From: Flavobacteriales bacterium
GTDB lineage: Bacteria > Bacteroidota > Bacteroidia > Flavobacteriales > Schleiferiaceae
NCBI GenBank assembly: GCA_002737315.1
Contig: NSIH01000005.1
Coordinates: forward strand, 1 to 59,004
Direction: 5' to 3'
DNA length: 59,004 bases
Shown here: piece after piece, positions 1 to 59,004 of the stretch
How positions within the stretch are numbered: the stretch's first letter is position 1
Layout of the letters: every line of letters begins with the position of its first letter
Position numbers and translations under genes: made by a program
The notes under the pieces: generated by a model
Seen by the model: only the letters and a program-made list of their open reading frames with translations
Told to the model about the DNA's origin: nothing
The model's database searches: none

Positions 1-287
1 ACCAAGCGCTCAGGGTCCTGGCTTGCAAGACTTAGCAGTTGCAGCTCAAGCTGATCCATCGGCACAACCGCATCGTTGACACTAACCTTAAGGTTTGCAT
101 CGATGGTCACGGTAATGGATGCCTTATTGACGCTTTGGGCCTTACTCTTTGGCAGAATAACATCCAATGCACTGCTGGTCACCAGGGTAGAGGTGAGCAT
201 AAAAAAGATCAGAAGAAGAAACACGAGGTCGGTCATCGACGCCATGCTGAACTCCGCACTGACTTTGCTGCGGCTGCGTAAATTCAT
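1..287 (-). CDS. exbD: ExbD/TolR biopolymer transport protein (partial)
   Basis: This is the N-terminal 95 codons of an ExbD/TolR protein; the C-terminus lies beyond the left edge. Reading from ATG at 287 gives a short basic cytoplasmic tail (MNLRSRSKVSAEF), the family-typical SMASMTDLVFLLLIFFML segment in which the Asp of the membrane helix carries protons, and the start of the periplasmic domain (LDVILPKS). ExbD pairs with ExbB in the inner membrane to energise TonB-dependent outer-membrane transport, such as the SusC protein in this window. It starts 2 bp after the stop of exbB, so the two are surely co-transcribed. Confidence is high for the family; whether it serves TonB or Tol cannot be told here. 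Confidence 0.93.
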   Translation of the reverse strand, partial: MNLRSRSKVSAEFSMASMTDLVFLLLIFFMLTSTLVTSSALDVILPKSKAQSVNKASITVTIDANLKVSVNDAVVPMDQLELQLLSLASQDPERL

Positions 288-289
288 GG

Positions 290-1003
290 CTAAATCGGTT
301 CGTGAAGAAGGTCGAGAAACTCGGTAGCGTTGACCTCCATTTTGTAGATTACCGAGTCAACCCGCATCACTAGATAATTGTAGGCGAAGTAGGCAATAAT
401 TCCCACAATAAGACCTGCCACGGTGGTGGTCAATGCCACATAAATACCCTCGGCGAGCACGTCTACCTGCACCCCAGCACCGGCTTGGGCCATTTCACGA
501 AAGGAGAGAATCATGCCGATAACTGTTCCCAGGAATCCGAGCATTGGCGCGCCTCCTGCAATGGTTGCCAGGTAGGGCATGTTGCGCTCGAGCTGCTGGA
601 TTTCAAGCTTGCCCTGGTTTTCAATAGAGGCTGAAATGTCTTGAAGGGGCTTGCCTATGCGCTTAATTCCCTTGGCAATCATGCGGGCAACCGGAGTATC
701 GCTGCGCTCGCAGGTATTTAATGCGGACTGCATGTTGCCGGATGATATAAAGTCCTTGATGTCGCGCATGAACTTGTCGTCGAGCTTGCTGGCCCGCTTG
801 ATGGCCGACACTCGGTCTACAAAGAGGTAGACCATCAGTATCGAAAGCAGGAGCATGGACCCCATGATTAACTGACCGCCAATACCGCCCGAGAACATGA
901 GGTCGATGATGGTCAGGGTTTTTTCTGCGGCGATCGGCTCGGCTGCAGCGGTCAAGGGAGCTGCATCGGCAGCCATTTCAATTTGAAGAAAAGTCAATTT
1001 CAT
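290..1003 (-). CDS. exbB: MotA/TolQ/ExbB proton channel family protein
   Basis: Protein of 237 aa with three hydrophobic stretches: about residues 45-62 (IMGSMLLLSILMVYLFV), 140-165 (around GGAPMLGFLGTVIGMILSF) and 190-215 (TTTVAGLIVGIIAYFAYNYLV). The GAPMLGFLGTVIGM segment is the conserved ExbB/TolQ signature lining the proton path. A family-typical, poorly conserved N-terminal stretch precedes the first helix; the ATG at 1003 is used, though an internal Met at residue 10 is possible. It forms the inner-membrane motor with the ExbD encoded 2 bp downstream. The likely role is powering TonB-dependent uptake; a Tol-type role is the alternative. Confidence 0.93.
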   Translation of the reverse strand: MKLTFLQIEMAADAAPLTAAAEPIAAEKTLTIIDLMFSGGIGGQLIMGSMLLLSILMVYLFVDRVSAIKRASKLDDKFMRDIKDFISSGNMQSALNTCERSDTPVARMIAKGIKRIGKPLQDISASIENQGKLEIQQLERNMPYLATIAGGAPMLGFLGTVIGMILSFREMAQAGAGVQVDVLAEGIYVALTTTVAGLIVGIIAYFAYNYLVMRVDSVIYKMEVNATEFLDLLHEPI

Positions 1004-1059
1004 AGGGCACTAAATTCCGAATACTTAGAAACAAATTCAATGCCGAAGTCAAAGAGTTA

Positions 1060-2367
1060 TTAACCGCCGGCCAGCAAGCCTTGAAGGGCATAAACCCCAA
1101 TACCCGCGAGGTATCCGAGAAGGGCCAAAAATGAAATCTTCTTGAGGTACCAGCCAAAGGGTATTTTCTCGAGTCCCATAACGGCAACGCCTGCAGCAGA
1201 ACCGATAATTAGTATGGACCCGCCAGTACCGGCCGTGAAGGCGAGGTACTCCCAAAAAAAGCCGTCTTGGCTAAAGAAGGTACCGGGAACCATGTCGTAC
1301 ATCCCCATCGCGGCGGCTACCAGGGGTACGTTGTCAATAATAGCGCTAAGCAGACCAATAATTCCTCCCACGAGGTAAATGCCGAGCTCGGTTCCGGTGT
1401 CAAAAGATGCATCAAGGCCGCTTGCGAGGTCCTTGAGTTGCCCCGCGGTTTGAAGACTGGCCACCGCGAGCAGGATTCCCAAGAAGAACAGTACCGAAGG
1501 AGTGTCAATGCGGCGTATAACTCCAAGAATTCCCAGACTGCTTCGGTCCGATGCTGCTTTTTTGCGGTGCAAAAGGTCCGTAACAACCCAAAGAACGCCC
1601 AAGCTCAGCATCATGCCCATAAACGGGGGCAAATGGGTAAGGGTTTTAAAGACGGGTACAAACAAGAGACCGCCGAGGCCAAAGGCGAGAACCATACTTT
1701 TTTCGCTCTTGCTTAATACCGATTCATGCTCTGATACCGCCGTTTCTGGGCGATCAATTTGCCCTTTTAAGGTAAAGGTCAAGTACACTAAGGGGGCCAA
1801 TAGCACCGCTACAGCCGGTAGAAAAATCGACGAAACAAGATTGACCGTCGAAACGTAGCCACCGATCCAAAGCATGGTGGTGGTGACGTCGCCAATGGGC
1901 GACCAGGCTCCGCCAGCATTGGCAGCAATAATGACAATCCCCCCAAAAAGCCAGCGAATCTGCTGGTCCTTGATCAGCTTGCGCATCAGCGAGACCATGA
2001 CAATCGCAGTGGTAAGGTTGTCGAGCACTGCCGACATAAAAAAGGTGAGAATTCCAAGGGTCCACATAAGGACCACAATTTTGTCGGTTTTTATGCGTTC
2101 GGTGATGACTGAAAACCCTTGATGGGCATCTATAACCTCGACGATGGTCATGGCTCCGAGCAAGAAGAACAGAATCGATGCTATCTCACCGAAGTGCTCC
2201 AGCAAATGAATCTCCGCCTCGTTAACGTCGGTTCCGCCCAAAATGTAGACCGCCCAGAGGACTACGCCGGTGATGAGCGCCGAGGCAGCTTTGTCTATTT
2301 TTATGCTGTGCTCAAAGGCGATGGCTGCGTAGCCAAGCATAAATAGAGCAATCATCAGAGTGTACAT
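1060..2367 (-). CDS. nhaD: NhaD-type sodium:proton antiporter
   Basis: A 435-aa polytopic membrane protein, hydrophobic from the first residue, with roughly 11-13 predicted helices. It matches the NhaD branch of the ion transporter superfamily: an early EHSIKIDK segment, the FFMSAVLDNLTTAIVM motif with acidic and hydroxyl residues inside a helix, the AANAGGAWSPIGDVTTTMLW stretch, and a second internal repeat (SAIIDNVPLVAAAMGMYD). Function by family: exchange of cytoplasmic Na+ (or Li+) for H+, giving salt and pH tolerance, common in marine bacteria. It lies 56 bp upstream of exbB on the same strand, which may be separately transcribed. The start is ATG at 2367. Confidence 0.9.
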   Translation of the reverse strand: MYTLMIALFMLGYAAIAFEHSIKIDKAASALITGVVLWAVYILGGTDVNEAEIHLLEHFGEIASILFFLLGAMTIVEVIDAHQGFSVITERIKTDKIVVLMWTLGILTFFMSAVLDNLTTAIVMVSLMRKLIKDQQIRWLFGGIVIIAANAGGAWSPIGDVTTTMLWIGGYVSTVNLVSSIFLPAVAVLLAPLVYLTFTLKGQIDRPETAVSEHESVLSKSEKSMVLAFGLGGLLFVPVFKTLTHLPPFMGMMLSLGVLWVVTDLLHRKKAASDRSSLGILGVIRRIDTPSVLFFLGILLAVASLQTAGQLKDLASGLDASFDTGTELGIYLVGGIIGLLSAIIDNVPLVAAAMGMYDMVPGTFFSQDGFFWEYLAFTAGTGGSILIIGSAAGVAVMGLEKIPFGWYLKKISFLALLGYLAGIGVYALQGLLAGG

Positions 2368-2408
2368 TGTCGTTTTTGTTTTTTAGGAGGTGTAAATTAA
2401 AACGCGGT

Positions 2409-2434
2409 ACGCCAATAAAATTCGCTATTGGCGT
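2409..2434 (-). terminator. hairpin after anmK, possible weak terminator
   Basis: A 9-bp perfect inverted repeat (2409-2417 with 2426-2434, arms ACGCCAATA/TATTGGCGT, 8-nt loop) begins at the stop codon of anmK. On the minus strand it is followed by only a short T run (GTTTTAATT), so it is a weak candidate terminator between anmK and nhaD. An operator or nhaD leader element is equally possible. Confidence 0.4.
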
Positions 2435-3558
2435 TAAATCTTGCTAACAGAACTAAAAACTATGCCATCGCATCCGTCGGCTGATCCGCCCGCATAGCTT
2501 TGGAGTACATTGGGCTCGCCCCGAAGCTTGAGCAGCCCTAGGTAGGCGAAGGCCAATGCCTCTTTAGCTTGGAGCAGTTCTCCATTGGCCACCTGCCAGG
2601 CCCATTCGGGCGCCTGATTGGCGATGCGGCGGACTAAGTCGGCGTTCAGTGCCCCGCCTCCGCTTAAGAGAACCCGTCCAGGAGGCGCTCCAGCGCTGCG
2701 AAGGCCTCGGGCCAGGGTCCATGCAATGTGCTCGGCGGCCGTAGCCAGGGCATCTTGAGTCGAAGTCGGTCGAATGGCCGCAAATTCAGGCATGAATACG
2801 CGTTCCATCCATTCGCGACCCAAGCTTTTTGGGAAGGGTTTATGGTAGTACTCGATCGCACAAAGTCTAGTGTCGTCTGCTGCGCTGCCTTGGGCGGCCT
2901 GCATTCCGTCGGGGTCGAAGTCCAGGCCGAGTTCCGAGGCCAGATCATTGAGCAGCCCGTTGCAGGGGCCAAGGTCCCCGGCGCGGCGCATTCCGTCGGA
3001 ATCCGTCCATGAGGCATTGGAGAAGCCTCCGAGGTTGACGCAGACGTCGAATTCGCTAAAGAGGTCGCGGTCTGCAATGGGAACAAGAGGCGCACCCTGC
3101 CCTCCGCGGGCCACACTGGCGCTGCGAAAATCGCCAACCACAGGAACCGGGCTCGATGCAAAAAGAGCAGACTCGTGGCCAATCTGAACAGTGATTCCGC
3201 GTGCCGGGTCGTGCTCCACAGTATGGCCGTGGTGGGCAATGGCATGGCACGACAGCTTATGCCTTTGGTTAAAATCAAGCCATTGAATTTGGCACCAGGC
3301 GGCAAAATCGAGGCTTACCTGCTGGCGCAGCGAACCTTGGTCGCGGTAGGCTTCGCGAAGGCGTTCGCCCCAAGGGGTTCCGGGGTAGGGAATTGTTTCA
3401 AAGGCTAAAATGTGGGCATTCCATCGAGCGGACTCCTTGCGGAATTCCACTCCGCAGAGGTCCAAGCCGTCGAGGGAGGTGCCAGACATTGCTCCAATGA
3501 TGCGGAAAGGGCCATTTTGGTTCCAATTTGGGGGATGCACCAAACAAAGGTGGGGCAT
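2434..3558 (-). CDS. anmK: anhydro-N-acetylmuramic acid kinase
   Basis: This enzyme opens and phosphorylates 1,6-anhydro-MurNAc from recycled peptidoglycan to MurNAc-6-phosphate. The 374-aa protein has the family's ATP-binding opening GAMSGTSLDGLDL near residue 23, the NLGGFSNASW and DLGPCNGLLNDLA stretches of the sugar site, and the C-terminal LLSGGGALN phosphate loop, as in the ASKHA fold. The chosen start is ATG at 3558 (MPHLCLVHPPNW); an upstream in-frame TTG at 3582 would run into the promoter of the divergent acyl-CoA dehydrogenase gene. The gene is 35 bp from that divergent neighbour. No other recycling genes are nearby. Confidence 0.92.
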   Translation of the reverse strand: MPHLCLVHPPNWNQNGPFRIIGAMSGTSLDGLDLCGVEFRKESARWNAHILAFETIPYPGTPWGERLREAYRDQGSLRQQVSLDFAAWCQIQWLDFNQRHKLSCHAIAHHGHTVEHDPARGITVQIGHESALFASSPVPVVGDFRSASVARGGQGAPLVPIADRDLFSEFDVCVNLGGFSNASWTDSDGMRRAGDLGPCNGLLNDLASELGLDFDPDGMQAAQGSAADDTRLCAIEYYHKPFPKSLGREWMERVFMPEFAAIRPTSTQDALATAAEHIAWTLARGLRSAGAPPGRVLLSGGGALNADLVRRIANQAPEWAWQVANGELLQAKEALAFAYLGLLKLRGEPNVLQSYAGGSADGCDGIVFSSVSKI

Positions 3559-3566
3559 GCGGGTGT

Positions 3567-3574
3567 TATTTTTG
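3567..3574 (+). promoter_or_regulatory. -7 promoter element for acyl-CoA dehydrogenase
   Basis: TATTTTTG matches the Bacteroidota -7 consensus TAnnTTTG exactly and lies 19 nt before the ATG at 3594, giving a short leader. No convincing -33 TTTG is seen at the usual distance. Confidence 0.55.
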
Positions 3575-3593
3575 CAGACCAACCCTTTTGACT

Positions 3594-4748
3594 ATGCACT
3601 TTCAGTTTACCGAGGAACACCTCATGATCCAGCAGGCAGCGCGCGACTTTGCGCATGCCGAATTACTTTCTGGCGTAATCCAGCGCGACGAGCAGCAAAA
3701 ATTCCCCGCCGATGCCGTGCGCAAAATGGGTGAATTGGGCTTTATGGGCATGATGGTTTCTACCGAATTCGGAGGCAGCGGCATGGATACGGTTTCGTAT
3801 GTGCTCGCCATGGAAGAAATTTCAAAAATTGACGCGTCGGCCTCCGTGGCAATGAGCGTAAACAATTCTTTGGTCTGCTGGGGACTCGAGAAGTATGGCA
3901 CTCCCGAGCAAAAAGAAAAGTACCTAAAGCCTCTGGCGTCGGGAGCCATAATCGGTGCCTTTTGCCTAAGCGAACCGGAGGCCGGTTCAGACGCCACATC
4001 CCAGCAGACGAGTGCCATTGACATGGGCGACTACTACCTGCTTAACGGTACTAAAAACTGGATTACCAATGGGAATTCCGCCTCGGTGTATTTGGTTATT
4101 GCGCAAACCGACGCGGCCAAAGGCCACCGCGGCATCAACGTACTAATTGTCGAGAAGGGCATGCCCGGCTTTATTGTGGGCAAAAAAGAAGACAAGATGG
4201 GTATACGCGGCAGCGATACCCACTCGCTGATGTTCACGGACGTCAAGGTGCCCAAAGAAAACCGCATTGGCGAAGACGGTTTTGGATTCAAGTTCGCAAT
4301 GAAAACCCTTAGCGGCGGCCGAATCGGTATTGCCGCGCAGGCCCTAGGCATTGCCAGCGGAGCACTGGAGTTGGCGGCGAAGTACGCGACGCAGCGCAAG
4401 TCCTTTGGCAAGACCATCGGTGAACATCAGGGCATTGCCTTTAAGCTTGCCGACATGGCAACCAAGGTAGAGGCTGCGCGTCTTCTCGTTTTAAAGTCTG
4501 CCTGGCTTAAGGATCAAGATCTACCCTTTGACAAGGAGTCAGCAATGGCTAAACTCTATGCCTCTGAAGTGGCGATGGAGGTGACTACCGAGGCGGTACA
4601 AATTCATGGCGGCTATGGCTTTGTTAAGGAGTACCACGTGGAACGTTTGATGCGTGACGCCAAGATTACCCAGATTTATGAGGGCACCAGCGAAATCCAG
4701 CGAATTGTAATTTCTCGGGCCGTCCTCAACGAGGCTGCCGGAATCTAA
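3594..4748 (+). CDS. acyl-CoA dehydrogenase
   Basis: A 384-aa FAD enzyme of the short/medium-chain acyl-CoA dehydrogenase family, which puts the first double bond into acyl-CoA in fatty-acid or branched-chain amino-acid degradation. Seen: the N-terminal helical domain (FTEEHLMIQQAARDFA), the FAD-contacting CLSEPEAGSDATS and NGTKNWITNG segments, the RIGIAAQALGIASGALE helix, and the C-terminal IYEGTSEIQRI motif whose first Glu is the catalytic base in this family. The start is ATG at 3594 (MHFQFTEEH); longer readings begin inside the anmK region and give non-homologous sequence. The gene is monocistronic, closed by the hairpin at 4766. Chain-length preference cannot be read from sequence. Confidence 0.93.
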   Translation: MHFQFTEEHLMIQQAARDFAHAELLSGVIQRDEQQKFPADAVRKMGELGFMGMMVSTEFGGSGMDTVSYVLAMEEISKIDASASVAMSVNNSLVCWGLEKYGTPEQKEKYLKPLASGAIIGAFCLSEPEAGSDATSQQTSAIDMGDYYLLNGTKNWITNGNSASVYLVIAQTDAAKGHRGINVLIVEKGMPGFIVGKKEDKMGIRGSDTHSLMFTDVKVPKENRIGEDGFGFKFAMKTLSGGRIGIAAQALGIASGALELAAKYATQRKSFGKTIGEHQGIAFKLADMATKVEAARLLVLKSAWLKDQDLPFDKESAMAKLYASEVAMEVTTEAVQIHGGYGFVKEYHVERLMRDAKITQIYEGTSEIQRIVISRAVLNEAAGI

Positions 4749-4765
4749 GTCTTATTAGGGCCAAA

Positions 4766-4795
4766 AAAAACCCCGAGCGAGACCCCGGGGTTTTT
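4766..4795. terminator. bidirectional intrinsic terminator
   Basis: Perfect 10-bp stem AAAAACCCCG/CGGGGTTTTT (4766-4775 with 4786-4795) and a 10-nt loop. It has a T run on both strands, so it can end both the acyl-CoA dehydrogenase transcript and the convergent transcript ending with the OmpH-like gene. Confidence 0.88.
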
Positions 4796-4817
4796 GCGTT
4801 TTAACTAGGGCTGAAAG

Positions 4818-5399
4818 CTACTTTTTAGCGCCACCAACTTTGTCGGCGTCTTTAGCCTCGGGCTTGGGCAGTTTATTGAGGTATTCCGCAAGCTTCACCG
4901 TGTAGTCAAGGTCGTCGCTGCCATAAAGCACATTGGTTTCGTAGATGAATACCAGGTCGATTTGCTCCTCGCCCTTCATGGCTTCGATGGCCTTATCAAC
5001 TTGCTCCTTGACGGTCTCGTTGATTGCCAATTCAATTTGCTGAAGCTCCCCGCTTTTTTGCTGCTCGAGCATCTGGTAGTTGTTTTGAATGCGCTGAAAA
5101 TCCATTTGGGCGCGCTCCATTTCTACCTTGCTTAGGCTTGGCGCGGCACGCTGAAGCACGTCATACTCCGCCTGCAGGTTTTGCTGCCCACGCACCATTT
5201 CGGCCTCTGCTTTTTTTGCAGACTCTTCGTACTTCGAAGACATTTCTTTATGGTATTCGTAGAGCTTAACCAGGCTGTCAAGGCGAACATAGACGATGCG
5301 GACTCCGCCCTCAGAGACGGGAGCCGATTTGCCTGACTGGCAGGCAATAGCGCCGGCGGCAAGCAGGGCCGCGGCAGCAAGGGCAACTAAATTTTTCAT
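4818..5399 (-). CDS. OmpH/Skp-family periplasmic chaperone-like lipoprotein
   Basis: A 193-aa protein resembling OmpH/Skp, which holds unfolded outer-membrane proteins in the periplasm. From ATG at 5399 it has a signal peptide ending in GAIACQS, so the mature protein should be a lipoprotein with Cys20. The RIVYVRLDSLVKLYEYHKEM segment is the typical family opening (usually xIgYVnldsl), followed by a long charged coiled coil (about residues 55-150) and a conserved end (DLVFIYETNVLYGSDDLDYT). It lies 17 bp after urocanate hydratase and probably shares its transcript. The lipoprotein form is common in Bacteroidota. Confidence is good for the family and moderate for exact clients. Confidence 0.85.
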   Translation of the reverse strand: MKNLVALAAAALLAAGAIACQSGKSAPVSEGGVRIVYVRLDSLVKLYEYHKEMSSKYEESAKKAEAEMVRGQQNLQAEYDVLQRAAPSLSKVEMERAQMDFQRIQNNYQMLEQQKSGELQQIELAINETVKEQVDKAIEAMKGEEQIDLVFIYETNVLYGSDDLDYTVKLAEYLNKLPKPEAKDADKVGGAKK

Positions 5400-5415
5400 G
5401 ATTGCGAAGGTAGGA

Positions 5416-7422
5416 TTAAAAATGCTGAGCTGCCACTCGGTCAATCAGGGAATCGTCGGCGAGTTGGGCCAGGGTCACCCTTAGCGCAGGGCTGCGCAGG
5501 AGTTCTCGCTTAATGGCGGTCATGGCCTCTGAATTTCGGGCCCAGGCTCGTCGCGCAACCCCGTTGTTGACGTCATAAAAGAGCATGCTTTCTAGTTTGC
5601 TGCGGGCCTCGACGCTGCCGTCGAGCAGCATGCCAAATCCTCCGTTGATTACCTCACCCCAGCCTACGCCGCCACCGTTGTGCAGCGAAACCCAGGTCGC
5701 CCCGCGAAAGCTGTCTCCAATGGCGTTGTGCACAGCCATGTCGGCGGTGAAGCGCGATCCGTCGTAAATGTTTGACGTTTCGCGGTAGGGTGAGTCGGTG
5801 CCGCTCACGTCGTGATGGTCACGACCCAGAATAATGGGACCGAGTTCTCCGCGCCCAATGGCATCGTTGAAGGCGGCCGCAATGGCAATTCGGCCCACGC
5901 TGTCGGCATACAGAATCCGCGCCTGGGAGCCGACCACAAGGCTATTTTGCTCGGCTTGCTCAATCCATTGCAGGTTGTCTTGCATTTGAACCTGAATGTC
6001 TTCGGGCGCTTCGGCGGCCAGGGCGCGCAGTACTTCGGCGGCGATGCGGTCGGTGGCGCGCAAGTCGTAGGCGGAACCGCTGGCGCAGACCCAGCGAAAG
6101 GGACCAAATCCGTAGTCAAAGCACATTGGCCCCAAAATGTCCTGCACATAGCTCGGGTAGGTGAAGTCGATTCCGTTCTCGGCGAGTACATCGGCTCCGG
6201 CTCGGCTGGATTCCAGTAAAAAAGCATTGCCGTAGTCAAAGAAGTACATGCCGCGGGCATGTAGCGTGTTGACGGCAGCCACGTGACGGCGCAGCGTCGC
6301 CTGGATTTCGGTGCGAAAGCGTTCGGGATCCTCGGTCATTAGGCGGTTTGCTTGCTCGTAGTCGTAGCCTTGGGGGTAGTATCCGCCGGCCCAGGGGTTG
6401 TGGAGGGAGGTCTGGTCCGACCCAAGGTCAACATGAACCCCGCGGGAGGCAAGGCGCTCCCAAAGGTCTACGGTATTGCCCACAAAGGCAATCGACGTGT
6501 TGCCCTGAATCGCCTGTGCGGCGATCGCGAGGTCAATGGCCTCGTCGGCCGAGTAGGTTAGAACGTCTACCCAGCCTTGCTCGTGGCGCTTTAGGGCGGC
6601 GGCTTCGTTGATCTCGCTGGTAATGCTCACCAGGCCTGCGATGGAGGCTGCCTTAGGCTGGGCTCCGCTCATGCCGCCCAGTCCGGCCGTAACAAAGAGC
6701 TTGCCCTCAAGCGGACCCTTGGTGAATTGACGAGCTGCATTCATAAGGGTGATGGTGGTTCCGTGCACAATGCCCTGCGGGCCGATGTACATGTAGCTTC
6801 CGGCCGTCATTTGTCCGTACTGACTGACGCCCAATGCATTAAATCGCTCCAGGTCCTCAGGCTTGGAGTAGTTCGGCACCACCATTCCGTTGGTTACCAC
6901 GGCGCGCGGAGCCTGCGGCGACGACGGGAACAGCCCTTGCGGATGCCCCGAATGCATGTGCAGGGTCTGGTGGTCGGTCATCGTCGCGAGGTACTGCATG
7001 GTCAGCAGGTACTGCGCCCAGTTTTGAAAGACCGCCCCATTGCCGCCATAGGTAATGAGCTCGTGAGGGTGCTGCGCTACGGCTGGATCCAAATTGTTTT
7101 GAATCATCAGCATGATGGATGCGGCTTGCTGGGACTGCGCAGGGTATTCATGAATGGGCCGGGCCTTCATGGCATAGGTCGGCCTAAAGCGGTACATGTA
7201 AATGCGGCCATAAAGCTTCAGTTCCTCGGCGAATTCTGCAGCCAGCACCTCATGGTGGCGGGGCTCAAAGTAGCGCAGCGCGTTGCGCAGGGCGAGCTTT
7301 TTTTCGTCGGAACGCAGAATGTCCGCGCGTTTCGGCGCATGCGAGACGGCGGGGTCGTAGCCCGGATGAACAGGAAGCTCCGAGGGAATCCCGGTCAAAA
7401 TAGATTCTGAGAATGAAAGCAT
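5416..7422 (-). CDS. hutU: urocanate hydratase (long form)
   Basis: Converts urocanate to imidazolone propionate in histidine breakdown, using tightly bound NAD+. The 668-aa product is of the longer type seen in Bacteroidota rather than the ~555-aa proteobacterial type. Conserved segments are present: AGLGGMSGAQPKAA (NAD-binding loop), CFDYGFGPFRWVCASG, GRGELGPIILGRDHHDVSG and SLHNGGGVGWGEVINGG. The start at ATG 7422 (MLSFSESIL) is preferred; the 87-codon upstream extension is low-complexity and overlaps the lipoprotein gene. hutH, hutI and hutG are not adjacent; instead the gene sits between an unknown lipoprotein (49 bp upstream) and the OmpH-like gene. Confidence 0.95.
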   Translation of the reverse strand: MLSFSESILTGIPSELPVHPGYDPAVSHAPKRADILRSDEKKLALRNALRYFEPRHHEVLAAEFAEELKLYGRIYMYRFRPTYAMKARPIHEYPAQSQQAASIMLMIQNNLDPAVAQHPHELITYGGNGAVFQNWAQYLLTMQYLATMTDHQTLHMHSGHPQGLFPSSPQAPRAVVTNGMVVPNYSKPEDLERFNALGVSQYGQMTAGSYMYIGPQGIVHGTTITLMNAARQFTKGPLEGKLFVTAGLGGMSGAQPKAASIAGLVSITSEINEAAALKRHEQGWVDVLTYSADEAIDLAIAAQAIQGNTSIAFVGNTVDLWERLASRGVHVDLGSDQTSLHNPWAGGYYPQGYDYEQANRLMTEDPERFRTEIQATLRRHVAAVNTLHARGMYFFDYGNAFLLESSRAGADVLAENGIDFTYPSYVQDILGPMCFDYGFGPFRWVCASGSAYDLRATDRIAAEVLRALAAEAPEDIQVQMQDNLQWIEQAEQNSLVVGSQARILYADSVGRIAIAAAFNDAIGRGELGPIILGRDHHDVSGTDSPYRETSNIYDGSRFTADMAVHNAIGDSFRGATWVSLHNGGGVGWGEVINGGFGMLLDGSVEARSKLESMLFYDVNNGVARRAWARNSEAMTAIKRELLRSPALRVTLAQLADDSLIDRVAAQHF

Positions 7423-7471
7423 GGTGCAAAGGTCGCACAAATCAAGGCTTGGAGCCCCGCGCTCAGACTGC

Positions 7472-8653
7472 CTACTCCTGCTTCGCGGCGGATTCTTCGT
7501 CCCCTTGCGGAGCAGGCGCATTGGCGGGCGACCAGGGCTTCCAGGTAAGGGTCCAGCTTGCCTTTTTGCCGTCGTCTGTGCGGAGCATCCAAAGGTCGCC
7601 GCCGAGTCCGCGTTGAAGGTCGGCCTGGATGAAGTCGCCCTCGGCATCGATGGCCTGGAGCTCCAGTTCCACGCTGCGCTCAAAGCGCAGGCTATCGTCG
7701 GTACTTACCCAGGTGAGGCCATAGCTTTTGGTGTAGGCATAGTGTGGGTAGGGGCTGGTCCAACGGTCGCTCACCAGGGCGAGGGGGGTCCAAAATGGCA
7801 AGAAATTGCTGCTGTCGGACCATGTCTGCCAGGTCGCCATAATTAGGGGCTGCCGGCGAACGAAGGTCTTCCACGTGCCCTGCCCGGACCCTTGGGTAGC
7901 AATTTTGCGTGCTTCGTCATTGAAGACCACGGAATTGCCAGATACCGCCACCGTACTAGAATCCACGTTCGGGAGCAGCACGGGTCCGCCTGACTTAAGA
8001 TCCATGGCGAGGCTGTCTGGGTAGCGAACTTCGCTGCTGCGCAGGCTGCGGTTGCCCTTCCATTCAAAGGTCAGGGCCGAGGGCGATCCGTACCTCGCTG
8101 CGGCTTCGGGGCCGACTGCAATTCCTCCGTCGGGGAGCATTTCGAGCAGCGCTTGGCTCGCGCTGTCGGGCCTAATTGGATTTTGCTTGCGCCGCAGGAC
8201 CTCTTCGACCAGCAGGTCACTGGTGGCCACCCATAAAACATCGTCGGATGCGGCCGCTGCCCAGCCGTTGCCTTCGTAGAGACTCGTGCCGTTGTAGCTT
8301 CGAACCTCATAGGGTTGCCGCAAGCTCGACGGCGCCCAAGAGCCACGGGGTGCGGTAAGCATCCAGGCAGAACCAAATTCACCCCTTCGGTGCATACTCA
8401 GAAGTGCGCGGCCTTCGGGCCAGGCAGTTAGGGCCGAATGCAAGACCTTAAGGTCCAGGTATTCCGGTCCCAAGCTGTCGAGCAGACCGGCCTGTCGGCT
8501 TGCCTCGGGCATAGAGGGCAGGTCGGCTATCCATAGGGCCTGGCCCGCAATGGCTCCTCCCATGGGGTGCTGGCTGCTTGGTTCTGAGGCACAGGACCAA
8601 AAAAGTAGTGCGCTGGATGCTAGGGCAAGGATTCGGGTGCAAAAGGCCTTCAT
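7472..8653 (-). CDS. hypothetical lipoprotein
   Basis: I do not recognise a specific function. From ATG at 8653 the product is 393 aa with a lipoprotein-type signal (MKAFCTRILALASS..LLFWSC) and a following Ser/Pro-rich linker. The rest is soluble, with no further membrane helix, and shows many short beta-like stretches and Trp residues; it vaguely recalls the DUF3352-like envelope proteins of Bacteroidota, but this is a weak impression. Its ATG overlaps the stop of rnhB (ATGA), so it is translated with RNase HII and the glycosyltransferase gene upstream. An outer-membrane or periplasmic location is inferred from the lipobox alone. Confidence 0.75.
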   Translation of the reverse strand: MKAFCTRILALASSALLFWSCASEPSSQHPMGGAIAGQALWIADLPSMPEASRQAGLLDSLGPEYLDLKVLHSALTAWPEGRALLSMHRRGEFGSAWMLTAPRGSWAPSSLRQPYEVRSYNGTSLYEGNGWAAAASDDVLWVATSDLLVEEVLRRKQNPIRPDSASQALLEMLPDGGIAVGPEAAARYGSPSALTFEWKGNRSLRSSEVRYPDSLAMDLKSGGPVLLPNVDSSTVAVSGNSVVFNDEARKIATQGSGQGTWKTFVRRQPLIMATWQTWSDSSNFLPFWTPLALVSDRWTSPYPHYAYTKSYGLTWVSTDDSLRFERSVELELQAIDAEGDFIQADLQRGLGGDLWMLRTDDGKKASWTLTWKPWSPANAPAPQGDEESAAKQE

Positions 8654-9237
8654 AATTCGAGTCGGAGTTGGCTTGGTTTCCACGCAAAACTACGGCGGTG
8701 CCAGGCGCAGGGCCCATGCCGTTCAAGAGCCTCCCGATGGCCCAGGCTGGGGTAGCCTTTGTTGCGGTCCCATCCGTAGTTGGGATGCTCGGCATGCAGC
8801 GATGCCATAATGCGGTCCCGCTCGGTTTTTGCAAAAATAGAAGCGGCCGAAATGGCCTGAAATCTGGCGTCTCCTTTGACTTCGCATCGGTGTTCAATAC
8901 CGTTATAGGGCTTGAATCGGTTGCCGTCAACCAGCAAAAGTTCGGGAATGGGCTTGAGCTGCCCAATGGCCCGATGCATGGCCAAGTAGGTGGCCTGCAA
9001 AATATTGACCTCATCGATTTCGGCCGGACTCGCACTGCCGATGGCCCAATGCCCTGCAGGTAAAAGGGCTTCGAGCTGCTCGCGAAGGTTTTCGCGCTGG
9101 CGGTGGCTAAGGACCTTGGAGTCGGTCAGTCCCTTGACGCGGTATTCCTCGGACCAGAGTACCGCAGCGGCTACGACCGGCCCCGCGAGGCAGCCGCGGC
9201 CCGCTTCGTCCACTCCTGCTTGGAGCAGGATCTTCAT
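8650..9237 (-). CDS. rnhB: ribonuclease HII
   Basis: Cleaves RNA in RNA:DNA hybrids and removes single ribonucleotides from DNA. The 195-aa protein starts with GVDEAGRGCLAGPVVAAAV, whose Asp10 and Glu11 are two of the catalytic acidic residues; LLVDGNRF supplies a third near residue 100, and SAASIFAKTERDR is the conserved helix with the fourth region. Length is typical. It overlaps both neighbours by 4 bp (its ATG with the glycosyltransferase stop, its stop with the lipoprotein ATG), so the three form a translationally coupled group. Confidence 0.95.
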   Translation of the reverse strand: MKILLQAGVDEAGRGCLAGPVVAAAVLWSEEYRVKGLTDSKVLSHRQRENLREQLEALLPAGHWAIGSASPAEIDEVNILQATYLAMHRAIGQLKPIPELLLVDGNRFKPYNGIEHRCEVKGDARFQAISAASIFAKTERDRIMASLHAEHPNYGWDRNKGYPSLGHREALERHGPCAWHRRSFAWKPSQLRLEL

Positions 9238-10394
9238 TGCCTTGCGGTTGCTAATAGTTCAAGAAGCGTTTGGCGCACTTGCTCGGCGCTGCGGTCCCAA
9301 GAAAAATAAGCCGCGCGCTCAAGGCCGCGTTGAATCCAGGTTCCAGGGTCTTCGGTGGCGGCGCGGTAGAGCAAGTCAGTCCATGCTTCGACGTCGTCGG
9401 GGTCGGCGTAGCGTGCGGCGTCTCCCGCAATCTCGGGCATGCAGCTCGCGTTGCTGCTGAGCAGGGGGCAGCCCGAAGCCATTGCCTCCACCAGCGGAAT
9501 TCCAAAGCCCTCAAAGCGAGACGGGAAGGCAAAGGCCAAAGCACCCGAATACAGGTCGTTGAGTTCGCTTCCTTCGATTCGTCCGACCCAATGCACGCGC
9601 GGACCAGCCCTGCGGGCCAGCTCTATCAGTTCCGAGTCCCGGTGCAGGGGATTTCCCACGAGGACCAGGGCTTCGCGCCGTTCCGGGTTTCGCGCCTGAT
9701 GCTGCTCAAAGGCTCTAAGTAGGGTCGCAATGTTCTTGCGCGGAGTGAAGGCGCCCACAAACAAGAAGTAGGGGAGTCCGCCTGCCCATCGTTGCCGAGC
9801 GGCAAGGCCTACCTCGGGTTTGGGTGTGAAATTTTGCTGCGGTGCATTGCTCGCCAGGGTAATCTTCTTGCCGCCGAGTGGGTAGGTTTTAATGAGGTCA
9901 GCCCTTGTGGTCTCCGAAACCGTCAGTAGGGCATTGGCCTCCACGGCACTCCGCGCGACGACCCTGCGGTAGTAGCTCCCCACGGCCTTGGGTATGCCTT
10001 CGGGCTGGTGCACAAAGTTTAAGTCGTGAACGGTCGCGGCCATGGGCAGGCTCCCCATGCCAAATCGCTGAAGGGCCCTTCGCGAGGGCAGGAGTCCGTC
10101 GGGAGACCAGTAGGCGTCGGCTTTGATGCGCCAGAGGGCTAAGGGTACCGAAACTTCGTTCCAAAGCGTCCAGAGGAATGGGCTACGCGCGGGCAGACCC
10201 ACGACGTGCTTGATGGAGCCGGGGTAGTTAAAATCCTGGACGGGCCGGTCAAAAAACAGGTGAAGCTCCCATTCGGGGGTCGTCGCCAGACGCTCAAGCA
10301 GGCGGTGGCTGTACCATCCCGTGCCCTCAAGGGAGCCGGGCAGCAACCATCGCGCGTTGACCGCGAGCCGAGCTGGGCGAGGAGAGGTGGCCAT
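9234..10394 (-). CDS. GT4-family glycosyltransferase
   Basis: A 386-aa GT-B-fold enzyme of the GT4 family that transfers a sugar from a nucleotide sugar. The C-terminal half has LFVGAFTPRKNIATLLRAFE, then FPSRFEGFGIPLVEAMASGCPLLSS, which contains the E-x7-E nucleotide-sugar motif, and MPEIAGDAARYADPDD. The N-terminal half begins ARLAVNARWLLPGSLEGTGWYS, as in enzymes of surface-polysaccharide assembly. It is divergent from the flippase gene at 10421 with 26 bp between start codons, so it probably belongs functionally to that polysaccharide locus. Acceptor and donor are unknown. Confidence 0.9.
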   Translation of the reverse strand: MATSPRPARLAVNARWLLPGSLEGTGWYSHRLLERLATTPEWELHLFFDRPVQDFNYPGSIKHVVGLPARSPFLWTLWNEVSVPLALWRIKADAYWSPDGLLPSRRALQRFGMGSLPMAATVHDLNFVHQPEGIPKAVGSYYRRVVARSAVEANALLTVSETTRADLIKTYPLGGKKITLASNAPQQNFTPKPEVGLAARQRWAGGLPYFLFVGAFTPRKNIATLLRAFEQHQARNPERREALVLVGNPLHRDSELIELARRAGPRVHWVGRIEGSELNDLYSGALAFAFPSRFEGFGIPLVEAMASGCPLLSSNASCMPEIAGDAARYADPDDVEAWTDLLYRAATEDPGTWIQRGLERAAYFSWDRSAEQVRQTLLELLATARQ

Positions 10395-10399
10395 TCCCT

Positions 10400-10416
10400 C
10401 AAAAGTATGACCTTTG
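10400..10416. promoter_or_regulatory. back-to-back -7 elements of divergent promoters
   Basis: The minus strand carries TACTTTTG (10407 to 10400), an exact TAnnTTTG, ending 5 nt from the glycosyltransferase ATG. The plus strand carries GACCTTTG (10409-10416), one mismatch, ending 4 nt from the flippase ATG. Both predict leaderless or nearly leaderless transcripts. Confidence 0.55.
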
Positions 10417-10420
10417 CGCC

Positions 10421-11680
10421 ATGCCCCTTACATGGTCTGCCCTTCCCCAATCCTGGCAGCGCCTTCTGCGCAGTTCCTCGGTGGTTCTGGCCTTAAAGGT
10501 TGCCGGAGCCTTGGCCGGCTACGCCTTTGCCTATGTTGCCCTACGGAGCTTAGGAGGCCCAGGCTACGGTTATTTTGAGTTGGCCTTCACGGTTTTAAGT
10601 ATTTTGACGGTGCTGTCTAAGTGGGGGCTTGACAGCCTCCTTCTTCGCGAAATTCCCGCGCGCGATGCCGCGCCCGGTAAGTACTTTACCCGCCAAGTGC
10701 TCTGGGCTTCGCTGCTGGGGTCCTTGGCGCTCGGGTCTGTTTTGTGGTTCAGTTCGGGGCTTCTTACCCGATACTATGGCGGATTTCTTCAGCTTTGGCA
10801 AACCACGGCCCTCGTTCTGCCCTTTTGGACCCTGGTCCAGGTTTGGTCCGAGAACCTCAGAGCCCGCCAAAGTTTTGCGCGCTTCGGCCTTTTGCAGAGC
10901 AGTATTTCGCTCGGACTCGTGGCACTTGCCATGGCTTCATTTTCATGGTTTTCAAGCGTAGAGAGGGTGTTATTGGGCTTGGCCAGCGCCTCGGCCCTCA
11001 TGCTCTGGAGCGGATGGAGAAGCCTAGGGCCCATCGAATTGCGCAGCCTTTGGCCCCTTCGGTCCTCTGCCACCGCCATGTTTTTATCGGCCACGCTCTT
11101 TATGGTGATGACCTGGACCGACACCCTAATGCTCGGATACTTTTTAGAGCCCGAATTCGTCGGCGCCTACCGGGTGGCCTTTAAAATTGGCAGCCTAATA
11201 ACCTTTGCCCAATTTGCCGTGAACGCCTCTCTGGGGCCGCGCATTTCGGAACTCTGGGCCAAAAACAGCAAGGCCGAACTGCAGAAGGAGGTCTGGCAGG
11301 TGGCCCAAATCAATGCCCTTTTGGGGGTTCCAGCCTTTTTGCTCATCATGGTTCTGGCCCCCTGGCTTCTGAGTTTTTTTAGCGCGGACTTTGCCCAGTA
11401 TGCCCCCGTCTTGAGGATTCTCGCAGTGGGTCAGATGGTGAATGCGCTCTGCGGCCCGGTCATGTACCTGCTCAATATGACGGGCCACGAGCAGTCCGCC
11501 CGGCGAACCATGACCCTAGCAGCCCTTGCCAACGCGCTGGGCAACCTGGTACTCATACCCTGGCTGGGCATTGAGGGGTCCGCATGGGCCACCACGGCCA
11601 GCATGGTGTTTTGGAACGCGTGGGCCCTGGTCGCAGTCTACCGCAAAACAGGCATACGAACCCTAATTTTTTGGCGTTAA
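10421..11680 (+). CDS. polysaccharide flippase (Wzx/MOP family)
   Basis: A 419-aa membrane protein with about 12 helices, resembling Wzx-type flippases of the MOP superfamily that move lipid-linked oligosaccharide across the inner membrane. Typical features are the N-terminal LALKVAGALAGYAFAYVALRSLGGPGYGYFELAFT segment, the mid-protein TWTDTLMLGYFLEPEFVGAYRVAFKIGSL motif, and the late VNALCGPVMYLLNMTGHEQSARR segment followed by NLVLIPWLGIEGSAWAT. It is the first gene of a plus-strand operon with a sulfotransferase, a Wzz-like and a Wzy-like gene, which supports the flippase role. ATG at 10421 directly follows a -7 box. Confidence 0.9.
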   Translation: MPLTWSALPQSWQRLLRSSSVVLALKVAGALAGYAFAYVALRSLGGPGYGYFELAFTVLSILTVLSKWGLDSLLLREIPARDAAPGKYFTRQVLWASLLGSLALGSVLWFSSGLLTRYYGGFLQLWQTTALVLPFWTLVQVWSENLRARQSFARFGLLQSSISLGLVALAMASFSWFSSVERVLLGLASASALMLWSGWRSLGPIELRSLWPLRSSATAMFLSATLFMVMTWTDTLMLGYFLEPEFVGAYRVAFKIGSLITFAQFAVNASLGPRISELWAKNSKAELQKEVWQVAQINALLGVPAFLLIMVLAPWLLSFFSADFAQYAPVLRILAVGQMVNALCGPVMYLLNMTGHEQSARRTMTLAALANALGNLVLIPWLGIEGSAWATTASMVFWNAWALVAVYRKTGIRTLIFWR

Positions 11681-11686
11681 ACGGCG

Positions 11687-12604
11687 ATGGTTAACGCGGT
11701 CCTAATCGGAGTTCCTAAATCAGGAAGCACCACCCTCGCGGACTGGCTGCAGGAGCACCCTGGCGTGGCCATGTCGCGCATCAAGGAACCCAATTTTTAC
11801 TCCTCTGAACTGGACCCCCTGCACTTCAGTCCGGCTTTTTTGCGGATTTCTCCCGACGCGGATCCCGACTACTGGGCCCAGCCGGACCCCCTGCCCAGAA
11901 GGCACCAGGCTTTTGTGCGCCAGCCAAGCCAGTATGCCCGCATGTGGCCCGACGCAGGGCCGAACCAGCTGCGCATGGAGGCTTCGACAAGCTATTTTTG
12001 GAGTCCCTCCGCGGCCCGAGACCTCGCCGCAAAGAACCCAGGGGTCAAGGCCTTAGTGCTGCTGCGCAATCCCGTGGACCGGGCTTTTTCGCACTACCGC
12101 ATGGCCCGCAAGTACGGTCTCGTTTCGGGCAGTTTTATCGAGGAGCTAGACCACGACGCTTTGGGCTCTGCCTCATGGGGCCAACGCCAGAATTTTGCCG
12201 CCCTTAGTCGCTATGCGGACTCCTACCAACGGTGGTTGGCATCTGGTGCGGCGCTGCACACTTATGTATATGAAGAGGCCTTTCAAAATCCCCATGCCTT
12301 TTGGGCATCAGTACAGCAAGACCTTGGCTTAAGCGCGATAGCGCTTCCGCACGCAGAACGGGTGCACGCAGCCCACGACGTTCGGTGGCCGGCACTAACG
12401 GCATTTGCCCAGCATCATTGGCTGGGTCGATGGCTTGTAGGTCAAATGCCTCGAAGCCTAAAAAAGAAGGCCATTGCTGCCAGCTTAGCCCCGGAACCGC
12501 TGCGCCTAACCGAGGCCGAGCGGGCCAAGGCCTGGACCTATTTTGCCGCCGACGTGGCCCAACTCGAGGGGCTCATGGGCAGGAACCTATCTTTGTGGAC
12601 CTGA
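11687..12604 (+). CDS. PAPS-dependent sulfotransferase
   Basis: A 305-aa sulfotransferase-fold protein. The 5'-phosphosulfate loop is PKSGSTTLADWL at residues 10-21, and the 3'-phosphate-binding segment is VLLRNPVDRAFSHYRM near residue 125, both as in PAPS-dependent enzymes of the Sulfotransfer family; the conserved KEPNFYS follows the first helix. Placed 6 bp after the flippase and 13 bp before the Wzz gene, it most likely sulfates the surface polysaccharide made here or its lipid-linked unit. Sulfated exopolysaccharide is plausible for a saline habitat but the substrate is inferred from position only. Confidence 0.86.
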   Translation: MVNAVLIGVPKSGSTTLADWLQEHPGVAMSRIKEPNFYSSELDPLHFSPAFLRISPDADPDYWAQPDPLPRRHQAFVRQPSQYARMWPDAGPNQLRMEASTSYFWSPSAARDLAAKNPGVKALVLLRNPVDRAFSHYRMARKYGLVSGSFIEELDHDALGSASWGQRQNFAALSRYADSYQRWLASGAALHTYVYEEAFQNPHAFWASVQQDLGLSAIALPHAERVHAAHDVRWPALTAFAQHHWLGRWLVGQMPRSLKKKAIAASLAPEPLRLTEAERAKAWTYFAADVAQLEGLMGRNLSLWT

Positions 12605-12617
12605 ATCTGATTTAACT

Positions 12618-13628
12618 ATGGACCCAAGTTCGCAGAATCTGCTGCTTTTTTTGTTTCGCAACCGCAAGGCACTCTTAGCGGCCCCAGTAATTGCCGCCCT
12701 TGCGGCCGCGATTTTCTCGGGACCCTGGTTTATAACTCCGCTCTACGAATCCACGGTCGTGGTATTCCCGTCCACCACGAATTCCCCGTCCAAGGCCCTT
12801 TTACCCCAAAACACCTACCAAGACGAAGATTTCATGGAGTTTGGTTCCGAGGAGCAGGCCGAGCAGCTTCTTCAGGTACTCTCCTCAGACGCCATTTTTG
12901 ATTCCATTACCGCACGCTTCCAATTGATGGAGCACTACAAGCTGGATCCTTCGAGCAAAACCCTCAGGACCGACCTTCACGAAGAGTACAGCGACAAAAT
13001 TTCTTTTGAGCGAACGCAGTTCATGAGCGTACGCATCAACGTCCTCGACGAAGATCCGCAAATGGCGGCAGACATGGCCAACGCCATTGTCGACCTGCTC
13101 GACCGCGTCAAGAGCCGCATCCAGCGCGAGCGAGCCACCGTGGGACTCAATTTGGTGCAGCGCGAGTACCAAAAAGTCCGCAAAGAATTGCGGGATATGG
13201 AAGACGAAATCAAGGGCCTTCGCGGCAAGGGTGTGCACGAGTACGAGGGTCAGTCCATGGTGGTTTCTGAGCAGTACGCCACTGCGATTGCCGAAGGCCG
13301 AACCCAGTCGACCATTAAGCAGCTTAAAAACGTGCTTGATACCTTGGCTAAGTACGGCGGCCGCTATGTGGCCCTGCGCGACGAGCTCCACCTGATGAAG
13401 GAAGAAGAGGTAAAAATCAAGACCAAACTCGACCAGGCCCGGGTAGACGCCGAGCAGGTGCTTCCGGCGACTTTTCGCGTGAACGCCGCGGTGTCGGCTG
13501 ATAAAAAGAAGTATCCGATTCGATGGCTGGTGGTAGCGGTCTCTGCCCTGTCGGCCCTGGTCGGCACCATGGTGGTTATTTTGGGCGCCAACACATGGAA
13601 GAATCTCAAGCAGAGTCTTCGTTCTTAA
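12618..13628 (+). CDS. Wzz-like chain-length determinant protein
   Basis: A 336-aa protein with Wzz/PCP architecture: a cytoplasmic tail, a first membrane helix at about residues 18-39, a long periplasmic region rich in charged helices (coiled coil about 180-280), and a second helix near the C-terminus (WLVVAVSALSALVGTMVVIL) preceded by a short Pro-containing stretch. No Walker motif or tyrosine-kinase domain follows, so it is the adaptor type without kinase. It should set polysaccharide chain length together with the Wzy-like protein encoded next, whose start overlaps its end by 34 bp. ATG at 12618 is the first Met that gives the family-like N-terminus. Confidence 0.87.
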   Translation: MDPSSQNLLLFLFRNRKALLAAPVIAALAAAIFSGPWFITPLYESTVVVFPSTTNSPSKALLPQNTYQDEDFMEFGSEEQAEQLLQVLSSDAIFDSITARFQLMEHYKLDPSSKTLRTDLHEEYSDKISFERTQFMSVRINVLDEDPQMAADMANAIVDLLDRVKSRIQRERATVGLNLVQREYQKVRKELRDMEDEIKGLRGKGVHEYEGQSMVVSEQYATAIAEGRTQSTIKQLKNVLDTLAKYGGRYVALRDELHLMKEEEVKIKTKLDQARVDAEQVLPATFRVNAAVSADKKKYPIRWLVVAVSALSALVGTMVVILGANTWKNLKQSLRS

Positions 13629-15031
13629 GCGGGCGAGCAGGCCTTCTGGCGGGAGTGATTCTCGCGGGAGCCACTGCAGTGGTTGTGGGTTTTGAGCTGC
13701 ATGCTCTAGCCCTGATTCCCTTTGCCGCACTCGTAGTTTTCTGGGCCCTCTACCATCTTGACAGCCTTCTGCTCGCCGTGGTCGCAATCACCCCCTTGTC
13801 GGTGGCTCTCAAGGAATCCGACTTTAACGTTGGCCTGAGTTTGCCGGCAGAGGTCATGCTCGCGGGCCTAACCCTGTTTGCCTTCCTTCGGTTTTTGCAC
13901 CAGGGCCGCCTCCCTTGGCCGAGTTTAAACCAAGCACTGACTCAGGTAATCCTGCTGCAGCTCGCCTGGATGGCCGTCACCATTCTCTTTAGCGAAATGC
14001 CTTTGGTCAGCTTTAAGGCCGTCCTAAGCCGCGTCTGGTTCATCGTCCCCATGTACTTCATGCTCGGCACCGCCATGGAACAGCCCTGGGTGCGCAAGCT
14101 GATTTTGCCGTTTTATGCATTTAGTTTGGGTATTGCCGCCATTTGGACCCTCTCGGTGCACTCCCAATACGGATTTTCTAAGGAGACTTCAACCTGGGTC
14201 ATGTTCCCCTTCTACAAAGAGCATACGATGTATGGAATGGCCTTGGCCTTTGTCTTACCCTGGTCCATCTGGGCCCTTTGGCGCAAGCAGTCCCTGGTCT
14301 GGCGCTTTATTCATCTCGGACTTTTTCTTTTGCTCACCGTCGCCCTGGTCTTCTCCTACACCCGTGCTGCTTGGCTTAGCCTGGTCGCTGCCGGCGCGGT
14401 GTACCTGGTTTTGGAATTGCGAATTTCGGGGCGTCAATTACTGCTTATTGCCTTGGTCGCAGCAAGCTCTTTGTGGCTGACTCAGGACCAATGGATGCGG
14501 ATTTTTACCAAAAACGATACGGTTTCAAGCGACAACTTCAGCGAGCACATTCAAAGTGCGTCCAATATTTCTACCGACGCATCCAACCTAGAGCGCTTGA
14601 ACCGCTGGGCCTCGGCCCTGCGCATGTGGCAGGATCGGCCCCACGTCGGTTGGGGTCTGGGCACCTACCAGTTTCAGTACGCACCCTTTCAAAAGTCCTC
14701 CCAGCTCACCTTTATATCGACCAATGGCGGAGGCATGGGCAACGCCCATTCCGAGTACATCGGGCCCCTTGCTGAATTGGGTTGGCCCGGCCTTGTTTGG
14801 GTCGTTTTGCTCATTGCATTGATTTTTAGAACCGGCGTCGGGGCCTACCGGCGTATGGCTCCCGGAACCGACCGAAGTTTGGTCCTTGTCGCCCTCTTGG
14901 GCCAGGTTACCTACTGGGTTCACGGGCTGCTCAACAACTTTTTAGACCTCGATAAGGGCGCCGTTCTGGTCTGGATGAGCGCAGCCCTAATCGCTTGGGC
15001 AGGCCGCAGTAGCGCTGGAATCAGGAGCTAG
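13595..15031 (+). CDS. O-antigen polymerase/ligase-like membrane protein
   Basis: A 478-aa polytopic protein of the Wzy_C/O-antigen ligase superfamily: about 11 helices, a RAAWLSLVAAGAVYLVLELR helix characteristic of the family, and a large periplasmic loop after it (about residues 300-400) containing NRWASALRMWQDRPHVGWGLGTYQF and NAHSEYIGPLAELGWPGL, whose RpxxGxG-type and H-x-E-like motifs are typical. It either polymerises repeat units (Wzy) or ligates chains to a carrier (WaaL type); sequence alone does not separate these. It is the last gene of the polysaccharide operon, and its ATG at 13595 lies inside the Wzz gene. Confidence 0.87.
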   Translation: MEESQAESSFLSGRAGLLAGVILAGATAVVVGFELHALALIPFAALVVFWALYHLDSLLLAVVAITPLSVALKESDFNVGLSLPAEVMLAGLTLFAFLRFLHQGRLPWPSLNQALTQVILLQLAWMAVTILFSEMPLVSFKAVLSRVWFIVPMYFMLGTAMEQPWVRKLILPFYAFSLGIAAIWTLSVHSQYGFSKETSTWVMFPFYKEHTMYGMALAFVLPWSIWALWRKQSLVWRFIHLGLFLLLTVALVFSYTRAAWLSLVAAGAVYLVLELRISGRQLLLIALVAASSLWLTQDQWMRIFTKNDTVSSDNFSEHIQSASNISTDASNLERLNRWASALRMWQDRPHVGWGLGTYQFQYAPFQKSSQLTFISTNGGGMGNAHSEYIGPLAELGWPGLVWVVLLIALIFRTGVGAYRRMAPGTDRSLVLVALLGQVTYWVHGLLNNFLDLDKGAVLVWMSAALIAWAGRSSAGIRS

Positions 15032-15112
15032 TAGCCTAGCAGTGATTCCCCTGTATTTTAGGATTGGTTTCAGGCATTAGTTAAAAAAGTTCGTGTGAGT
15101 TAATTTTTTTAA

Positions 15113-15120
15113 TACATTGC
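15113..15120 (+). promoter_or_regulatory. possible -7 element for susC
   Basis: TACATTGC resembles TAnnTTTG lacking one T, 27 nt before the susC ATG, in an AT-rich 116-bp intergenic stretch with no other feature. The same TAnnTTGC form stands before kynU. Low confidence. Confidence 0.3.
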
Positions 15121-15147
15121 ATCAACCTTAACAATCTATTAACACCT

Positions 15148-18100
15148 ATGAAACGCAAATTATTTTCTATAGCTTTTGTAGCGGCTGCGCTCCTGTCCCT
15201 GCCTGCCTTTGCGCAGCGCACGACTTCAGGAACGGTTACTGCCGCATCAAATGGCGAAGCACTTCCCTCGGTAGCAGTCCGTGTGAAGGGTACCAATCTG
15301 GCTGCAGTGACGAACTTTGATGGTAAGTATTCCATCTCAGCAAGTCAAAATGCAGTTTTAATTTTCTCTGCCCTCGGTTATGCCACCCAAGAGGTTGCCG
15401 CATCGGGAGCAGTTGTTAACGTCAAGTTATCGGAATCCTCAAGCAAACTCGACGAAGTGGTCGTTACGGCTCTTGGAATTACCCGAGACAAGAAAACCGT
15501 GGGCTATGCAATCCAAGAGGTAAGTGGAGCGGAAGTAACCAAAGTGAAAGACGCCAACTTTATGGCATCGCTTTCTGGAAAGGTTGCGGGCGTCACCATT
15601 CGCCAGTCGGGCACCATGGGCGGATCGTCCAATGTGGTCGTTCGCGGTTACAAATCCCTCACTGGGAACAACCAAGCCTTGTTTGTGGTAGACGGTATTC
15701 CCATTTCTAACGACATCTACAATTCGGGCAACCAACGCACGGGCCGAGGAGGCTATGACTATGGCAACGCTGCTATGGACATCAACCCAGAGGACATTGA
15801 TAAAGTCACTATCCTTAAGGGTGCTGCCGCAACGGCACTATACGGTTCACGCGCTGCCAACGGGGTGGTTTTGATCAGCACTAAAAGAGGTTCCGCTCGC
15901 AAAGGCTTGGGAGTAACGCTTTCAAGCGGCCTAACCGTGGGAAGCATCAACCCAGACACCTTTGTGAAGTACCAAAAATCCTATGGTCCAGGTTATGGTT
16001 CCTACTACGGAAACACCGACACCATCAATGGAACCTACACGGATTACCGGATGTATGATTACGACTTTAATGGAGACGGTACCGTTGATATGGTTACCCC
16101 CATGGAAGAAGATGCATCGTTTGGTATGAGGTTCGACCCCAACCTAATGGTTTACACTTGGGAGTCAATGGTTGATGGTCAGCCACGTCCCTTCGTAGCT
16201 GGTGCAAACGATCCTACTTCGTTTTGGGAAAATTCTGCAACATTCAACAACAACCTATCCATTGACGGAGGTAGCGACAACGGTTCGTTCCGTTTGAGCG
16301 CCACGAAGTTTGACATGAAGGGTATTCAGCCCAATTCAAGCTTGCAGCGCAATACATTCAATTTCAGCGGCAATCTTAAAGCCTCAAATCGTTTGACTGT
16401 TAGCACTGTGGCTACGTTTACCCAGCAAAAGGGACGCGGTCGTTCTGGAACTGGATACGATTCTCGCAACGTCAACCAATCCTTCCGCCAGTGGTTCAAC
16501 GTCGGAGCGGATATGGCTAAACTCAAGCAATACTATGATGAGACCAAGCGAAACATCAGCTGGAATCCCTACGGTCCCTTGTACGCTAATCCCAATCAAC
16601 CGCATTACTTCGATAACCCCTATTATATGGTTAACGAGAACTATCAAAATGACCAGCGCAATCGTTTAATCGGTAACATGACTGCTAACTATCGCCTAAA
16701 CGATTGGTTGGATGTAACTGCTCGCGCTAACGTTGATACCTACAGCGACCTCCAAGAGGAGCGCGTTTCAGTTTCTTCGGTTGACGTTCCTGAATACACT
16801 CGCCGCAACCGCAACTTCACGGAGACTAACCTTGACCTGATTTTAACTGCCAACCGTATGATCGGCAGCAACATCAACTTCAATGGTAACCTTGGAACAA
16901 ACGTTCGCCGCACCTACTACGACTTCTTTGGTGCTTCAACCAATGGTGGTTTAGTAGTTCCAGGGGTTTATTCATTGAGTAACTCCGTGAGCGCTCCAGC
17001 AGCTCCATCAGAGCAGAATTATACCGTCGGAGTCGACGGTTACTTCGGACGTGCAAGCTTTTTATACAAAGACTACTTGTCTTTGGACCTAACCGCTCGC
17101 TACGATATTTCGTCGACGCTTCCATCGGGTGACAATCAATACTTATACCCTTCGGCCTCTCTTGGTTTGATTTTCTCTGAATTGATTGATGCAGACGGAA
17201 TTAGTTTTGGTAAGGTTCGCGCAAACTTTGCAAGCGTAGGTTCTGATGCCCCGGCTGGTGCATTGCGTGACATCTACGTTATGGGAACTCCCTTCAATGG
17301 TACTCCCTTGGCAACAGCTCCATCAACATCCAATAACCCAGGACTTCTTCCAGAGACCACGACTTCTTATGAGGCAGGTCTTGAAATGCAGTTTGCAGAC
17401 AACCGTTTTGGATTTGATTTGACGGCTTACCGCGCAGTATCACAGAATCAGATTATGCCAGCTCGTGTGTCTTCTGCAACGGGTACCATTTTTAAGTATG
17501 TCAACGCTGGCATAATTGAAAACCAAGGCGTGGAATTGGTTCTAAACGCTTCGGCGATTCGCACTAAAGACGTTGGGCTTGATTTTGCTCTTAACTACAC
17601 TCGCAACCGCAACAAGGTTGTGGAGCTTTTTGGAGATGCTGAAAGTTTGCAGCTCACGTCCAATCAAGGAGGCATCCAGCTTCTTGCTAAGACGGGCGAG
17701 GCCTACGGTACTCTTTTCGGAATTGCACACCAGCGTGACGTAAATGGATTACCCATTGTGTATCCAATTAGCGCTACTCGCGGCTACCGATACTTGCGCA
17801 CTGCGGCACCAGAATCTATTGGCAACATCAATCCGGATTGGTACGGTGGTTTGAACACCTCATTCCGATACAAGAATTTGACTGCAAGCGTGTTGCTTGA
17901 CATGCAAATGGGCGGAAGCTTCTTCAGCCTTGATACTTGGTATGGTTTTGCTACCGGAATCTACGATCGAAGTGCCGGACTGAACGACCGTGGTGTAGAG
18001 CGCCGCGAACTGGTTTCTAACAACGGAGGGGTTAACCTCGGCGATGTAGCAGTTTGGGATGGTTCTACGCTCGACGAAGACGGCAATCCCGTAACTGCGG

Positions 18101-18426
18101 CGAACACCGAGGCAGTTTATGGCGACATGAACTACTACGGTAATACGTTTGGATACGCAAGGAATGCTCAAGAGTCTCACGTTTGGGATGCTTCGTTCAT
18201 TAAGCTTCGCGAAGTCGCTATTAACTACAGCTTCCCAATGGATCCCGCCGGATCAATTAAGGGATTTGACCTTTCTCTGGTTGGCCGCAATCTGGCTATC
18301 CTTTGGAAGAACGCACCATACACCGATCCAGAATACGGTCTCTCAGCAGGTAACCTTCAGGGATACCAGTCTGGTGCATACCCAGCGGTACGCGAGATCG
18401 GTCTGAACGCAAAATTGAAATTCTAA
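15148..18426 (+). CDS. SusC/RagA-family TonB-linked outer-membrane protein
   Basis: A 1092-aa TonB-dependent transporter. It has a signal peptide cut after about residue 22 (PAFA|Q), a carboxypeptidase-regulatory-like beta-sandwich (about 27-100, ending ALGYATQEV), the SusC hallmark DEVVVTALGITRDKKTVGYA (about 103-122), a plug with VVRGYKSLTGNNQALFVVDGIPI, and a 22-strand barrel ending in aromatic-rich strands and KLKF. It forms a lidded importer with the SusD lipoprotein encoded 13 bp downstream, energised by TonB/ExbB/ExbD. No glycoside hydrolase or peptidase is adjacent, so the substrate (glycan or peptide) is unknown. Its composition looks more AT-rich than its neighbours', as for a highly expressed gene. 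Confidence 0.96.
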   Translation: MKRKLFSIAFVAAALLSLPAFAQRTTSGTVTAASNGEALPSVAVRVKGTNLAAVTNFDGKYSISASQNAVLIFSALGYATQEVAASGAVVNVKLSESSSKLDEVVVTALGITRDKKTVGYAIQEVSGAEVTKVKDANFMASLSGKVAGVTIRQSGTMGGSSNVVVRGYKSLTGNNQALFVVDGIPISNDIYNSGNQRTGRGGYDYGNAAMDINPEDIDKVTILKGAAATALYGSRAANGVVLISTKRGSARKGLGVTLSSGLTVGSINPDTFVKYQKSYGPGYGSYYGNTDTINGTYTDYRMYDYDFNGDGTVDMVTPMEEDASFGMRFDPNLMVYTWESMVDGQPRPFVAGANDPTSFWENSATFNNNLSIDGGSDNGSFRLSATKFDMKGIQPNSSLQRNTFNFSGNLKASNRLTVSTVATFTQQKGRGRSGTGYDSRNVNQSFRQWFNVGADMAKLKQYYDETKRNISWNPYGPLYANPNQPHYFDNPYYMVNENYQNDQRNRLIGNMTANYRLNDWLDVTARANVDTYSDLQEERVSVSSVDVPEYTRRNRNFTETNLDLILTANRMIGSNINFNGNLGTNVRRTYYDFFGASTNGGLVVPGVYSLSNSVSAPAAPSEQNYTVGVDGYFGRASFLYKDYLSLDLTARYDISSTLPSGDNQYLYPSASLGLIFSELIDADGISFGKVRANFASVGSDAPAGALRDIYVMGTPFNGTPLATAPSTSNNPGLLPETTTSYEAGLEMQFADNRFGFDLTAYRAVSQNQIMPARVSSATGTIFKYVNAGIIENQGVELVLNASAIRTKDVGLDFALNYTRNRNKVVELFGDAESLQLTSNQGGIQLLAKTGEAYGTLFGIAHQRDVNGLPIVYPISATRGYRYLRTAAPESIGNINPDWYGGLNTSFRYKNLTASVLLDMQMGGSFFSLDTWYGFATGIYDRSAGLNDRGVERRELVSNNGGVNLGDVAVWDGSTLDEDGNPVTAANTEAVYGDMNYYGNTFGYARNAQESHVWDASFIKLREVAINYSFPMDPAGSIKGFDLSLVGRNLAILWKNAPYTDPEYGLSAGNLQGYQSGAYPAVREIGLNAKLKF

Positions 18427-18439
18427 TTACGAACGAATC

Positions 18440-19858
18440 ATGAAAAAGTTTCTTCTTTCTGCAGGCATTGCCTGCGCTGTGGCCTCGTGTACGAGCGATA
18501 TCACCAGCCTTAATGTAAACCCCAAGTCGCCAGAGAAGGTGCCAGCTGGGGCCTTGGTTGCCAATGCTACAATAACCCTTACCGATTATTTGGCCACCGT
18601 TAATGTCAACATGAACAACTTCAGCATGTGGGCTCAGCATATCACTGAGACAACCTACACGGACGAAGCCAATTTTGATTATCCGAACCGAGATGTCAAT
18701 GGCAACACCTTTGATGAGCTTTACACCAACGTCCTTCGTGACTTGGCCGAGGCAGAAAAGGCGGTGGCTGTGGATATTAACCTCTCTGAGGCCCAAAAGG
18801 TGCAGCAGATGGCGGTTATTGATGTCTTAGAAGTGTATACCTACCAAATTTTGGTAGACATCTTTGGAGACGTTCCCTACACCGAGGCGCTCTCTTCAGA
18901 GACGGTTGTTCCTGCCTACGATAAGGGCGAGGACATCTACACTGACCTTGCCGCTCGTTTGACTGCCGACATCGCCATCTTAGGAGGCGATAATGGTTTG
19001 GGTTCCTACGACCTGCTTTATGGTGGAAATTCCGATGGCTGGAAGAAGTTTGCTTCTTCAGTGCTTCTGAGGTTGGCCGTGCGTGTTGCAGACCATGACT
19101 TAGCTCGTGCCTCAAGCTGGGGTGCTGCGGCTTTGGCAGGGGGTGTGATTTTGACTCCCGCTGATGATGCTTCGCTGCAGTATGCTTCGGCGCCACCGCA
19201 TACCAACCCCCTATGGGACCAGTTGGTGCAGTCGGGGCGTTCTGACTTTATTGCCGCCAACACTCTTGGTGACGTGATGAATTCTTTGAACGATCCACGT
19301 CGTGGGATTTACTTCCGCAACAACAACGGTGACAGTGTGGTAGGCGCTCCTTATGGTTTGGCCTCTGCTTATCCTTTGTTTTCACAGCCTGGAGATTTGC
19401 TTGAGGATCCAACTCTTGCTCACACGCTCATTGACCACGTTGAAGTTCACTTCTTGTTGGCAGATGCTGCGGCACGTGGAGTTACCATTCCTGGAGCAAC
19501 GGCTGAGGGACTTTATCAAGCTGCGGTTGGAGCTTCTATTGTGAATTGGGGCGGAACGGCCACTGATGCCGCGGCCTATTTGGCCCAGCCGTCGGTTGCT
19601 TGGAATGCTACCAACTGGCAGTCGCGCTTAGGAACACAAAAGTGGATATCGCTCTTTATGCGCGGAAACGAAGCTTGGGCTGCGCAACGTCAGTATGATT
19701 TGCCAATGAACATTGCTGCCGAGGCACAGCGCGTTACTCCTTTGCGCATGAGCTACGGAGTTGACGAGTATGCCTTGAACAACGCAAATGTTACTGCCGC
19801 AGGTGCTAACTACCAAGGAGATAAGGACACCGCCCCAATTTTCTGGGATAAGGACTGA
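18440..19858 (+). CDS. SusD/RagB-like outer-membrane lipoprotein
   Basis: A 472-aa lipoprotein with signal MKKFLLSAGIACAVASC (lipid-modified Cys17) followed by TSDITSLNVNPKSPEKVP, the start typical of the SusD-like_2 branch of SusD/RagB proteins. TPR-like helices include MAVIDVLEVYTYQILVDIFGDVPYTEAL and WKKFASSVLLRLAVRV, which are family-conserved. It acts as the substrate-binding lid on the SusC barrel at the cell surface. Directly downstream of susC and followed by a strong terminator, so the two form a bicistronic unit. Substrate is unknown. Confidence 0.95.
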   Translation: MKKFLLSAGIACAVASCTSDITSLNVNPKSPEKVPAGALVANATITLTDYLATVNVNMNNFSMWAQHITETTYTDEANFDYPNRDVNGNTFDELYTNVLRDLAEAEKAVAVDINLSEAQKVQQMAVIDVLEVYTYQILVDIFGDVPYTEALSSETVVPAYDKGEDIYTDLAARLTADIAILGGDNGLGSYDLLYGGNSDGWKKFASSVLLRLAVRVADHDLARASSWGAAALAGGVILTPADDASLQYASAPPHTNPLWDQLVQSGRSDFIAANTLGDVMNSLNDPRRGIYFRNNNGDSVVGAPYGLASAYPLFSQPGDLLEDPTLAHTLIDHVEVHFLLADAAARGVTIPGATAEGLYQAAVGASIVNWGGTATDAAAYLAQPSVAWNATNWQSRLGTQKWISLFMRGNEAWAAQRQYDLPMNIAAEAQRVTPLRMSYGVDEYALNNANVTAAGANYQGDKDTAPIFWDKD

Positions 19859-19881
19859 TTTTATCTAGGCTTTAGTGAGCT

Positions 19882-19912
19882 AAGCCCCGCCGGTGACGGC
19901 GGGGCTTTTTTA
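19882..19912 (+). terminator. intrinsic terminator of the susCD operon
   Basis: An 11-bp perfect stem AAGCCCCGCCG/CGGCGGGGCTT (19882-19892 with 19897-19907) closed by a GNRA-type GTGA tetraloop and followed by a T run. It lies 23 bp after the susD stop. Confidence 0.93.
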
Positions 19913-19982
19913 TTGGATGCAAGCCAAGGCAGGATGCGATGCACGCCTACCTGCGATTCGCTAGCTTACTGTTCAACGCAAT

Positions 19983-20013
19983 AAAAAACCCGCCGGTTTG
20001 GGACGGCGGGTTT
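19983..20013 (-). terminator. intrinsic terminator of the lpx-efp operon
   Basis: A 10-bp perfect stem (19986-19995 with 20004-20013, arms AAACCCGCCG/CGGCGGGTTT) and an 8-nt loop. On the minus strand it is followed by TTTTTTAT, 19 bp after the efp stop. The 70 bp between the two terminators hold no recognisable feature. Confidence 0.9.
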
Positions 20014-20032
20014 GCGTGATGCTAAAGGGGAG

Positions 20033-20596
20033 CTACTTAGCGCGTTCCTTGTAGGTTCCGTCTACGGTATTGATGACGATGCGCTCGCCCGTTTCAACGA
20101 ATAGGGGAACGCGAATCTCGGTTCCGCCCGCGACCGTGGCTGGCTTGAGGGTATTGGTGGCGGTGTTTCCGCGCATGCCGGGTTCGGTGTAGGTTACCTC
20201 GAGGGTTACGGTCGTCGGAAGCTCTACGCTCAATGGGCGGTCTTCGTCAGCATGGAACATTACCATGCAAGACATGCCGTCTATCAAAAACTGCGGAGCA
20301 TTGATGACCTCTTTGGGCATGGGGATTTGCTCAAACGACTCCATATTCATAAAGTGGTAGCCGTCGGGGTCGTTGTAGAGGTACTGGTAGGTGCGAAACT
20401 CAATATTGATGACCTCGAGCTTGGTTCCGCTCGGGAAGGTGTGCTCCAAAACACGTCCGTCGTTGAGGTTGCGCAGTTTGGTTCGCACAAAGGCCGCCCC
20501 TTTGCCGGGTTTCACGTGCAAAAATTCGATGATTTGGCAGGGCGCGTGGTTAAAGTGAATGCACATGCCGTTCTTAATGTCTGCTGTCGAGGCCAT
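20033..20596 (-). CDS. efp: translation elongation factor P
   Basis: EF-P relieves ribosomes stalled on consecutive prolines. The 187-aa product has the three-domain EF-P pattern: KOW-like domain I with the exposed loop VKPGKGAAFVRTKLRNL (its Lys near residue 32 is the usual modified position), a central OB domain, and the C-terminal GNTATNTLKPATVAGGTEIRVPLFVETGERIVINT signature. Length is standard. It is the last gene of the minus-strand operon, 4 bp after the ABC ATPase gene. Confidence 0.97.
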   Translation of the reverse strand: MASTADIKNGMCIHFNHAPCQIIEFLHVKPGKGAAFVRTKLRNLNDGRVLEHTFPSGTKLEVINIEFRTYQYLYNDPDGYHFMNMESFEQIPMPKEVINAPQFLIDGMSCMVMFHADEDRPLSVELPTTVTLEVTYTEPGMRGNTATNTLKPATVAGGTEIRVPLFVETGERIVINTVDGTYKERAK

Positions 20597-20600
20597 AATT

Positions 20601-21233
20601 CTAGTATTTCGGTAAAGGTACGGAATCGCCTTGCGGCGATACAGCGCTGCTGCAGTGCCGCACTTCTTTTGGGTTATGGTTGCTGGCTACAAAAAGCATT
20701 CGTGCAGCCCCATGGGCAGGCTCGAGCTCGGCTTGCAGCATGCGGTCGAACCAATTTTGCGCGGACTCGTCGAGGTGGTTGCAGGGTTCGTCCAGGAGCA
20801 AAAGCGGCGCGTCGGTGCATACGGCGACCGCCAAGAGCAGGCGCTGCCTCTGCCCGCTCGAGAGGCTTTTAAGACTTCTGCTCCACATGGAATCGCTGGG
20901 GTCCAAGTACTTCCAGGGGTCGTTGCGCCATGCGCGAAGCTGGCCGTGCATCGCGACCCATTCCAATCCGCTGAGGTCTAGGGGAGGCTGAACGCCCGGC
21001 CCAGCCCAGCTCGCCTGCATGGTCCAGGAATCCTGGTCGAGGTAGGGCGAGGTCAGTTCACCAACCGAAGGGGGCATTTGGCCGCTCAAGAGCTGAATTA
21101 GGGTGCTTTTTCCCGATCCGTTGGCTCCAAGTACCGCGACGCGGGCTTCTGGTGACCATGTGGCAGACCATGGGTGGATGATTTCGGTTCCCGAAATCTG
21201 CTTACCGACCCCGTTCCAGTGCAGGCCAACCAT
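20601..21233 (-). CDS. ABC transporter ATP-binding protein (orphan)
   Basis: A 210-aa single ABC ATPase domain: Walker A GANGSGKS (residues 36-43), signature LSSGQRQRL (a variant of LSGGQ), Walker B LLLLDEPCNHLD, and the switch His in FVASNHNP. No permease or substrate-binding gene is adjacent; it lies between lpxA (4 bp upstream) and efp. Starting at ATG 21233 leaves the lpxA stop free; a longer reading would overlap lpxA. The context hints at envelope or lipid export but no partner is visible, so its role stays unassigned. Confidence 0.88.
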   Translation of the reverse strand: MVGLHWNGVGKQISGTEIIHPWSATWSPEARVAVLGANGSGKSTLIQLLSGQMPPSVGELTSPYLDQDSWTMQASWAGPGVQPPLDLSGLEWVAMHGQLRAWRNDPWKYLDPSDSMWSRSLKSLSSGQRQRLLLAVAVCTDAPLLLLDEPCNHLDESAQNWFDRMLQAELEPAHGAARMLFVASNHNPKEVRHCSSAVSPQGDSVPLPKY

Positions 21234-21237
21234 TCGC

Positions 21238-22011
21238 TTATTGCTTGCGGACGATGCCGCGGTCGGATGCCAAGACAAACTTCAGGAGCTCGGTGCACTC
21301 GGGGCTGGAGGCTACCTCGCGTTCGATTTCGCTCACCGCTTGGCTGGTGTTGAATCCGCTTTGGTAGAGCAAGCGGTATGCGTGGTGTATCTCTTCGATG
21401 CGGGTGTTGCTGAATCCGCGTCGGCGAAGGCCAACGGCATTCACGCCCTCGAAACTCAGGGGTTCGCGCGCGACGATGATGAAGGGGGGGACGTCTTTGC
21501 GAACCAGGGATCCGCCACCTATCATTACGTGGGAGCCAATTTTGACGAACTGGTGCACCGCCGACAGTCCGCCTAAAATAGACCAATCGCCAATTTCTAC
21601 GTGGCCAGCGAGCGCAACGTTGTTGACCAGAATTACGTGGTCGCCAATGATGCAGTCGTGGGCCACGTGGGCATAGGCCATGATGAGGCATTCTTTGCCC
21701 AGGATGGTTTTGCCGAATGCTTTGGTGCCTCGGTTAATGGTGGCTCCTTCGCGGACTATGCAGCCATCGCCTAAAAAAACCTCGCTGTACTCCCCGCTGA
21801 ATTTGAGGTCCTGGGGCATGCCGCCTACCACTGCGTTTTGGTGAATGCGGCAGTTTTTGCCCAGTCTGGAGCCGGCAAGCACATGGCCGCCGCTCATAAT
21901 CCAGGTTCCGTCGCCCAGCACGCAGTCTTGTTCGACCACTGCGAAGGCATCGATGCGGACGTTTCCGGCCAGCTTGGCCTCGGGGTGCACAGAGGCGAGA
22001 GCGGATACCAT
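21238..22011 (-). CDS. lpxA: acyl-ACP:UDP-GlcNAc O-acyltransferase
   Basis: First step of lipid A synthesis: transfers a 3-hydroxyacyl chain from ACP to the 3-OH of UDP-GlcNAc. The 257-aa protein is a left-handed beta-helix built of hexapeptide repeats (for example VRIDAF, CVLGDG, CRIHQN), with the family stretch CLIMAYAHVAHDCIIGDHVI containing the catalytic His, then a helical C-terminus including EGVNAVGLRRRGFS. It follows lpxC/fabZ by 3 bp in the same operon. Confidence 0.96.
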   Translation of the reverse strand: MVSALASVHPEAKLAGNVRIDAFAVVEQDCVLGDGTWIMSGGHVLAGSRLGKNCRIHQNAVVGGMPQDLKFSGEYSEVFLGDGCIVREGATINRGTKAFGKTILGKECLIMAYAHVAHDCIIGDHVILVNNVALAGHVEIGDWSILGGLSAVHQFVKIGSHVMIGGGSLVRKDVPPFIIVAREPLSFEGVNAVGLRRRGFSNTRIEEIHHAYRLLYQSGFNTSQAVSEIEREVASSPECTELLKFVLASDRGIVRKQ

Positions 22012-22014
22012 GGG

Positions 22015-23391
22015 CTACTTGTCTTTGGTAATAAATGCCGTGATAACGCCCTCGGTAGCAAGCTTTTGACCTACGAAGGCTTGGCCCCGCATCACGACGA
22101 TTCCGCGACGAATGGGTTGTTCCAAGGTGAGGTGAAAGTAGAGGGTGTCGCCGGGACCTACCTTGCTTTTAAACTTAACCTCGTCCATCTTAAGTAAGTA
22201 GGTGAGGTAGTTCTCGGGGTCTTCGACGGTGCTGAGCGCTAAAATTCCGCCCACTTGGGCCATGGCTTCAAGCTGCAGCACTCCAGGCATTACGGGCGCG
22301 CCCGGGAAGTGACCCACAAAAAAAGGCTCGTTCATGGTCACTGCCTTACTGCCCCAAACGTCGGTTTTCGAGAGGTGCAGAATTCGATCAACTAGCAAAA
22401 AGGGTGGCCTGTGCGGCAGAATCGACATTATTTTGGTGGCATCCATCAAAGCATCTGCGTTGGGATCAAAAAAGGGAACGGGGTTGACAGATTTTATCTG
22501 ATCCATAATAACTTGGGCGAGTAGGGTATTGATGCGGTGTCCGGGCTTAAAAATACGAATTTCGGCGGCAACAGGGCGCCCAATTAGTGCGAGATCGCCC
22601 AAGAGGTCAAGCATTTTATGCGCCGCGGGTTCGGCGGGCATTTTGAAGGGTGTCAGGGGTAGGGCACCAAGCGTTTCATTGGGAGCTATGGGATGCTTTA
22701 AAAATGCTTCAAGCGCCTGCCGTTCGTCGCTGCTTAGTTGGCGATCGAGTACTACGATGCCAGAACCTTCTTCGGCGCCCTGAAGCAGGCCCCGGTTAAT
22801 TAAGGGCAGCAAATGGCTTGCAAGGGTGAAGGTGCGAGCCGGGGCGATTTTTTGGGCGTACGATTCGCCATGGCTGTAGCGAAGGCTATTGAGACCCACG
22901 GCTTCGGGGTCGTGGCTTAAGTGCACCTGGTACTGGGGCATGGCTGCGGGAATGGCCTCGGCCCATGCGCCCGTTTTGGGGTCTTCAACGCGAATGGCAC
23001 TCTGGAGCGCGAAGCCCCGCATCGGTCCCACCTCTTCGAGTCCTGCCTGCAGTATTGCTTCTACCCATGGCATGGCGGACCCGTCGAGTATCGGAAGCTC
23101 TGCGGCCGAACAGTAAATTTCTGCGTCGAGGATTCCGAGTCCAAAAAGTGCGGAGAGAAGGTGCTCGGCGGTGTGTACGGTGGCGGATCCGTCGCTCAAG
23201 GTGGTGCAGCGGTCGGTTTCGCTCACCAAAGCCGGGTGAAGGGTCATGCTCGGTTGGTCCCTAAGATCCTGACGCACTAGGGTATAGCCCTTGTTTGAGA
23301 GTCCTGGTTTGACCAATACTTCGCAGGCAATTCCGCTGTGGATGCCGCGACCTTTGATGCTAAATTCTTGTCTGAGTGCGTTTTGAATCAA
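22015..23391 (-). CDS. lpxC/fabZ: bifunctional LpxC deacetylase / FabZ dehydratase
   Basis: A 458-aa fusion known in Bacteroidota. The LpxC part (about 1-300) removes the N-acetyl group of UDP-3-O-acyl-GlcNAc, the committed lipid A step. It retains Glu76 and His77 (HTAEH), His258 and Asp262 (AAHKMLD), and His285 (KPGHRIN), matching the zinc ligands and catalytic residues of E. coli LpxC. The FabZ part (about 315-458) is a 3-hydroxyacyl-ACP dehydratase with GHFPG (His361) and LEAMAQ (Glu375) catalytic motifs. The start is unusual: a TTG at 23391 inside TTGA shared with the lpxD stop; no suitable ATG exists and the N-terminus fits the family, so coupled translation is inferred. Confidence 0.95.
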   Translation of the reverse strand: MIQNALRQEFSIKGRGIHSGIACEVLVKPGLSNKGYTLVRQDLRDQPSMTLHPALVSETDRCTTLSDGSATVHTAEHLLSALFGLGILDAEIYCSAAELPILDGSAMPWVEAILQAGLEEVGPMRGFALQSAIRVEDPKTGAWAEAIPAAMPQYQVHLSHDPEAVGLNSLRYSHGESYAQKIAPARTFTLASHLLPLINRGLLQGAEEGSGIVVLDRQLSSDERQALEAFLKHPIAPNETLGALPLTPFKMPAEPAAHKMLDLLGDLALIGRPVAAEIRIFKPGHRINTLLAQVIMDQIKSVNPVPFFDPNADALMDATKIMSILPHRPPFLLVDRILHLSKTDVWGSKAVTMNEPFFVGHFPGAPVMPGVLQLEAMAQVGGILALSTVEDPENYLTYLLKMDEVKFKSKVGPGDTLYFHLTLEQPIRRGIVVMRGQAFVGQKLATEGVITAFITKDK

Positions 23392-24320
23392 CCTTGCTTG
23401 GCTTTTTGGGCCACAAATAAACGGCGGAATTCACGGGATTCCATTGCAGGGCTTCCAAGTACCTCAGAACGAGGGCCTAAAGATTTACCGACGCCGCTTT
23501 GCGCTCCAATTCTCGATCCTTGCCCTATGGTAAGGTGCCCGGCGATGCCGACTTGGCCGCCCACGACCACGTAGTCTTCAAGGACGGTTGATCCCGCCAC
23601 GCCAACCTGACCTGCCAAGACGCAGTGCTTGCCGATGCGCACATTGTGCCCGATTTGGCAGAGGTTGTCAAGTTTGCAGCCGTCGTCAATGAGGGTGATT
23701 CCTACCACCGCGCGGTCGACGCAGGTACCGGCACCGAGTTCTACGTTATTGCCAATCCGCACCGAGCCTAGGTGGGGAATTTTGGTCCAATGGGCAAGGT
23801 CTTGGTAGGGGGGTACAAATCCAAATCCGTCTGCGCCGAGCACGACGTTGGCGTGAATCAGGCAGTGTTCGCCTACCACAGTGCCAGGGTAGAGCACCAC
23901 TCCTGGGTTGAGTACGGTACCGGCTCCTACTTGAACGTCTTCGGCCATAACCACTCCTGGAGCAATGTGCACGGAGGGGTGAACCCCCGAGGGTCGGCCA
24001 GTGGCCCAGGCCACTTGTTTTTGCCCGCTCGCAAGCACGTCGGCCCAGGCGGCATAGGAATTAGCTACTCTTAGGACGCTTCCCTTGAATTCTTTGGGCG
24101 CTTGGTCTTTGGGGTCGCAGAGCACGACACTGGCTTTGCTCAGGGCCCAGGCGCTTCGGTAGCGGGGGTTGGAGATGAAGCTGATTCCGCCTTCGCTGCC
24201 CCCGGTGAGGGTGCAGGCCAAGTGCAGTTCATGGTCTGGCCCCTCGAGTTGGCCGCCCAGTTTTAATGCCCACTCTGAGGCCCGAAGGGGGGGCAAGGGG
24301 CTAGCCCTTAGTGGATCCAT
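23388..24320 (-). CDS. lpxD: UDP-3-O-acylglucosamine N-acyltransferase
   Basis: Third lipid A enzyme, adding the N-linked 3-hydroxyacyl chain. About 310 aa: an N-terminal uridine-binding domain (LRASEWALKLGGQLEGP.., ISFISNPRY), hexapeptide left-handed helix (VVLGADGFGFVPP is the family signature) and DNLCQIGHNVRIGKHC, which carries the catalytic His. ATG at 24320 is chosen; ATG at 24341 is an alternative. Either overlaps the end of the HD gene (13 or 34 bp), so translation is coupled. Gene order lpxD-lpxC/fabZ-lpxA is the usual Bacteroidota arrangement. Confidence 0.95.
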   Translation of the reverse strand: MDPLRASPLPPLRASEWALKLGGQLEGPDHELHLACTLTGGSEGGISFISNPRYRSAWALSKASVVLCDPKDQAPKEFKGSVLRVANSYAAWADVLASGQKQVAWATGRPSGVHPSVHIAPGVVMAEDVQVGAGTVLNPGVVLYPGTVVGEHCLIHANVVLGADGFGFVPPYQDLAHWTKIPHLGSVRIGNNVELGAGTCVDRAVVGITLIDDGCKLDNLCQIGHNVRIGKHCVLAGQVGVAGSTVLEDYVVVGGQVGIAGHLTIGQGSRIGAQSGVGKSLGPRSEVLGSPAMESREFRRLFVAQKAKQG

Positions 24321-25561
24321 GGTAGTTCTTTTGGCCAGCATACAAAGGGTCGCGTAGTTACTTGACTATAAACGCTTAAGGGAAGGATTTCTGATACCTC
24401 GGTCAATGGAAGAACGCTCCCATTTTTTTTGAGCAACTTAATTTCTTGTTTGTCAGCGGTATAAGTTTTATTGGAGGCAACGCCGTCGAGCACAAAATGA
24501 CGGGAGTCCTCGGCAGAAAGGCCCATTGAGGCGGCCACGGAGGCCTCTAAAGTTGCGCGGTCCTCTCGGGAGAGTGGGCGGTCGAGAAACTTAATTCGAA
24601 ACAGCTTGCGGTCTATTATTCGGCGGCTCATGGCGCTCAGCACGGGGTCAGGGTGCTGCTGCCACTGCTTGATGGCGCTGAGAATGTCGCTGTCGTCAAG
24701 GCGGGTAAAAAGGTCGAGCAACTCGGGCTCTTGGTTAAAATCCTTTTGGCTGGGGCGGCGGCCCAGCAGGATTTGCAGTTCTGCCCCGGCAAAGAGGGCC
24801 TCCCCGCGGCGGGCCAGCATCGAAGCCCTGCGGAGCACCTCCACGAGCATGCTCTCTGCACTCAGCACGGTTTTGTGCATGTAGACCTGCCAATACATCA
24901 GGCTGCGGCTAATCAAAAACTTTTCAATCGATGCAATGGCCTTGTGCTCCAAAACCAAATGCCCGTCAGACACGTGAAGCATTTCAAGCAGTCGGTCGCT
25001 GTTAATCGCCCCCTCGATGACTCCGGTGTAGAAGGCGTCGCGCTTGAGGTAGTCCATGCGGTCCATGTCGAGCTGCGACGAAATAAGCTCGTGCAAAAAA
25101 CGTTTGGGATGCCTGCCTTCAAAAATGGCGATGGCCTCGTCGAGGGCTCGGTCAAAATGCACGTTGAGGCGCTCCATAATCATGCGCGAGACGGTCTCGT
25201 GGTGCACGCCGTCGAGCAGGGTCTGCTCTAAGGCATGGCTAAAGGGTCCGTGGCCAATATCGTGCAGCAGTATGGCAATTTGCGCGGACTCTTCCTCAGA
25301 CGCAGTGATTTCGATGCCCTTGCGGCGCAGAACCTGGATGGCCTTCAGCATTAAATGCATGGCACCGAGAGCATGGTGAAAACGGGTGTGGTTGGCCCCA
25401 GGGTAGACCAAAGAGCTGAGCCCTAGTTGGCTAATTCGGCGCAGACGCTGAAAGTAAGGGTGCTCGACTAGATCAAATATCCGCTCCGACGGCAGTGAAA
25501 TAAAACCGTAGATCGGATCGTTAAAAAGCTTGAACTTGTTGGTCTCGGAGACGGACGGCAT
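24308..25561 (-). CDS. HD-domain phosphohydrolase
   Basis: A 417-aa member of the HD superfamily group related to dNTP triphosphohydrolases. Metal-binding residues are visible: HTRFHHALGAMHL (first His), ILLHDIGHGPFSHALE (HD pair and following His), HHETVSRMI, and SSQLDMDRMDYLKRD with the last Asp. The N-terminus (KLFNDPIYGFISLP, IFDLVEHPYFQRLRRISQLG) is typical of this family. The substrate is unknown, probably a nucleotide. Start ATG at 25561; the longer upstream reading collides with porX. It is first in the lpx operon and divergent from porX with 37 bp between starts. Confidence 0.92.
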   Translation of the reverse strand: MPSVSETNKFKLFNDPIYGFISLPSERIFDLVEHPYFQRLRRISQLGLSSLVYPGANHTRFHHALGAMHLMLKAIQVLRRKGIEITASEEESAQIAILLHDIGHGPFSHALEQTLLDGVHHETVSRMIMERLNVHFDRALDEAIAIFEGRHPKRFLHELISSQLDMDRMDYLKRDAFYTGVIEGAINSDRLLEMLHVSDGHLVLEHKAIASIEKFLISRSLMYWQVYMHKTVLSAESMLVEVLRRASMLARRGEALFAGAELQILLGRRPSQKDFNQEPELLDLFTRLDDSDILSAIKQWQQHPDPVLSAMSRRIIDRKLFRIKFLDRPLSREDRATLEASVAASMGLSAEDSRHFVLDGVASNKTYTADKQEIKLLKKNGSVLPLTEVSEILPLSVYSQVTTRPFVCWPKELPWIH

Positions 25562-25579
25562 AAAACAATCTTGAATCCC

Positions 25580-25587
25580 CAAACTTA
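25580..25587 (-). promoter_or_regulatory. -7 promoter element of the HD-lpx operon
   Basis: The minus strand reads TAAGTTTG, an exact TAnnTTTG, 18 nt before the HD gene ATG at 25561. It lies within the 37-bp region shared with the divergent porX gene. A TTTG on the same strand (25605 to 25602) sits 14 nt upstream, shorter than the usual -33 spacing. Confidence 0.5.
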
Positions 25588-25598
25588 ACCACAAAACC

Positions 25599-27155
25599 AT
25601 GCAAAATTCGCGGATATTATGGGTCGATGATGAAGTGGAGGCACTTAGGCCCCACATTCTGTACCTCGAGGGGCGTGGAATCTCCGTGCTGACCGCCACC
25701 AACGCCACCGATGCCCTGGTGCTCATAAAGACAGAATCCCTGGATTGCGTGCTGCTCGACGAGCACATGCCGGGACCAAGCGGACTCGACGTGCTGCCTC
25801 AAATCAAGGCCTTAAGGCCCTCCCTCCCGGTAGTTATGGTGACCAAAAGCGAAGAAGACGGGCTTATGAACGACGCGCTGGGGTCGCAGCTTGCGGACTA
25901 CCTGCTCAAGCCGGTGCAGCCTAGGCAAGTGCTTTCTACCCTTACGCGGATTTTGGAACAATCGCAGCTCCAAGGCGCTCGCAGCGCAAGCCGCTACCAA
26001 CAAGAGTTTCGAGAACTGGGGGAGCGACTCGCCGCGGCCCAATCCTGGTTGGCTTGGACTGAGGTCTACCGCGAACTGACTCGCTGGGATCGAGAACTAG
26101 CCGGCGGGGAGGCTGAATCCATGCGTGCAATGCTCGACCACCAAAGAGAGGAAGCAAACCGCTTATTCACTCGCTGGTGGGCCGCCGAATACCCTGACCT
26201 GCTCCACGACGAGCAGTCCCCCTGCCTGTTCAGCCACCAACTATTGGATGCCAGAATCAAGCCCATGCTCGAGCGCGGGGAGAAGGTCGTCTTGCTCGTT
26301 TTTGACAACCTCCGCCTGGATCAATGGCAAGAAATTCAGCCCTTGATGACCAGCCGGTTTAGGGTGGAATCCGACGATTTGTATGCGAGCATTTTGCCAA
26401 CGGCAACGCAATATGCCCGCAATGCCCTTCTGGGAGGGGCCATGCCTTCAGAGCTTGCCAAGCGCCATCCGGACCGCTGGGTGCGCGACGTGCTCGACTC
26501 AGAGGGCGGCCGCAACAGCAACGAGGACTTTTACCTAAGTCATTGGGCTGCGAGCAGGGGCTTCTCCACGCCGGGTTATGCCAAGCTGACGCACGGGGCA
26601 AGCGAGCAAAAATTTGTTTCAAAATGGCGTGAAATGCGTAGCAAAGACCTTGTTGCCGTGGTGATTAACTTCATTGATCGCATGAGTCATGCCAAAACAG
26701 ACGAGGCAATCCTGCGCGATTTGGCTCGCGACGACCGGGGCTTTCGAAGCCTAACCGTATCGTGGTGGACGCATTCTCCCCTTAAGGCCTGGGTCGACGA
26801 CCTTGCCCAAGACGGATGCACCTTGGTGGTGACCACCGACCACGGAACCATCTTGGTGCGCAAGCCAGTCACCGTGCGCGGACCCCGTGAGTTAACGGCT
26901 AATCTGCGCTATAAAGTAGGGCGCGGATTGGAATTTAAGGAGCGGGAGGTCGCCCTAATGGCGGAACCAGAGCGTCTCGGAATTCCGCCTACCAACCTGG
27001 GCGATAAGGTTTTGTTTGCCGGCAATCAGGACTATTTTGTTTACCAAAATCACTACCATCATCATGTAGAGAAGTTTGACGGGAGCTACCAGCACGGTGG
27101 AATTTCTTTGGAAGAAGTAATGGTTCCCTTTGCGGTGCTAAGGCCCCGTACCTGA
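25599..27155 (+). CDS. porX: PorX-like T9SS response regulator with PglZ/alkaline-phosphatase-like domain
   Basis: A 518-aa protein: an N-terminal receiver domain (VDDE at 9-12, phospho-acceptor Asp54 in LLDEHMPG, conserved MVTKSE Lys), a helical middle region, and a C-terminal alkaline-phosphatase-superfamily PglZ-type domain with VVLLVFDNLRLDQW, TLVVTTDHGTILV and the end motif YQHGGISLEEVMVPFAVL, which carry metal-binding residues in this fold. PorX is a known regulator of type IX secretion, partnered with PorY and SigP in Porphyromonas; porY is not adjacent here. A T9SS cargo protein occurs at 47742. It leads a plus-strand group with tsaE (10 bp) and the alanine-dehydrogenase-like gene. 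Confidence 0.93.
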   Translation: MQNSRILWVDDEVEALRPHILYLEGRGISVLTATNATDALVLIKTESLDCVLLDEHMPGPSGLDVLPQIKALRPSLPVVMVTKSEEDGLMNDALGSQLADYLLKPVQPRQVLSTLTRILEQSQLQGARSASRYQQEFRELGERLAAAQSWLAWTEVYRELTRWDRELAGGEAESMRAMLDHQREEANRLFTRWWAAEYPDLLHDEQSPCLFSHQLLDARIKPMLERGEKVVLLVFDNLRLDQWQEIQPLMTSRFRVESDDLYASILPTATQYARNALLGGAMPSELAKRHPDRWVRDVLDSEGGRNSNEDFYLSHWAASRGFSTPGYAKLTHGASEQKFVSKWREMRSKDLVAVVINFIDRMSHAKTDEAILRDLARDDRGFRSLTVSWWTHSPLKAWVDDLAQDGCTLVVTTDHGTILVRKPVTVRGPRELTANLRYKVGRGLEFKEREVALMAEPERLGIPPTNLGDKVLFAGNQDYFVYQNHYHHHVEKFDGSYQHGGISLEEVMVPFAVLRPRT

Positions 27156-27165
27156 TCTTTAGGGC

Positions 27166-27588
27166 ATGGATGTAGCCGTACTTCAGCGACCCGAGGACTG
27201 GATTCAGTGGGCCTTAGACCGCTCCCTGGCCTTGGCGGGTATTGTCGCCCTAAGCGGCCCAATGGGCTCCGGAAAAACTACGGCCGTAGCTCTTTGGCTC
27301 AAGGCCTTGGGGTCCAGTGACGCTGCACGAAGCCCATCCTTTGGCCTGGTCAACGAGTACGAGAGTCCGCTCGGCCCCATTTATCACTTTGACCTCTACC
27401 GCCTTGACCGGCCCGAGCAGGTTGCAGCCATAGGTTTTGATGAATACCTCTACAGCGGCCAGCCCTGCTGGATCGAATGGCCCGAGCGAGCGGGAGAACT
27501 GATCCCGCATGAAGCCTCAGAGGTCGGCATTGAGGTACTTGAGGATGGTTCCAGAAGGGTTACCTTCGTAGGAGCATACCGCAAATAG
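27166..27588 (+). CDS. tsaE: tRNA threonylcarbamoyladenosine biosynthesis ATPase TsaE
   Basis: A 140-aa P-loop ATPase required with TsaB, TsaC and TsaD for the t6A modification of ANN-decoding tRNAs. Walker A is GPMGSGKT (residues 31-38), followed by the family-specific SPSFGLVNEYES and IYHFDLYRLDRPEQ, then WIEWPERAGELIP, all standard TsaE marks. It starts 10 bp after porX; I recall the order porX-tsaE-alanine dehydrogenase as recurrent in Bacteroidota. Confidence 0.95.
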   Translation: MDVAVLQRPEDWIQWALDRSLALAGIVALSGPMGSGKTTAVALWLKALGSSDAARSPSFGLVNEYESPLGPIYHFDLYRLDRPEQVAAIGFDEYLYSGQPCWIEWPERAGELIPHEASEVGIEVLEDGSRRVTFVGAYRK

Positions 27589-27596
27589 CACTGTTC

Positions 27597-28775
27597 ATGG
27601 AAGCCGCCAACGTGTTTCAAACACAAGAAGAACGCCTCATGGTAGACGCCAAGGCTCAGGTCCTGCGCATCGGAATTCCCTTAGAGTCCACCTGGGCAGA
27701 GAATCGGGTTTCGCTAACTCCCGAGGGAGTGCACCTGCTTGTCGCGCAAGGCCACGAAGTGGTTTTAGAGGCCACCGCCGGGTTGGCTGCCCGATACAGC
27801 GACCGAGAGTATTCTGAGGCAGGAGCGGAGGTTACTACCGACCGCCGTCTTGTTTTTGGATGCCCTGTTTTGGCCAAGGTAGAGGCCCCCTCAGAATTGG
27901 AGTGGCCCCTTATGGTGCAGGGTCAGGTTTTATTCTCCACCATTCAGCCCGGGACCCTTTCAAAATCTTTTTTGGATGCGCTCAAGGCCAAGCGCATCAC
28001 CGCATTCAACTACGGAAGCATTCTCGACGAAGAAGGCAGGGCCCCCTTTGTGCGCTCTATGGCCGAAATTGGCGGAAGCCAGGCGATTACGATCGCTATG
28101 GAATACCTGTCCACCTGGTCGGGAGGCAAGGGTTATGCCATGGGTGCAGTCACGGGCGTTCCCCCTACCGAGGTGGTGATTTTGGGAGCCGGAACCGTCG
28201 GGACCACTGCGGCACGCCTCGCCATTGCCCTAGGGGCCTCGGTCAAGGTTTTTGATTCTTCGCTCACGCGGCTGCAGCGACTGCGCGAGCAGGTTGGCGA
28301 CCTCTACACCTGTACCCTTCAGCCCCAAATTTTGGCCAGGGCCTTGAGTCGCTGCGACGTAGTAATTGGCGCCCTGCGTCCGGTCAACGGGCGGACTCCT
28401 GTGGTGGTAACTCAGGAGATGGTTGCCGGCATGAAGCCCCGCAGCGTGGTTGTTGACCTGAGTATCGACCACGGCGGCTGCTTAGAAACCAGCGAGGTTA
28501 CCTCCTGGGACGCCCCAGTCTACACCAAGTTTGATGTGACGCATTTTGCCGTGCCCAACATAGCCTCTAGGGTGGCGCGCACCGCATCCTTTGCCCTGAA
28601 CAACCTTACTTCTCCCATGCTTCGCGACCTTGCCGATCTGGGTGGAGTCGAGGAGGCCCTGCGTCTAAAGCCTCACTGGCGCAGCGGCGTCTACCTATAC
28701 CACGGCCAATTGACTAGCTCTGCTCTAGCTCAGGCGCTTGATCAGCCCTATACGGAGCTGGACCTGCTGCTGTGA
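27597..28775 (+). CDS. alanine dehydrogenase-like protein
   Basis: A 392-aa member of the alanine dehydrogenase/transhydrogenase family. Conserved: N-terminal RIGIPLESTWAENRVSLTPEGV, AKVEAP with the substrate-binding Lys, the Rossmann motif VVILGAGTVGTTAARLA, SIDHGGC with the conserved Asp, and the VPNIASRVARTASFALNN end. However, the loop that in typical enzymes reads LHLA with the catalytic His reads TIQPG here (Gln117), so L-alanine oxidation to pyruvate is doubtful. Its constant pairing with porX and tsaE is unexplained. ATG at 27597 is 8 bp after tsaE; its stop overlaps the next gene. Confidence 0.85.
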   Translation: MEAANVFQTQEERLMVDAKAQVLRIGIPLESTWAENRVSLTPEGVHLLVAQGHEVVLEATAGLAARYSDREYSEAGAEVTTDRRLVFGCPVLAKVEAPSELEWPLMVQGQVLFSTIQPGTLSKSFLDALKAKRITAFNYGSILDEEGRAPFVRSMAEIGGSQAITIAMEYLSTWSGGKGYAMGAVTGVPPTEVVILGAGTVGTTAARLAIALGASVKVFDSSLTRLQRLREQVGDLYTCTLQPQILARALSRCDVVIGALRPVNGRTPVVVTQEMVAGMKPRSVVVDLSIDHGGCLETSEVTSWDAPVYTKFDVTHFAVPNIASRVARTASFALNNLTSPMLRDLADLGGVEEALRLKPHWRSGVYLYHGQLTSSALAQALDQPYTELDLLL

Positions 28776-29149
28776 AGTTTCTGCGGCGGCTTCTTTGGTA
28801 CGGAATCGGACTGGGCTTGGGCGTACTACTCGTCTATGCCATTTTTGGAGATAGAGAGCTGGAATGCAGCTACTTTCCCAACGACCGCGTGCTGACCGAA
28901 CTTCACCGCAAGCCCACTCGAGGTGCGGATTCCGCGGTTTGGAGCCAGGTTGGTTCAGACTCCACGGTACTCAAGGCCTTTTTGACCTTGGGCGAAGTGG
29001 ATTTTAAGTCGAGCAAAACGCGAACGCGGCACGATGCAAGGGTACCGGCATATTGGATTGACCTTGAATTCAGCGAGCGCACTTGGCGAGGGCTCTGGGA
29101 GGTCCGCGAAGACAGTGCCTGGCTTGTGGCCCTGCAGGACGAGCTCTAG
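28772..29149 (+). CDS. small membrane-anchored protein (DUF4258-like)
   Basis: A 125-aa protein with one N-terminal membrane helix (LLWYGIGLGLGVLLVYAIF) and a soluble domain containing ELECSYFPNDRVLTELHRKP and AFLTLGEVDFKSSKTR. This pattern resembles small Bacteroidota proteins annotated with DUF4258 that follow the alanine-dehydrogenase-like gene; function unknown. It begins with GTG in a GTGA overlap with the upstream stop and ends in a CTAG that is also the stop of the convergent proline dehydrogenase gene. Likely periplasmic-facing and part of the porX group. Confidence 0.75.
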   Translation: MKFLRRLLWYGIGLGLGVLLVYAIFGDRELECSYFPNDRVLTELHRKPTRGADSAVWSQVGSDSTVLKAFLTLGEVDFKSSKTRTRHDARVPAYWIDLEFSERTWRGLWEVREDSAWLVALQDEL

Positions 29150-30333
29150 GCCTTGCTTCGTCGCATGATTTCTTTGCGAAGCATCATCAACTCACGCCCG
29201 GTTTGGCCGGCAACCGAGGTATTCTCTTGGGCTCGGCGCAGGAGGTAGGGCATCACGTTGCCTATCGGACCAAAGGGCAGGTACTTTGCCACGCGAAAGC
29301 CGCTTTGGCTCAAGCTGTAGCTAATGAAGTCACTCATTCCGTAAAGCTGGGCAAACCAGACCGGAGCCTCCATGGGGTTCCAGCCCTGCTCCAGCAGGAG
29401 CCCGGCGCCAAGTTGGTTGCTGCCTTCGTTGTGGCTTCCCACCACAAGGGCAACTCGCCCGGGGTCGTCAGGACTTTGAAGGGCTTCAAGCATTAGGCGC
29501 AGGCATGCATCGTACTCTAGATCAGTAGCTTGTTTATCGGGCTGAATGGGGGAGGCGTAGCCTTCTGCCGTGGCGCGCGCGCGCTCTTTTTCCATGTATG
29601 CCCCTCGCACGAGCTTCACTCCGTAGTGGTATCCATGAGCGACTGCATGCGCCAAATCTTCTTGAAGCTGGGCAACCCGTCCCACTCGGTAGCACTGTAC
29701 CGTGGTCAGCACCACAGGCTTGTCGCGGTTGAATTCCTGCATTGCTTCGCGGGCAAAACCGTCGATGGCAGCCTGAATCCAGGTTTCTTCGGCATCGACC
29801 ATCAAGGACCGGCCTGTTTGGGAAGCAAAATGGGCCATACGCCGTATTCTAGTGCGGACCTTCTCTAAGGACTCTTGGTCCTCTGGTCCAAGCTCGCTCC
29901 CGGCACTTATTTTTTGCAGCAGGTCCTTGGGAGCAATACCGGTCATTTTAAACACAGCCAGGCTAAGCCCAGGCTCTTGGGTGGCCAGAGCAATAGTTTG
30001 AAGCGCCACGTCCACGGTTTGATCAAAGGCAGAATCCGTGGATTGCCCCTCGACGGAATAGTCCAGGATGCTGCCCACCTTGCTCTGCCAAAGCCGCTGA
30101 ATAGAGGGTCGACTCTCTGCCACAGTCTCTCCTCCGCAAAACTGGCGAAATACGGTCGCGCGAATCAGGCCTTTAACCGGAAGCCTCCACTTGAGGGACC
30201 ACAGGCTCAGGGCTGCGCCTATCGAAACAAGCCTAGGTGAGGCAAGCAAACCGAAGAGCGCGCTGGCCCGGCGCAGGTCGGCTTGGCTGGCGTGTTGGTA
30301 GGCAATTGCGGTGTTCGAAAAATCGAGTTTCAC
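29146..30333 (-). CDS. proline dehydrogenase
   Basis: A 395-aa monofunctional FAD proline dehydrogenase, oxidising proline to pyrroline-5-carboxylate with electrons going to the quinone pool. The fold's segments are present: MVDAEETWIQAAID, VLTTVQCYRVGRVAQLQEDLA, GVKLVRGAYMEKERARA (the conserved Lys-Arg-Ala-Tyr), VALVVGSHNEGSNQLG and QLYGMSDFISYSL. The start is a GTG at 30333 (MKLDFSNTAIAYQHA), which fits family N-termini; the longer reading crosses the promoter. No P5C dehydrogenase is adjacent. Its stop overlaps that of the convergent gene by 4 bp. Confidence 0.93.
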   Translation of the reverse strand: MKLDFSNTAIAYQHASQADLRRASALFGLLASPRLVSIGAALSLWSLKWRLPVKGLIRATVFRQFCGGETVAESRPSIQRLWQSKVGSILDYSVEGQSTDSAFDQTVDVALQTIALATQEPGLSLAVFKMTGIAPKDLLQKISAGSELGPEDQESLEKVRTRIRRMAHFASQTGRSLMVDAEETWIQAAIDGFAREAMQEFNRDKPVVLTTVQCYRVGRVAQLQEDLAHAVAHGYHYGVKLVRGAYMEKERARATAEGYASPIQPDKQATDLEYDACLRLMLEALQSPDDPGRVALVVGSHNEGSNQLGAGLLLEQGWNPMEAPVWFAQLYGMSDFISYSLSQSGFRVAKYLPFGPIGNVMPYLLRRAQENTSVAGQTGRELMMLRKEIMRRSKA

Positions 30334-30357
30334 GGGGCTTGGGTTTCGTGGTTGGTG

Positions 30358-30365
30358 CAAATATA
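30358..30365 (-). promoter_or_regulatory. -7 promoter element for proline dehydrogenase
   Basis: The minus strand reads TATATTTG, an exact TAnnTTTG, 24 nt before the GTG start at 30333. It abuts the aroB start on the other strand. Confidence 0.5.
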
Positions 30366-31445
30366 ATGGGGGATATGCTCGACCTTTGCGGCATGGAGCT
30401 TCATCTGCACCGTGGCATGGGCGATCGCGCATGGAACGATCTGAGCGACTGGCTATTGCGAGAGGCTGGTCGCTTTACTTCGGTGCATATTTTGGTAGAC
30501 AGCAGCACCCACGAACTGGTGCTTCCGCGCTTTTTAGCCGAAGTCGAGGGCCTGGCCGACTGCCACATTCTCGAAATCGAGCCCGGTGAGGCATCCAAGG
30601 AGTTGCTTATTGTAGAGCAGCTCGCTCTGGGCTTGCGCGATGAGGGCGCCGACCGAGGCGCTCTTTTGATCGCCCTGGGGGGTGGCGTCGTCTGCGACCT
30701 TGCGGGCCTCTTGGCAACCCTATATATGCGCGGAATTGAGCTCGTGCTGGTTCCAACTACGCTGCTGGCTATGGTCGATGCGGCCTGGGGCGGTAAGAAC
30801 GGCGTCGACGCAGAGGGAAGTAAGAATTTGCTCGGCACATGGAGGCCAGAGGCTTCGGTTTTTGCCGACTTTCGCGCCCTAGAAACCTTGCCCGAACGCG
30901 AGTGGCGCCAGGGTTGGGCAGAGCTAATCAAGCAGGCTTGGATCGCGGGCGGTCCGCTTTGGAACGAGGTCCATAAGGGTCACTGGTCGCAGTCCGCCTT
31001 TTGGCTGCGCGAAGCGGCTGAAGTCAAGCTCTCGATAGTGGAGGCGGATCCCTACGAGCGCGGAACCCGACGAGCCCTGCTCAACATGGGCCATACCCTG
31101 GGCCACGCCGCCGAGTCCATGGTGCTGTCTCGTGGCTTGGATTTGGGTCACGGAGACTGTGTCGCCTTTGGCTTGGTGATGGAGTCCCTTATTTTGGATT
31201 CTTGGGGCGTCCCCGATGCCCCCTCTCGGGCCGCCCTTCGCGCCCGCATTGAGGCCGATTTTGACTTTGACCCGATGCGGACCTTTAGTCCAACGGAACT
31301 CTGGGCTGCCATGCAGTCCGACAAAAAGAAGCATGCTGGAACGCTGCGCTTGGTTTGGTGCCCCGGTCCCGGAACCCAAGAGCAGTCCTGGAATCTTGGC
31401 GAAGAGGATGTTCTCAAGGTCTGGAACCATTATGCTTCGACCTGA
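30366..31445 (+). CDS. aroB: 3-dehydroquinate synthase
   Basis: Second shikimate-pathway enzyme, NAD+ and metal dependent. The 359-aa product has ALGGGVVCDLAGLLATLYMRG (NAD site), PTTLLAMVDAAWGGKNGVD, and the three metal ligands in GWAELIKQAW (Glu), MGHTLGHAAES (His) and LGHGDCVAFG (His). The GGK-N-GVD form replaces the common GGKTxV. ATG at 30366 is taken; ATG codons at 30375 and 30393 are alternatives, since the N-terminus is poorly conserved. It is divergent from proline dehydrogenase and overlaps aroA by 14 bp, so the two shikimate genes are co-translated. Confidence 0.93.
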   Translation: MGDMLDLCGMELHLHRGMGDRAWNDLSDWLLREAGRFTSVHILVDSSTHELVLPRFLAEVEGLADCHILEIEPGEASKELLIVEQLALGLRDEGADRGALLIALGGGVVCDLAGLLATLYMRGIELVLVPTTLLAMVDAAWGGKNGVDAEGSKNLLGTWRPEASVFADFRALETLPEREWRQGWAELIKQAWIAGGPLWNEVHKGHWSQSAFWLREAAEVKLSIVEADPYERGTRRALLNMGHTLGHAAESMVLSRGLDLGHGDCVAFGLVMESLILDSWGVPDAPSRAALRARIEADFDFDPMRTFSPTELWAAMQSDKKKHAGTLRLVWCPGPGTQEQSWNLGEEDVLKVWNHYAST

Positions 31446-32625
31446 ACTACCCTATGCCAAAAGCATTGCCAACCGCGTCATGGTGCTGCGGTCGCTGCGG
31501 GGCATGGCATTGCCTGAACCGGATGCGCAATGGAGTGACGACATGCATGCCATGCGGCGGGTCCTGGAGGCTCCCCTTGGCAAGGACGGTTGGAGGCTTG
31601 CCCATGCCGGCCCGTCGGGAATGGCCTACCGTTTTGGAATGGCCTACTGGGCGGCCCGTCCAGGCGCTAGGGTATTGTTATGCGCCGACGACCGATTGCG
31701 CAATCGACCCATTCAAGCCCTGGTTGACGCCCTTCGCAGCCAGGGTGCCCTAATCGAGCCCGCTGAGTTGGGTTGGCGCATTCAGGGAGTTCGCTTGCCG
31801 GGCGGAATCCTTGAGGTTGATTCCCGCCTAAGTTCCCAGTTTGCCTCCGCCCTGACTCTGGTGGCCGAGACGGCCGATAATCCTTTGGAAATCAAATGGT
31901 CCTCAGGAATAGCAAGCGCTCCCTACTTGGCGATGACCCAAAAGCTAGCGCAAGGTCATAGTTTAAACTGGCCTCCCGAACGAGATTGGTCGGCCGCCTT
32001 TGTCTTTTTGGTGGCCGTTGGACTTCGAGGTTTGGGTATCGATCTTATGGGTTTGAGCGCCGACAGCATTCAGGGCGATGCTGCTTCGATGGAGTGGGGC
32101 GGTGACCTTCAGTTTCGCGTTTCTGGGATTGATGGCGGCCTTCGAGTGGAGCCGAGCCATGCCCCAATCGCCTCCGTCGTTGTGGAACTTTTGCCTCCTT
32201 TGCCTGCATGGGATGTTGATTTTAAAGGCTTTCCAGATTTGGCGATGCCCGCCATTGTTGCGGCAGCCCTGCAGGGCAGGTCGGGTCTGGCTTCGGGTCT
32301 TTTAACACTGAATTTGAAGGAGTCTCCGCGGTTGGACGCGACGGTTTATATGCTGCGAGCGCTTGGATGCATTGCTGAGCAGGGCCCCGATTGGCTCCGA
32401 TGGTCTGCGCCCGATGGGGCGAGCAGCCAGGCGGACCAGGCCAATGGGAGCGTGGTTCAACGCCTGGAACTCGACTGCCTTGACGACCATAGAATGGCCT
32501 TTTGTGCCGGGCTCATTGCGCTTCGACGGCCGGTTCGTCTGCGGCAATCCGCCGCGGTTTCTAAATCGTTCCCGGATTTTTGGAAGGAGTTCTCGGTCTT
32601 TGAGCCGGACATTGAATTGGTTTAA
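31432..32625 (+). CDS. aroA: 3-phosphoshikimate 1-carboxyvinyltransferase (divergent)
   Basis: EPSP synthase joins shikimate-3-phosphate and PEP. The 397-aa protein is short for the family but keeps Lys10-Ser11 and Arg15 (AKSIANR), SDD near 36, RNRPIQALVDAL, SSQF (S3P site), SAPY, the Asp in FPDLAMP, DDHRMAF, and the C-terminal SKSFPDFW Lys. Two motifs depart: the usual GTAMR-type PEP loop reads G60-PSGMAYR67, with Met64 in place of the conserved Thr, and KE(T/S)DR reads KESPR at 296-300. It overlaps aroB at its start and shares a TTAA with the convergent gene at its end. Most likely still functional, as aroB is intact. Confidence 0.9.
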   Translation: MLRPELPYAKSIANRVMVLRSLRGMALPEPDAQWSDDMHAMRRVLEAPLGKDGWRLAHAGPSGMAYRFGMAYWAARPGARVLLCADDRLRNRPIQALVDALRSQGALIEPAELGWRIQGVRLPGGILEVDSRLSSQFASALTLVAETADNPLEIKWSSGIASAPYLAMTQKLAQGHSLNWPPERDWSAAFVFLVAVGLRGLGIDLMGLSADSIQGDAASMEWGGDLQFRVSGIDGGLRVEPSHAPIASVVVELLPPLPAWDVDFKGFPDLAMPAIVAAALQGRSGLASGLLTLNLKESPRLDATVYMLRALGCIAEQGPDWLRWSAPDGASSQADQANGSVVQRLELDCLDDHRMAFCAGLIALRRPVRLRQSAAVSKSFPDFWKEFSVFEPDIELV

Positions 32626-34265
32626 GTGCGGTCAGAGCGCGGGATTCTTTGAGGCTGAGGATTCTTTGGGGCTGTGGATTCTTTGGGGCTGTGGATTCTT
32701 TGTGGCTGTGGATTCTTTGTGGCTTGGTTTCGCTTTTGTCTAAAGAGGTGGCCAGTCAGGTCGAGCTGCAGCCGTACGCTTGCACTCCAGCCGCTCGGGG
32801 ATTGGCGGATGCGGGCAGAAATTCGGTGCAGTCCGTTCGTGCATTGCCAGGCGACTTCTTGCGTAATGCCAGGCCTCCAAAGGGTCATTGGTCCAGTGGC
32901 GCGGGCTAGGATCTCGGTGCTTGCCGTTATTCCAGCGAGTCCGAATTCAAGGCTGTGGGTTCTTAGGGGCCATCGAAATTGAATGGATGCACCCTCTGCA
33001 TTCCCGAGGTAGATTATGCCGCGAAGACTTGGGCTGCTGCTTGGGGTCTGTGGGTTTTTTTGGAGGCTTTGGTTTGCTGAATTGTGGCTGAGAAGTTCAT
33101 GGCGGATTCCAATTTGTAGTTGGCCGGGGTACCAACTTATGGAGCGTGTTCGGTCGGCCCATGAGGCGGATTGGTAGTGGGTGGTAGCGTTGAGGGTTAG
33201 GCGGCCGGCCCACAGCGGCAAGGCCGCTGTGGCGCGGTTCCCGCGCAGCGGGCGCCACGGGGTGGCGACCGCCGCTGGCCTCTCCACAGACACACTACCA
33301 TAATTCCTGCTCAAATCCCTTTGAACAGACAAGAGCAAACCGCCTGGCCCGTACCACACTGCGGCAAGCTCTAACCAACCCCGGGATCCCCAAGCCATTG
33401 AAGCAGCCCACCTTGCCTTTCGAAGTCCGACATCGACCATGACCATGCCCGAGGAATCCCGGGCAATGAGGATCCGGTCGAATCCCTGACGAGTCCATGC
33501 CGGCCAAAGAAAATTTAGTCTCGGTTGCAGGGCAAAGGTGACCGACCGAGCACTCCCCCAAAAGCGAAGGGGTAAATCGCTTGGGCTTCGGATTAACCAG
33601 GGATTCAGGAGCCATGATGCCGAGCCGGACTGCAGGGCCAAGCTGCCTCCGTCCGCCATTCTTTTTTGCAGGCTTTGGATGCCACCACAGTCTGAGCAAC
33701 TCCAACCTGCCGATATTTTTGGATCAAGAATGCTCAAGCTCCATGGGGACTGATTGGCATTGGGTAAATCTCTTGGTTGATGATAGAGTCGCTGAAGCAG
33801 TTCGCGTTGGTCCGTGCGTAGGGTAATCGCTCTCCATTCGCTGCTGTCTCGTGGCCATCCGAATTGGGACTGGTAGATTTCAAGAGCGAATTGCTGCTCG
33901 GGGGAGAGAATCACCAGCGCCGCCGCTTCGCGCGGCGCCCCACCCACCCACCACTGAAGCCATACTTCAGCCGCCGAATCGAGTTGCGCATCGCTCCATT
34001 CCGGCCAGTTTGCCATGGTTAGGATCCGCATCAACTCCAGTTCCTCTTGTTTAACCCGCCGAGGAACTCCTCGCTTCGCGCTGTTACCCCGCCACGAACT
34101 TGCACCCAGCTTCGAGCCCAGTCTCGCGCCCTCGTCTGGCCTCGCGCCCGCAACCCTTTTGTGGTTCACGGTCTCTTCCTGGCCCGTCGTTTGGCCGATT
34201 AGGGTTTGGGCCCAGAGTATGGTGCAGAAGCATAGGATCCGGTTAGTTAAGAGGATGCGATGCAT
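32622..34265 (-). CDS. secreted helix-hairpin-helix-like envelope protein
   Basis: A 547-aa protein with a signal peptide (about 1-24). Residues about 75-165 contain SPEQQFALEIYQSQFGWPRDSSEWRAI, which recalls the degenerate helix-hairpin-helix repeats found in some large Bacteroidota envelope proteins. The remainder alternates short Trp/aromatic strands (LNFLWPAWT, AASMAWGSRGWLELAAVWYG, SIQFRW) like an outer-membrane barrel. The C-terminal ~35 residues are a 17-residue repeat encoded by a 17-bp tandem repeat, and the gene contains a triple-hairpin block. Its ATG directly abuts the TGA of the upstream gene. Function unknown; DNA uptake or barrel roles are guesses. Confidence 0.7.
   Translation of the reverse strand: MHRILLTNRILCFCTILWAQTLIGQTTGQEETVNHKRVAGARPDEGARLGSKLGASSWRGNSAKRGVPRRVKQEELELMRILTMANWPEWSDAQLDSAAEVWLQWWVGGAPREAAALVILSPEQQFALEIYQSQFGWPRDSSEWRAITLRTDQRELLQRLYHQPRDLPNANQSPWSLSILDPKISAGWSCSDCGGIQSLQKRMADGGSLALQSGSASWLLNPWLIRSPSDLPLRFWGSARSVTFALQPRLNFLWPAWTRQGFDRILIARDSSGMVMVDVGLRKARWAASMAWGSRGWLELAAVWYGPGGLLLSVQRDLSRNYGSVSVERPAAVATPWRPLRGNRATAALPLWAGRLTLNATTHYQSASWADRTRSISWYPGQLQIGIRHELLSHNSANQSLQKNPQTPSSSPSLRGIIYLGNAEGASIQFRWPLRTHSLEFGLAGITASTEILARATGPMTLWRPGITQEVAWQCTNGLHRISARIRQSPSGWSASVRLQLDLTGHLFRQKRNQATKNPQPQRIHSPKESTAPKNPQPQRIPRSDRT
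32642..32726. repeat. 17-bp tandem repeat, five units
   Basis: Five consecutive 17-bp units of the form GGATTCTTTGGGGCTGT with one to three changes per unit (starts at 32642, 32659, 32676, 32693 and 32710). It lies in the 3' end of the envelope protein gene on the minus strand. As 17 is not a multiple of three, three units encode one 17-residue peptide period (NPQPQRI..SPKES..AP). Units 2 and 3 are identical, which suggests recent slippage. Confidence 0.95.
33210..33277. repeat. GC-rich block of three adjacent hairpins inside a coding region
   Basis: Three perfect or compound inverted repeats follow one another: CCACAGCGGC/GCCGCTGTGG (33210-33219 with 33223-33232, 3-nt loop), GCGCGG/CCGCGC (33232-33237 with 33241-33246), and CAGCGG/CCGCTG (33246-33251 with 33272-33277) enclosing GCCAC/GTGGC (33254-33258 with 33262-33266). 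The reading frame of the envelope gene stays open through it. Confidence 0.85.
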
Positions 34266-34886
34266 TCAAAGCGGGCAGTAGGCAATGGACGAATGCTGCG
34301 TACTGCCTCCGCCGAGGATGATGCGCAGGGGTCCGCGCTGAAATACTGCCCTCCAACGGCCTGCGCTGCTTGCGTAGAGGGCTAAGTTTGGCCTTTCTAG
34401 GCCTATAATCCACTCGGTATGCTTGGATGCAAAGTTTTGCTGCATCTGGACGGCAAGGGTCCATCCAGAGGTCTGAAGCTGGCGCCAGGAGAGGGCAGTC
34501 CGTCCCGATAAGGCTTCGGTGGCAAGGGTCCAGGTGCTCCAGGTCGCCCGGCCTAGGACCTCAACACGCTTGTGGTTCCAGCCCAGGCCAGCTTCGAGGC
34601 GCAGGGAGTTTGCACCCTGGTCCCTTGTTTTTTTGGCTAGGATTGGGCCTGCATCCACTGAGGCTAGGGACCAGAGCTGAAGCCCCATAATGCTGGCCCC
34701 CGCCCCGAGTTCGAGCTTGGGGCTTCGAGCCATGAGTACTGCGCTGCTCAATCCTGGCTTTGGCCCGGATTGCTGGATCCAGGCCGACATTCGCTGGGAC
34801 CTAAGGGTCTCAAGCCAAGGATCCATGGGCATTTGACCCAGGGCGCTTAGGGGAAGCAGCAGCAGGCTGAGGGAAGACAGATTCAT
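34266..34886 (-). CDS. hypothetical secreted/outer-membrane protein
   Basis: A 206-aa protein I cannot assign. It has a signal peptide (MNLSSLSLLLLPLSALGQ, cut near residue 17) and, after about residue 45, a series of alternating amphipathic strands (KLELGAGASIMGLQLWSL, SLRLEAGLGWNHKRVEVLGRATW, GWTLAVQMQQNF, WRAVFQRGPLRIILGGG) typical of a small outer-membrane beta-barrel, possibly 8-10 strands. It is immediately followed by the helix-hairpin-helix-like envelope gene (TGA next to ATG), so the two probably act together. It is separated by 77 bp from the divergent sensor kinase gene. Confidence 0.72.
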   Translation of the reverse strand: MNLSSLSLLLLPLSALGQMPMDPWLETLRSQRMSAWIQQSGPKPGLSSAVLMARSPKLELGAGASIMGLQLWSLASVDAGPILAKKTRDQGANSLRLEAGLGWNHKRVEVLGRATWSTWTLATEALSGRTALSWRQLQTSGWTLAVQMQQNFASKHTEWIIGLERPNLALYASSAGRWRAVFQRGPLRIILGGGSTQHSSIAYCPL

Positions 34887-34951
34887 GCGCCAAAGAAGGG
34901 TTTTAATGCCCGGGCAGAGCCGACCTTAAATGGAAGTTCTAGGCTGCAGCA

Positions 34952-34959
34952 TACCTTCG
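34952..34959 (+). promoter_or_regulatory. possible -7 element for the sensor kinase gene
   Basis: TACCTTCG, one mismatch to TAnnTTTG, ends 4 nt before the ATG at 34964. The spacing equals that of the other close-range boxes in this window. Confidence 0.4.
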
Positions 34960-34963
34960 CCGC

Positions 34964-37321
34964 ATGCGGCGTCTGACCCTACTACTAACGACCATTGTAA
35001 CCCTGGGCTTAAAGGCCCAAAGTTTGACTTTTGCCCTAGACGTCCGCAGCACCGATGCCCAACTGCGCGGGCGAGAAGTGCTCGATCTTGCCCTAGGGCC
35101 AGACGGATTGTGGTGGATGGCAACCCAAGACGAGGGCGTCCTTCACTACGACGGACTATCCGTAGTCCAAATTCAGTGGACGGGCCAGCCGCCCATTGTG
35201 CTTGGTGTTGCCCCAATTCAGAAGGGCACCTATGCCGCGACTTCGGGCGGACTTTACTGGATTCCCCTCGAAGGATCCGCTGAACTAATAAACAGCCTGC
35301 CGGGACCAATTGTCGACGTCGAGGCTAAGGGCGACAGCCTATGGGTTTTGGGCCCTGAACAGCTTTGGCTGCGAATAGGCGCCGGGAAATTTCAGCCCCA
35401 GTCCCTTGATGGTTTGGGTGGAGCTAAGCAGTTTGGCCGCCGAGGGGCCTCCTGGTGGGTAGCCTCCGACCGCGGACTTTGGATTCGCGGCGGCGCTGGA
35501 CTCTGGACCCGAGTGCGCGACCAGCCGGTTCGGTCGGCTGCTGTCGATCACCTGGGAGTATGGGCCGAGACCGATGAGGGCCTAGAACGCCTGACCGACG
35601 AGGGTTGGGAAGCTCATCCTGAAGGACCAAGGGACGCTCAGTGGATGCCTGCAAAAGACCATGGGTCATGGTGGGCAGTAGGGCGCGACGGCCTCTATTG
35701 GGTCGACGGCAAAGTCCGCTCCATGGTTGCCCTGAGTGGGAATCCCCTCGACGGAGCCCTCGCCTTGGCCAGCGACGGTAACGGAGGGCTTCTTTTGGCC
35801 CTGCGAGAAGGCATAATCCGCATTCCGCGTCCGGAGCAATGGTATGATTTGCGCAGTGCGTCCTACAACACGGGCCGAATTAAGTCGGTGGCTCGCCGAG
35901 GGCCTGACCAATTTGCCGTTCTCGGCAGCAAGGGCCTCCAGCTCCTCAGCGCCGAGGGGCAGGTAATCATCCCCCTGCCCAAAACGGGCGTTCCCAGCGG
36001 ATTAGTGGAACTTCCCAAGGGGCGCTGGCTGCTTTATGGCGAGTTCGGAGCCCTCGAATGGGTGTCCGGCGCCTGGAAGTCGCGGTTGAGCGAATGGGTT
36101 CTTGAGGCTGGAACCGTCGAGGATTCCGTCTTTGTTCATACCACCACAGGGTACCAGAAGTGGTCTGACGGTCGCTTTGAGCCCTGCGCGGCTCCGGCCA
36201 AGGTTCCTGCGGCCCTGCGCAGCTGGTCTGAGCTCGGCTACCACTGGCATTGGAGCGACCTCGGGCTCTACGTCAATTCGCCGCAGCGCGGAATAAGTCC
36301 GTTTGGAAGCCCTCGCTGGGTTTTGCGCAGCTGGCAGATTCAGGAGGGCCAGGGTGCTGCCAATTTTGTGCTGCGCTTGGCGCGGTTGGGCGATCCGCAG
36401 GCCGACGCCCGCACTCTTCGCTACCGGCGTGACGGCGCAGACTGGGTAGACCTTGGTCCAGGCCGCACCCTAGTTTTGGCCGGACTCTCCCCGGGAAGGC
36501 ACCTCCTGGAGCTCGATTCTGATCCGATTCAGCGGTTTAGCCTTTGGCTCCCGAGGCCCTGGTGGGCACAGCCCCGATTCTGGGTTCCGCTTGCACTGGC
36601 TTTGCTCTCTGCCGCGGGTAGCTTGCTTTGGCTTGTCCTTCGCCGCCAAAGGGAATCCAAGAGGTGGGCTTCTGAGAAGGCCGAACTCGAGCGCATGGCT
36701 CTTAGGCTGCAAATGAATCCGCACTTCACCTTCAACGCCTTGGAATCCATTTCTTCGTTTGTTATGGAGCAAAAGCCCCGCGAGGCCGTGCAGTACCTGA
36801 ACCGCTTTGCCAAACTTATGCGCTACACCCTAGAGAAGGCCGACCAGGAGCGGGTGGAGCTCCGCGAGGAGCTTGACGCGCTGTCGCACTACATTGCCTT
36901 GGAACAAATGCGCTTTGATCAGAGTTTTGATCACGTTCTCGAGGTTGATGAGGCTCTGGACCCGAATGACTTAGCGATTCCACCCATGCTTTTGCAGCCC
37001 CTAGTCGAGAATGCCATTCTGCACGGACTCCGCCCCCTGCAGGGCCGGCGCGGACGCCTTACCCTTCGCCTGCTTCAGGCAGTTGAACCCGGCAGGATTC
37101 GCATCGAGATCGAAGACAACGGAATTGGTCGCTTGGCGGCAGGGGTTCAGCAAACCGGCGATGAGGGGCAGAAGCGTTCCATGGCCACTAGGATTCTCGA
37201 GAGCCGCCTCAAGGCCTTGGCGGAGGCCAGTGGCGAGCCCTACCGTCTTGCTGTCGAAGATCTCAATGAGGGAACGAGGGTCGTCCTCGCGCTCCCGAAG
37301 GTCGAAGTATGGGGGGTTTAG
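34964..37321 (+). CDS. LytS/YehU-type sensor histidine kinase with N-terminal propeller-like sensor
   Basis: A 785-aa membrane kinase. A signal peptide (about 1-18) leads into a ~500-residue periplasmic region of repeated strands (GPDGLWWMATQDEGVLHYDG, SLWVLGPEQLWLRIG, GLWIRGGAGLWTRVRD), like the two-component regulator propeller sensors of Bacteroidota, then a YYY-like segment (LRYRRDGADWVDLGPGRTLVLAGLSPGRH), one membrane helix (FWVPLALALLSAAGSLLWLVL), a short coiled coil, the His_kinase motif MNPHFTFNALESISSF with His587, and a GHKL ATPase (PPMLLQPLVENAILHGL, IEIEDNGIG). It pairs with the LytTR regulator 16 bp downstream. The signal is unknown. Confidence 0.92.
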   Translation: MRRLTLLLTTIVTLGLKAQSLTFALDVRSTDAQLRGREVLDLALGPDGLWWMATQDEGVLHYDGLSVVQIQWTGQPPIVLGVAPIQKGTYAATSGGLYWIPLEGSAELINSLPGPIVDVEAKGDSLWVLGPEQLWLRIGAGKFQPQSLDGLGGAKQFGRRGASWWVASDRGLWIRGGAGLWTRVRDQPVRSAAVDHLGVWAETDEGLERLTDEGWEAHPEGPRDAQWMPAKDHGSWWAVGRDGLYWVDGKVRSMVALSGNPLDGALALASDGNGGLLLALREGIIRIPRPEQWYDLRSASYNTGRIKSVARRGPDQFAVLGSKGLQLLSAEGQVIIPLPKTGVPSGLVELPKGRWLLYGEFGALEWVSGAWKSRLSEWVLEAGTVEDSVFVHTTTGYQKWSDGRFEPCAAPAKVPAALRSWSELGYHWHWSDLGLYVNSPQRGISPFGSPRWVLRSWQIQEGQGAANFVLRLARLGDPQADARTLRYRRDGADWVDLGPGRTLVLAGLSPGRHLLELDSDPIQRFSLWLPRPWWAQPRFWVPLALALLSAAGSLLWLVLRRQRESKRWASEKAELERMALRLQMNPHFTFNALESISSFVMEQKPREAVQYLNRFAKLMRYTLEKADQERVELREELDALSHYIALEQMRFDQSFDHVLEVDEALDPNDLAIPPMLLQPLVENAILHGLRPLQGRRGRLTLRLLQAVEPGRIRIEIEDNGIGRLAAGVQQTGDEGQKRSMATRILESRLKALAEASGEPYRLAVEDLNEGTRVVLALPKVEVWGV

Positions 37322-37337
37322 GGTAAGTTAGCAGTCT

Positions 37338-38078
37338 ATGAAGGCCCTACTGCTCGACGACGAAGCCCCAAGCCGCAAGGCCCTGCGTGGCAAACTGGAT
37401 TTGTTTTGCCCTCAGGTGCGCGAGGTCTACGAGGCCTCTACGGTCGATGAGGCCTGGGAACTGCTCCTGGGTCGCAAGCCAGACCTGCTCTTTCTTGACG
37501 TACACCTTACCGGTGAATTGGGCTTTGACCTGCTCGAGCGCCTTTCGGTCGACGAGCCCGAGTGGACCGGTGCAGTCATCGTGGTTACGGCCCACGAGAG
37601 CTATGCCGTACGCGCTTTTAGGGCAAGTGCTGTTGACTACCTGCTCAAGCCAATCGACCCCGAAGAACTTGCTCGTGCCGTCAAAAAGGCCACCTCGGCC
37701 ATACCCTCAGCCCAGCTCGGGGCCTTGGTCGACAACCTGCGCGATCGAAGCGTCAAAAAATTAGTGATTTCGAGTACCGAGGGCATGCACGTCGTGCGGA
37801 TTACCGAAATTTTGCGCTGTGAATCCACCTCGAACTACACCCAGTTCTTCATGCGCGGCGGCAAAAAGCTCCTGGCATCGCGTACCCTCAAAGATTTCGA
37901 GACCATTCTTGCTCCCTACGATTTTGAGCGAGTACATAAGTCGCACCTGGTTAACATGGACATTATAAAGCGCTACGTCTCGAGCGATGGAGGCTACCTT
38001 ATTCTCGAGGACGACTCCAATGTGCCGGTTGCCAACCGCAAAAAAGAAGTGGTGATGGCGAGACTTCGGGCCCTATAA
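37338..38078 (+). CDS. LytTR-family response regulator
   Basis: A 246-aa response regulator: receiver domain with DDE at 7-9, phospho-acceptor Asp54 (LLFLDVHLTGE), Thr/Lys in VVTAHES and YLLKPIDPEEL, then a LytTR DNA-binding domain (about 140-246) with EILRCESTSNYTQFFM, LKDFETILAPYDFERVHKSHLVNMDIIKRY and VPVANRKKE. It is the output partner of the adjacent LytS-type kinase. Its stop region overlaps the purE stop on the other strand by 6 bp, leaving no room for a terminator. Confidence 0.95.
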   Translation: MKALLLDDEAPSRKALRGKLDLFCPQVREVYEASTVDEAWELLLGRKPDLLFLDVHLTGELGFDLLERLSVDEPEWTGAVIVVTAHESYAVRAFRASAVDYLLKPIDPEELARAVKKATSAIPSAQLGALVDNLRDRSVKKLVISSTEGMHVVRITEILRCESTSNYTQFFMRGGKKLLASRTLKDFETILAPYDFERVHKSHLVNMDIIKRYVSSDGGYLILEDDSNVPVANRKKEVVMARLRAL

Positions 38079-38579
38079 ACCCTTTTCTACCGACTTTGCC
38101 ATGTCTTCAACCGAGAGGCGCATGGTTTCTTTATAGTCGGCTATGACTTGCCTCAGGCTTGGGTCGGTTGCACCCAAAATTTGTGTAGCAAGGATGCCGG
38201 CGTTGGCACCTCCGTTCAAGGCCACCGTAGCTACGGGTACTCCTTTAGGCATTTGCAAAATACTTAAAACGGAATCCCATCCGTCCATGGAATTGCTGCT
38301 TTTGACCGGAACCCCAATCACGGGCAGTGGGGTAGCGCTTGCTATCATGCCTGGGAGGTGTGCCGCTCCGCCGGCTCCGGCGATGATCACTTGGATTCCG
38401 CGGCCGGCGGCCTGCTGTGCGTACTCGATCATGCGCAGGGGGCTTCGATGGGCCGAGACCACGGTGATTTCGTAGGCTATACCAAATTCTTTGAGGCTGT
38501 CTGCGGCACCTTGCATGACGGGCAGGTCGCTTTGGCTTCCCATGACGATGCCCACGCGGGCGGATTCTTTGGTATTCAT
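38073..38579 (-). CDS. purE: N5-carboxyaminoimidazole ribonucleotide mutase
   Basis: Converts N5-CAIR to CAIR in purine synthesis (class I PurE). The 168-aa protein has VGIVMGSQSDLPVMQGAAD at the start, VVSAHRSPLRM, the catalytic GAGGAAHLPGMIASAT loop and PVIGVPVKSSNSMDGWDSVLSILQMPKGVPVATVA. Its ATG overlaps the purK stop (ATGA). Confidence 0.97.
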   Translation of the reverse strand: MNTKESARVGIVMGSQSDLPVMQGAADSLKEFGIAYEITVVSAHRSPLRMIEYAQQAAGRGIQVIIAGAGGAAHLPGMIASATPLPVIGVPVKSSNSMDGWDSVLSILQMPKGVPVATVALNGGANAGILATQILGATDPSLRQVIADYKETMRLSVEDMAKSVEKGL

Positions 38580-39745
38580 GATTTAGTGTAGCTAAGGGCG
38601 GTTAGTGCGTTGCGGGCGGCAGCAGCTCGGCTTCGGGCCTCGTCGAGACTCTTGCCTACGGCGGTCCAGTGGCCTAGTTTGCGAAAGGGACGGGTCTCTG
38701 ATTTTCCGTAGAGGTGCAGCCGGGTTCCGGGTACCGCAAGGGCGCGTTCCAAGCCCTCGTAAGCGACAGGGCCCTGATGCCCTTCGGCACCGACCACGTT
38801 GGCCATTACGGTGGGTTGGCGCAGGGCCGTTGAACCCAAGGGGAGTCCGGTGGCGCAGCGCAGGAGCTGCTCAAACTGCGAGGTCTCGCAGCCTTCAATA
38901 GTTAAGTGTCCTGAATTATGGGGGCGCGGAGCCACTTCGTTGATTAGCCAGTGCCCGTCACGGGTGTAGAACAGCTCAACGGCCAGAAGGCCCAAGATTC
39001 CAAGTGCGCTGGCCGCCCGACGGGCAAGTTCTTCGGCCTCGGCCAAGGCCTCGGCAGGCAGGGGAGCGGGGCAAACTACGAATTCGACCTGGTTGGCACT
39101 CGGGTGAAACTCCATGGCCACCGGCGGAAAAGTCGCCATGCTCCCGTCGGGATGGCGGGCGACGATTACCCCGATTTCTTCGGCAATATCCACCAGGCTC
39201 TCGGCAATGCAGGCCTGCTCAGGAAGATTATCCAGTTCTTCAGGCCGGCGCAGTAGGGCAACGCCAAAGCCGTCGTAGCCTCCTTCGGCAAGCTTCCAAA
39301 CCAGGGGGAGGGTCCAGCGTCCCTCGGCCACCGCCTCCTTAAGGCTTGCGCCGCCGCTAAAACGCTCAAATTTTGAGCTTGGAAGGTCGTTCTCCAGCCA
39401 AAAATTCTTTTGGGCAGCCTTGTTTTGAATGATTCGCAGGGCCGCAGAAGGAGGAAAGCATCGTACCCCCTCAGCCTCCAAAAGCTCCAGAGCGTCAGCG
39501 TTCACGGTTTCGATTTCAATCACGGCCGACTGGGCTCCGCGGGCGAAGCGAACTACGGTATCAAAATCCCTGAAGTCGCCTTCTTCAAAGCGGCGAAGGC
39601 CCAAGCGGCAGGGCGCCTTGGGGTCGGGATCGAGCGCACGCACCGAAACGTCCATTCTCAATGCTTCGGCCAGAAGCATTTTGCCCAGTTGTCCGCCACC
39701 GAGAAGGGCAATTTCAAAGTTGGGGTTGGCGAGAGGAGAACTCAT
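38576..39745 (-). CDS. purK: 5-(carboxyamino)imidazole ribonucleotide synthase
   Basis: ATP-grasp enzyme that carboxylates AIR to N5-CAIR with bicarbonate, feeding PurE. The 389-aa protein begins with ALLGGGQLGKMLLAEALRMDVSVRALDPD, has the ATP-grasp core (GRWTLPLVWKLAEGGYDGFGVAL, ACIAESLVDIAEEIGVIV), the metal-binding LLAVELFYTRDGHWLINEVAPRPHNSGHLTIEGC stretch, and a C-terminal LHLYGKSETRPFRKLGHWTAVG domain. It overlaps purE and the SprT-like gene by 4 bp each. Confidence 0.97.
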   Translation of the reverse strand: MSSPLANPNFEIALLGGGQLGKMLLAEALRMDVSVRALDPDPKAPCRLGLRRFEEGDFRDFDTVVRFARGAQSAVIEIETVNADALELLEAEGVRCFPPSAALRIIQNKAAQKNFWLENDLPSSKFERFSGGASLKEAVAEGRWTLPLVWKLAEGGYDGFGVALLRRPEELDNLPEQACIAESLVDIAEEIGVIVARHPDGSMATFPPVAMEFHPSANQVEFVVCPAPLPAEALAEAEELARRAASALGILGLLAVELFYTRDGHWLINEVAPRPHNSGHLTIEGCETSQFEQLLRCATGLPLGSTALRQPTVMANVVGAEGHQGPVAYEGLERALAVPGTRLHLYGKSETRPFRKLGHWTAVGKSLDEARSRAAAARNALTALSYTKS

Positions 39746-40353
39746 TCTTGGGAGCGCGTCGCCTCAGCGAGTGCGTGCACGGTAAAGGTACGGCCGGTTT
39801 TTTTCTCGGTGCAGGCAAAGCGGCTTCGGCGCTTTGGCCCCTTGCAAAATTCCATTCCGTTTGCAAGGCGAAACCAGCTTCCCTCGGGCAGCTGTTCCAC
39901 GCGGAGTGCGTCCGATTCCGCGCGAAGGGCACGCAGCAGGTCTGGCGCGGCTCCGCAGGAAGCCTTGGGCTTGTGTAGCTGTTTCTTTAGGGCAGTTACT
40001 ACGGCCGGACTAAAGACTCCGGGAACATCCAGAAACGGGCCGAGCAGGTCGCGGTAACGACCTTGCCATTCGCTGCCGTGGGGCATGCAGCCGATTCCAT
40101 CCCAAGAGCGCACTTGGGCATGGGCGAGTTCGTGCAGCAGGGTAATGAGCATGGCTTCGGGCTGCAGGTCGCGGTTTAAAAAAATTTTGGCCCCTAGGTC
40201 GGGCCTCCAACGGTAGGAGCCCCATTTGCTCGAACGAGGCGGCGTCAGCACCACCTCTCCTTTAAAGGCGCGCACAATGCGCGAAGCCTCGGCCTCCGCC
40301 GCTTCAGGAATCCGTCCGGCGAGCCGTCGCCAGTTGAGGTCTAGGCTGTTCAC
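39742..40353 (-). CDS. SprT-like zinc metallopeptidase domain protein
   Basis: A 203-aa SprT-like protein. The zinc site is HELAHAQV (HExxH) with a third ligand in MPHGSEWQGR; preceding SSKWGSYRWRP and IFLNRDLQPEAMLITLLHELAH fit SprT family organisation. The C-terminal part (FRLANGMEFCKGPKRRSRFACTEKKTGRTF) has only two Cys and no complete zinc ribbon. SprT-like proteins resemble Spartan, which cuts DNA-protein crosslinks, but the bacterial role is poorly known. It starts with GTG at 40353 and is translationally coupled to purK. Confidence 0.85.
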   Translation of the reverse strand: MNSLDLNWRRLAGRIPEAAEAEASRIVRAFKGEVVLTPPRSSKWGSYRWRPDLGAKIFLNRDLQPEAMLITLLHELAHAQVRSWDGIGCMPHGSEWQGRYRDLLGPFLDVPGVFSPAVVTALKKQLHKPKASCGAAPDLLRALRAESDALRVEQLPEGSWFRLANGMEFCKGPKRRSRFACTEKKTGRTFTVHALAEATRSQE

Positions 40354-40415
40354 AAGGGTAAAATTAAGAAAACCCGGGCTGCTTGCACCAGGTCCTTTGG
40401 AGGGCGCAGCCCAAC

Positions 40416-40520
40416 CTAGTTTTTAAAGCTTGGGCAGTCGCAGTCGCGCCCGGCTCCGCAGGAAATTATGGTGGTAGCGCAGCATAGCGCAAGCAGTACA
40501 ATCCAAAATCGTCGCTTCAT
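40416..40520 (-). CDS. 34-residue Cys-rich lipoprotein (small ORF)
   Basis: A short gene of 34 codons fills the gap between the SprT-like gene and mlaE. It reads MKRRFWIVLLALCC..., a basic N-terminus, a hydrophobic core and a lipobox-like IISC (Cys21), then a mature tail of only 14 residues, CGAGRDCDCPSFKN. A -7-like box (TACCTTAG) stands 4 nt before the ATG, the same arrangement as at the gene starting at 57080, and it is back-to-back with the mlaE promoter. Function unknown; the CDC pair suggests metal binding or disulfide formation. I recall similar tiny CxCP lipoproteins in flavobacteria but cannot verify. Confidence 0.7.
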   Translation of the reverse strand: MKRRFWIVLLALCCATTIISCGAGRDCDCPSFKN

Positions 40521-40524
40521 GCCC

Positions 40525-40543
40525 CTAAGGTAGCTTACCTTTG
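40525..40543. promoter_or_regulatory. back-to-back -7 elements (small lipoprotein / mlaE)
   Basis: Minus strand TACCTTAG (40532 to 40525) ends 4 nt before the small lipoprotein ATG; plus strand TACCTTTG (40536-40543), an exact consensus match, ends 6 nt before the mlaE ATG. Together they form the near-palindrome AAGGTAGCTTACCTT. Confidence 0.6.
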
Positions 40544-40549
40544 AATGCA

Positions 40550-41296
40550 ATGCTCAACGGATTTTTTCTCGGACTCGGGTCTTACTTCCTTTTTCTCGGA
40601 TCGGTACTTCGCCGTCCCGAATCATGGCGGGAATTCGGTAAATCCTTGATGCGCGAAATCGAACTTTTGGGCTTGAGCAGCATCCCCTTGGTGGTGTTTA
40701 TTTCCTTATTCATGGGGGCCGTATTGACCATTCAAACGGCCATCAACCTCGACGACCCCTTCATTCCCGACCTCTTTATCGGCGTGGCGGTCCGCGAAGG
40801 CATTGTGCTGGAGTTCTCGCCCACCATCGTATCGCTGATTTTGGCGGGCAAGGTGGGGTCCAACATATCGTCGTCTTTGGGGGCCATGAGGGTTACCGAG
40901 CAAATGGATGCGCTTCAGGTCATGGGCATCAACCCGGCGGGCTATTTGGTGCTTCCCAAGATTGTTGCCTGCCTGCTGTTTTTCCCTGTTTTAATCGTTT
41001 TTAGCATTTTCATGGGCCTTTTGGGCGGATACCTGGCAGGAGATTGGTTGCAAATGGTCAATCCCGACCATTTCTTAATGGGCTACTTTGACGAGTTCAA
41101 CCCCTACTTTGTGGTCTACGCCCTAACCAAGACCGTATTTTTTGCCTTCATCATCAGCTCCATCTCCGCTTGGTACGGATTCAACGTCAAGGGCGGAGCG
41201 GTCGAAGTCGGCAAAGCCAGCACCAAGGCGGTGGTTGCCATGTCGTTCACCATCATCCTATTCAACTACATCCTCACTAACGTAATGCTTCAGTAG
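40550..41296 (+). CDS. mlaE: MlaE-family lipid ABC transporter permease
   Basis: A 248-aa inner-membrane permease of the MlaE family, which with MlaF and an MCE protein (MlaD) moves phospholipids between membranes. Diagnostic segments are SSIPLVVFISLFMGAVLTIQTA, REGIVLEFSPTIVSLILAGKVGSNISSSLGAMRVTEQMDALQVMGINP and VLPKIVACLLFFPVLIVFS, with five or six helices. ATG at 40550 is preferred over the TTG at 40541, because the TTG lies within the -7 promoter box. The ATPase gene follows by 3 bp; no MCE-domain gene is seen directly after it. Confidence 0.93.
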   Translation: MLNGFFLGLGSYFLFLGSVLRRPESWREFGKSLMREIELLGLSSIPLVVFISLFMGAVLTIQTAINLDDPFIPDLFIGVAVREGIVLEFSPTIVSLILAGKVGSNISSSLGAMRVTEQMDALQVMGINPAGYLVLPKIVACLLFFPVLIVFSIFMGLLGGYLAGDWLQMVNPDHFLMGYFDEFNPYFVVYALTKTVFFAFIISSISAWYGFNVKGGAVEVGKASTKAVVAMSFTIILFNYILTNVMLQ

Positions 41297-41299
41297 GCG

Positions 41300-42058
41300 G
41301 TGATCGAAGTCAGGGGAATTAAGAAGTCCTTCGGGGACCAAGAGGTACTCAAGGGTATTGATATGCAGCTTCAGCGCGGGCAGTGCAACCTGATCATTGG
41401 CTCGAGCGGATCCGGCAAAACGGTCTTGCTCAAATCCATCGTCGGCCTGGTCAAGCCCGATGCCGGTCAGGTGCTTCTCGACGGACGCGACTGGACGGGA
41501 ATGCCCGAGCGCGAGCGCAAGGTCCTTCGCCAAGAGATGGGAATGGTTTTTCAGGCCTCGGCCCTGTTCACCAGCCTTACGGTTGAAGAAAACGTGCGTT
41601 TTCCGCTGGATTTCTTCTCGGCTCTGCCGCTGTCCGAAAAAAATGCCCGCATTGCTTTTTGCCTCGACCGAGTTCGAATTCCGCAGTCGGCCCTGCGAAA
41701 GAACACGGCAGAGCTTTCGGGAGGCATGCAAAAGCGTGTGGCTATTGCCCGTGCTATTGCGCTGAATCCAAAGTACCTGTTTTGCGACGAGCCCAATTCT
41801 GGGCTTGATCCCGAAACCTCAGTGGTTATTGACCAACTTATTCAGGAACTCACTCGCGAATTTGGCATGACCACGGTAGTGAATACCCATGATATGAATT
41901 CGGTTCTTGAAATCGGCGACCATGTGGTGCTCCTTCGCCACGGCTACAAGGCTTGGGAGGGCTCCGGCCCCGAAATCCTAAAGGCGACCGACCAAGAAGT
42001 CGTGGACTACGTCTTTGTAAGTGCGTTGTTTAAAAAGGTCCGCGCAGCGCTCACGTAA
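41300..42058 (+). CDS. mlaF: MlaF-family ABC transporter ATP-binding protein
   Basis: A 252-aa ABC ATPase that powers MlaE. Walker A GSSGSGKTVLLKSIVGL, the Q loop FQASALFTSLTVEENVRFPL, signature AELSGGMQKRVAIARAIALNP, Walker B YLFCDEPNSGLDPETS and switch His in VVNTHDMNSVLEI are all intact and of the MlaF type. It starts with GTG at 41300, 3 bp after mlaE. It is convergent with kmo with only 7 bp between the stops. Confidence 0.93.
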   Translation: MIEVRGIKKSFGDQEVLKGIDMQLQRGQCNLIIGSSGSGKTVLLKSIVGLVKPDAGQVLLDGRDWTGMPERERKVLRQEMGMVFQASALFTSLTVEENVRFPLDFFSALPLSEKNARIAFCLDRVRIPQSALRKNTAELSGGMQKRVAIARAIALNPKYLFCDEPNSGLDPETSVVIDQLIQELTREFGMTTVVNTHDMNSVLEIGDHVVLLRHGYKAWEGSGPEILKATDQEVVDYVFVSALFKKVRAALT

Positions 42059-42065
42059 CCCGTGG

Positions 42066-43424
42066 CTAGTTACTAGTTTCTAGGTACTTATCGGCAACCT
42101 CCCAAATCTTTGCCAAGGTCTCGGGCCGGTCCCAGTTTTCGGCGATTCCGGGCCACTGCATTACCTCGGCAAAGACGCGGTCCATTTGGCGTCCGCGCTC
42201 CAAGGCCAGGGAGTAGGGTATTTGGCTAAAGGTTACCTGGGTATAGAGCGGAATCCACCGCTCGGGCTGCTCGCGGTGCAGGACCGATTCAATTTTTTTG
42301 CGCAGCAAAAACTCGACCTGGCCGGTGAGGTCGCGCATTTCGATGAAGTTAAGCAGGGCGAGCTCGGCAATGGCGTCGGCGTTGGGCTTGCGCTCGGCCT
42401 CAAAGGCGGGGAACAGGGTCGCGGGATCTTCGCCCAGGGCGTCCATCATGCGGTTCAGCTCAAAGCAGTCTTCGAATCCGGAATTCATGCCTTGGCCATA
42501 GAATGGAACGATGGCGTGCGTCGCGTCTCCAAAGAGGACCACCTTGCCCTTGGACCAGGGCCAGCTGCGCACAATAGAGAGTTTGCTTGAGGGGTAGTGG
42601 GCCCACTGCGCTTCAAAGTCGGGCATCATGGCGTAGGCGTCCGCAAAATGCTCCGCAAAAAACACCGCAGCCGCCGCAGGATCGGCCAGGGAGGCGAAGC
42701 TGACCGGGCCTTCGTTCGGGAAGAACAGGGTCATCGTGAAGCTGCCGTCGGGGTTGGGGAGGCCAATGAGCATGTAGCTCGCTCGGGGCCAAATGTGAAG
42801 GGCCTCGCGCTCAATCAAGGAGCTGCCGTTGGGCCCGGCGGGTATGATCAGTTCCTTGTATCCGTGCTCGATTACCTGCTCGCTCCAATCCATAGCGCCC
42901 TGGTGCTGCAGGGCCTGGCGGATTCCCGAGTTGGCACCGTCGGTTGAAAAAATAGCGTCAAATTGCCCCTGGCCGCTGGAGTCGGGTGCGGTCCACTGAA
43001 TTCGGCCCTGGTCGGCGTCCACCAGGTCGGTGTTGTGTTCAAAGTGAATGCTCACGTTGGGGTGCTTTTCGGCCTCGGTCATGAGGGCCATGTTGATTCC
43101 GCCCCGCGAAACCGACCAAATTGCCTGTCCCTGCTCGCCGTAGGGCTGGGTCGTGATGGTGCCGTCGATGGCGTGCATGACGCGGCGGTACATGGGAATT
43201 GCTTCGCGGCGCACGGCTTCTGCCACGCCCACGGCCTCCAAGGCCCGCCATCCGCGGTCGCTTAGGGCAAGGTTGATGGATCGCCCTCCTTGGTAGCCTG
43301 CGCGGCGGGAGTCGCCCCGACGTTCATAGACGTCCACGCGGTAGCCCCTGCGAGCTAAAAAGGTGGTCCAAAGGCTGCCTACAAGTCCGGAGCCTACCAC
43401 GGCTGCGTGTTTGGGTTGGTTCAT
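42066..43424 (-). CDS. kmo: kynurenine 3-monooxygenase
   Basis: FAD- and NADPH-dependent hydroxylase that makes 3-hydroxykynurenine. The 452-aa protein begins with the FAD-binding VVGSGLVGSLWTTFLARRGYRVDVYERR, has GGRSINLALSDRGWRALE (KMO-specific), HPNVSIHFEH, the second FAD motif GKVVLFGDATHAIVPFYGQGMNSGFEDCFEL, and a hydrophobic C-terminal part. It sits 15 bp downstream of kynU on the same strand, so both serve the tryptophan-to-3-hydroxyanthranilate route used for NAD synthesis or catabolism. Confidence 0.95.
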   Translation of the reverse strand: MNQPKHAAVVGSGLVGSLWTTFLARRGYRVDVYERRGDSRRAGYQGGRSINLALSDRGWRALEAVGVAEAVRREAIPMYRRVMHAIDGTITTQPYGEQGQAIWSVSRGGINMALMTEAEKHPNVSIHFEHNTDLVDADQGRIQWTAPDSSGQGQFDAIFSTDGANSGIRQALQHQGAMDWSEQVIEHGYKELIIPAGPNGSSLIEREALHIWPRASYMLIGLPNPDGSFTMTLFFPNEGPVSFASLADPAAAAVFFAEHFADAYAMMPDFEAQWAHYPSSKLSIVRSWPWSKGKVVLFGDATHAIVPFYGQGMNSGFEDCFELNRMMDALGEDPATLFPAFEAERKPNADAIAELALLNFIEMRDLTGQVEFLLRKKIESVLHREQPERWIPLYTQVTFSQIPYSLALERGRQMDRVFAEVMQWPGIAENWDRPETLAKIWEVADKYLETSN

Positions 43425-43439
43425 CGCGCTGCTGCGTTT

Positions 43440-44705
43440 TTAGGGTTGGGCAAGGGTTTCAAAAAGCAGGACTTCGAGGCGGGCTAAATCCTTGAACGAA
43501 GAATAAAGCGGAGCCAGTGCCATGCGCACGGTGCCCGGCTCGCGCCAGTCTGCATAAACCCCCTTGGCGACCAGAGAGTCAAAGAAGCTGCGGCCTCGGC
43601 CTTCAAACTGAGCCGAGATTTGGCATCCGCGGTGCTGCGGGTCGCGCGGGGTCAAAACCCTAATTTTTTGGCCAGTCTGCTCGGCCACATTATCGAGTAG
43701 GCCTAAAAGCACTTCGGTCATTGCCACGGACTTTTCTCGGTATGCCTTGAGGTCGGCGCGGTCAAAGACGTCGAGTGCGGCTCGGTGTGCGGCCATCGCC
43801 AGCACGGGAGCATTGGACCACTGCCAGGCTTCGGCGCTGCGCTCTGGAACAAATTCTGAGGGCATGCTAAAACGGGTGGACTTGTCGTGGCCCCACCATC
43901 CTGCCAGTCGAAAGACCTCGGGGCCGTGATGGCGCTCGTGCACATAAATCCCTGCAACTCCGCCCGGACTCGAATTGAGGTATTTATAGGAACACCATAC
44001 GGCAAAATCCACACCCCAGTCGTGGAGCTGAAGGGGTACGTTTCCCATGGCATGCGCGAGGTCCCAGCCCACAATCATGCCTTTGGCCTGGGCTGCCGCC
44101 GTGATTTGAGCCATAGGGTAGGCTCTGCCGGTGAAGTAGTGCACCCCACCCATCAGTAAGGTAGCTCCGCGGTGACCGTGTTTCTCAATTGCCGCCAGCA
44201 CCTCTTGGGGATTGGGCGCACCGTCGGGGTCCGTGCCGCTAATTTCTAGGAGCGCAGCGCCTTCGTGCATTTGAACCTGACTGGCCAGTGCATACTGGTC
44301 TGAAGGGAAGGCCTTAGCCTCGCAAACCAGCAAGGGACGGTCGGCCGAAGGACGATAAAAGGAGGCTAAAAGGGCGTGCAGGTTGCCTGTGAGCGATCCC
44401 ATGGCCACTACTTCGCTGGGTTTTGCGCCGGCCAAGCGCGCTAGGGAATCCGTGAGCCGCTCGTGATAGGGCATCCAAGGGTTGGGCCCCTTGAAGTGTC
44501 CTTCGACGCCGTGGGTTTTCCAGCTTTCGAGTTCGGTCGCAATGGCCGCGGCCGCACCCACCGGTTGAAGGCCTAGAGAGTTCCCGGTAAGGTATATAAC
44601 TTCTTGTCCTTCAAGGGTTGGCAGGTGGAATTCCGCCCTTAGATGGCCAAGTGGATCAGCAGCGTCTCGGAGGGCCGCTTCGTCAATGCTAATAAATCGG
44701 TTCAT
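43440..44705 (-). CDS. kynU: kynureninase
   Basis: PLP enzyme that cleaves (3-hydroxy)kynurenine to (3-hydroxy)anthranilate and alanine. The 421-aa protein shows YLTGNSLGLQP, MGSLTGNLHALLASFYRP, GWDLAHAMGNVPLQLHDWGVDFAVWCSYKYLNSSPGG with the Schiff-base Lys241, and FRLAGWWGHDKSTRFSM. It is the first gene of the kynU-kmo operon and is divergent from gcvP by 77 bp. A TACCTTGC box (44732 to 44725 on the minus strand) 19 nt before the ATG may be its promoter. Confidence 0.96.
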   Translation of the reverse strand: MNRFISIDEAALRDAADPLGHLRAEFHLPTLEGQEVIYLTGNSLGLQPVGAAAAIATELESWKTHGVEGHFKGPNPWMPYHERLTDSLARLAGAKPSEVVAMGSLTGNLHALLASFYRPSADRPLLVCEAKAFPSDQYALASQVQMHEGAALLEISGTDPDGAPNPQEVLAAIEKHGHRGATLLMGGVHYFTGRAYPMAQITAAAQAKGMIVGWDLAHAMGNVPLQLHDWGVDFAVWCSYKYLNSSPGGVAGIYVHERHHGPEVFRLAGWWGHDKSTRFSMPSEFVPERSAEAWQWSNAPVLAMAAHRAALDVFDRADLKAYREKSVAMTEVLLGLLDNVAEQTGQKIRVLTPRDPQHRGCQISAQFEGRGRSFFDSLVAKGVYADWREPGTVRMALAPLYSSFKDLARLEVLLFETLAQP

Positions 44706-44724
44706 AATGGCTGAACAAGCATGC

Positions 44725-44754
44725 GCAAGGTAGGTTATACCACTAGTAATTTTG
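44725..44754. promoter_or_regulatory. divergent promoter elements for kynU and gcvP
   Basis: Minus strand TACCTTGC (44732 to 44725) is an imperfect -7 box 19 nt from the kynU start. Plus strand TAATTTTG (44747-44754) is an exact TAnnTTTG 28 nt from the gcvP start. Confidence 0.45.
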
Positions 44755-44782
44755 CTCGATTAAACCCCAAATTCCGCCCGCC

Positions 44783-47632
44783 ATGCAGGGAAGTTTCGAA
44801 AGCCGCCATATCGGCCCCCAGTCCAAGGAACAAGGTTCCATGCTTCAAGCCATTGGAGCCGCTGATCTGGACCAACTTATCAACGAGACGGTTCCGTCGG
44901 GCATTCGCAATCCGCGACCCCTTGACATTGCTCCGGCCATCAGTGAGAGCGCTTACTTGCGCCACATATATGCTCTTTCGCAAAAAAATCAGGTTTTTGC
45001 GAGCTACATCGGTCAAGGCTACCACCCCAGTGCACTGCCGGCGGTAATACAGCGAAATGTTTTAGAAAATCCAGGATGGTACACAGCCTACACCCCCTAC
45101 CAGGCCGAAATCGCCCAGGGCCGGTTGGAGGCCATTTTGAACTTCCAGACCTTGGTTATTGACCTGACGGGCATGGAAATTTCTAATGCCTCCCTGCTCG
45201 ACGAGTCCACGGCCGCGGCAGAGGCCATGACCCTTTTGCTGGCTGCCCGCAGCCGAGAGCAGCAAAAGCGCGACGTGCTGAAGTTCTTTGTCGATCAAGA
45301 CGTGTATGTGCAAACCAAGGCTTTGCTGCAAACCCGTGCCGAGCCGATAGGCGTGGAGCTCGTCTTTGGCGACGCCATGACTTTTGAGCCGAGCGAGGAA
45401 TTTTTTGGAGCATTGGTGCAGTACCCCACAGCAAGCGGTTCGGTGCGCGACTACGTGGAGTTCAGTGCAGCATGCGCTCGCCGCGAAGTTCGCTTGGCGG
45501 TAGCTGCCGATATTCTGGCCTTGACCCTGCTTCCTTCTCCCGGATCTTGGGGTGCCGACGTGGTGTTTGGGTCTAGCCAGCGTCTGGGCATTCCCATGGG
45601 CTATGGGGGTCCGCACGCGGCATTCTTTGCCAGCAAGGACGCCTACAAGCGCTTTATGCCGGGCCGTATTATTGGTCGGACTATTGACGTCGACGGCAAG
45701 CCCGCCCTTCGCATGGCCCTTCAAACCCGCGAGCAGCATATTAAGCGCGACAAGGCAACGTCAAACATTTGCACCGCACAGGTTCTTTTGGCCGTGATGG
45801 CAGGAATGTATGGCGTGTTCCACGGTCCCGAGGGTCTTCAAGACATTGCCCACCGTATTCATGCTAAGGCAAGCGGAATTGCCGATGCCCTCAAGGCAAT
45901 GGGCATTAAGGTCAAGCACGAGGAATTTTTTGATACCCTGACTATTGAGGCTTCAAAAGAGCAGCGTTCCGCCCTCCAAAAAGCGACGGAGGCCCGTCAA
46001 ATCAACCTCGGTTACACCGATCAGGGCGTTCACATCAGCACGCACGAACTCATGAACCACGAAGATGCCGTCGCCCTTGTGGAGGCCATTGCCGCGGGAT
46101 TGGCGCTTGCCGCTCCGGTCTTTCAAGACGGGGCAACGCGTTTGAAGCATTTGCGCAGCGAGGCTATTTTGACCCACCCGGTCTTTCACAGCTACCGCAG
46201 CGAAACCGAAATGATGCGCTACATCAAGAAGCTGGAGCGCCGTGATATTTCATTGAATCACAGCATGATATCACTGGGTAGCTGCACCATGAAGCTCAAT
46301 GCTGCTGCCGAGATGCTGCCTTTGAGTTGGCCGGCATTCGCCAACATGCACCCCTTTGTACCCGTGGAACAGGCCGCGGGCTACCACGAGGTGCTTCGCA
46401 GTTTGGAGCGTGATTTGGCCGAGGTGACCGGCTTTGCTGCAACTTCGCTGCAGCCTAATTCAGGCGCTCAGGGTGAGTACGCGGGCCTCTTGGTCATTCG
46501 TGCCTACCACCGCAGCCGCGGCGACCACCACCGCGTGACCGCGCTGATTCCATCGTCTGCGCACGGAACCAATCCTGCCTCCGCCGTTATGGCAGGCATG
46601 GACGTGGTTGTAGTCGGTTGCGACGAGCATGGCAATGTTGATCTTGTCGATCTGCGCAACAAGGCGGAGCAGCACAAGGATACTCTTGCTGCGATGATGG
46701 TGACTTACCCATCGACCCACGGCGTGTTTGAGTCCGGAATCAAGGAAGCCACCGCCATAATTCACCAGTTCGGCGGACAAGTCTACATGGACGGAGCCAA
46801 TATGAACGCCCAGGTGGGCCTAACCTCACCAGGAATGATTGGTGCAGACGTCTGCCACTTAAATCTTCACAAGACCTTTGCCATTCCCCACGGAGGCGGT
46901 GGGCCCGGCGTAGGCCCCATCTGCGTGGCCAGCCACCTTGCTCCCTTTTTGATGGGCCATCCCATCGTGGAATGCGGCGGAACGCATGCCATTGGTCCCG
47001 TTTCTGCGGCGCCCTTTGGCAGTGCCCTGGTGACGCTGATTTCCTATGGGTACATTAAAATGCTGGGCGGCGAGGGACTAACCCAAAGCACTCGGGTGGC
47101 TATTTTGAATGCCAACTACATGAAGTCACGCCTCGAGGCTGCGTATCCAATTTTGTACACCGGCGAGAACGGCCGCGCCGCGCACGAGATGATTTTGGAT
47201 TGCCGACCGCTCAAGCGCGATACTGGTATTGAGGTAACCGACATTGCCAAGCGATTGATGGATTTCGGATACCACGCACCCACAGTGAGTTTTCCGGTAG
47301 CCGGAACCATGATGGTCGAACCCACAGAGTCCGAGTCGAGGGTCGAGCTTGATCGCTTCTGCGATGCCATGCTTGCCATACACGCAGAGGCAATGGCGAT
47401 TGCAGACGGCAGTTCCGACGCTCACAATAACCCGCTTAAGAATGCGCCGCATACTCAGGCCATGCTCGTAGCGGACCATTGGACCCTTCCCTACAGCCGC
47501 CAGCAGGCGGGTTACCCCATGCCGGATTCGCTCGAAAACAAAGTTTGGCCGGCAGTTCGCCGCGTAGACGATGCCTACGGAGACCGCAACCTAATTTGTA
47601 CCTGCGCACCGATGGAGGCCTATCAGGACTAG
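44783..47632 (+). CDS. gcvP: glycine dehydrogenase (decarboxylating), P protein
   Basis: P protein of the glycine cleavage system, releasing CO2 from glycine and loading the aminomethyl group on lipoyl GcvH. The 949-aa single chain holds both halves of the homodimer-type enzyme: FESRHIGPQSKEQGSML at the N-terminus, GYGGPHAAFFA in the first half, SMISLGSCTMKLNAAAEMLP, and the PLP site DVCHLNLHKTFAIPHGGGGPGVGPI with Lys697, followed by VECGGTHAIGPVSAAPFGSA. gcvT and gcvH are not adjacent, as is common in Bacteroidota. The gene has its own promoter. Confidence 0.97.
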   Translation: MQGSFESRHIGPQSKEQGSMLQAIGAADLDQLINETVPSGIRNPRPLDIAPAISESAYLRHIYALSQKNQVFASYIGQGYHPSALPAVIQRNVLENPGWYTAYTPYQAEIAQGRLEAILNFQTLVIDLTGMEISNASLLDESTAAAEAMTLLLAARSREQQKRDVLKFFVDQDVYVQTKALLQTRAEPIGVELVFGDAMTFEPSEEFFGALVQYPTASGSVRDYVEFSAACARREVRLAVAADILALTLLPSPGSWGADVVFGSSQRLGIPMGYGGPHAAFFASKDAYKRFMPGRIIGRTIDVDGKPALRMALQTREQHIKRDKATSNICTAQVLLAVMAGMYGVFHGPEGLQDIAHRIHAKASGIADALKAMGIKVKHEEFFDTLTIEASKEQRSALQKATEARQINLGYTDQGVHISTHELMNHEDAVALVEAIAAGLALAAPVFQDGATRLKHLRSEAILTHPVFHSYRSETEMMRYIKKLERRDISLNHSMISLGSCTMKLNAAAEMLPLSWPAFANMHPFVPVEQAAGYHEVLRSLERDLAEVTGFAATSLQPNSGAQGEYAGLLVIRAYHRSRGDHHRVTALIPSSAHGTNPASAVMAGMDVVVVGCDEHGNVDLVDLRNKAEQHKDTLAAMMVTYPSTHGVFESGIKEATAIIHQFGGQVYMDGANMNAQVGLTSPGMIGADVCHLNLHKTFAIPHGGGGPGVGPICVASHLAPFLMGHPIVECGGTHAIGPVSAAPFGSALVTLISYGYIKMLGGEGLTQSTRVAILNANYMKSRLEAAYPILYTGENGRAAHEMILDCRPLKRDTGIEVTDIAKRLMDFGYHAPTVSFPVAGTMMVEPTESESRVELDRFCDAMLAIHAEAMAIADGSSDAHNNPLKNAPHTQAMLVADHWTLPYSRQQAGYPMPDSLENKVWPAVRRVDDAYGDRNLICTCAPMEAYQD

Positions 47633-47664
47633 CAAAAAGAAGGCAGCTTGTTTTAACAACTGGA

Positions 47665-47680
47665 TGTCCTTTTGGACATT
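47665..47680. repeat. perfect inverted repeat downstream of gcvP
   Basis: ATGTCC-TTTT-GGACAT, a 6-bp stem with a 4-nt loop, 32 bp after the gcvP stop and 62 bp before the T9SS cargo gene. No T run follows, so it is more likely a dyad operator or a transcript-stabilising hairpin than an intrinsic terminator. Confidence 0.6.
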
Positions 47681-47704
47681 CTGTACTTATTGCCATTTCT
47701 TTTG

Positions 47705-47712
47705 TAAGTTTG
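47705..47712 (+). promoter_or_regulatory. -7 promoter element for T9SS cargo gene
   Basis: TAAGTTTG, an exact TAnnTTTG, 29 nt before the ATG at 47742. Confidence 0.55.
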
Positions 47713-47741
47713 GCGCCATTGAACATTAACAATCAATTTGA

Positions 47742-49763
47742 ATGAAAAAAGCCCTACTACTAACGACCGCCCTTCTTGCATCGGGGGTTGTATTTGCCCA
47801 AAAAGTTCAGCGAGCTGCTCCCAACGAGCGCTGTGTTGACGCTTCACCTGCACGATCCATGAGCCAAGCGGAGGTCGCAAGCTACTACCAAGGGGAGACC
47901 GTTATTTGGTCCGAAGACTTCGCAAGCGGAATTCCTACTACTTGGATGAACTACGGTACCGCTGTAGGCGTTGCCGATCTCGATGCGAAGTGGGAATACC
48001 GTGGAACCACAACTACGCCTTCTAATGCAACAGGTTCACGAGGTGCTTACGCTGGCCCAGCTTCAACGGGACAGTTGCCCATTCAAAGCACTACTGCTGC
48101 CAACGGATTTGTGGTTTTTGACTCCGACTTCTTAGACAACGCAGGCATCGCCGGTAACTTTTGTGGTACTGGAGCCTTGGCTTGTGCTCCGCACGTGGCC
48201 AACCTGGAGACTGGAGTAATCAACCTCCTGGGTCATCCTACGGTCGATCTTCTGTTTACTCAATACTACCGTCGCTTTGCCGGCGCAGGGGGTGTACAAA
48301 CGGTTCCTGCTACCTACCTTGATTTCTCTACCGACGGTGGAGTAACCTGGTCGGGTAACGTAACGCTTAACGCGGGCATTGCAGTAAACTCGGCGACTGC
48401 GCGCAACTCGGCAATTGCCGTGAGCATTGGCCAGTACGTGGGCAACCAAGCTAACGTAAAGATTCGCTTTCGCTTTGACGGAGACTACTACTTCTGGCAG
48501 TTGGACGATTTAAAAATTATTTCTACTCCCAAGAACCGCTTGACCTTCACTGCGGGTTCCGACGGCTCGCCAGCCCAAGATATTGTCTTTGGAGCCAATC
48601 AGGAGTCCGCTCGCATGGGTCGCATGACCTTGAAGCAGGTTCGTCCGATTGCCTTTGACGCCAACTGCTTCAACAGCGGCCAGAATGCCCAGACCAACGT
48701 CAAGCTGCAAATGAAGATTTTCAATGCAACTACCGGAGCTATGGTTCAGACCATCAACTCGCCAATCATAGCTTCTCTTGCTTCAGGAGATACGGCTACT
48801 TGGAACCAGTTAAACACCTACACGACGTCTTGGACTCCTTCTGCAGTGGGCCGGTACGACTTTACCTACAACTTGGTTTCTGACTCGGTGAGCATTGCCT
48901 CCGACACGCTTGGATCGGTGTTCGTGACCGACTCGGTAATGTCTCTGGACAACGGCAACTGGGATAATTCCATCGGTGCATCCTCCAACACTACGCAGTG
49001 GGGCGATGGATCACAGATGACCAACATGCAAGAGCTGGTCAATGACGAGATGCTCTTTGGAGCGCGCGTCTACTTGAGCAGCACCAGCCAGGCTGGCGCC
49101 ATTTTGGAGCTCGCGGTGTATGACTCCTCTGCATTCGGGGGGAATACCAGCGGATGGGATGCCAACAAGCTTGTAGCCTATGGGCAGCAGGTTCTGACGG
49201 CAAGCAATATAACGAATGGTTACGCGGAGTACAATTTTGCAGATACCGTTACCGGTCGTGGAGTGCTGCTCAATTTTAGCAATATTGGCTACTACTTCAA
49301 CCTGACGATGTACAACAACTCAGGGGCCAATACCCTGTTGATTCGCAACGACCAAACCTTTGGCGCACGTTCAGGAACTAAATACATGTACCTAGCGGCA
49401 CTAAGCAGTTGGTACTCTGGCTACAGTAACTCCAAGACCTTCAACAATCTTTGGATTCATAGCATTAACTGTCCCGCTACTAACGCGGCAAACTGCATGA
49501 CCACGAGCCTAGGAGAGAATCCTTTGAACCAGGTAGTGCTTGCACCAAACCCAGCGTCTGACTTTGTTAACGTGAACTTCGGTTTGCTTTTCGGGGAGCA
49601 TGCAGTAGAGGTTCTTGACCTAAGTGGCAAGGTGGTTCGGTCCACCAATGTTATGGCCGATGCGAATGTTCCGATTTTTGTTGGTGACCTTCAGCGCGGA
49701 CTTTACCTGGTGCGTGTTGCCAAGGGTGGCGATGTCAAGACTTTTAAGGTTTCTGTGCTCTAA
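47742..49763 (+). CDS. secreted protein with T9SS type A sorting domain
   Basis: A 673-aa secreted protein: signal peptide cut near residue 19 (VVFA|Q), an N-terminal jelly-roll-like domain (VIWSEDFASGIPTTWMNYG ... FWQLDDLKIIS, about residues 50-265) resembling the choice-of-anchor J/MAM-like domains, a middle beta-rich region of unknown role, and the C-terminal type A T9SS sorting domain (LAPNPASDFVNVNF ... VEVLDLSGKVVRS ... RGLYLVRVAKGGDVKTFKVSVL). The sorting domain directs export through T9SS and attachment or release at the surface. No catalytic motif is seen, so adhesion or matrix function is likelier than an enzyme. It is monocistronic with a clear terminator. Confidence 0.92.
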   Translation: MKKALLLTTALLASGVVFAQKVQRAAPNERCVDASPARSMSQAEVASYYQGETVIWSEDFASGIPTTWMNYGTAVGVADLDAKWEYRGTTTTPSNATGSRGAYAGPASTGQLPIQSTTAANGFVVFDSDFLDNAGIAGNFCGTGALACAPHVANLETGVINLLGHPTVDLLFTQYYRRFAGAGGVQTVPATYLDFSTDGGVTWSGNVTLNAGIAVNSATARNSAIAVSIGQYVGNQANVKIRFRFDGDYYFWQLDDLKIISTPKNRLTFTAGSDGSPAQDIVFGANQESARMGRMTLKQVRPIAFDANCFNSGQNAQTNVKLQMKIFNATTGAMVQTINSPIIASLASGDTATWNQLNTYTTSWTPSAVGRYDFTYNLVSDSVSIASDTLGSVFVTDSVMSLDNGNWDNSIGASSNTTQWGDGSQMTNMQELVNDEMLFGARVYLSSTSQAGAILELAVYDSSAFGGNTSGWDANKLVAYGQQVLTASNITNGYAEYNFADTVTGRGVLLNFSNIGYYFNLTMYNNSGANTLLIRNDQTFGARSGTKYMYLAALSSWYSGYSNSKTFNNLWIHSINCPATNAANCMTTSLGENPLNQVVLAPNPASDFVNVNFGLLFGEHAVEVLDLSGKVVRSTNVMADANVPIFVGDLQRGLYLVRVAKGGDVKTFKVSVL

Positions 49764-49788
49764 GCCATTAATAGCATAAAGCTTCAAG

Positions 49789-49819
49789 GCGGCCTGGGGA
49801 AACCCGGGCCGCTTTTTTT
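49789..49819 (+). terminator. intrinsic terminator of the T9SS cargo gene
   Basis: A 10-pair stem (49789-49798 with 49803-49812, one T-G pair) closed by a GAAA tetraloop and followed by seven T residues, 25 bp after the stop codon. Confidence 0.93.
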
Positions 49820-49841
49820 GGTCAACTATTTTGGTTAGGCT

Positions 49842-50474
49842 TTAGGCCTTGGAACCTTGAAGAAGGGTCTTGGTCAGGAAGTCTTTGTCGAGAGACCAGC
49901 CACGAGCCGGGCTGTATTCCCTCCCATAAAAAATGATTTGAAGGTGGAGTTTGTTCCACTTTGCTTGTGGAAAAAGTTTCTTGGCGTCCCGCTCGGTTTG
50001 TTCCACGCTTTTGCCTGAGGTAAGCTTCCATCGGGTCATCAGGCGGTGAATGTGGGTATCGACCGGGAAGGCCGGCACGCCAAAGGCCTGACTCATCACC
50101 ACCGAGGCAGTTTTATGCCCCACGCTCGGCATGGCTTCAAGCGCTTCAAACGACTGCGGAACCTGGCCTCCGTGCAGCCCAACGATCATCTCAGAAAGTC
50201 CTTTAAGTCCCTTTGATTTCATGGGAACTAGTCCACAGGGCCGAATGATCTCGGCAATTTCTTCGATGCTCAGGGCGGCCATGGCTTCAGGAGTATCTGC
50301 TTTGGCAAAAAGGCGAGGGGTTATGGTGTTGACACGGACGTCCGTGCACTGCGCAGACAGTACTACGGCACACAACAAGGTGAACGGGCTGTAGTGGTCA
50401 AGCGGAATCGGAACCTCCGGATACAGGTTCTCGAGGTGCTCGATGAGGTAGGCCGCTTTTTGCTTCTTGGTCAC
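49842..50474 (-). CDS. nth: endonuclease III-like DNA glycosylase lacking the iron-sulfur cluster
   Basis: A 210-aa HhH-GPD glycosylase of the Nth family, which removes oxidised pyrimidines and nicks abasic sites. It has LLCAVVLSAQCTDVRVN, the helix-hairpin-helix MPSVGHKTASVVM with the catalytic Lys, and FPVDTHIHRLMTRW with the catalytic Asp. The usual C-terminal four-Cys motif (C-x6-C-x2-C-x5-C) is absent: after LQIIFYGREY come no cysteines in the last ~25 residues, and neither other forward frame supplies them. The GTG start at 50474 follows a GACCTTTG box by 4 nt. Divergent from bcp. Confidence 0.92.
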   Translation of the reverse strand: MTKKQKAAYLIEHLENLYPEVPIPLDHYSPFTLLCAVVLSAQCTDVRVNTITPRLFAKADTPEAMAALSIEEIAEIIRPCGLVPMKSKGLKGLSEMIVGLHGGQVPQSFEALEAMPSVGHKTASVVMSQAFGVPAFPVDTHIHRLMTRWKLTSGKSVEQTERDAKKLFPQAKWNKLHLQIIFYGREYSPARGWSLDKDFLTKTLLQGSKA

Positions 50475-50478
50475 GGAA

Positions 50479-50507
50479 CAAAGGTCGAAACCCCAGCGTT
50501 ACCTTTA
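50479..50507. promoter_or_regulatory. divergent -7 elements for nth and bcp
   Basis: Minus strand GACCTTTG (50486 to 50479), one mismatch, ends 4 nt before the nth GTG. Plus strand TACCTTTA (50500-50507), one mismatch, is 21 nt before the bcp ATG. Confidence 0.45.
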
Positions 50508-50528
50508 ACAGACTTAATAAGAAAACTG

Positions 50529-50987
50529 ATGACGCACCTTAAGCCTGGCGACCTCGCCCCCCAATTTGAAGCCCAAGACCAGCACGGAACCACCGTGTCA
50601 CTCGCTCAATTCGCAGGAAAAAAAGTAGTTCTCTACTTCTACCCTAAAGACGACACCCCGGGCTGTACGGCAGAGGCTTGCTCCTTCCGCGACGGCCAAT
50701 CGGAACTTCAGAATGCGGGCTACGTGGTGCTAGGAGTTTCGCCCGACAGCGTGAAGTCGCACGGCAAGTTCGCCGACAAGTTTTCGTTGAATTTCTCGCT
50801 GCTCGCCGACACCGAGAAGACCATCTGCCAGGCCTATGGAGTCTGGGGGCCTAAAAAGTTTATGGGTCGAGCGTACGATGGGGTGAACCGGGAGACCTTT
50901 GTGATCAGCGAGGACGGTCACGTGGAGCGGGTTATCGCCAAGGTAGATACCAAGGAAGCCAGCAAGCAGATTCTTGCCGGAGCCTAA
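50529..50987 (+). CDS. bcp: thioredoxin-dependent thiol peroxidase (BCP/PrxQ)
   Basis: A 152-aa peroxiredoxin reducing hydrogen peroxide and organic peroxides. The peroxidatic Cys is in FYPKDDTPGCTAEACSFRDG, with the second Cys five residues later as in PrxQ/BCP proteins; the N-terminal MTHLKPGDLAPQFEAQDQHG is standard. ATG at 50529 is selected, as the longer reading covers the divergent nth promoter. It is followed 125 bp later by recA with no strong terminator between them. Confidence 0.95.
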   Translation: MTHLKPGDLAPQFEAQDQHGTTVSLAQFAGKKVVLYFYPKDDTPGCTAEACSFRDGQSELQNAGYVVLGVSPDSVKSHGKFADKFSLNFSLLADTEKTICQAYGVWGPKKFMGRAYDGVNRETFVISEDGHVERVIAKVDTKEASKQILAGA

Positions 50988-51026
50988 AAAGTCCGCAATA
51001 GTTTTCAACGTCCGTTGCGGCAGCCA

Positions 51027-51052
51027 CGGTAAGCGCTTACTTTCGTTTACCG
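51027..51052. repeat. nested inverted repeats upstream of recA
   Basis: A perfect 12-bp palindrome GTAAGCGCTTAC (51029-51040) overlaps an outer dyad CGGTAA...TTACCG (51027-51032 with 51047-51052). It is 26 bp upstream of the recA -7 box, a position suited to a regulator. Whether it binds a LexA-like repressor is unknown. Confidence 0.5.
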
Positions 51053-51077
51053 GACGACTGATGCTATTGGATCGCCC

Positions 51078-51085
51078 TAATTTTG
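51078..51085 (+). promoter_or_regulatory. -7 promoter element for recA
   Basis: TAATTTTG, an exact TAnnTTTG, 27 nt before the recA ATG. Confidence 0.5.
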
Positions 51086-51112
51086 GCCTAAACCATTAAT
51101 ATTAAAAGCACA

Positions 51113-52111
51113 ATGAGTCAAGAACGTGAAGCCAAATTGAAGGCACTTCGCCTCACCATGGAGAAATTAGATAAGACCTACGGCAAGGGTGCGGTTATGC
51201 TCATGGGCGATAAGGCCATTGAGGAGGTAGAGATTATACCCTCAGGCTCCCTTGGTCTTGACATTGCCCTTGGCATTGGAGGCTATCCGCGCGGTCGAGT
51301 TATCGAGATCTACGGCCCTGAATCCTCGGGTAAGACGACCCTCACGCTGCATGCGATTGCAGAAGTGCAGCGCAAAGGAGGCATTGCCGCCTTCATCGAT
51401 GCCGAGCACGCATTTGATCGGTTTTATGCCGAGAAGCTCGGAGTAAAGACCGAGGATTTGATTATTTCTCAGCCGGACAATGGAGAGCAGGCATTGGAAA
51501 TCACCGATAACTTAATTCGCTCGGGAGCGATTGATTTAATTATTGTGGATTCTGTGGCCGCCTTAACTCCGCGGGCGGAAATTGAGGGCGAGATGGGCGA
51601 GTCTAAGGTGGGTCTTCACGCGCGCCTCATGTCGCAGGCCCTTCGCAAGCTAACCGCAACGATTTCTAAGACCAACGTTACCTGCATGTTCATCAACCAG
51701 CTTCGCGAGAAAATTGGGGTGATGTTTGGCAGTCCCGAGACCACCACAGGCGGTAACGCTCTAAAGTTTTATGCCTCAGTGCGCCTAGACATTCGCCGCT
51801 CTACCCAAATTAAGGACGGCGACGTTGCCATTGGCAACCGCGTAAAGGTCAAGGTGGTTAAGAACAAGGTTGCGCCTCCCTTCCGTACGGCGGAATTTGA
51901 TATTCTCTACGGAGAGGGAATTAGTAAGGTGGGTGAGATTGTGGACTTGGGCGTTTCTACCAACGTAATTACCAAAAGCGGCAGTTGGTTTAGCTACGGC
52001 GACACCAAACTGGGGCAGGGACGCGACGGAGTTAAAGCCATTCTAAAGGATAACCCTGAACTTTGTGAAGAGATTGAAAACGCGATTGTTGCGAAGCTTC
52101 CTGCCCTTTAG
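51113..52111 (+). CDS. recA: recombinase RecA
   Basis: Strand-exchange ATPase of homologous recombination. The 332-aa product has the Walker [31 protein letters not shown] (Bacteroidota-type), [23 protein letters not shown] (Walker B and L1), [37 protein letters not shown] (L2 and C-terminal core). It ends shortly after the core and lacks the long acidic tail of E. coli RecA (352 aa). The downstream TPR gene begins within its last 47 bp. Confidence 0.98.
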
Positions 52112-53108
52112 TCTGGCGCTTTTGCTCGCCTGCTCCTGCAGCAGTCCCACAAGCGAAGATTCAACAGGCCTCGATAAGGAATCCCGGAGGCTTGATTCCC
52201 TGACGGCGCTCTTGCGCGAGGACCCTGAGAATGTCAAGACCCTCGTTGCACGGGCGGACTATTATATGTCGGTTAAGAACTTTCCCTATGCCAAGATGGA
52301 TGCGCAGTCGGCCTTCACCATTGACAGCAGCGACCACGATGCCTTGAGGGTTTTGGGTGACGCGCATTACGTGAGCAACGAAACGCGCATATCCCGCGAT
52401 GCATGGACGCGCTGTGCCAAACTCTACCCCAAGGAGGTCGAGTGCCGTCTTAAGCTGGCAGAGCTTTACCAGGTGGTCATGGAGTACGCCAAGAGCATTG
52501 AGCTTGCAGACGAGGTGATTGCTCTTGATCCCAATAATCCTACGTCCTACTTCCTCAAGGGTATTAGCATACGGGACGATAAATTGGATACCAATATGGC
52601 CCTTTCCTACATTCAGAAGGCTATTGACTTGGATCCGAAATACGAAGAGGCCCTGGATATGGCTGGGGTTATGCACTCCGCAATGGGAAGCTCTCTGGCG
52701 ATTAGCTACTTTCAGCGGCTTGCGGAACTTCGCCCCAATGACTTCAATGTGTACTATAAAGTGGGAATGTTCCATTTGAAAACACGCAACTGGAATTCGG
52801 CCATTGAGGCCTTTACTCAGGCAACGCAGTTGAATCCGAAGGATGCGGAGAGTTTGTACAACTTGGGCTTTATTCACTTGGAGCTTCAGATGTACGGCGA
52901 AGCTCGGCAGTTTTTTACCCAAAGCATTGAGGCGCGTGCCGTGAACTACCGAGCGCACTATGCGCGTGCGTTTGTGGTGGAGCGCTTGGGCGACATTCAG
53001 GCCGCTGAGGCGGACTACCTGAAGGCATTGGAGTACAATCCCTCTCATGCTCCTTCCAAGGAGGGGTTGGGCCGCGTGCGTTCCGCGTTGGCATCCTTTA
53101 AAAATTGA
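52065..53108 (+). CDS. TPR-repeat lipoprotein
   Basis: A 347-aa protein with a basic N-terminus and lipoprotein signal ([10 protein letters not shown]; lipid Cys near residue 23), followed by about eight TPR repeats, for example [31 protein letters not shown] and [32 protein letters not shown] lipoproteins act as scaffolds; in Bacteroidota some belong to T9SS or gliding complexes, but no such assignment is justified here. The start is GTG at 52065, which lies inside recA; TTG codons at 52086 and 52089 are alternatives that keep the signal. The next gene starts 2 bp after its stop. Confidence 0.86.
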
Positions 53109-53110
53109 GT

Positions 53111-55135
53111 ATGAAGCAACCAATGGCTGCAAAGCGTGAGCAGCGTTTGGAGTTGCATGGCGACCTGCGTATTGACGAATACTACTGGCTCAAGGACCGC
53201 GAAAACCCTGAGGTTTTGGAGTTCTTGGCTGCAGAAAATTCGTATCGGGAGCATGAAATGGCGCCCTTGAAGGACTTGACCGAGGAGCTGTTTGCCGAAA
53301 TGACTGGCCGACTAGACCCCAACGAGTCGTCGCTGTCCATTGAAATGGATGGGTATTGGTACCAATCTCGGTACTGCGAAGGCCAGGATTACCCTATTCA
53401 CGTTAGGTTTCAGGGCGCGGAGGACGGTCCAGAGGAGCTCCTGCTCGATGTCAATGTTCTTGCTGAAGGCAGGTCCTATTGCCAGGTCGCCTCCATGGTG
53501 ATGACCCGCGACCACCGCCGCATGGCCTATGCCGTGGACTTTGTTAGCCGTCGCCAGTTCACCCTGCGCTTTCGTGATGTAGCTAGTGGCCTTGATCATG
53601 CGATGGAAATCCACGATACTTCAGGCGCCTTCGCTTGGGCCGACGACGGAGAGACCTTCTTTTATGCCACCAAGGATGCCAAGACCCTGAGGGTCGATAA
53701 GGTGTGGAGGCAGACTCTCGGGTCGACAGAGCCATCGGTTCTGGTATTTCACGAGACCGACGAGGCCTTCAGCTGCACAGTTTACCGCGGGAAGTCCAAG
53801 AACTACCTCATGATTTCGACGTCCGCAACCAATTCTGATGAGGTTTGGTACCTTAAGGCGTCGGAGCCTCTGGGAGCATTTATCTGCCTGCGCGCGCGTC
53901 AAAACGGCCTGGAGTACTCTGCGAGCCACCACCAGGAATCCTGGTGGATTCGGAGCAATCTGGAGGGTCGTCGGAATTTCGCCCTTTTTAGTTCGCCCCT
54001 GCTGGATCCGTCTGCTTGGTCGGAGGTCATTGCCCACCGCGAGCATGTGCTGCTCGAAGGAATTGACCTTTTTGACGATTTTTTAGTCCGAGAAGAACGA
54101 GAACTTGGATTGCTGCGAATCGTGATTAGGCCCTGGGACGAGGCATTGCGGGGCCCGGAGTATCAAATTTCAATGCCCGAGGAGACCTACACCCTGTTCA
54201 CGTCTTCTAATCCTTCTGCGGCAACTAGAACGCTCCGATATGCCTACACCTCGCTGTCGACGCCCATGACCACCTACGATTTTGACATGGTCACTCGCGA
54301 GCAAAGGGTTAAAAAAGTGCAAAAAGTGGTCGGAGGCTACGACCCTGATCGCTATGTAACGCGCAGAATATGGGCAAGGGCTCCGGACGGAACCCAGGTC
54401 CCCATAAGCTGGGTAGGACCCGCAGACCGAAAGGGTCCTATTCCGACTCTGCTTTATGGCTATGGTGCCTATGGCATGACGGTGGACCCATCGTTTAGCG
54501 TGGCCCGATTGAGTTTGCTCGAGCGCGGAATGGCCTATGCCATTGCACACATCCGCGGAGGGGAGTACCTCGGTAGGATGTGGTACGAGCAGGGGCGAAT
54601 GGCCGACAAGCAAAATACGTTTAGCGACTTTATCGCCTGCGGTGACTTTTTGAAGTCGGAGGCCTGGGCCTCGGATCTTTTTGCCATGGGCGGAAGTGCG
54701 GGTGGACTTTTAGTAGCTGCAGTGGTCAACCAGCGCCCGGACCTTTGGTCGGGGGTGATTGCCGCCGTTCCCTTTGTGGATGTGGTCACCACCATGCTCG
54801 ACGACAGCATTCCCTTAACCACCGGCGAGTACGACGAGTGGGGTAACCCCAACGAAGCGGAGGCCTACTTCTGCATGAAGGCATACTCTCCCTACGACAA
54901 CGTGGCGGCTCAGGACTACCCACCGATGCTGGTAACTACTGGGCTTCACGACAGCCAGGTGCAGTATTTTGAGCCTGCAAAGTGGGTCGCTCGCTTGCGC
55001 GATCGTCGCACCAATTCAGCTCCCCTCTACCTGTACTGCAACATGGACACTGGTCACGGTGGAGCCAGTGGACGCTATGAATCCTACCGCGAGACGGCTA
55101 TGGAGTATGCCTTTTTGCTCGGACTCAAGACCTAG
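53111..55135 (+). CDS. ptrB: S9 family peptidase (oligopeptidase B-like)
   Basis: A 674-aa prolyl-oligopeptidase-family serine peptidase of the oligopeptidase B type: N-terminal seven-bladed propeller (about 70-400, starting RIDEYYWLKDRENPEVLEFL) and a C-terminal alpha/beta hydrolase with YGYGAYGMTVDPSFS, IAHIRGGEYLGRMWYEQGR, the nucleophile Ser529 in MGGSAGGLL, an Asp in TGLHDSQVQYFEP, and His649 in DTGHGGASGR. No signal peptide, so it is cytoplasmic and cleaves short peptides. ATG at 53111 is used. Its TAG stop is read on both strands together with the convergent waaA stop. Confidence 0.93.
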   Translation: MKQPMAAKREQRLELHGDLRIDEYYWLKDRENPEVLEFLAAENSYREHEMAPLKDLTEELFAEMTGRLDPNESSLSIEMDGYWYQSRYCEGQDYPIHVRFQGAEDGPEELLLDVNVLAEGRSYCQVASMVMTRDHRRMAYAVDFVSRRQFTLRFRDVASGLDHAMEIHDTSGAFAWADDGETFFYATKDAKTLRVDKVWRQTLGSTEPSVLVFHETDEAFSCTVYRGKSKNYLMISTSATNSDEVWYLKASEPLGAFICLRARQNGLEYSASHHQESWWIRSNLEGRRNFALFSSPLLDPSAWSEVIAHREHVLLEGIDLFDDFLVREERELGLLRIVIRPWDEALRGPEYQISMPEETYTLFTSSNPSAATRTLRYAYTSLSTPMTTYDFDMVTREQRVKKVQKVVGGYDPDRYVTRRIWARAPDGTQVPISWVGPADRKGPIPTLLYGYGAYGMTVDPSFSVARLSLLERGMAYAIAHIRGGEYLGRMWYEQGRMADKQNTFSDFIACGDFLKSEAWASDLFAMGGSAGGLLVAAVVNQRPDLWSGVIAAVPFVDVVTTMLDDSIPLTTGEYDEWGNPNEAEAYFCMKAYSPYDNVAAQDYPPMLVTTGLHDSQVQYFEPAKWVARLRDRRTNSAPLYLYCNMDTGHGGASGRYESYRETAMEYAFLLGLKT

Positions 55136-56322
55136 TCCTTAAAAAGTTCCTTCTCGACGAGGTCGCTCAGGCGCGCCAGAGCTCCTTGCTGGCCTTGAGC
55201 CCAGGAGGAGTCGCGGCTCATGGCCTCAGAGCGATCTAGCCAGTTAAGGGCCTCTTCAAAATTGGAAACCTTCTGCGCCAGTCCCTGCTCGATTGCTTCG
55301 TCGGCCTCCCAATGGCGGCCAGTGCCTGGACCGAATGCGACCGGAAGGCCCCAGGACAGGGGTTCAATGATGCTGTGAAGTCCTTGGCCAAAGGCGCCGC
55401 CGACGTAGGCCGCTTGGGCTCCGCCATAAAGGCCAAAGAGCAGCCCGATTTGGTCCACCACGAGTATTCGGTGGTTTTGAATTTGCTCGAGGCTGTAGTT
55501 CTGCCATTGACTGCTGCGCAGCGCCTGTAGGGGTAGGCGCCGCAAGACTTCCTCGGCCCGCTCGGGGTCGTGGGGCGCAAAAACATAACGCCAGTGGCTG
55601 CGACGCATCAAAAGCGGGAGCAAAAGGTCTTCGTCTTGGGTCCAGGTAGAGCCGCAAACCAGCAGGGGCTGATGGTCTAAAAAGGCATGCCAGTGGGGCA
55701 GAGGGCCATCTCCCCGTGCAATGCGCGAAGCGGCCGAGTCAAAGCGCCCGTCGCCCAGTAATAGGGCGGGCAGGCCAGCGGCCAGAGCCAATTTCATTCC
55801 CGAGGCCTCCTGCAGGCCTACAAAAGCTGCCTTGCGCAGAAGCGTTCTATCGAGTAAGCCCAGCGGGGTCCACCAACGGTGGCCGGGCGGAACATGGGCA
55901 AAAGCAACTCCAAAGGGTACTTTTTGGCGGATTGTCTGCGCCGCGAGGCCTGGCCAGAGGTCCGTTTGAAGAATGAGCAGGGCCTTGGGCTCGGTTTGGT
56001 TTAAGAACCGCCTGAGGTAGGGATTGAAGTCGGGTGGGGCGAGGCAGGCAAAAATTCCTTCGGGAGCCTGATAGCGGCTCCAGCCAGTCATTCCACTGGG
56101 TGAAAAAAAAGAGACGAGCACTCGACTACCCTTGGCGCTCCATTGCTGCAGCAAGGGTTCAATCATCCAAAATTCTCCCCAGGAGGCGCAGTGAACCAGC
56201 AGGTCAAAGGGGCCTTTGGGCGGAAGATGGAGGCGCCCATGCCACCACCGTTTTGCTTTGCGGTGGCCCAGTAAAGCCGCGAGGTGGCTTGCCGTACCAA
56301 AGGCAATTCCGGCTAGGCTCAT
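55132..56322 (-). CDS. waaA: 3-deoxy-D-manno-octulosonic acid (Kdo) transferase
   Basis: GT30-family enzyme that adds Kdo to lipid IVA at the inner membrane. The 396-aa protein has an N-terminal anchor region (SLAGIAFGTASHLAALLGH), LLVHCASWGEFWMIEPLLQQW (family PxIWxHaaSxGE-like motif), VSFFSPSGMTGW, FAHVPPGHRWW, LVCGSTWTQDEDLLLPLL and the C-terminal AAYVGGAFGQGLHSIIEPLSWGLPVAFGPG signature. It continues the lipid A pathway of the lpx operon at 20-25 kb. Its ATG overlaps the stop of the upstream envelope gene (ATGA). Confidence 0.93.
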   Translation of the reverse strand: MSLAGIAFGTASHLAALLGHRKAKRWWHGRLHLPPKGPFDLLVHCASWGEFWMIEPLLQQWSAKGSRVLVSFFSPSGMTGWSRYQAPEGIFACLAPPDFNPYLRRFLNQTEPKALLILQTDLWPGLAAQTIRQKVPFGVAFAHVPPGHRWWTPLGLLDRTLLRKAAFVGLQEASGMKLALAAGLPALLLGDGRFDSAASRIARGDGPLPHWHAFLDHQPLLVCGSTWTQDEDLLLPLLMRRSHWRYVFAPHDPERAEEVLRRLPLQALRSSQWQNYSLEQIQNHRILVVDQIGLLFGLYGGAQAAYVGGAFGQGLHSIIEPLSWGLPVAFGPGTGRHWEADEAIEQGLAQKVSNFEEALNWLDRSEAMSRDSSWAQGQQGALARLSDLVEKELFKD

Positions 56323-57080
56323 TGGTAGTAGCGCACCTTGGGTTGGTCCGACGGGCTTTTTGCGCTGCTGCTCGTTTTGCCGCCAAGGGGTAAGTACCAG
56401 CTAGCCTCGAGGCCAATAAATCCGTCCCATTGGGCCTTGGCTGAAGGCGGATTCCCGCCGTAGTAGACACCGCGCACGTAATGGGTCTGCACGAGTCCGC
56501 CCCGCAGGGCAAGGCTAAAGTTGATCGCGCCATAGGGGTCAAAGTAGCTGTAGCGCAGGCCTGACTGAAGGCCGATTCCGCGCCTTAAACGGTCGAGTCC
56601 GTAGACAAAGGGCTTGGAAAGCATGGGTACTCCGCCCGAATTGTTGAACCAAATTTTGTGGCTGAGCATGGCCGCAGCTAGCTCCCAAGCAAAGGAATGC
56701 CCCTTGTTCATCCAAAAACGGTTGCCGTAGCCTAGGGCAAAATTGCTTCCGCGGCCTTCGAGGCGGACCATGGCCGGGCTGCCACCGTTGCCGATTATGA
56801 ATCCGTCGTCATTGAGTAAAAAGTCAAGAATCTGGCTGGTGTTGCGCACTCCGCCTCCAAATCGTGCGCCGTATTCGGTAAAGAGGTAGGATCGGTCCAA
56901 AAGGCTGACGTCCACGCGGACTTTGGCCAGGGCGAAATTTGCGTAGTCTGCCCGCCATGCGCCCAAAGCGGTTTCGACGCTTGGCGCCAGGTGAACCTGA
57001 ACTCTTGGAACCTCTTGGCCCAGAAGCTTTGCAGCCGGAAGCAGGAGGCAGAGGACCCAAACGGCAGATAAATTGCGCAT
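56319..57080 (-). CDS. hypothetical outer-membrane beta-barrel-like protein
   Basis: A 253-aa protein of unknown function with a signal peptide (MRNLSAVWVLCLLLPAAKLLGQ). The mature part has many alternating strands with aromatic girdle residues and Gly turns (YLFTEYGARFGGGV, FALGYGNRFWMNKGHSFAWELAAAML, LQSGLRYSYFDPYGAINFSLALRGGLV, WDGFIGLEASWYLPLGG), suggesting an outer-membrane barrel of 8-10 strands; the last strand is followed by a Ser/Lys-rich tail. ATG at 57080 directly follows a TACCTTAG box. Coupled translation with waaA suggests a role in LPS or envelope biology, but this is inference. Confidence 0.75.
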   Translation of the reverse strand: MRNLSAVWVLCLLLPAAKLLGQEVPRVQVHLAPSVETALGAWRADYANFALAKVRVDVSLLDRSYLFTEYGARFGGGVRNTSQILDFLLNDDGFIIGNGGSPAMVRLEGRGSNFALGYGNRFWMNKGHSFAWELAAAMLSHKIWFNNSGGVPMLSKPFVYGLDRLRRGIGLQSGLRYSYFDPYGAINFSLALRGGLVQTHYVRGVYYGGNPPSAKAQWDGFIGLEASWYLPLGGKTSSSAKSPSDQPKVRYYQ

Positions 57081-57084
57081 GCTG

Positions 57085-57139
57085 CTAAGGTAGCACAGGC
57101 ATTTGGCCTGCGCTAGGCACATAGAGTGGGTTACCTTTG
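57085..57139. promoter_or_regulatory. divergent -7 elements (envelope protein-waaA / degT-ugd)
   Basis: Minus strand TACCTTAG (57092 to 57085) ends 4 nt before the ATG at 57080. Plus strand TACCTTTG (57132-57139), an exact match, ends 6 nt before the ATG at 57146. Spacing and sequence are the same as in the pair at 40525-40543. Confidence 0.6.
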
Positions 57140-57145
57140 CGGACT

Positions 57146-58300
57146 ATGGCCCAGCTCCTGCCGTTTAATCCGCCGATTCCCATGGTCGACCTTGTCGGTC
57201 AGCACGCGCGCATCCAATCCGAACTGGACCAAGCCCTTCTCCGCGCGAGCCACCAGGCAGCCTACATTCAGGGCCCCGACGTGGCCGCCTTTGCCCAAGA
57301 GCTAAGCGCATACCTCGGCGAGGGCGTGCATACCATTCCCTGCGCCAACGGAACCGACGCCCTGCAAATCGCCCTGATGTCCCTGGGCCTCCAGCCGGGA
57401 GACGAAGTCATTACAGCCACCTTTACCTATGTGGCGACGGCGGAAGTTATCGCCCTGCTGGGACTTACTCCGGTGCTCGTCGACGTAGAACCCGACACGT
57501 TTGGACTTAACCTGGACCAGGTCCGCCTGGCCTTGACTCCGCGCACCAAGGCCATCGTGCCGGTGCACCTCTACGGTCAGGGGGTGGCCATGGAAGACCT
57601 GCTGGCCCTCGCTGCCACCGCCGGAGTCCATGTGGTTGAAGACAGTGCCCAAGCCCTTGGCGCCCGCTACACCCTGAGCGACGGCCGCAGCATGGCCCTA
57701 GGAACCCTGGGAATCATCGGCTGTACGAGCTTCTTCCCGTCGAAGAATTTGGGCTGCATGGGCGACGGCGGGGCCTTATTTACCCGCGATGCTGCACTTG
57801 CCGAGAAGTTTCGAATGATTGCCAACCACGGGCAAAAGGTCAAGTACCGCCATGATGTGGTGGGCTGCAACAGCCGCCTTGATACGCTGCAAGCCGCGGT
57901 GCTGCGGGTGAAGTTGGCTCGGCTGGACGAGTATGCCGCGGCGCGCCAGCGCGCCGCAGCCCGCTACGACGCCGGCCTCGCCGGCCTCGAGGGAATTCAA
58001 ACCCCGGTACGCCGCCCGGAATCCACCCACGTCTACCACCAGTACACCCTGAGGATCGCCGGAGGATTCCGCGACGCCTTAGCCGAGCACCTCAAAGCCG
58101 ACGGAATTCCGACCATGATCTACTACCCACTGCCCCTGCACCGCCAGTTGGCCTACCAGAGCAAGCGATACAGCGACCAGAGCTTCCCCGTCGCCGACCA
58201 GCTCTGCGCCGAAGTCCTTTCGCTGCCGATGCACACCGAACTGACCGAGCAGACGCAAGAGCTTATAATCCAATCCATCCAAACCTTTTTTGCCTCATGA
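57146..58300 (+). CDS. DegT/DnrJ/EryC1 family sugar aminotransferase
   Basis: A 384-aa PLP-dependent enzyme of the DegT/DnrJ/EryC1/StrS family that aminates keto-sugar nucleotides. Seen: [87 protein letters not shown] with Schiff-base Lys200, and the C-terminal [15 protein letters not shown]. The substrate is unproven, but the UDP-sugar dehydrogenase encoded next (4-bp overlap) suggests a WbpE-like step making amino-uronic sugars for surface polysaccharide. ATG at 57146 is used; the TTG at 57137 lies in the promoter. Confidence 0.92.
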
Positions 58301-59004
58301 AAATAACCGTAATCGGAACCGGCTACGTTGGCTTAGTTACTGGTGCCTGCATGAGCGACGTCGGAATGGACGTGGTATGCGTAGACGTCAACAAAACCAA
58401 AATCGACAACCTCAACCGGGGAATTCTGCCGATTTATGAGCCAGGCCTCGACGCCATCGTGGCGCGCAACGTCGCCGCCGGTCGCCTGCATTTCTCGACC
58501 GACTTGGCAGCATCTATACTGGGCTCAGAGGCCGCCTTTATTGCCGTGGGAACTCCCCCGGGAGAGGACGGCAGTGCAGACCTACAGTACGTCCTAGCGG
58601 TAGCCGAAGGCATCGGAAGCAGCATAAACGACTACATCGTAGTCATTACCAAGAGTACGGTGCCTGTGGGAACGGCCGAAAAGGTGCGTGGAGCTCTCAA
58701 GGCGGCACTGGACTCCCGCGGTTCGGGACTGACCTTTGACGTGGCCGCCAACCCTGAGTTTCTCAAAGAAGGCGCAGCCATCGACGACTTTATGAGGCCA
58801 GACCGCATCGTCTGCGGCGTGGAGTCTGAGCGGGCGCAAGAGGTACTGAGCCGCCTCTACAAACCCTTTACCCTCAACGGGCACCCGGTGCTGTTTATGG
58901 ACATTCCTTCGGCAGAAATGACCAAGTACGCCGCCAATGCCATGCTGGCCACCAAGATTTCGTTCATGAACGACATCGCCAACCTCTGCGAAATCATGGG
59001 GGCC
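58297..59004 (+). CDS. ugd: UDP-glucose/UDP-sugar 6-dehydrogenase (partial)
   Basis: The first 236 codons of a UDP-sugar dehydrogenase; the end lies beyond the window. The Rossmann N-terminus [74 protein letters not shown] and the central helix [26 protein letters not shown] are all family hallmarks; the catalytic Cys would follow off-window. It oxidises a UDP-hexose to the uronic acid with two NAD+. ATGA overlap with the aminotransferase gene shows coupling. Whether the substrate is UDP-glucose or an N-acetylated sugar cannot be decided. Confidence 0.95.

Follow-up and report, generated by a model that had tools for sequence, protein, structure and literature searches.

The role of the [4Fe-4S] cluster in endonuclease III (Nth) is disputed: it has been viewed as a structural prop, as a DNA contact, or as a means of redox sensing by DNA charge transport. 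Ligand mutants are hard to make because protein stability is lost (PMC9268735). A genome of the Flavobacteriales (Schleiferiaceae) raises the question of whether this enzyme can work without its cluster: the window, by which we mean the whole 59,004-nucleotide stretch analyzed (contig NSIH01000005.1 of assembly GCA_002737315.1), encodes an endonuclease III whose C-terminal tail lacks the cluster cysteines (Table 1). We consider it highly probable that the protein is a working endonuclease III from a mainly Bacteroidota clade, in a line without the C-terminal metal site. This reading draws on the sequence, the predicted fold, selection, distribution, and a two-Cys relative standing at the canonical nth place in other bacteria.

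Table 1. Features of the nth region in window coordinates
Feature	Position	Strand	Basis
nth-like gene, predicted cluster-free endonuclease III (210 aa, GTG start)	49842..50474	-	ORF, PF00730, TIGR01083, AlphaFold2 model
Helix-hairpin-helix region, residues 101-128, with catalytic Lys121 (codon 50112-50114)	50091..50174	-	Weak PF00633 match
Catalytic Asp139 (codon 50058-50060), His141, and Arg144 (codon 50043-50045), putative relay residues	50043..50060	-	Conservation
C-terminal tail, Fe-S cluster region of canonical Nth	49842..49925	-	Alignment to relatives' C-x4-H-x4-C-x2-C
Metal-site positions of the tail: Ser188, Trp193, Asp198, Thr201	49911-49913, 49896-49898, 49881-49883, 49872-49874	-	Alignment
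Divergent neighbor, presumed bcp-like thiol peroxidase	50529..50987	+	Named by its sequence
Presumed recA	51113..52111	+	ORF; named by its sequence

An Endonuclease III with No Cysteine in Its Tail

Profile and structural comparisons identify the window protein as an endonuclease III. It matches PF00730 (HhH-GPD; 1.3e-24, 87 bits) above the cut-off of 26.2 and the TIGR01083 "nth" model (1.6e-59, 200.8 bits) below the cut-off of 211.7; on the MutY equivalog TIGR01084 it reaches 37.8 bits, below the cut-off of 286.5. The PF00633 match at residues 101–128 is weak (11.8 bits, below the cut-off of 24). The AlphaFold2 model (mean pLDDT 95.4; 94–95 at residues 181–200, 78 over the last ten) has as its best-ranked solved fold the Geobacillus stearothermophilus enzyme 1p59 (Z 27.6, 210 residues, rmsd 1.9), and the predicted structure keeps the endonuclease III fold over its full length. 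In structural alignments at 36–38% identity, the protein shares whole-length fold, catalytic Lys and Asp, and length with the Geobacillus (1p59/1orn) and Escherichia coli (2abk, Z 26.4) enzymes, and differs from them in having no C-x6-C-x2-C-x5-C. Comparison confirms what an earlier note on this DNA had read from the letters: the catalytic Lys and Asp, here Lys121 and Asp139, are intact and the cluster cysteines are absent. The predicted fold is intact as well.

The tail, GREYSPARGWSLDKDFLTKTLLQGSKA, contains no Cys and no His. A profile search found no match to the Fe-S domain PF10576 in the window Nth; the same profile does match a canonical Bacteroidota Nth (L219) and the MutY of the window genome. 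Over the tail, up to the nth-frame stop, none of the three minus-strand frames contains a Cys; undoing a simple frameshift would therefore not bring the motif back, as the earlier note had argued. We infer from the absent ligands that this Nth holds no cluster.

The genome to which the window belongs, as contig C45, measures 1.36 Mb in 51 contigs and is 84% complete. A PF00730 search of this assembly returned two proteins, the window Nth and a MutY on contig C23, and no second Nth; nor was an Fpg/Nei-type glycosylase found in the 84% complete assembly. Among the proteins found in its genome, the window Nth is the sole predicted glycosylase for oxidized pyrimidines. The MutY on C23 carries the canonical C-x6-C-x2-C-x5-C with four Cys (HCLPKNPKCGDCPLIEFC), matches PF10576 at 22.8 bits (cut-off 20.5), and scores 236.8 bits on TIGR01084, below the cut-off of 286.5 yet its best family. 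Because MutY keeps its motif and SUF-type proteins are found in the genome, ligand loss is not common to all cluster glycosylases there; a general loss of Fe-S proteins was rejected on the same grounds.

A protein of this kind might keep the HhH-GPD fold and catalytic residues and yet have shifted its substrate, so that it is no longer endonuclease III in function. The score below the TIGR01083 cut-off leaves room for such a shift, as does a substrate that is not legible from sequence. We nevertheless regard it as unlikely: Lys121, Asp139, Thr140, and His141 are kept in 188 of 188 members of the clade defined below (Gln42 in 187), the genome yields no other Nth and no Fpg/Nei, and a clade member occupies the canonical nth place in Gammaproteobacteria. 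If catalysis runs as usual, as the conserved residues, the fold, and established endonuclease III chemistry lead us to expect, the window enzyme would act as a bifunctional DNA glycosylase/AP lyase on oxidized pyrimidines: Lys121, assisted by Asp139, would attack the damaged nucleotide, once flipped out, at C1′.

A Mainly Bacteroidota Clade with a Noncanonical Sister Form

The comparison set left out two copies of the window gene (L001, L188), two distant paralogues (L059, L060), and three entries that were MutY-type or gave no match (L061–L063). The 247 remaining proteins became 227 once those with identical first 195 residues were merged. A protein was assigned to the clade if its BLAST identity with the window protein was 50% or more (189 rows, the lowest at 54%; other Nth reach 45%); once one member with a broken tail (L124) was dropped, the clade numbered 188 members, alongside 38 other Nth. 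The sample is biased towards the window type, since its 80 named loci are the closest ones to the window protein.

Profile searches of the class (247 genomes) and the phylum (148 genomes, overlapping) divided the matches listed into scores of ~292–393 bits and scores below ~278 bits, and the high-scoring group was present in 74 of the 247 class genomes, the window's included. A tree built from 100 rows, to which the 226 had been thinned by identity, set the clade apart from the other Nth (SH-aLRT 100). Judged by sequence, the window Nth belongs to a distinct, mainly Bacteroidota clade.

Tail types within the clade were scored at positions 188, 193, 198, and 201. Among the 188 members, these read CHCC in 65, CCCC in 1, CFCT in 15, and CWDT in 4, and 103 have zero Cys; the window, with Ser-Trp-Asp-Thr, is of the last kind. 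The three-Cys motif is C-x4-H-x4-C-x2-C, not the canonical C-x6-C-x2-C-x5-C, in 65 of 66 members, the remaining one having Cys for His. Neither of the two CHCC members tested (L201, L237) matches PF10576. L201 passes TIGR01083 (215.4 bits), and its model (mean pLDDT 94.5) aligns with 1orn at Z 27.0 (213 residues, rmsd 1.9). An extra Cys lies a few residues downstream in eleven CHCC members (L125, L129–L131, L134, L137–L140, L143, and L237).

His, or the single Cys that replaces it, occurs in 66/66 three-Cys members versus 0/122 others. The Cys of L052 in the same register suggests that the His position of the CHCC form may be a metal ligand, though L052 is one sequence only, in which some residues are ambiguous, and shared ancestry alone could explain the covariation (an independent-pairs test gave 1 usable pair on well-supported branches). 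L052 (G016:C11:1629-2601) is itself a second Nth in a genome of the window's genus, with a C-x4-C-x4-C-x2-C tail; given its ambiguous residues, it may be bin contamination.

The history of these forms can be drawn in more than one way. The tree, from 186 columns and 100 of 226 rows, leaves 49 of 97 inner branches open. Free parsimony gives 15 state changes, and a tree holding the 45 non-CHCC clade rows together has the higher likelihood (p-AU 0.926). A single loss may account for these rows, in which case the one- and two-Cys forms would carry regained Cys instead of relics. The tree does not show a stepwise Cys loss, being poorly resolved and less likely than the one with non-CHCC rows together. 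Outside the clade, one Nth of the phylum Bacteroidota (L283, G389:C1:972870-973875) has an odd Cys pattern, GRACCKARFSTPPDHELCVNYGTKCECQKM, neither canonical nor CHCC.

Proposed Replacement of the Metal Site

Lys121, Asp139, His141, and Arg144 are invariant across the 188 clade members and the 38 other Nth alike. At the first Cys position, the 122 non-CHCC members have Ser (103) or Cys (19) and nothing else, and Ser stands there in 103/103 zero-Cys members. Position 193 is Trp in 75 of the 122 and Phe in 22, position 198 is Asp in 101, and position 201 is Thr in 100. Five further positions differ between the three-Cys members and the others: 146 (Ala 42/66 versus Met 109/122), 164 (Leu 40/66 versus Ala 117/122), 183 (Phe 49/66 versus Tyr 121/122), 195 (Pro 31/66 versus Leu 83/122), and 199 (Pro 63/66 versus Phe 44 and Ile 36 of 122). 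These differences read as repacking, a reading that ancestry confounds.

The prevalence of Asp at position 198 and stray tail Cys in a few members, such as L017, could mean that the tail still binds metal through other residues, Asp198 for example, and that the enzyme is not metal-free. We consider this very improbable, since 97 of the 122 have Trp or Phe where the His would stand, and the tail in the window has neither Cys nor His and offers Ser-Trp-Asp-Thr as a poor ligand set. The reading we prefer is that no metal would be bound: Ser-Trp-Asp-Thr, together with the changes at 146, 164, 183, 195, and 199, would turn the tail into a small packed protein core that replaces the metal, the Ala-Arg of the loop probably being retained in the window's line.

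Endonuclease III has a Cys-Arg-His-Asp relay, according to PMC12000561; Arg144 follows the catalytic Asp at a distance of five residues, and on this ground we equated it with the relay Arg of that source. A Ser replacing the first Cys could maintain the relay as Ser-Arg-His-Asp. Ser188 would then form the hydrogen bond with Arg144 that the first Cys otherwise provides, and the relay to the catalytic Asp would survive without iron.

Mutants of Deinococcus radiodurans DrEndoIII2 bear on this proposal from both sides. In PMC9268735, C199A gave no protein, and the one Cys-to-Ser mutant that could be produced was C199S, which was unstable and active. C199S resembles the clade in that the first cluster Cys is Ser and activity is kept, the same Ser being found in the 103 zero-Cys members. 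It differs in being a laboratory single mutant that, by the same source, still carries [3Fe-4S]/[4Fe-4S] and is unstable. That ligand changes destabilize DrEndoIII2 (PMC9268735) counts against the cluster-free reading.

Conservation of the Tail in Close Relatives

The window's genome and 59 relatives make up a set of 60, in which 51 carry Nth of the window type and 4 a canonical Nth (~40% identity); Nth was not found in the other 5. Of the 51 window-type proteins, 45 have no Cys at a ligand position, 1 has one Cys, and 5 have C-x4-H-x4-C-x2-C; L017, among the 45, has a Cys elsewhere in its tail. The named records nearest to the window Nth are MAGs of the Flavobacteriales, several of which bear the label Schleiferiaceae or Cryomorphaceae, and the closest, UBA972 (L064, 97% identical), has the same tail. 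A tail of the cluster-free type also occurs in the named isolates Flavobacterium swingsii (L082) and Flavobacterium psychrophilum (L090). Recurrence in 45 of 51 genomes and in a MAG at 97% identity means that the tail is neither chance nor assembly error.

The window nth is under purifying selection, and its tail is conserved in close relatives. Its dN/dS against L004–L011 is 0.038–0.065 (dS 0.36–2.79, the larger values saturated); a ninth comparison, with L016, gave no ratio. Among L005–L010, 15 pairs give 0.013–0.050, and over codons 184–202 these pairs show 0 to 2.5 nonsynonymous versus 0 to 11.5 synonymous changes. That a sequencing or assembly error or a decaying copy only makes the gene look cluster-free, as the 51 contigs, the 84% completeness, and the broken tail of one relative (L124) might hint, is scarcely credible against the like tails of UBA972, F. 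swingsii, and F. psychrophilum, the low dN/dS with its conserved tail, and the finding of no second Nth in the genome. The earlier note would have given up its reading had other assemblies restored the Cys motif or had the genome held a second full-length Nth; neither was found, the latter in the PF00730 search of the 84% complete assembly, and the clade-wide loss that it proposed to look for is borne out by the 45 of 51.

PF10576, a 17-position model, matched in 32 of the 60 genomes. Its matches are canonical Nth in G043, G046, and G056 (220–228 aa) and otherwise MutY-sized frames (327–385 aa). In 28 of the 60 genomes it gave no match at all; their MutY may be absent, overlooked by so short a model, or cluster-free too. 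In one genus of the order, an Nth-like paralogue with ~28% identity and a four-Cys tail stands beside the clade nth (L059 in G053, L060 in G038).

A Two-Cys Member at the rsx-nth Locus of Gammaproteobacteria

Clade Nth also occurs in named loci of Alteromonas, Glaciecola, Vibrio, Endozoicomonas, Paraferrimonas, and others, at 66–76% identity. All 15 nonredundant gammaproteobacterial loci have the CFCT tail and, 24–159 bases away on the same strand (486 in L111), a neighbor that we take from its sequence to be rsxE; in the three loci read gene by gene (L105, L111, L117), it lies upstream of the clade nth. The pairing of nth with rsxE recurs in an annotated plasmid record, and nine canonical nth read from the Alteromonas gracilis family likewise adjoin rsxE. 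The two-Cys form therefore stands at the canonical nth place in several Gammaproteobacteria, and the four-Cys enzyme would be dispensable in those cells.

In a sample of 147 genomes of the Alteromonas gracilis (G427) family, clade Nth is present in 21, with two Cys in 20 and none in 1 (L319); the displacing form may thus still carry a cluster. In 17 of the 21, rsxE lies within the fetched flanks of the clade nth, which is the sole Nth match in 15 of these 17; three of the other four (G477, G535, G572) retain a canonical nth as well. In a Litorilituus MAG (L111, 3549-4669), a 147-aa canonical nth that ends before the catalytic Asp lies between rsxE and the clade nth, and G479 (L311) holds a similar fragment of 151 aa. 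Both truncated genes look like replacement scars. TIGR01083 found one clade Nth in each of 11 named genomes, the further matches in three being MutY-sized frames.

Contig C2 of G563 (114644-119531) holds, within 5 kb, a clade nth by rsxE, a canonical nth, and the broken pieces of a second clade nth; our reading is a replacement or duplication caught midway. In the tree, the single two-Cys row stands beside a row of the window's order (family code f3) with SH-aLRT 93, a placement that would fit transfer from Bacteroidota. No plasmid or phage vector for clade nth transfer was found among 72,556 plasmid and 50,697 phage records: 186 and 15 records gave matches, all below 60% identity (listed rows 38.7–44.3% and 36.5–46.3%, respectively).

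Precedents and Implications

Clusterless MutY is reportedly the subject of a FEBS J. 2016 title. Such relatives, which the earlier note had mentioned, are indeed known: clusterless MutYs are described in PMC11078426, MutYX is also named in PMC12585504, and PDB 8uuc is, by its structure title, the clusterless MutYX. Like the window Nth, MutYX is a HhH-GPD glycosylase without a cluster; it differs in belonging to the MutY family and in aligning (8uuc, Z 18.9) over residues 5–194 only, with most of the tail unmatched. The earlier note, otherwise supported, had missed both the relatives' C-x4-H-x4-C-x2-C and a precedent in yeast. Saccharomyces cerevisiae Ntg1 is an Nth homologue without the iron-sulfur center that Ntg2 and NTHL1 have, as stated in PMC4666366, and in this it is like the window Nth when the two are set side by side by description. 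Ntg1, compared in the same way, is a eukaryotic paralogue that arose by genome duplication, and its cell still has a copy with the cluster, whereas the window clade is bacterial, mostly the single Nth found, and has a CHCC sister form. Trypanosoma NTH1 was rejected as a cluster-free precedent, its cluster Cys being conserved according to PMC4902261.

Literature searches of published, mostly open-access papers returned no cluster-free bacterial Nth, CHCC form, or displacement among the matches listed. As far as searched, a cluster-free endonuclease III lineage is known in kind (Ntg1, MutYX) and new as a bacterial clade with a noncanonical sister form; new to the same extent is a two-Cys member at the Fe-S enzyme's place in other bacteria.

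For the course of these changes we offer a tentative account, which we hold to be possible at a little under even chance. In a Bacteroidota clade, a four-Cys [4Fe-4S] site would have become a three-Cys/one-His site (perhaps zinc or a His-ligated cluster), the metal would have been lost in the window's line by Trp/Phe repacking with the first-position Ser kept for the relay, and the two-Cys form would then have displaced the Fe-S Nth at rsx-nth in Gammaproteobacteria. If this account is true, the endonuclease III cluster would be a replaceable structural part, not an obligatory redox sensor.

Homologues with four-Cys, CHCC, two-Cys, one-Cys, and zero-Cys tails and the same catalytic residues, often the only Nth found in their genome, provide natural controls for the role of the cluster. 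Clade proteins score near or above the cut-off of the nth model, so annotation of Fe-S content by homology is unsafe.

Surroundings of nth in Bacteroidota

A divergent bcp-like homologue lies by nth in 75 of 118 Bacteroidota clade loci, many of which have flanks of only ~1.5 kb, and recA is often next after it. The divergent bcp-like arrangement includes 6 of 33 CHCC loci, and 4 of 7 canonical Bacteroidota nth are also near recA. These shared surroundings may mean that the clade is an in-place replacement or an old divergence. In the window, a large protein that looks secreted is encoded at 47742-49763, convergent with nth; its C-terminal tail, of the sorting type, presumably resembles those of type IX secretion substrates.
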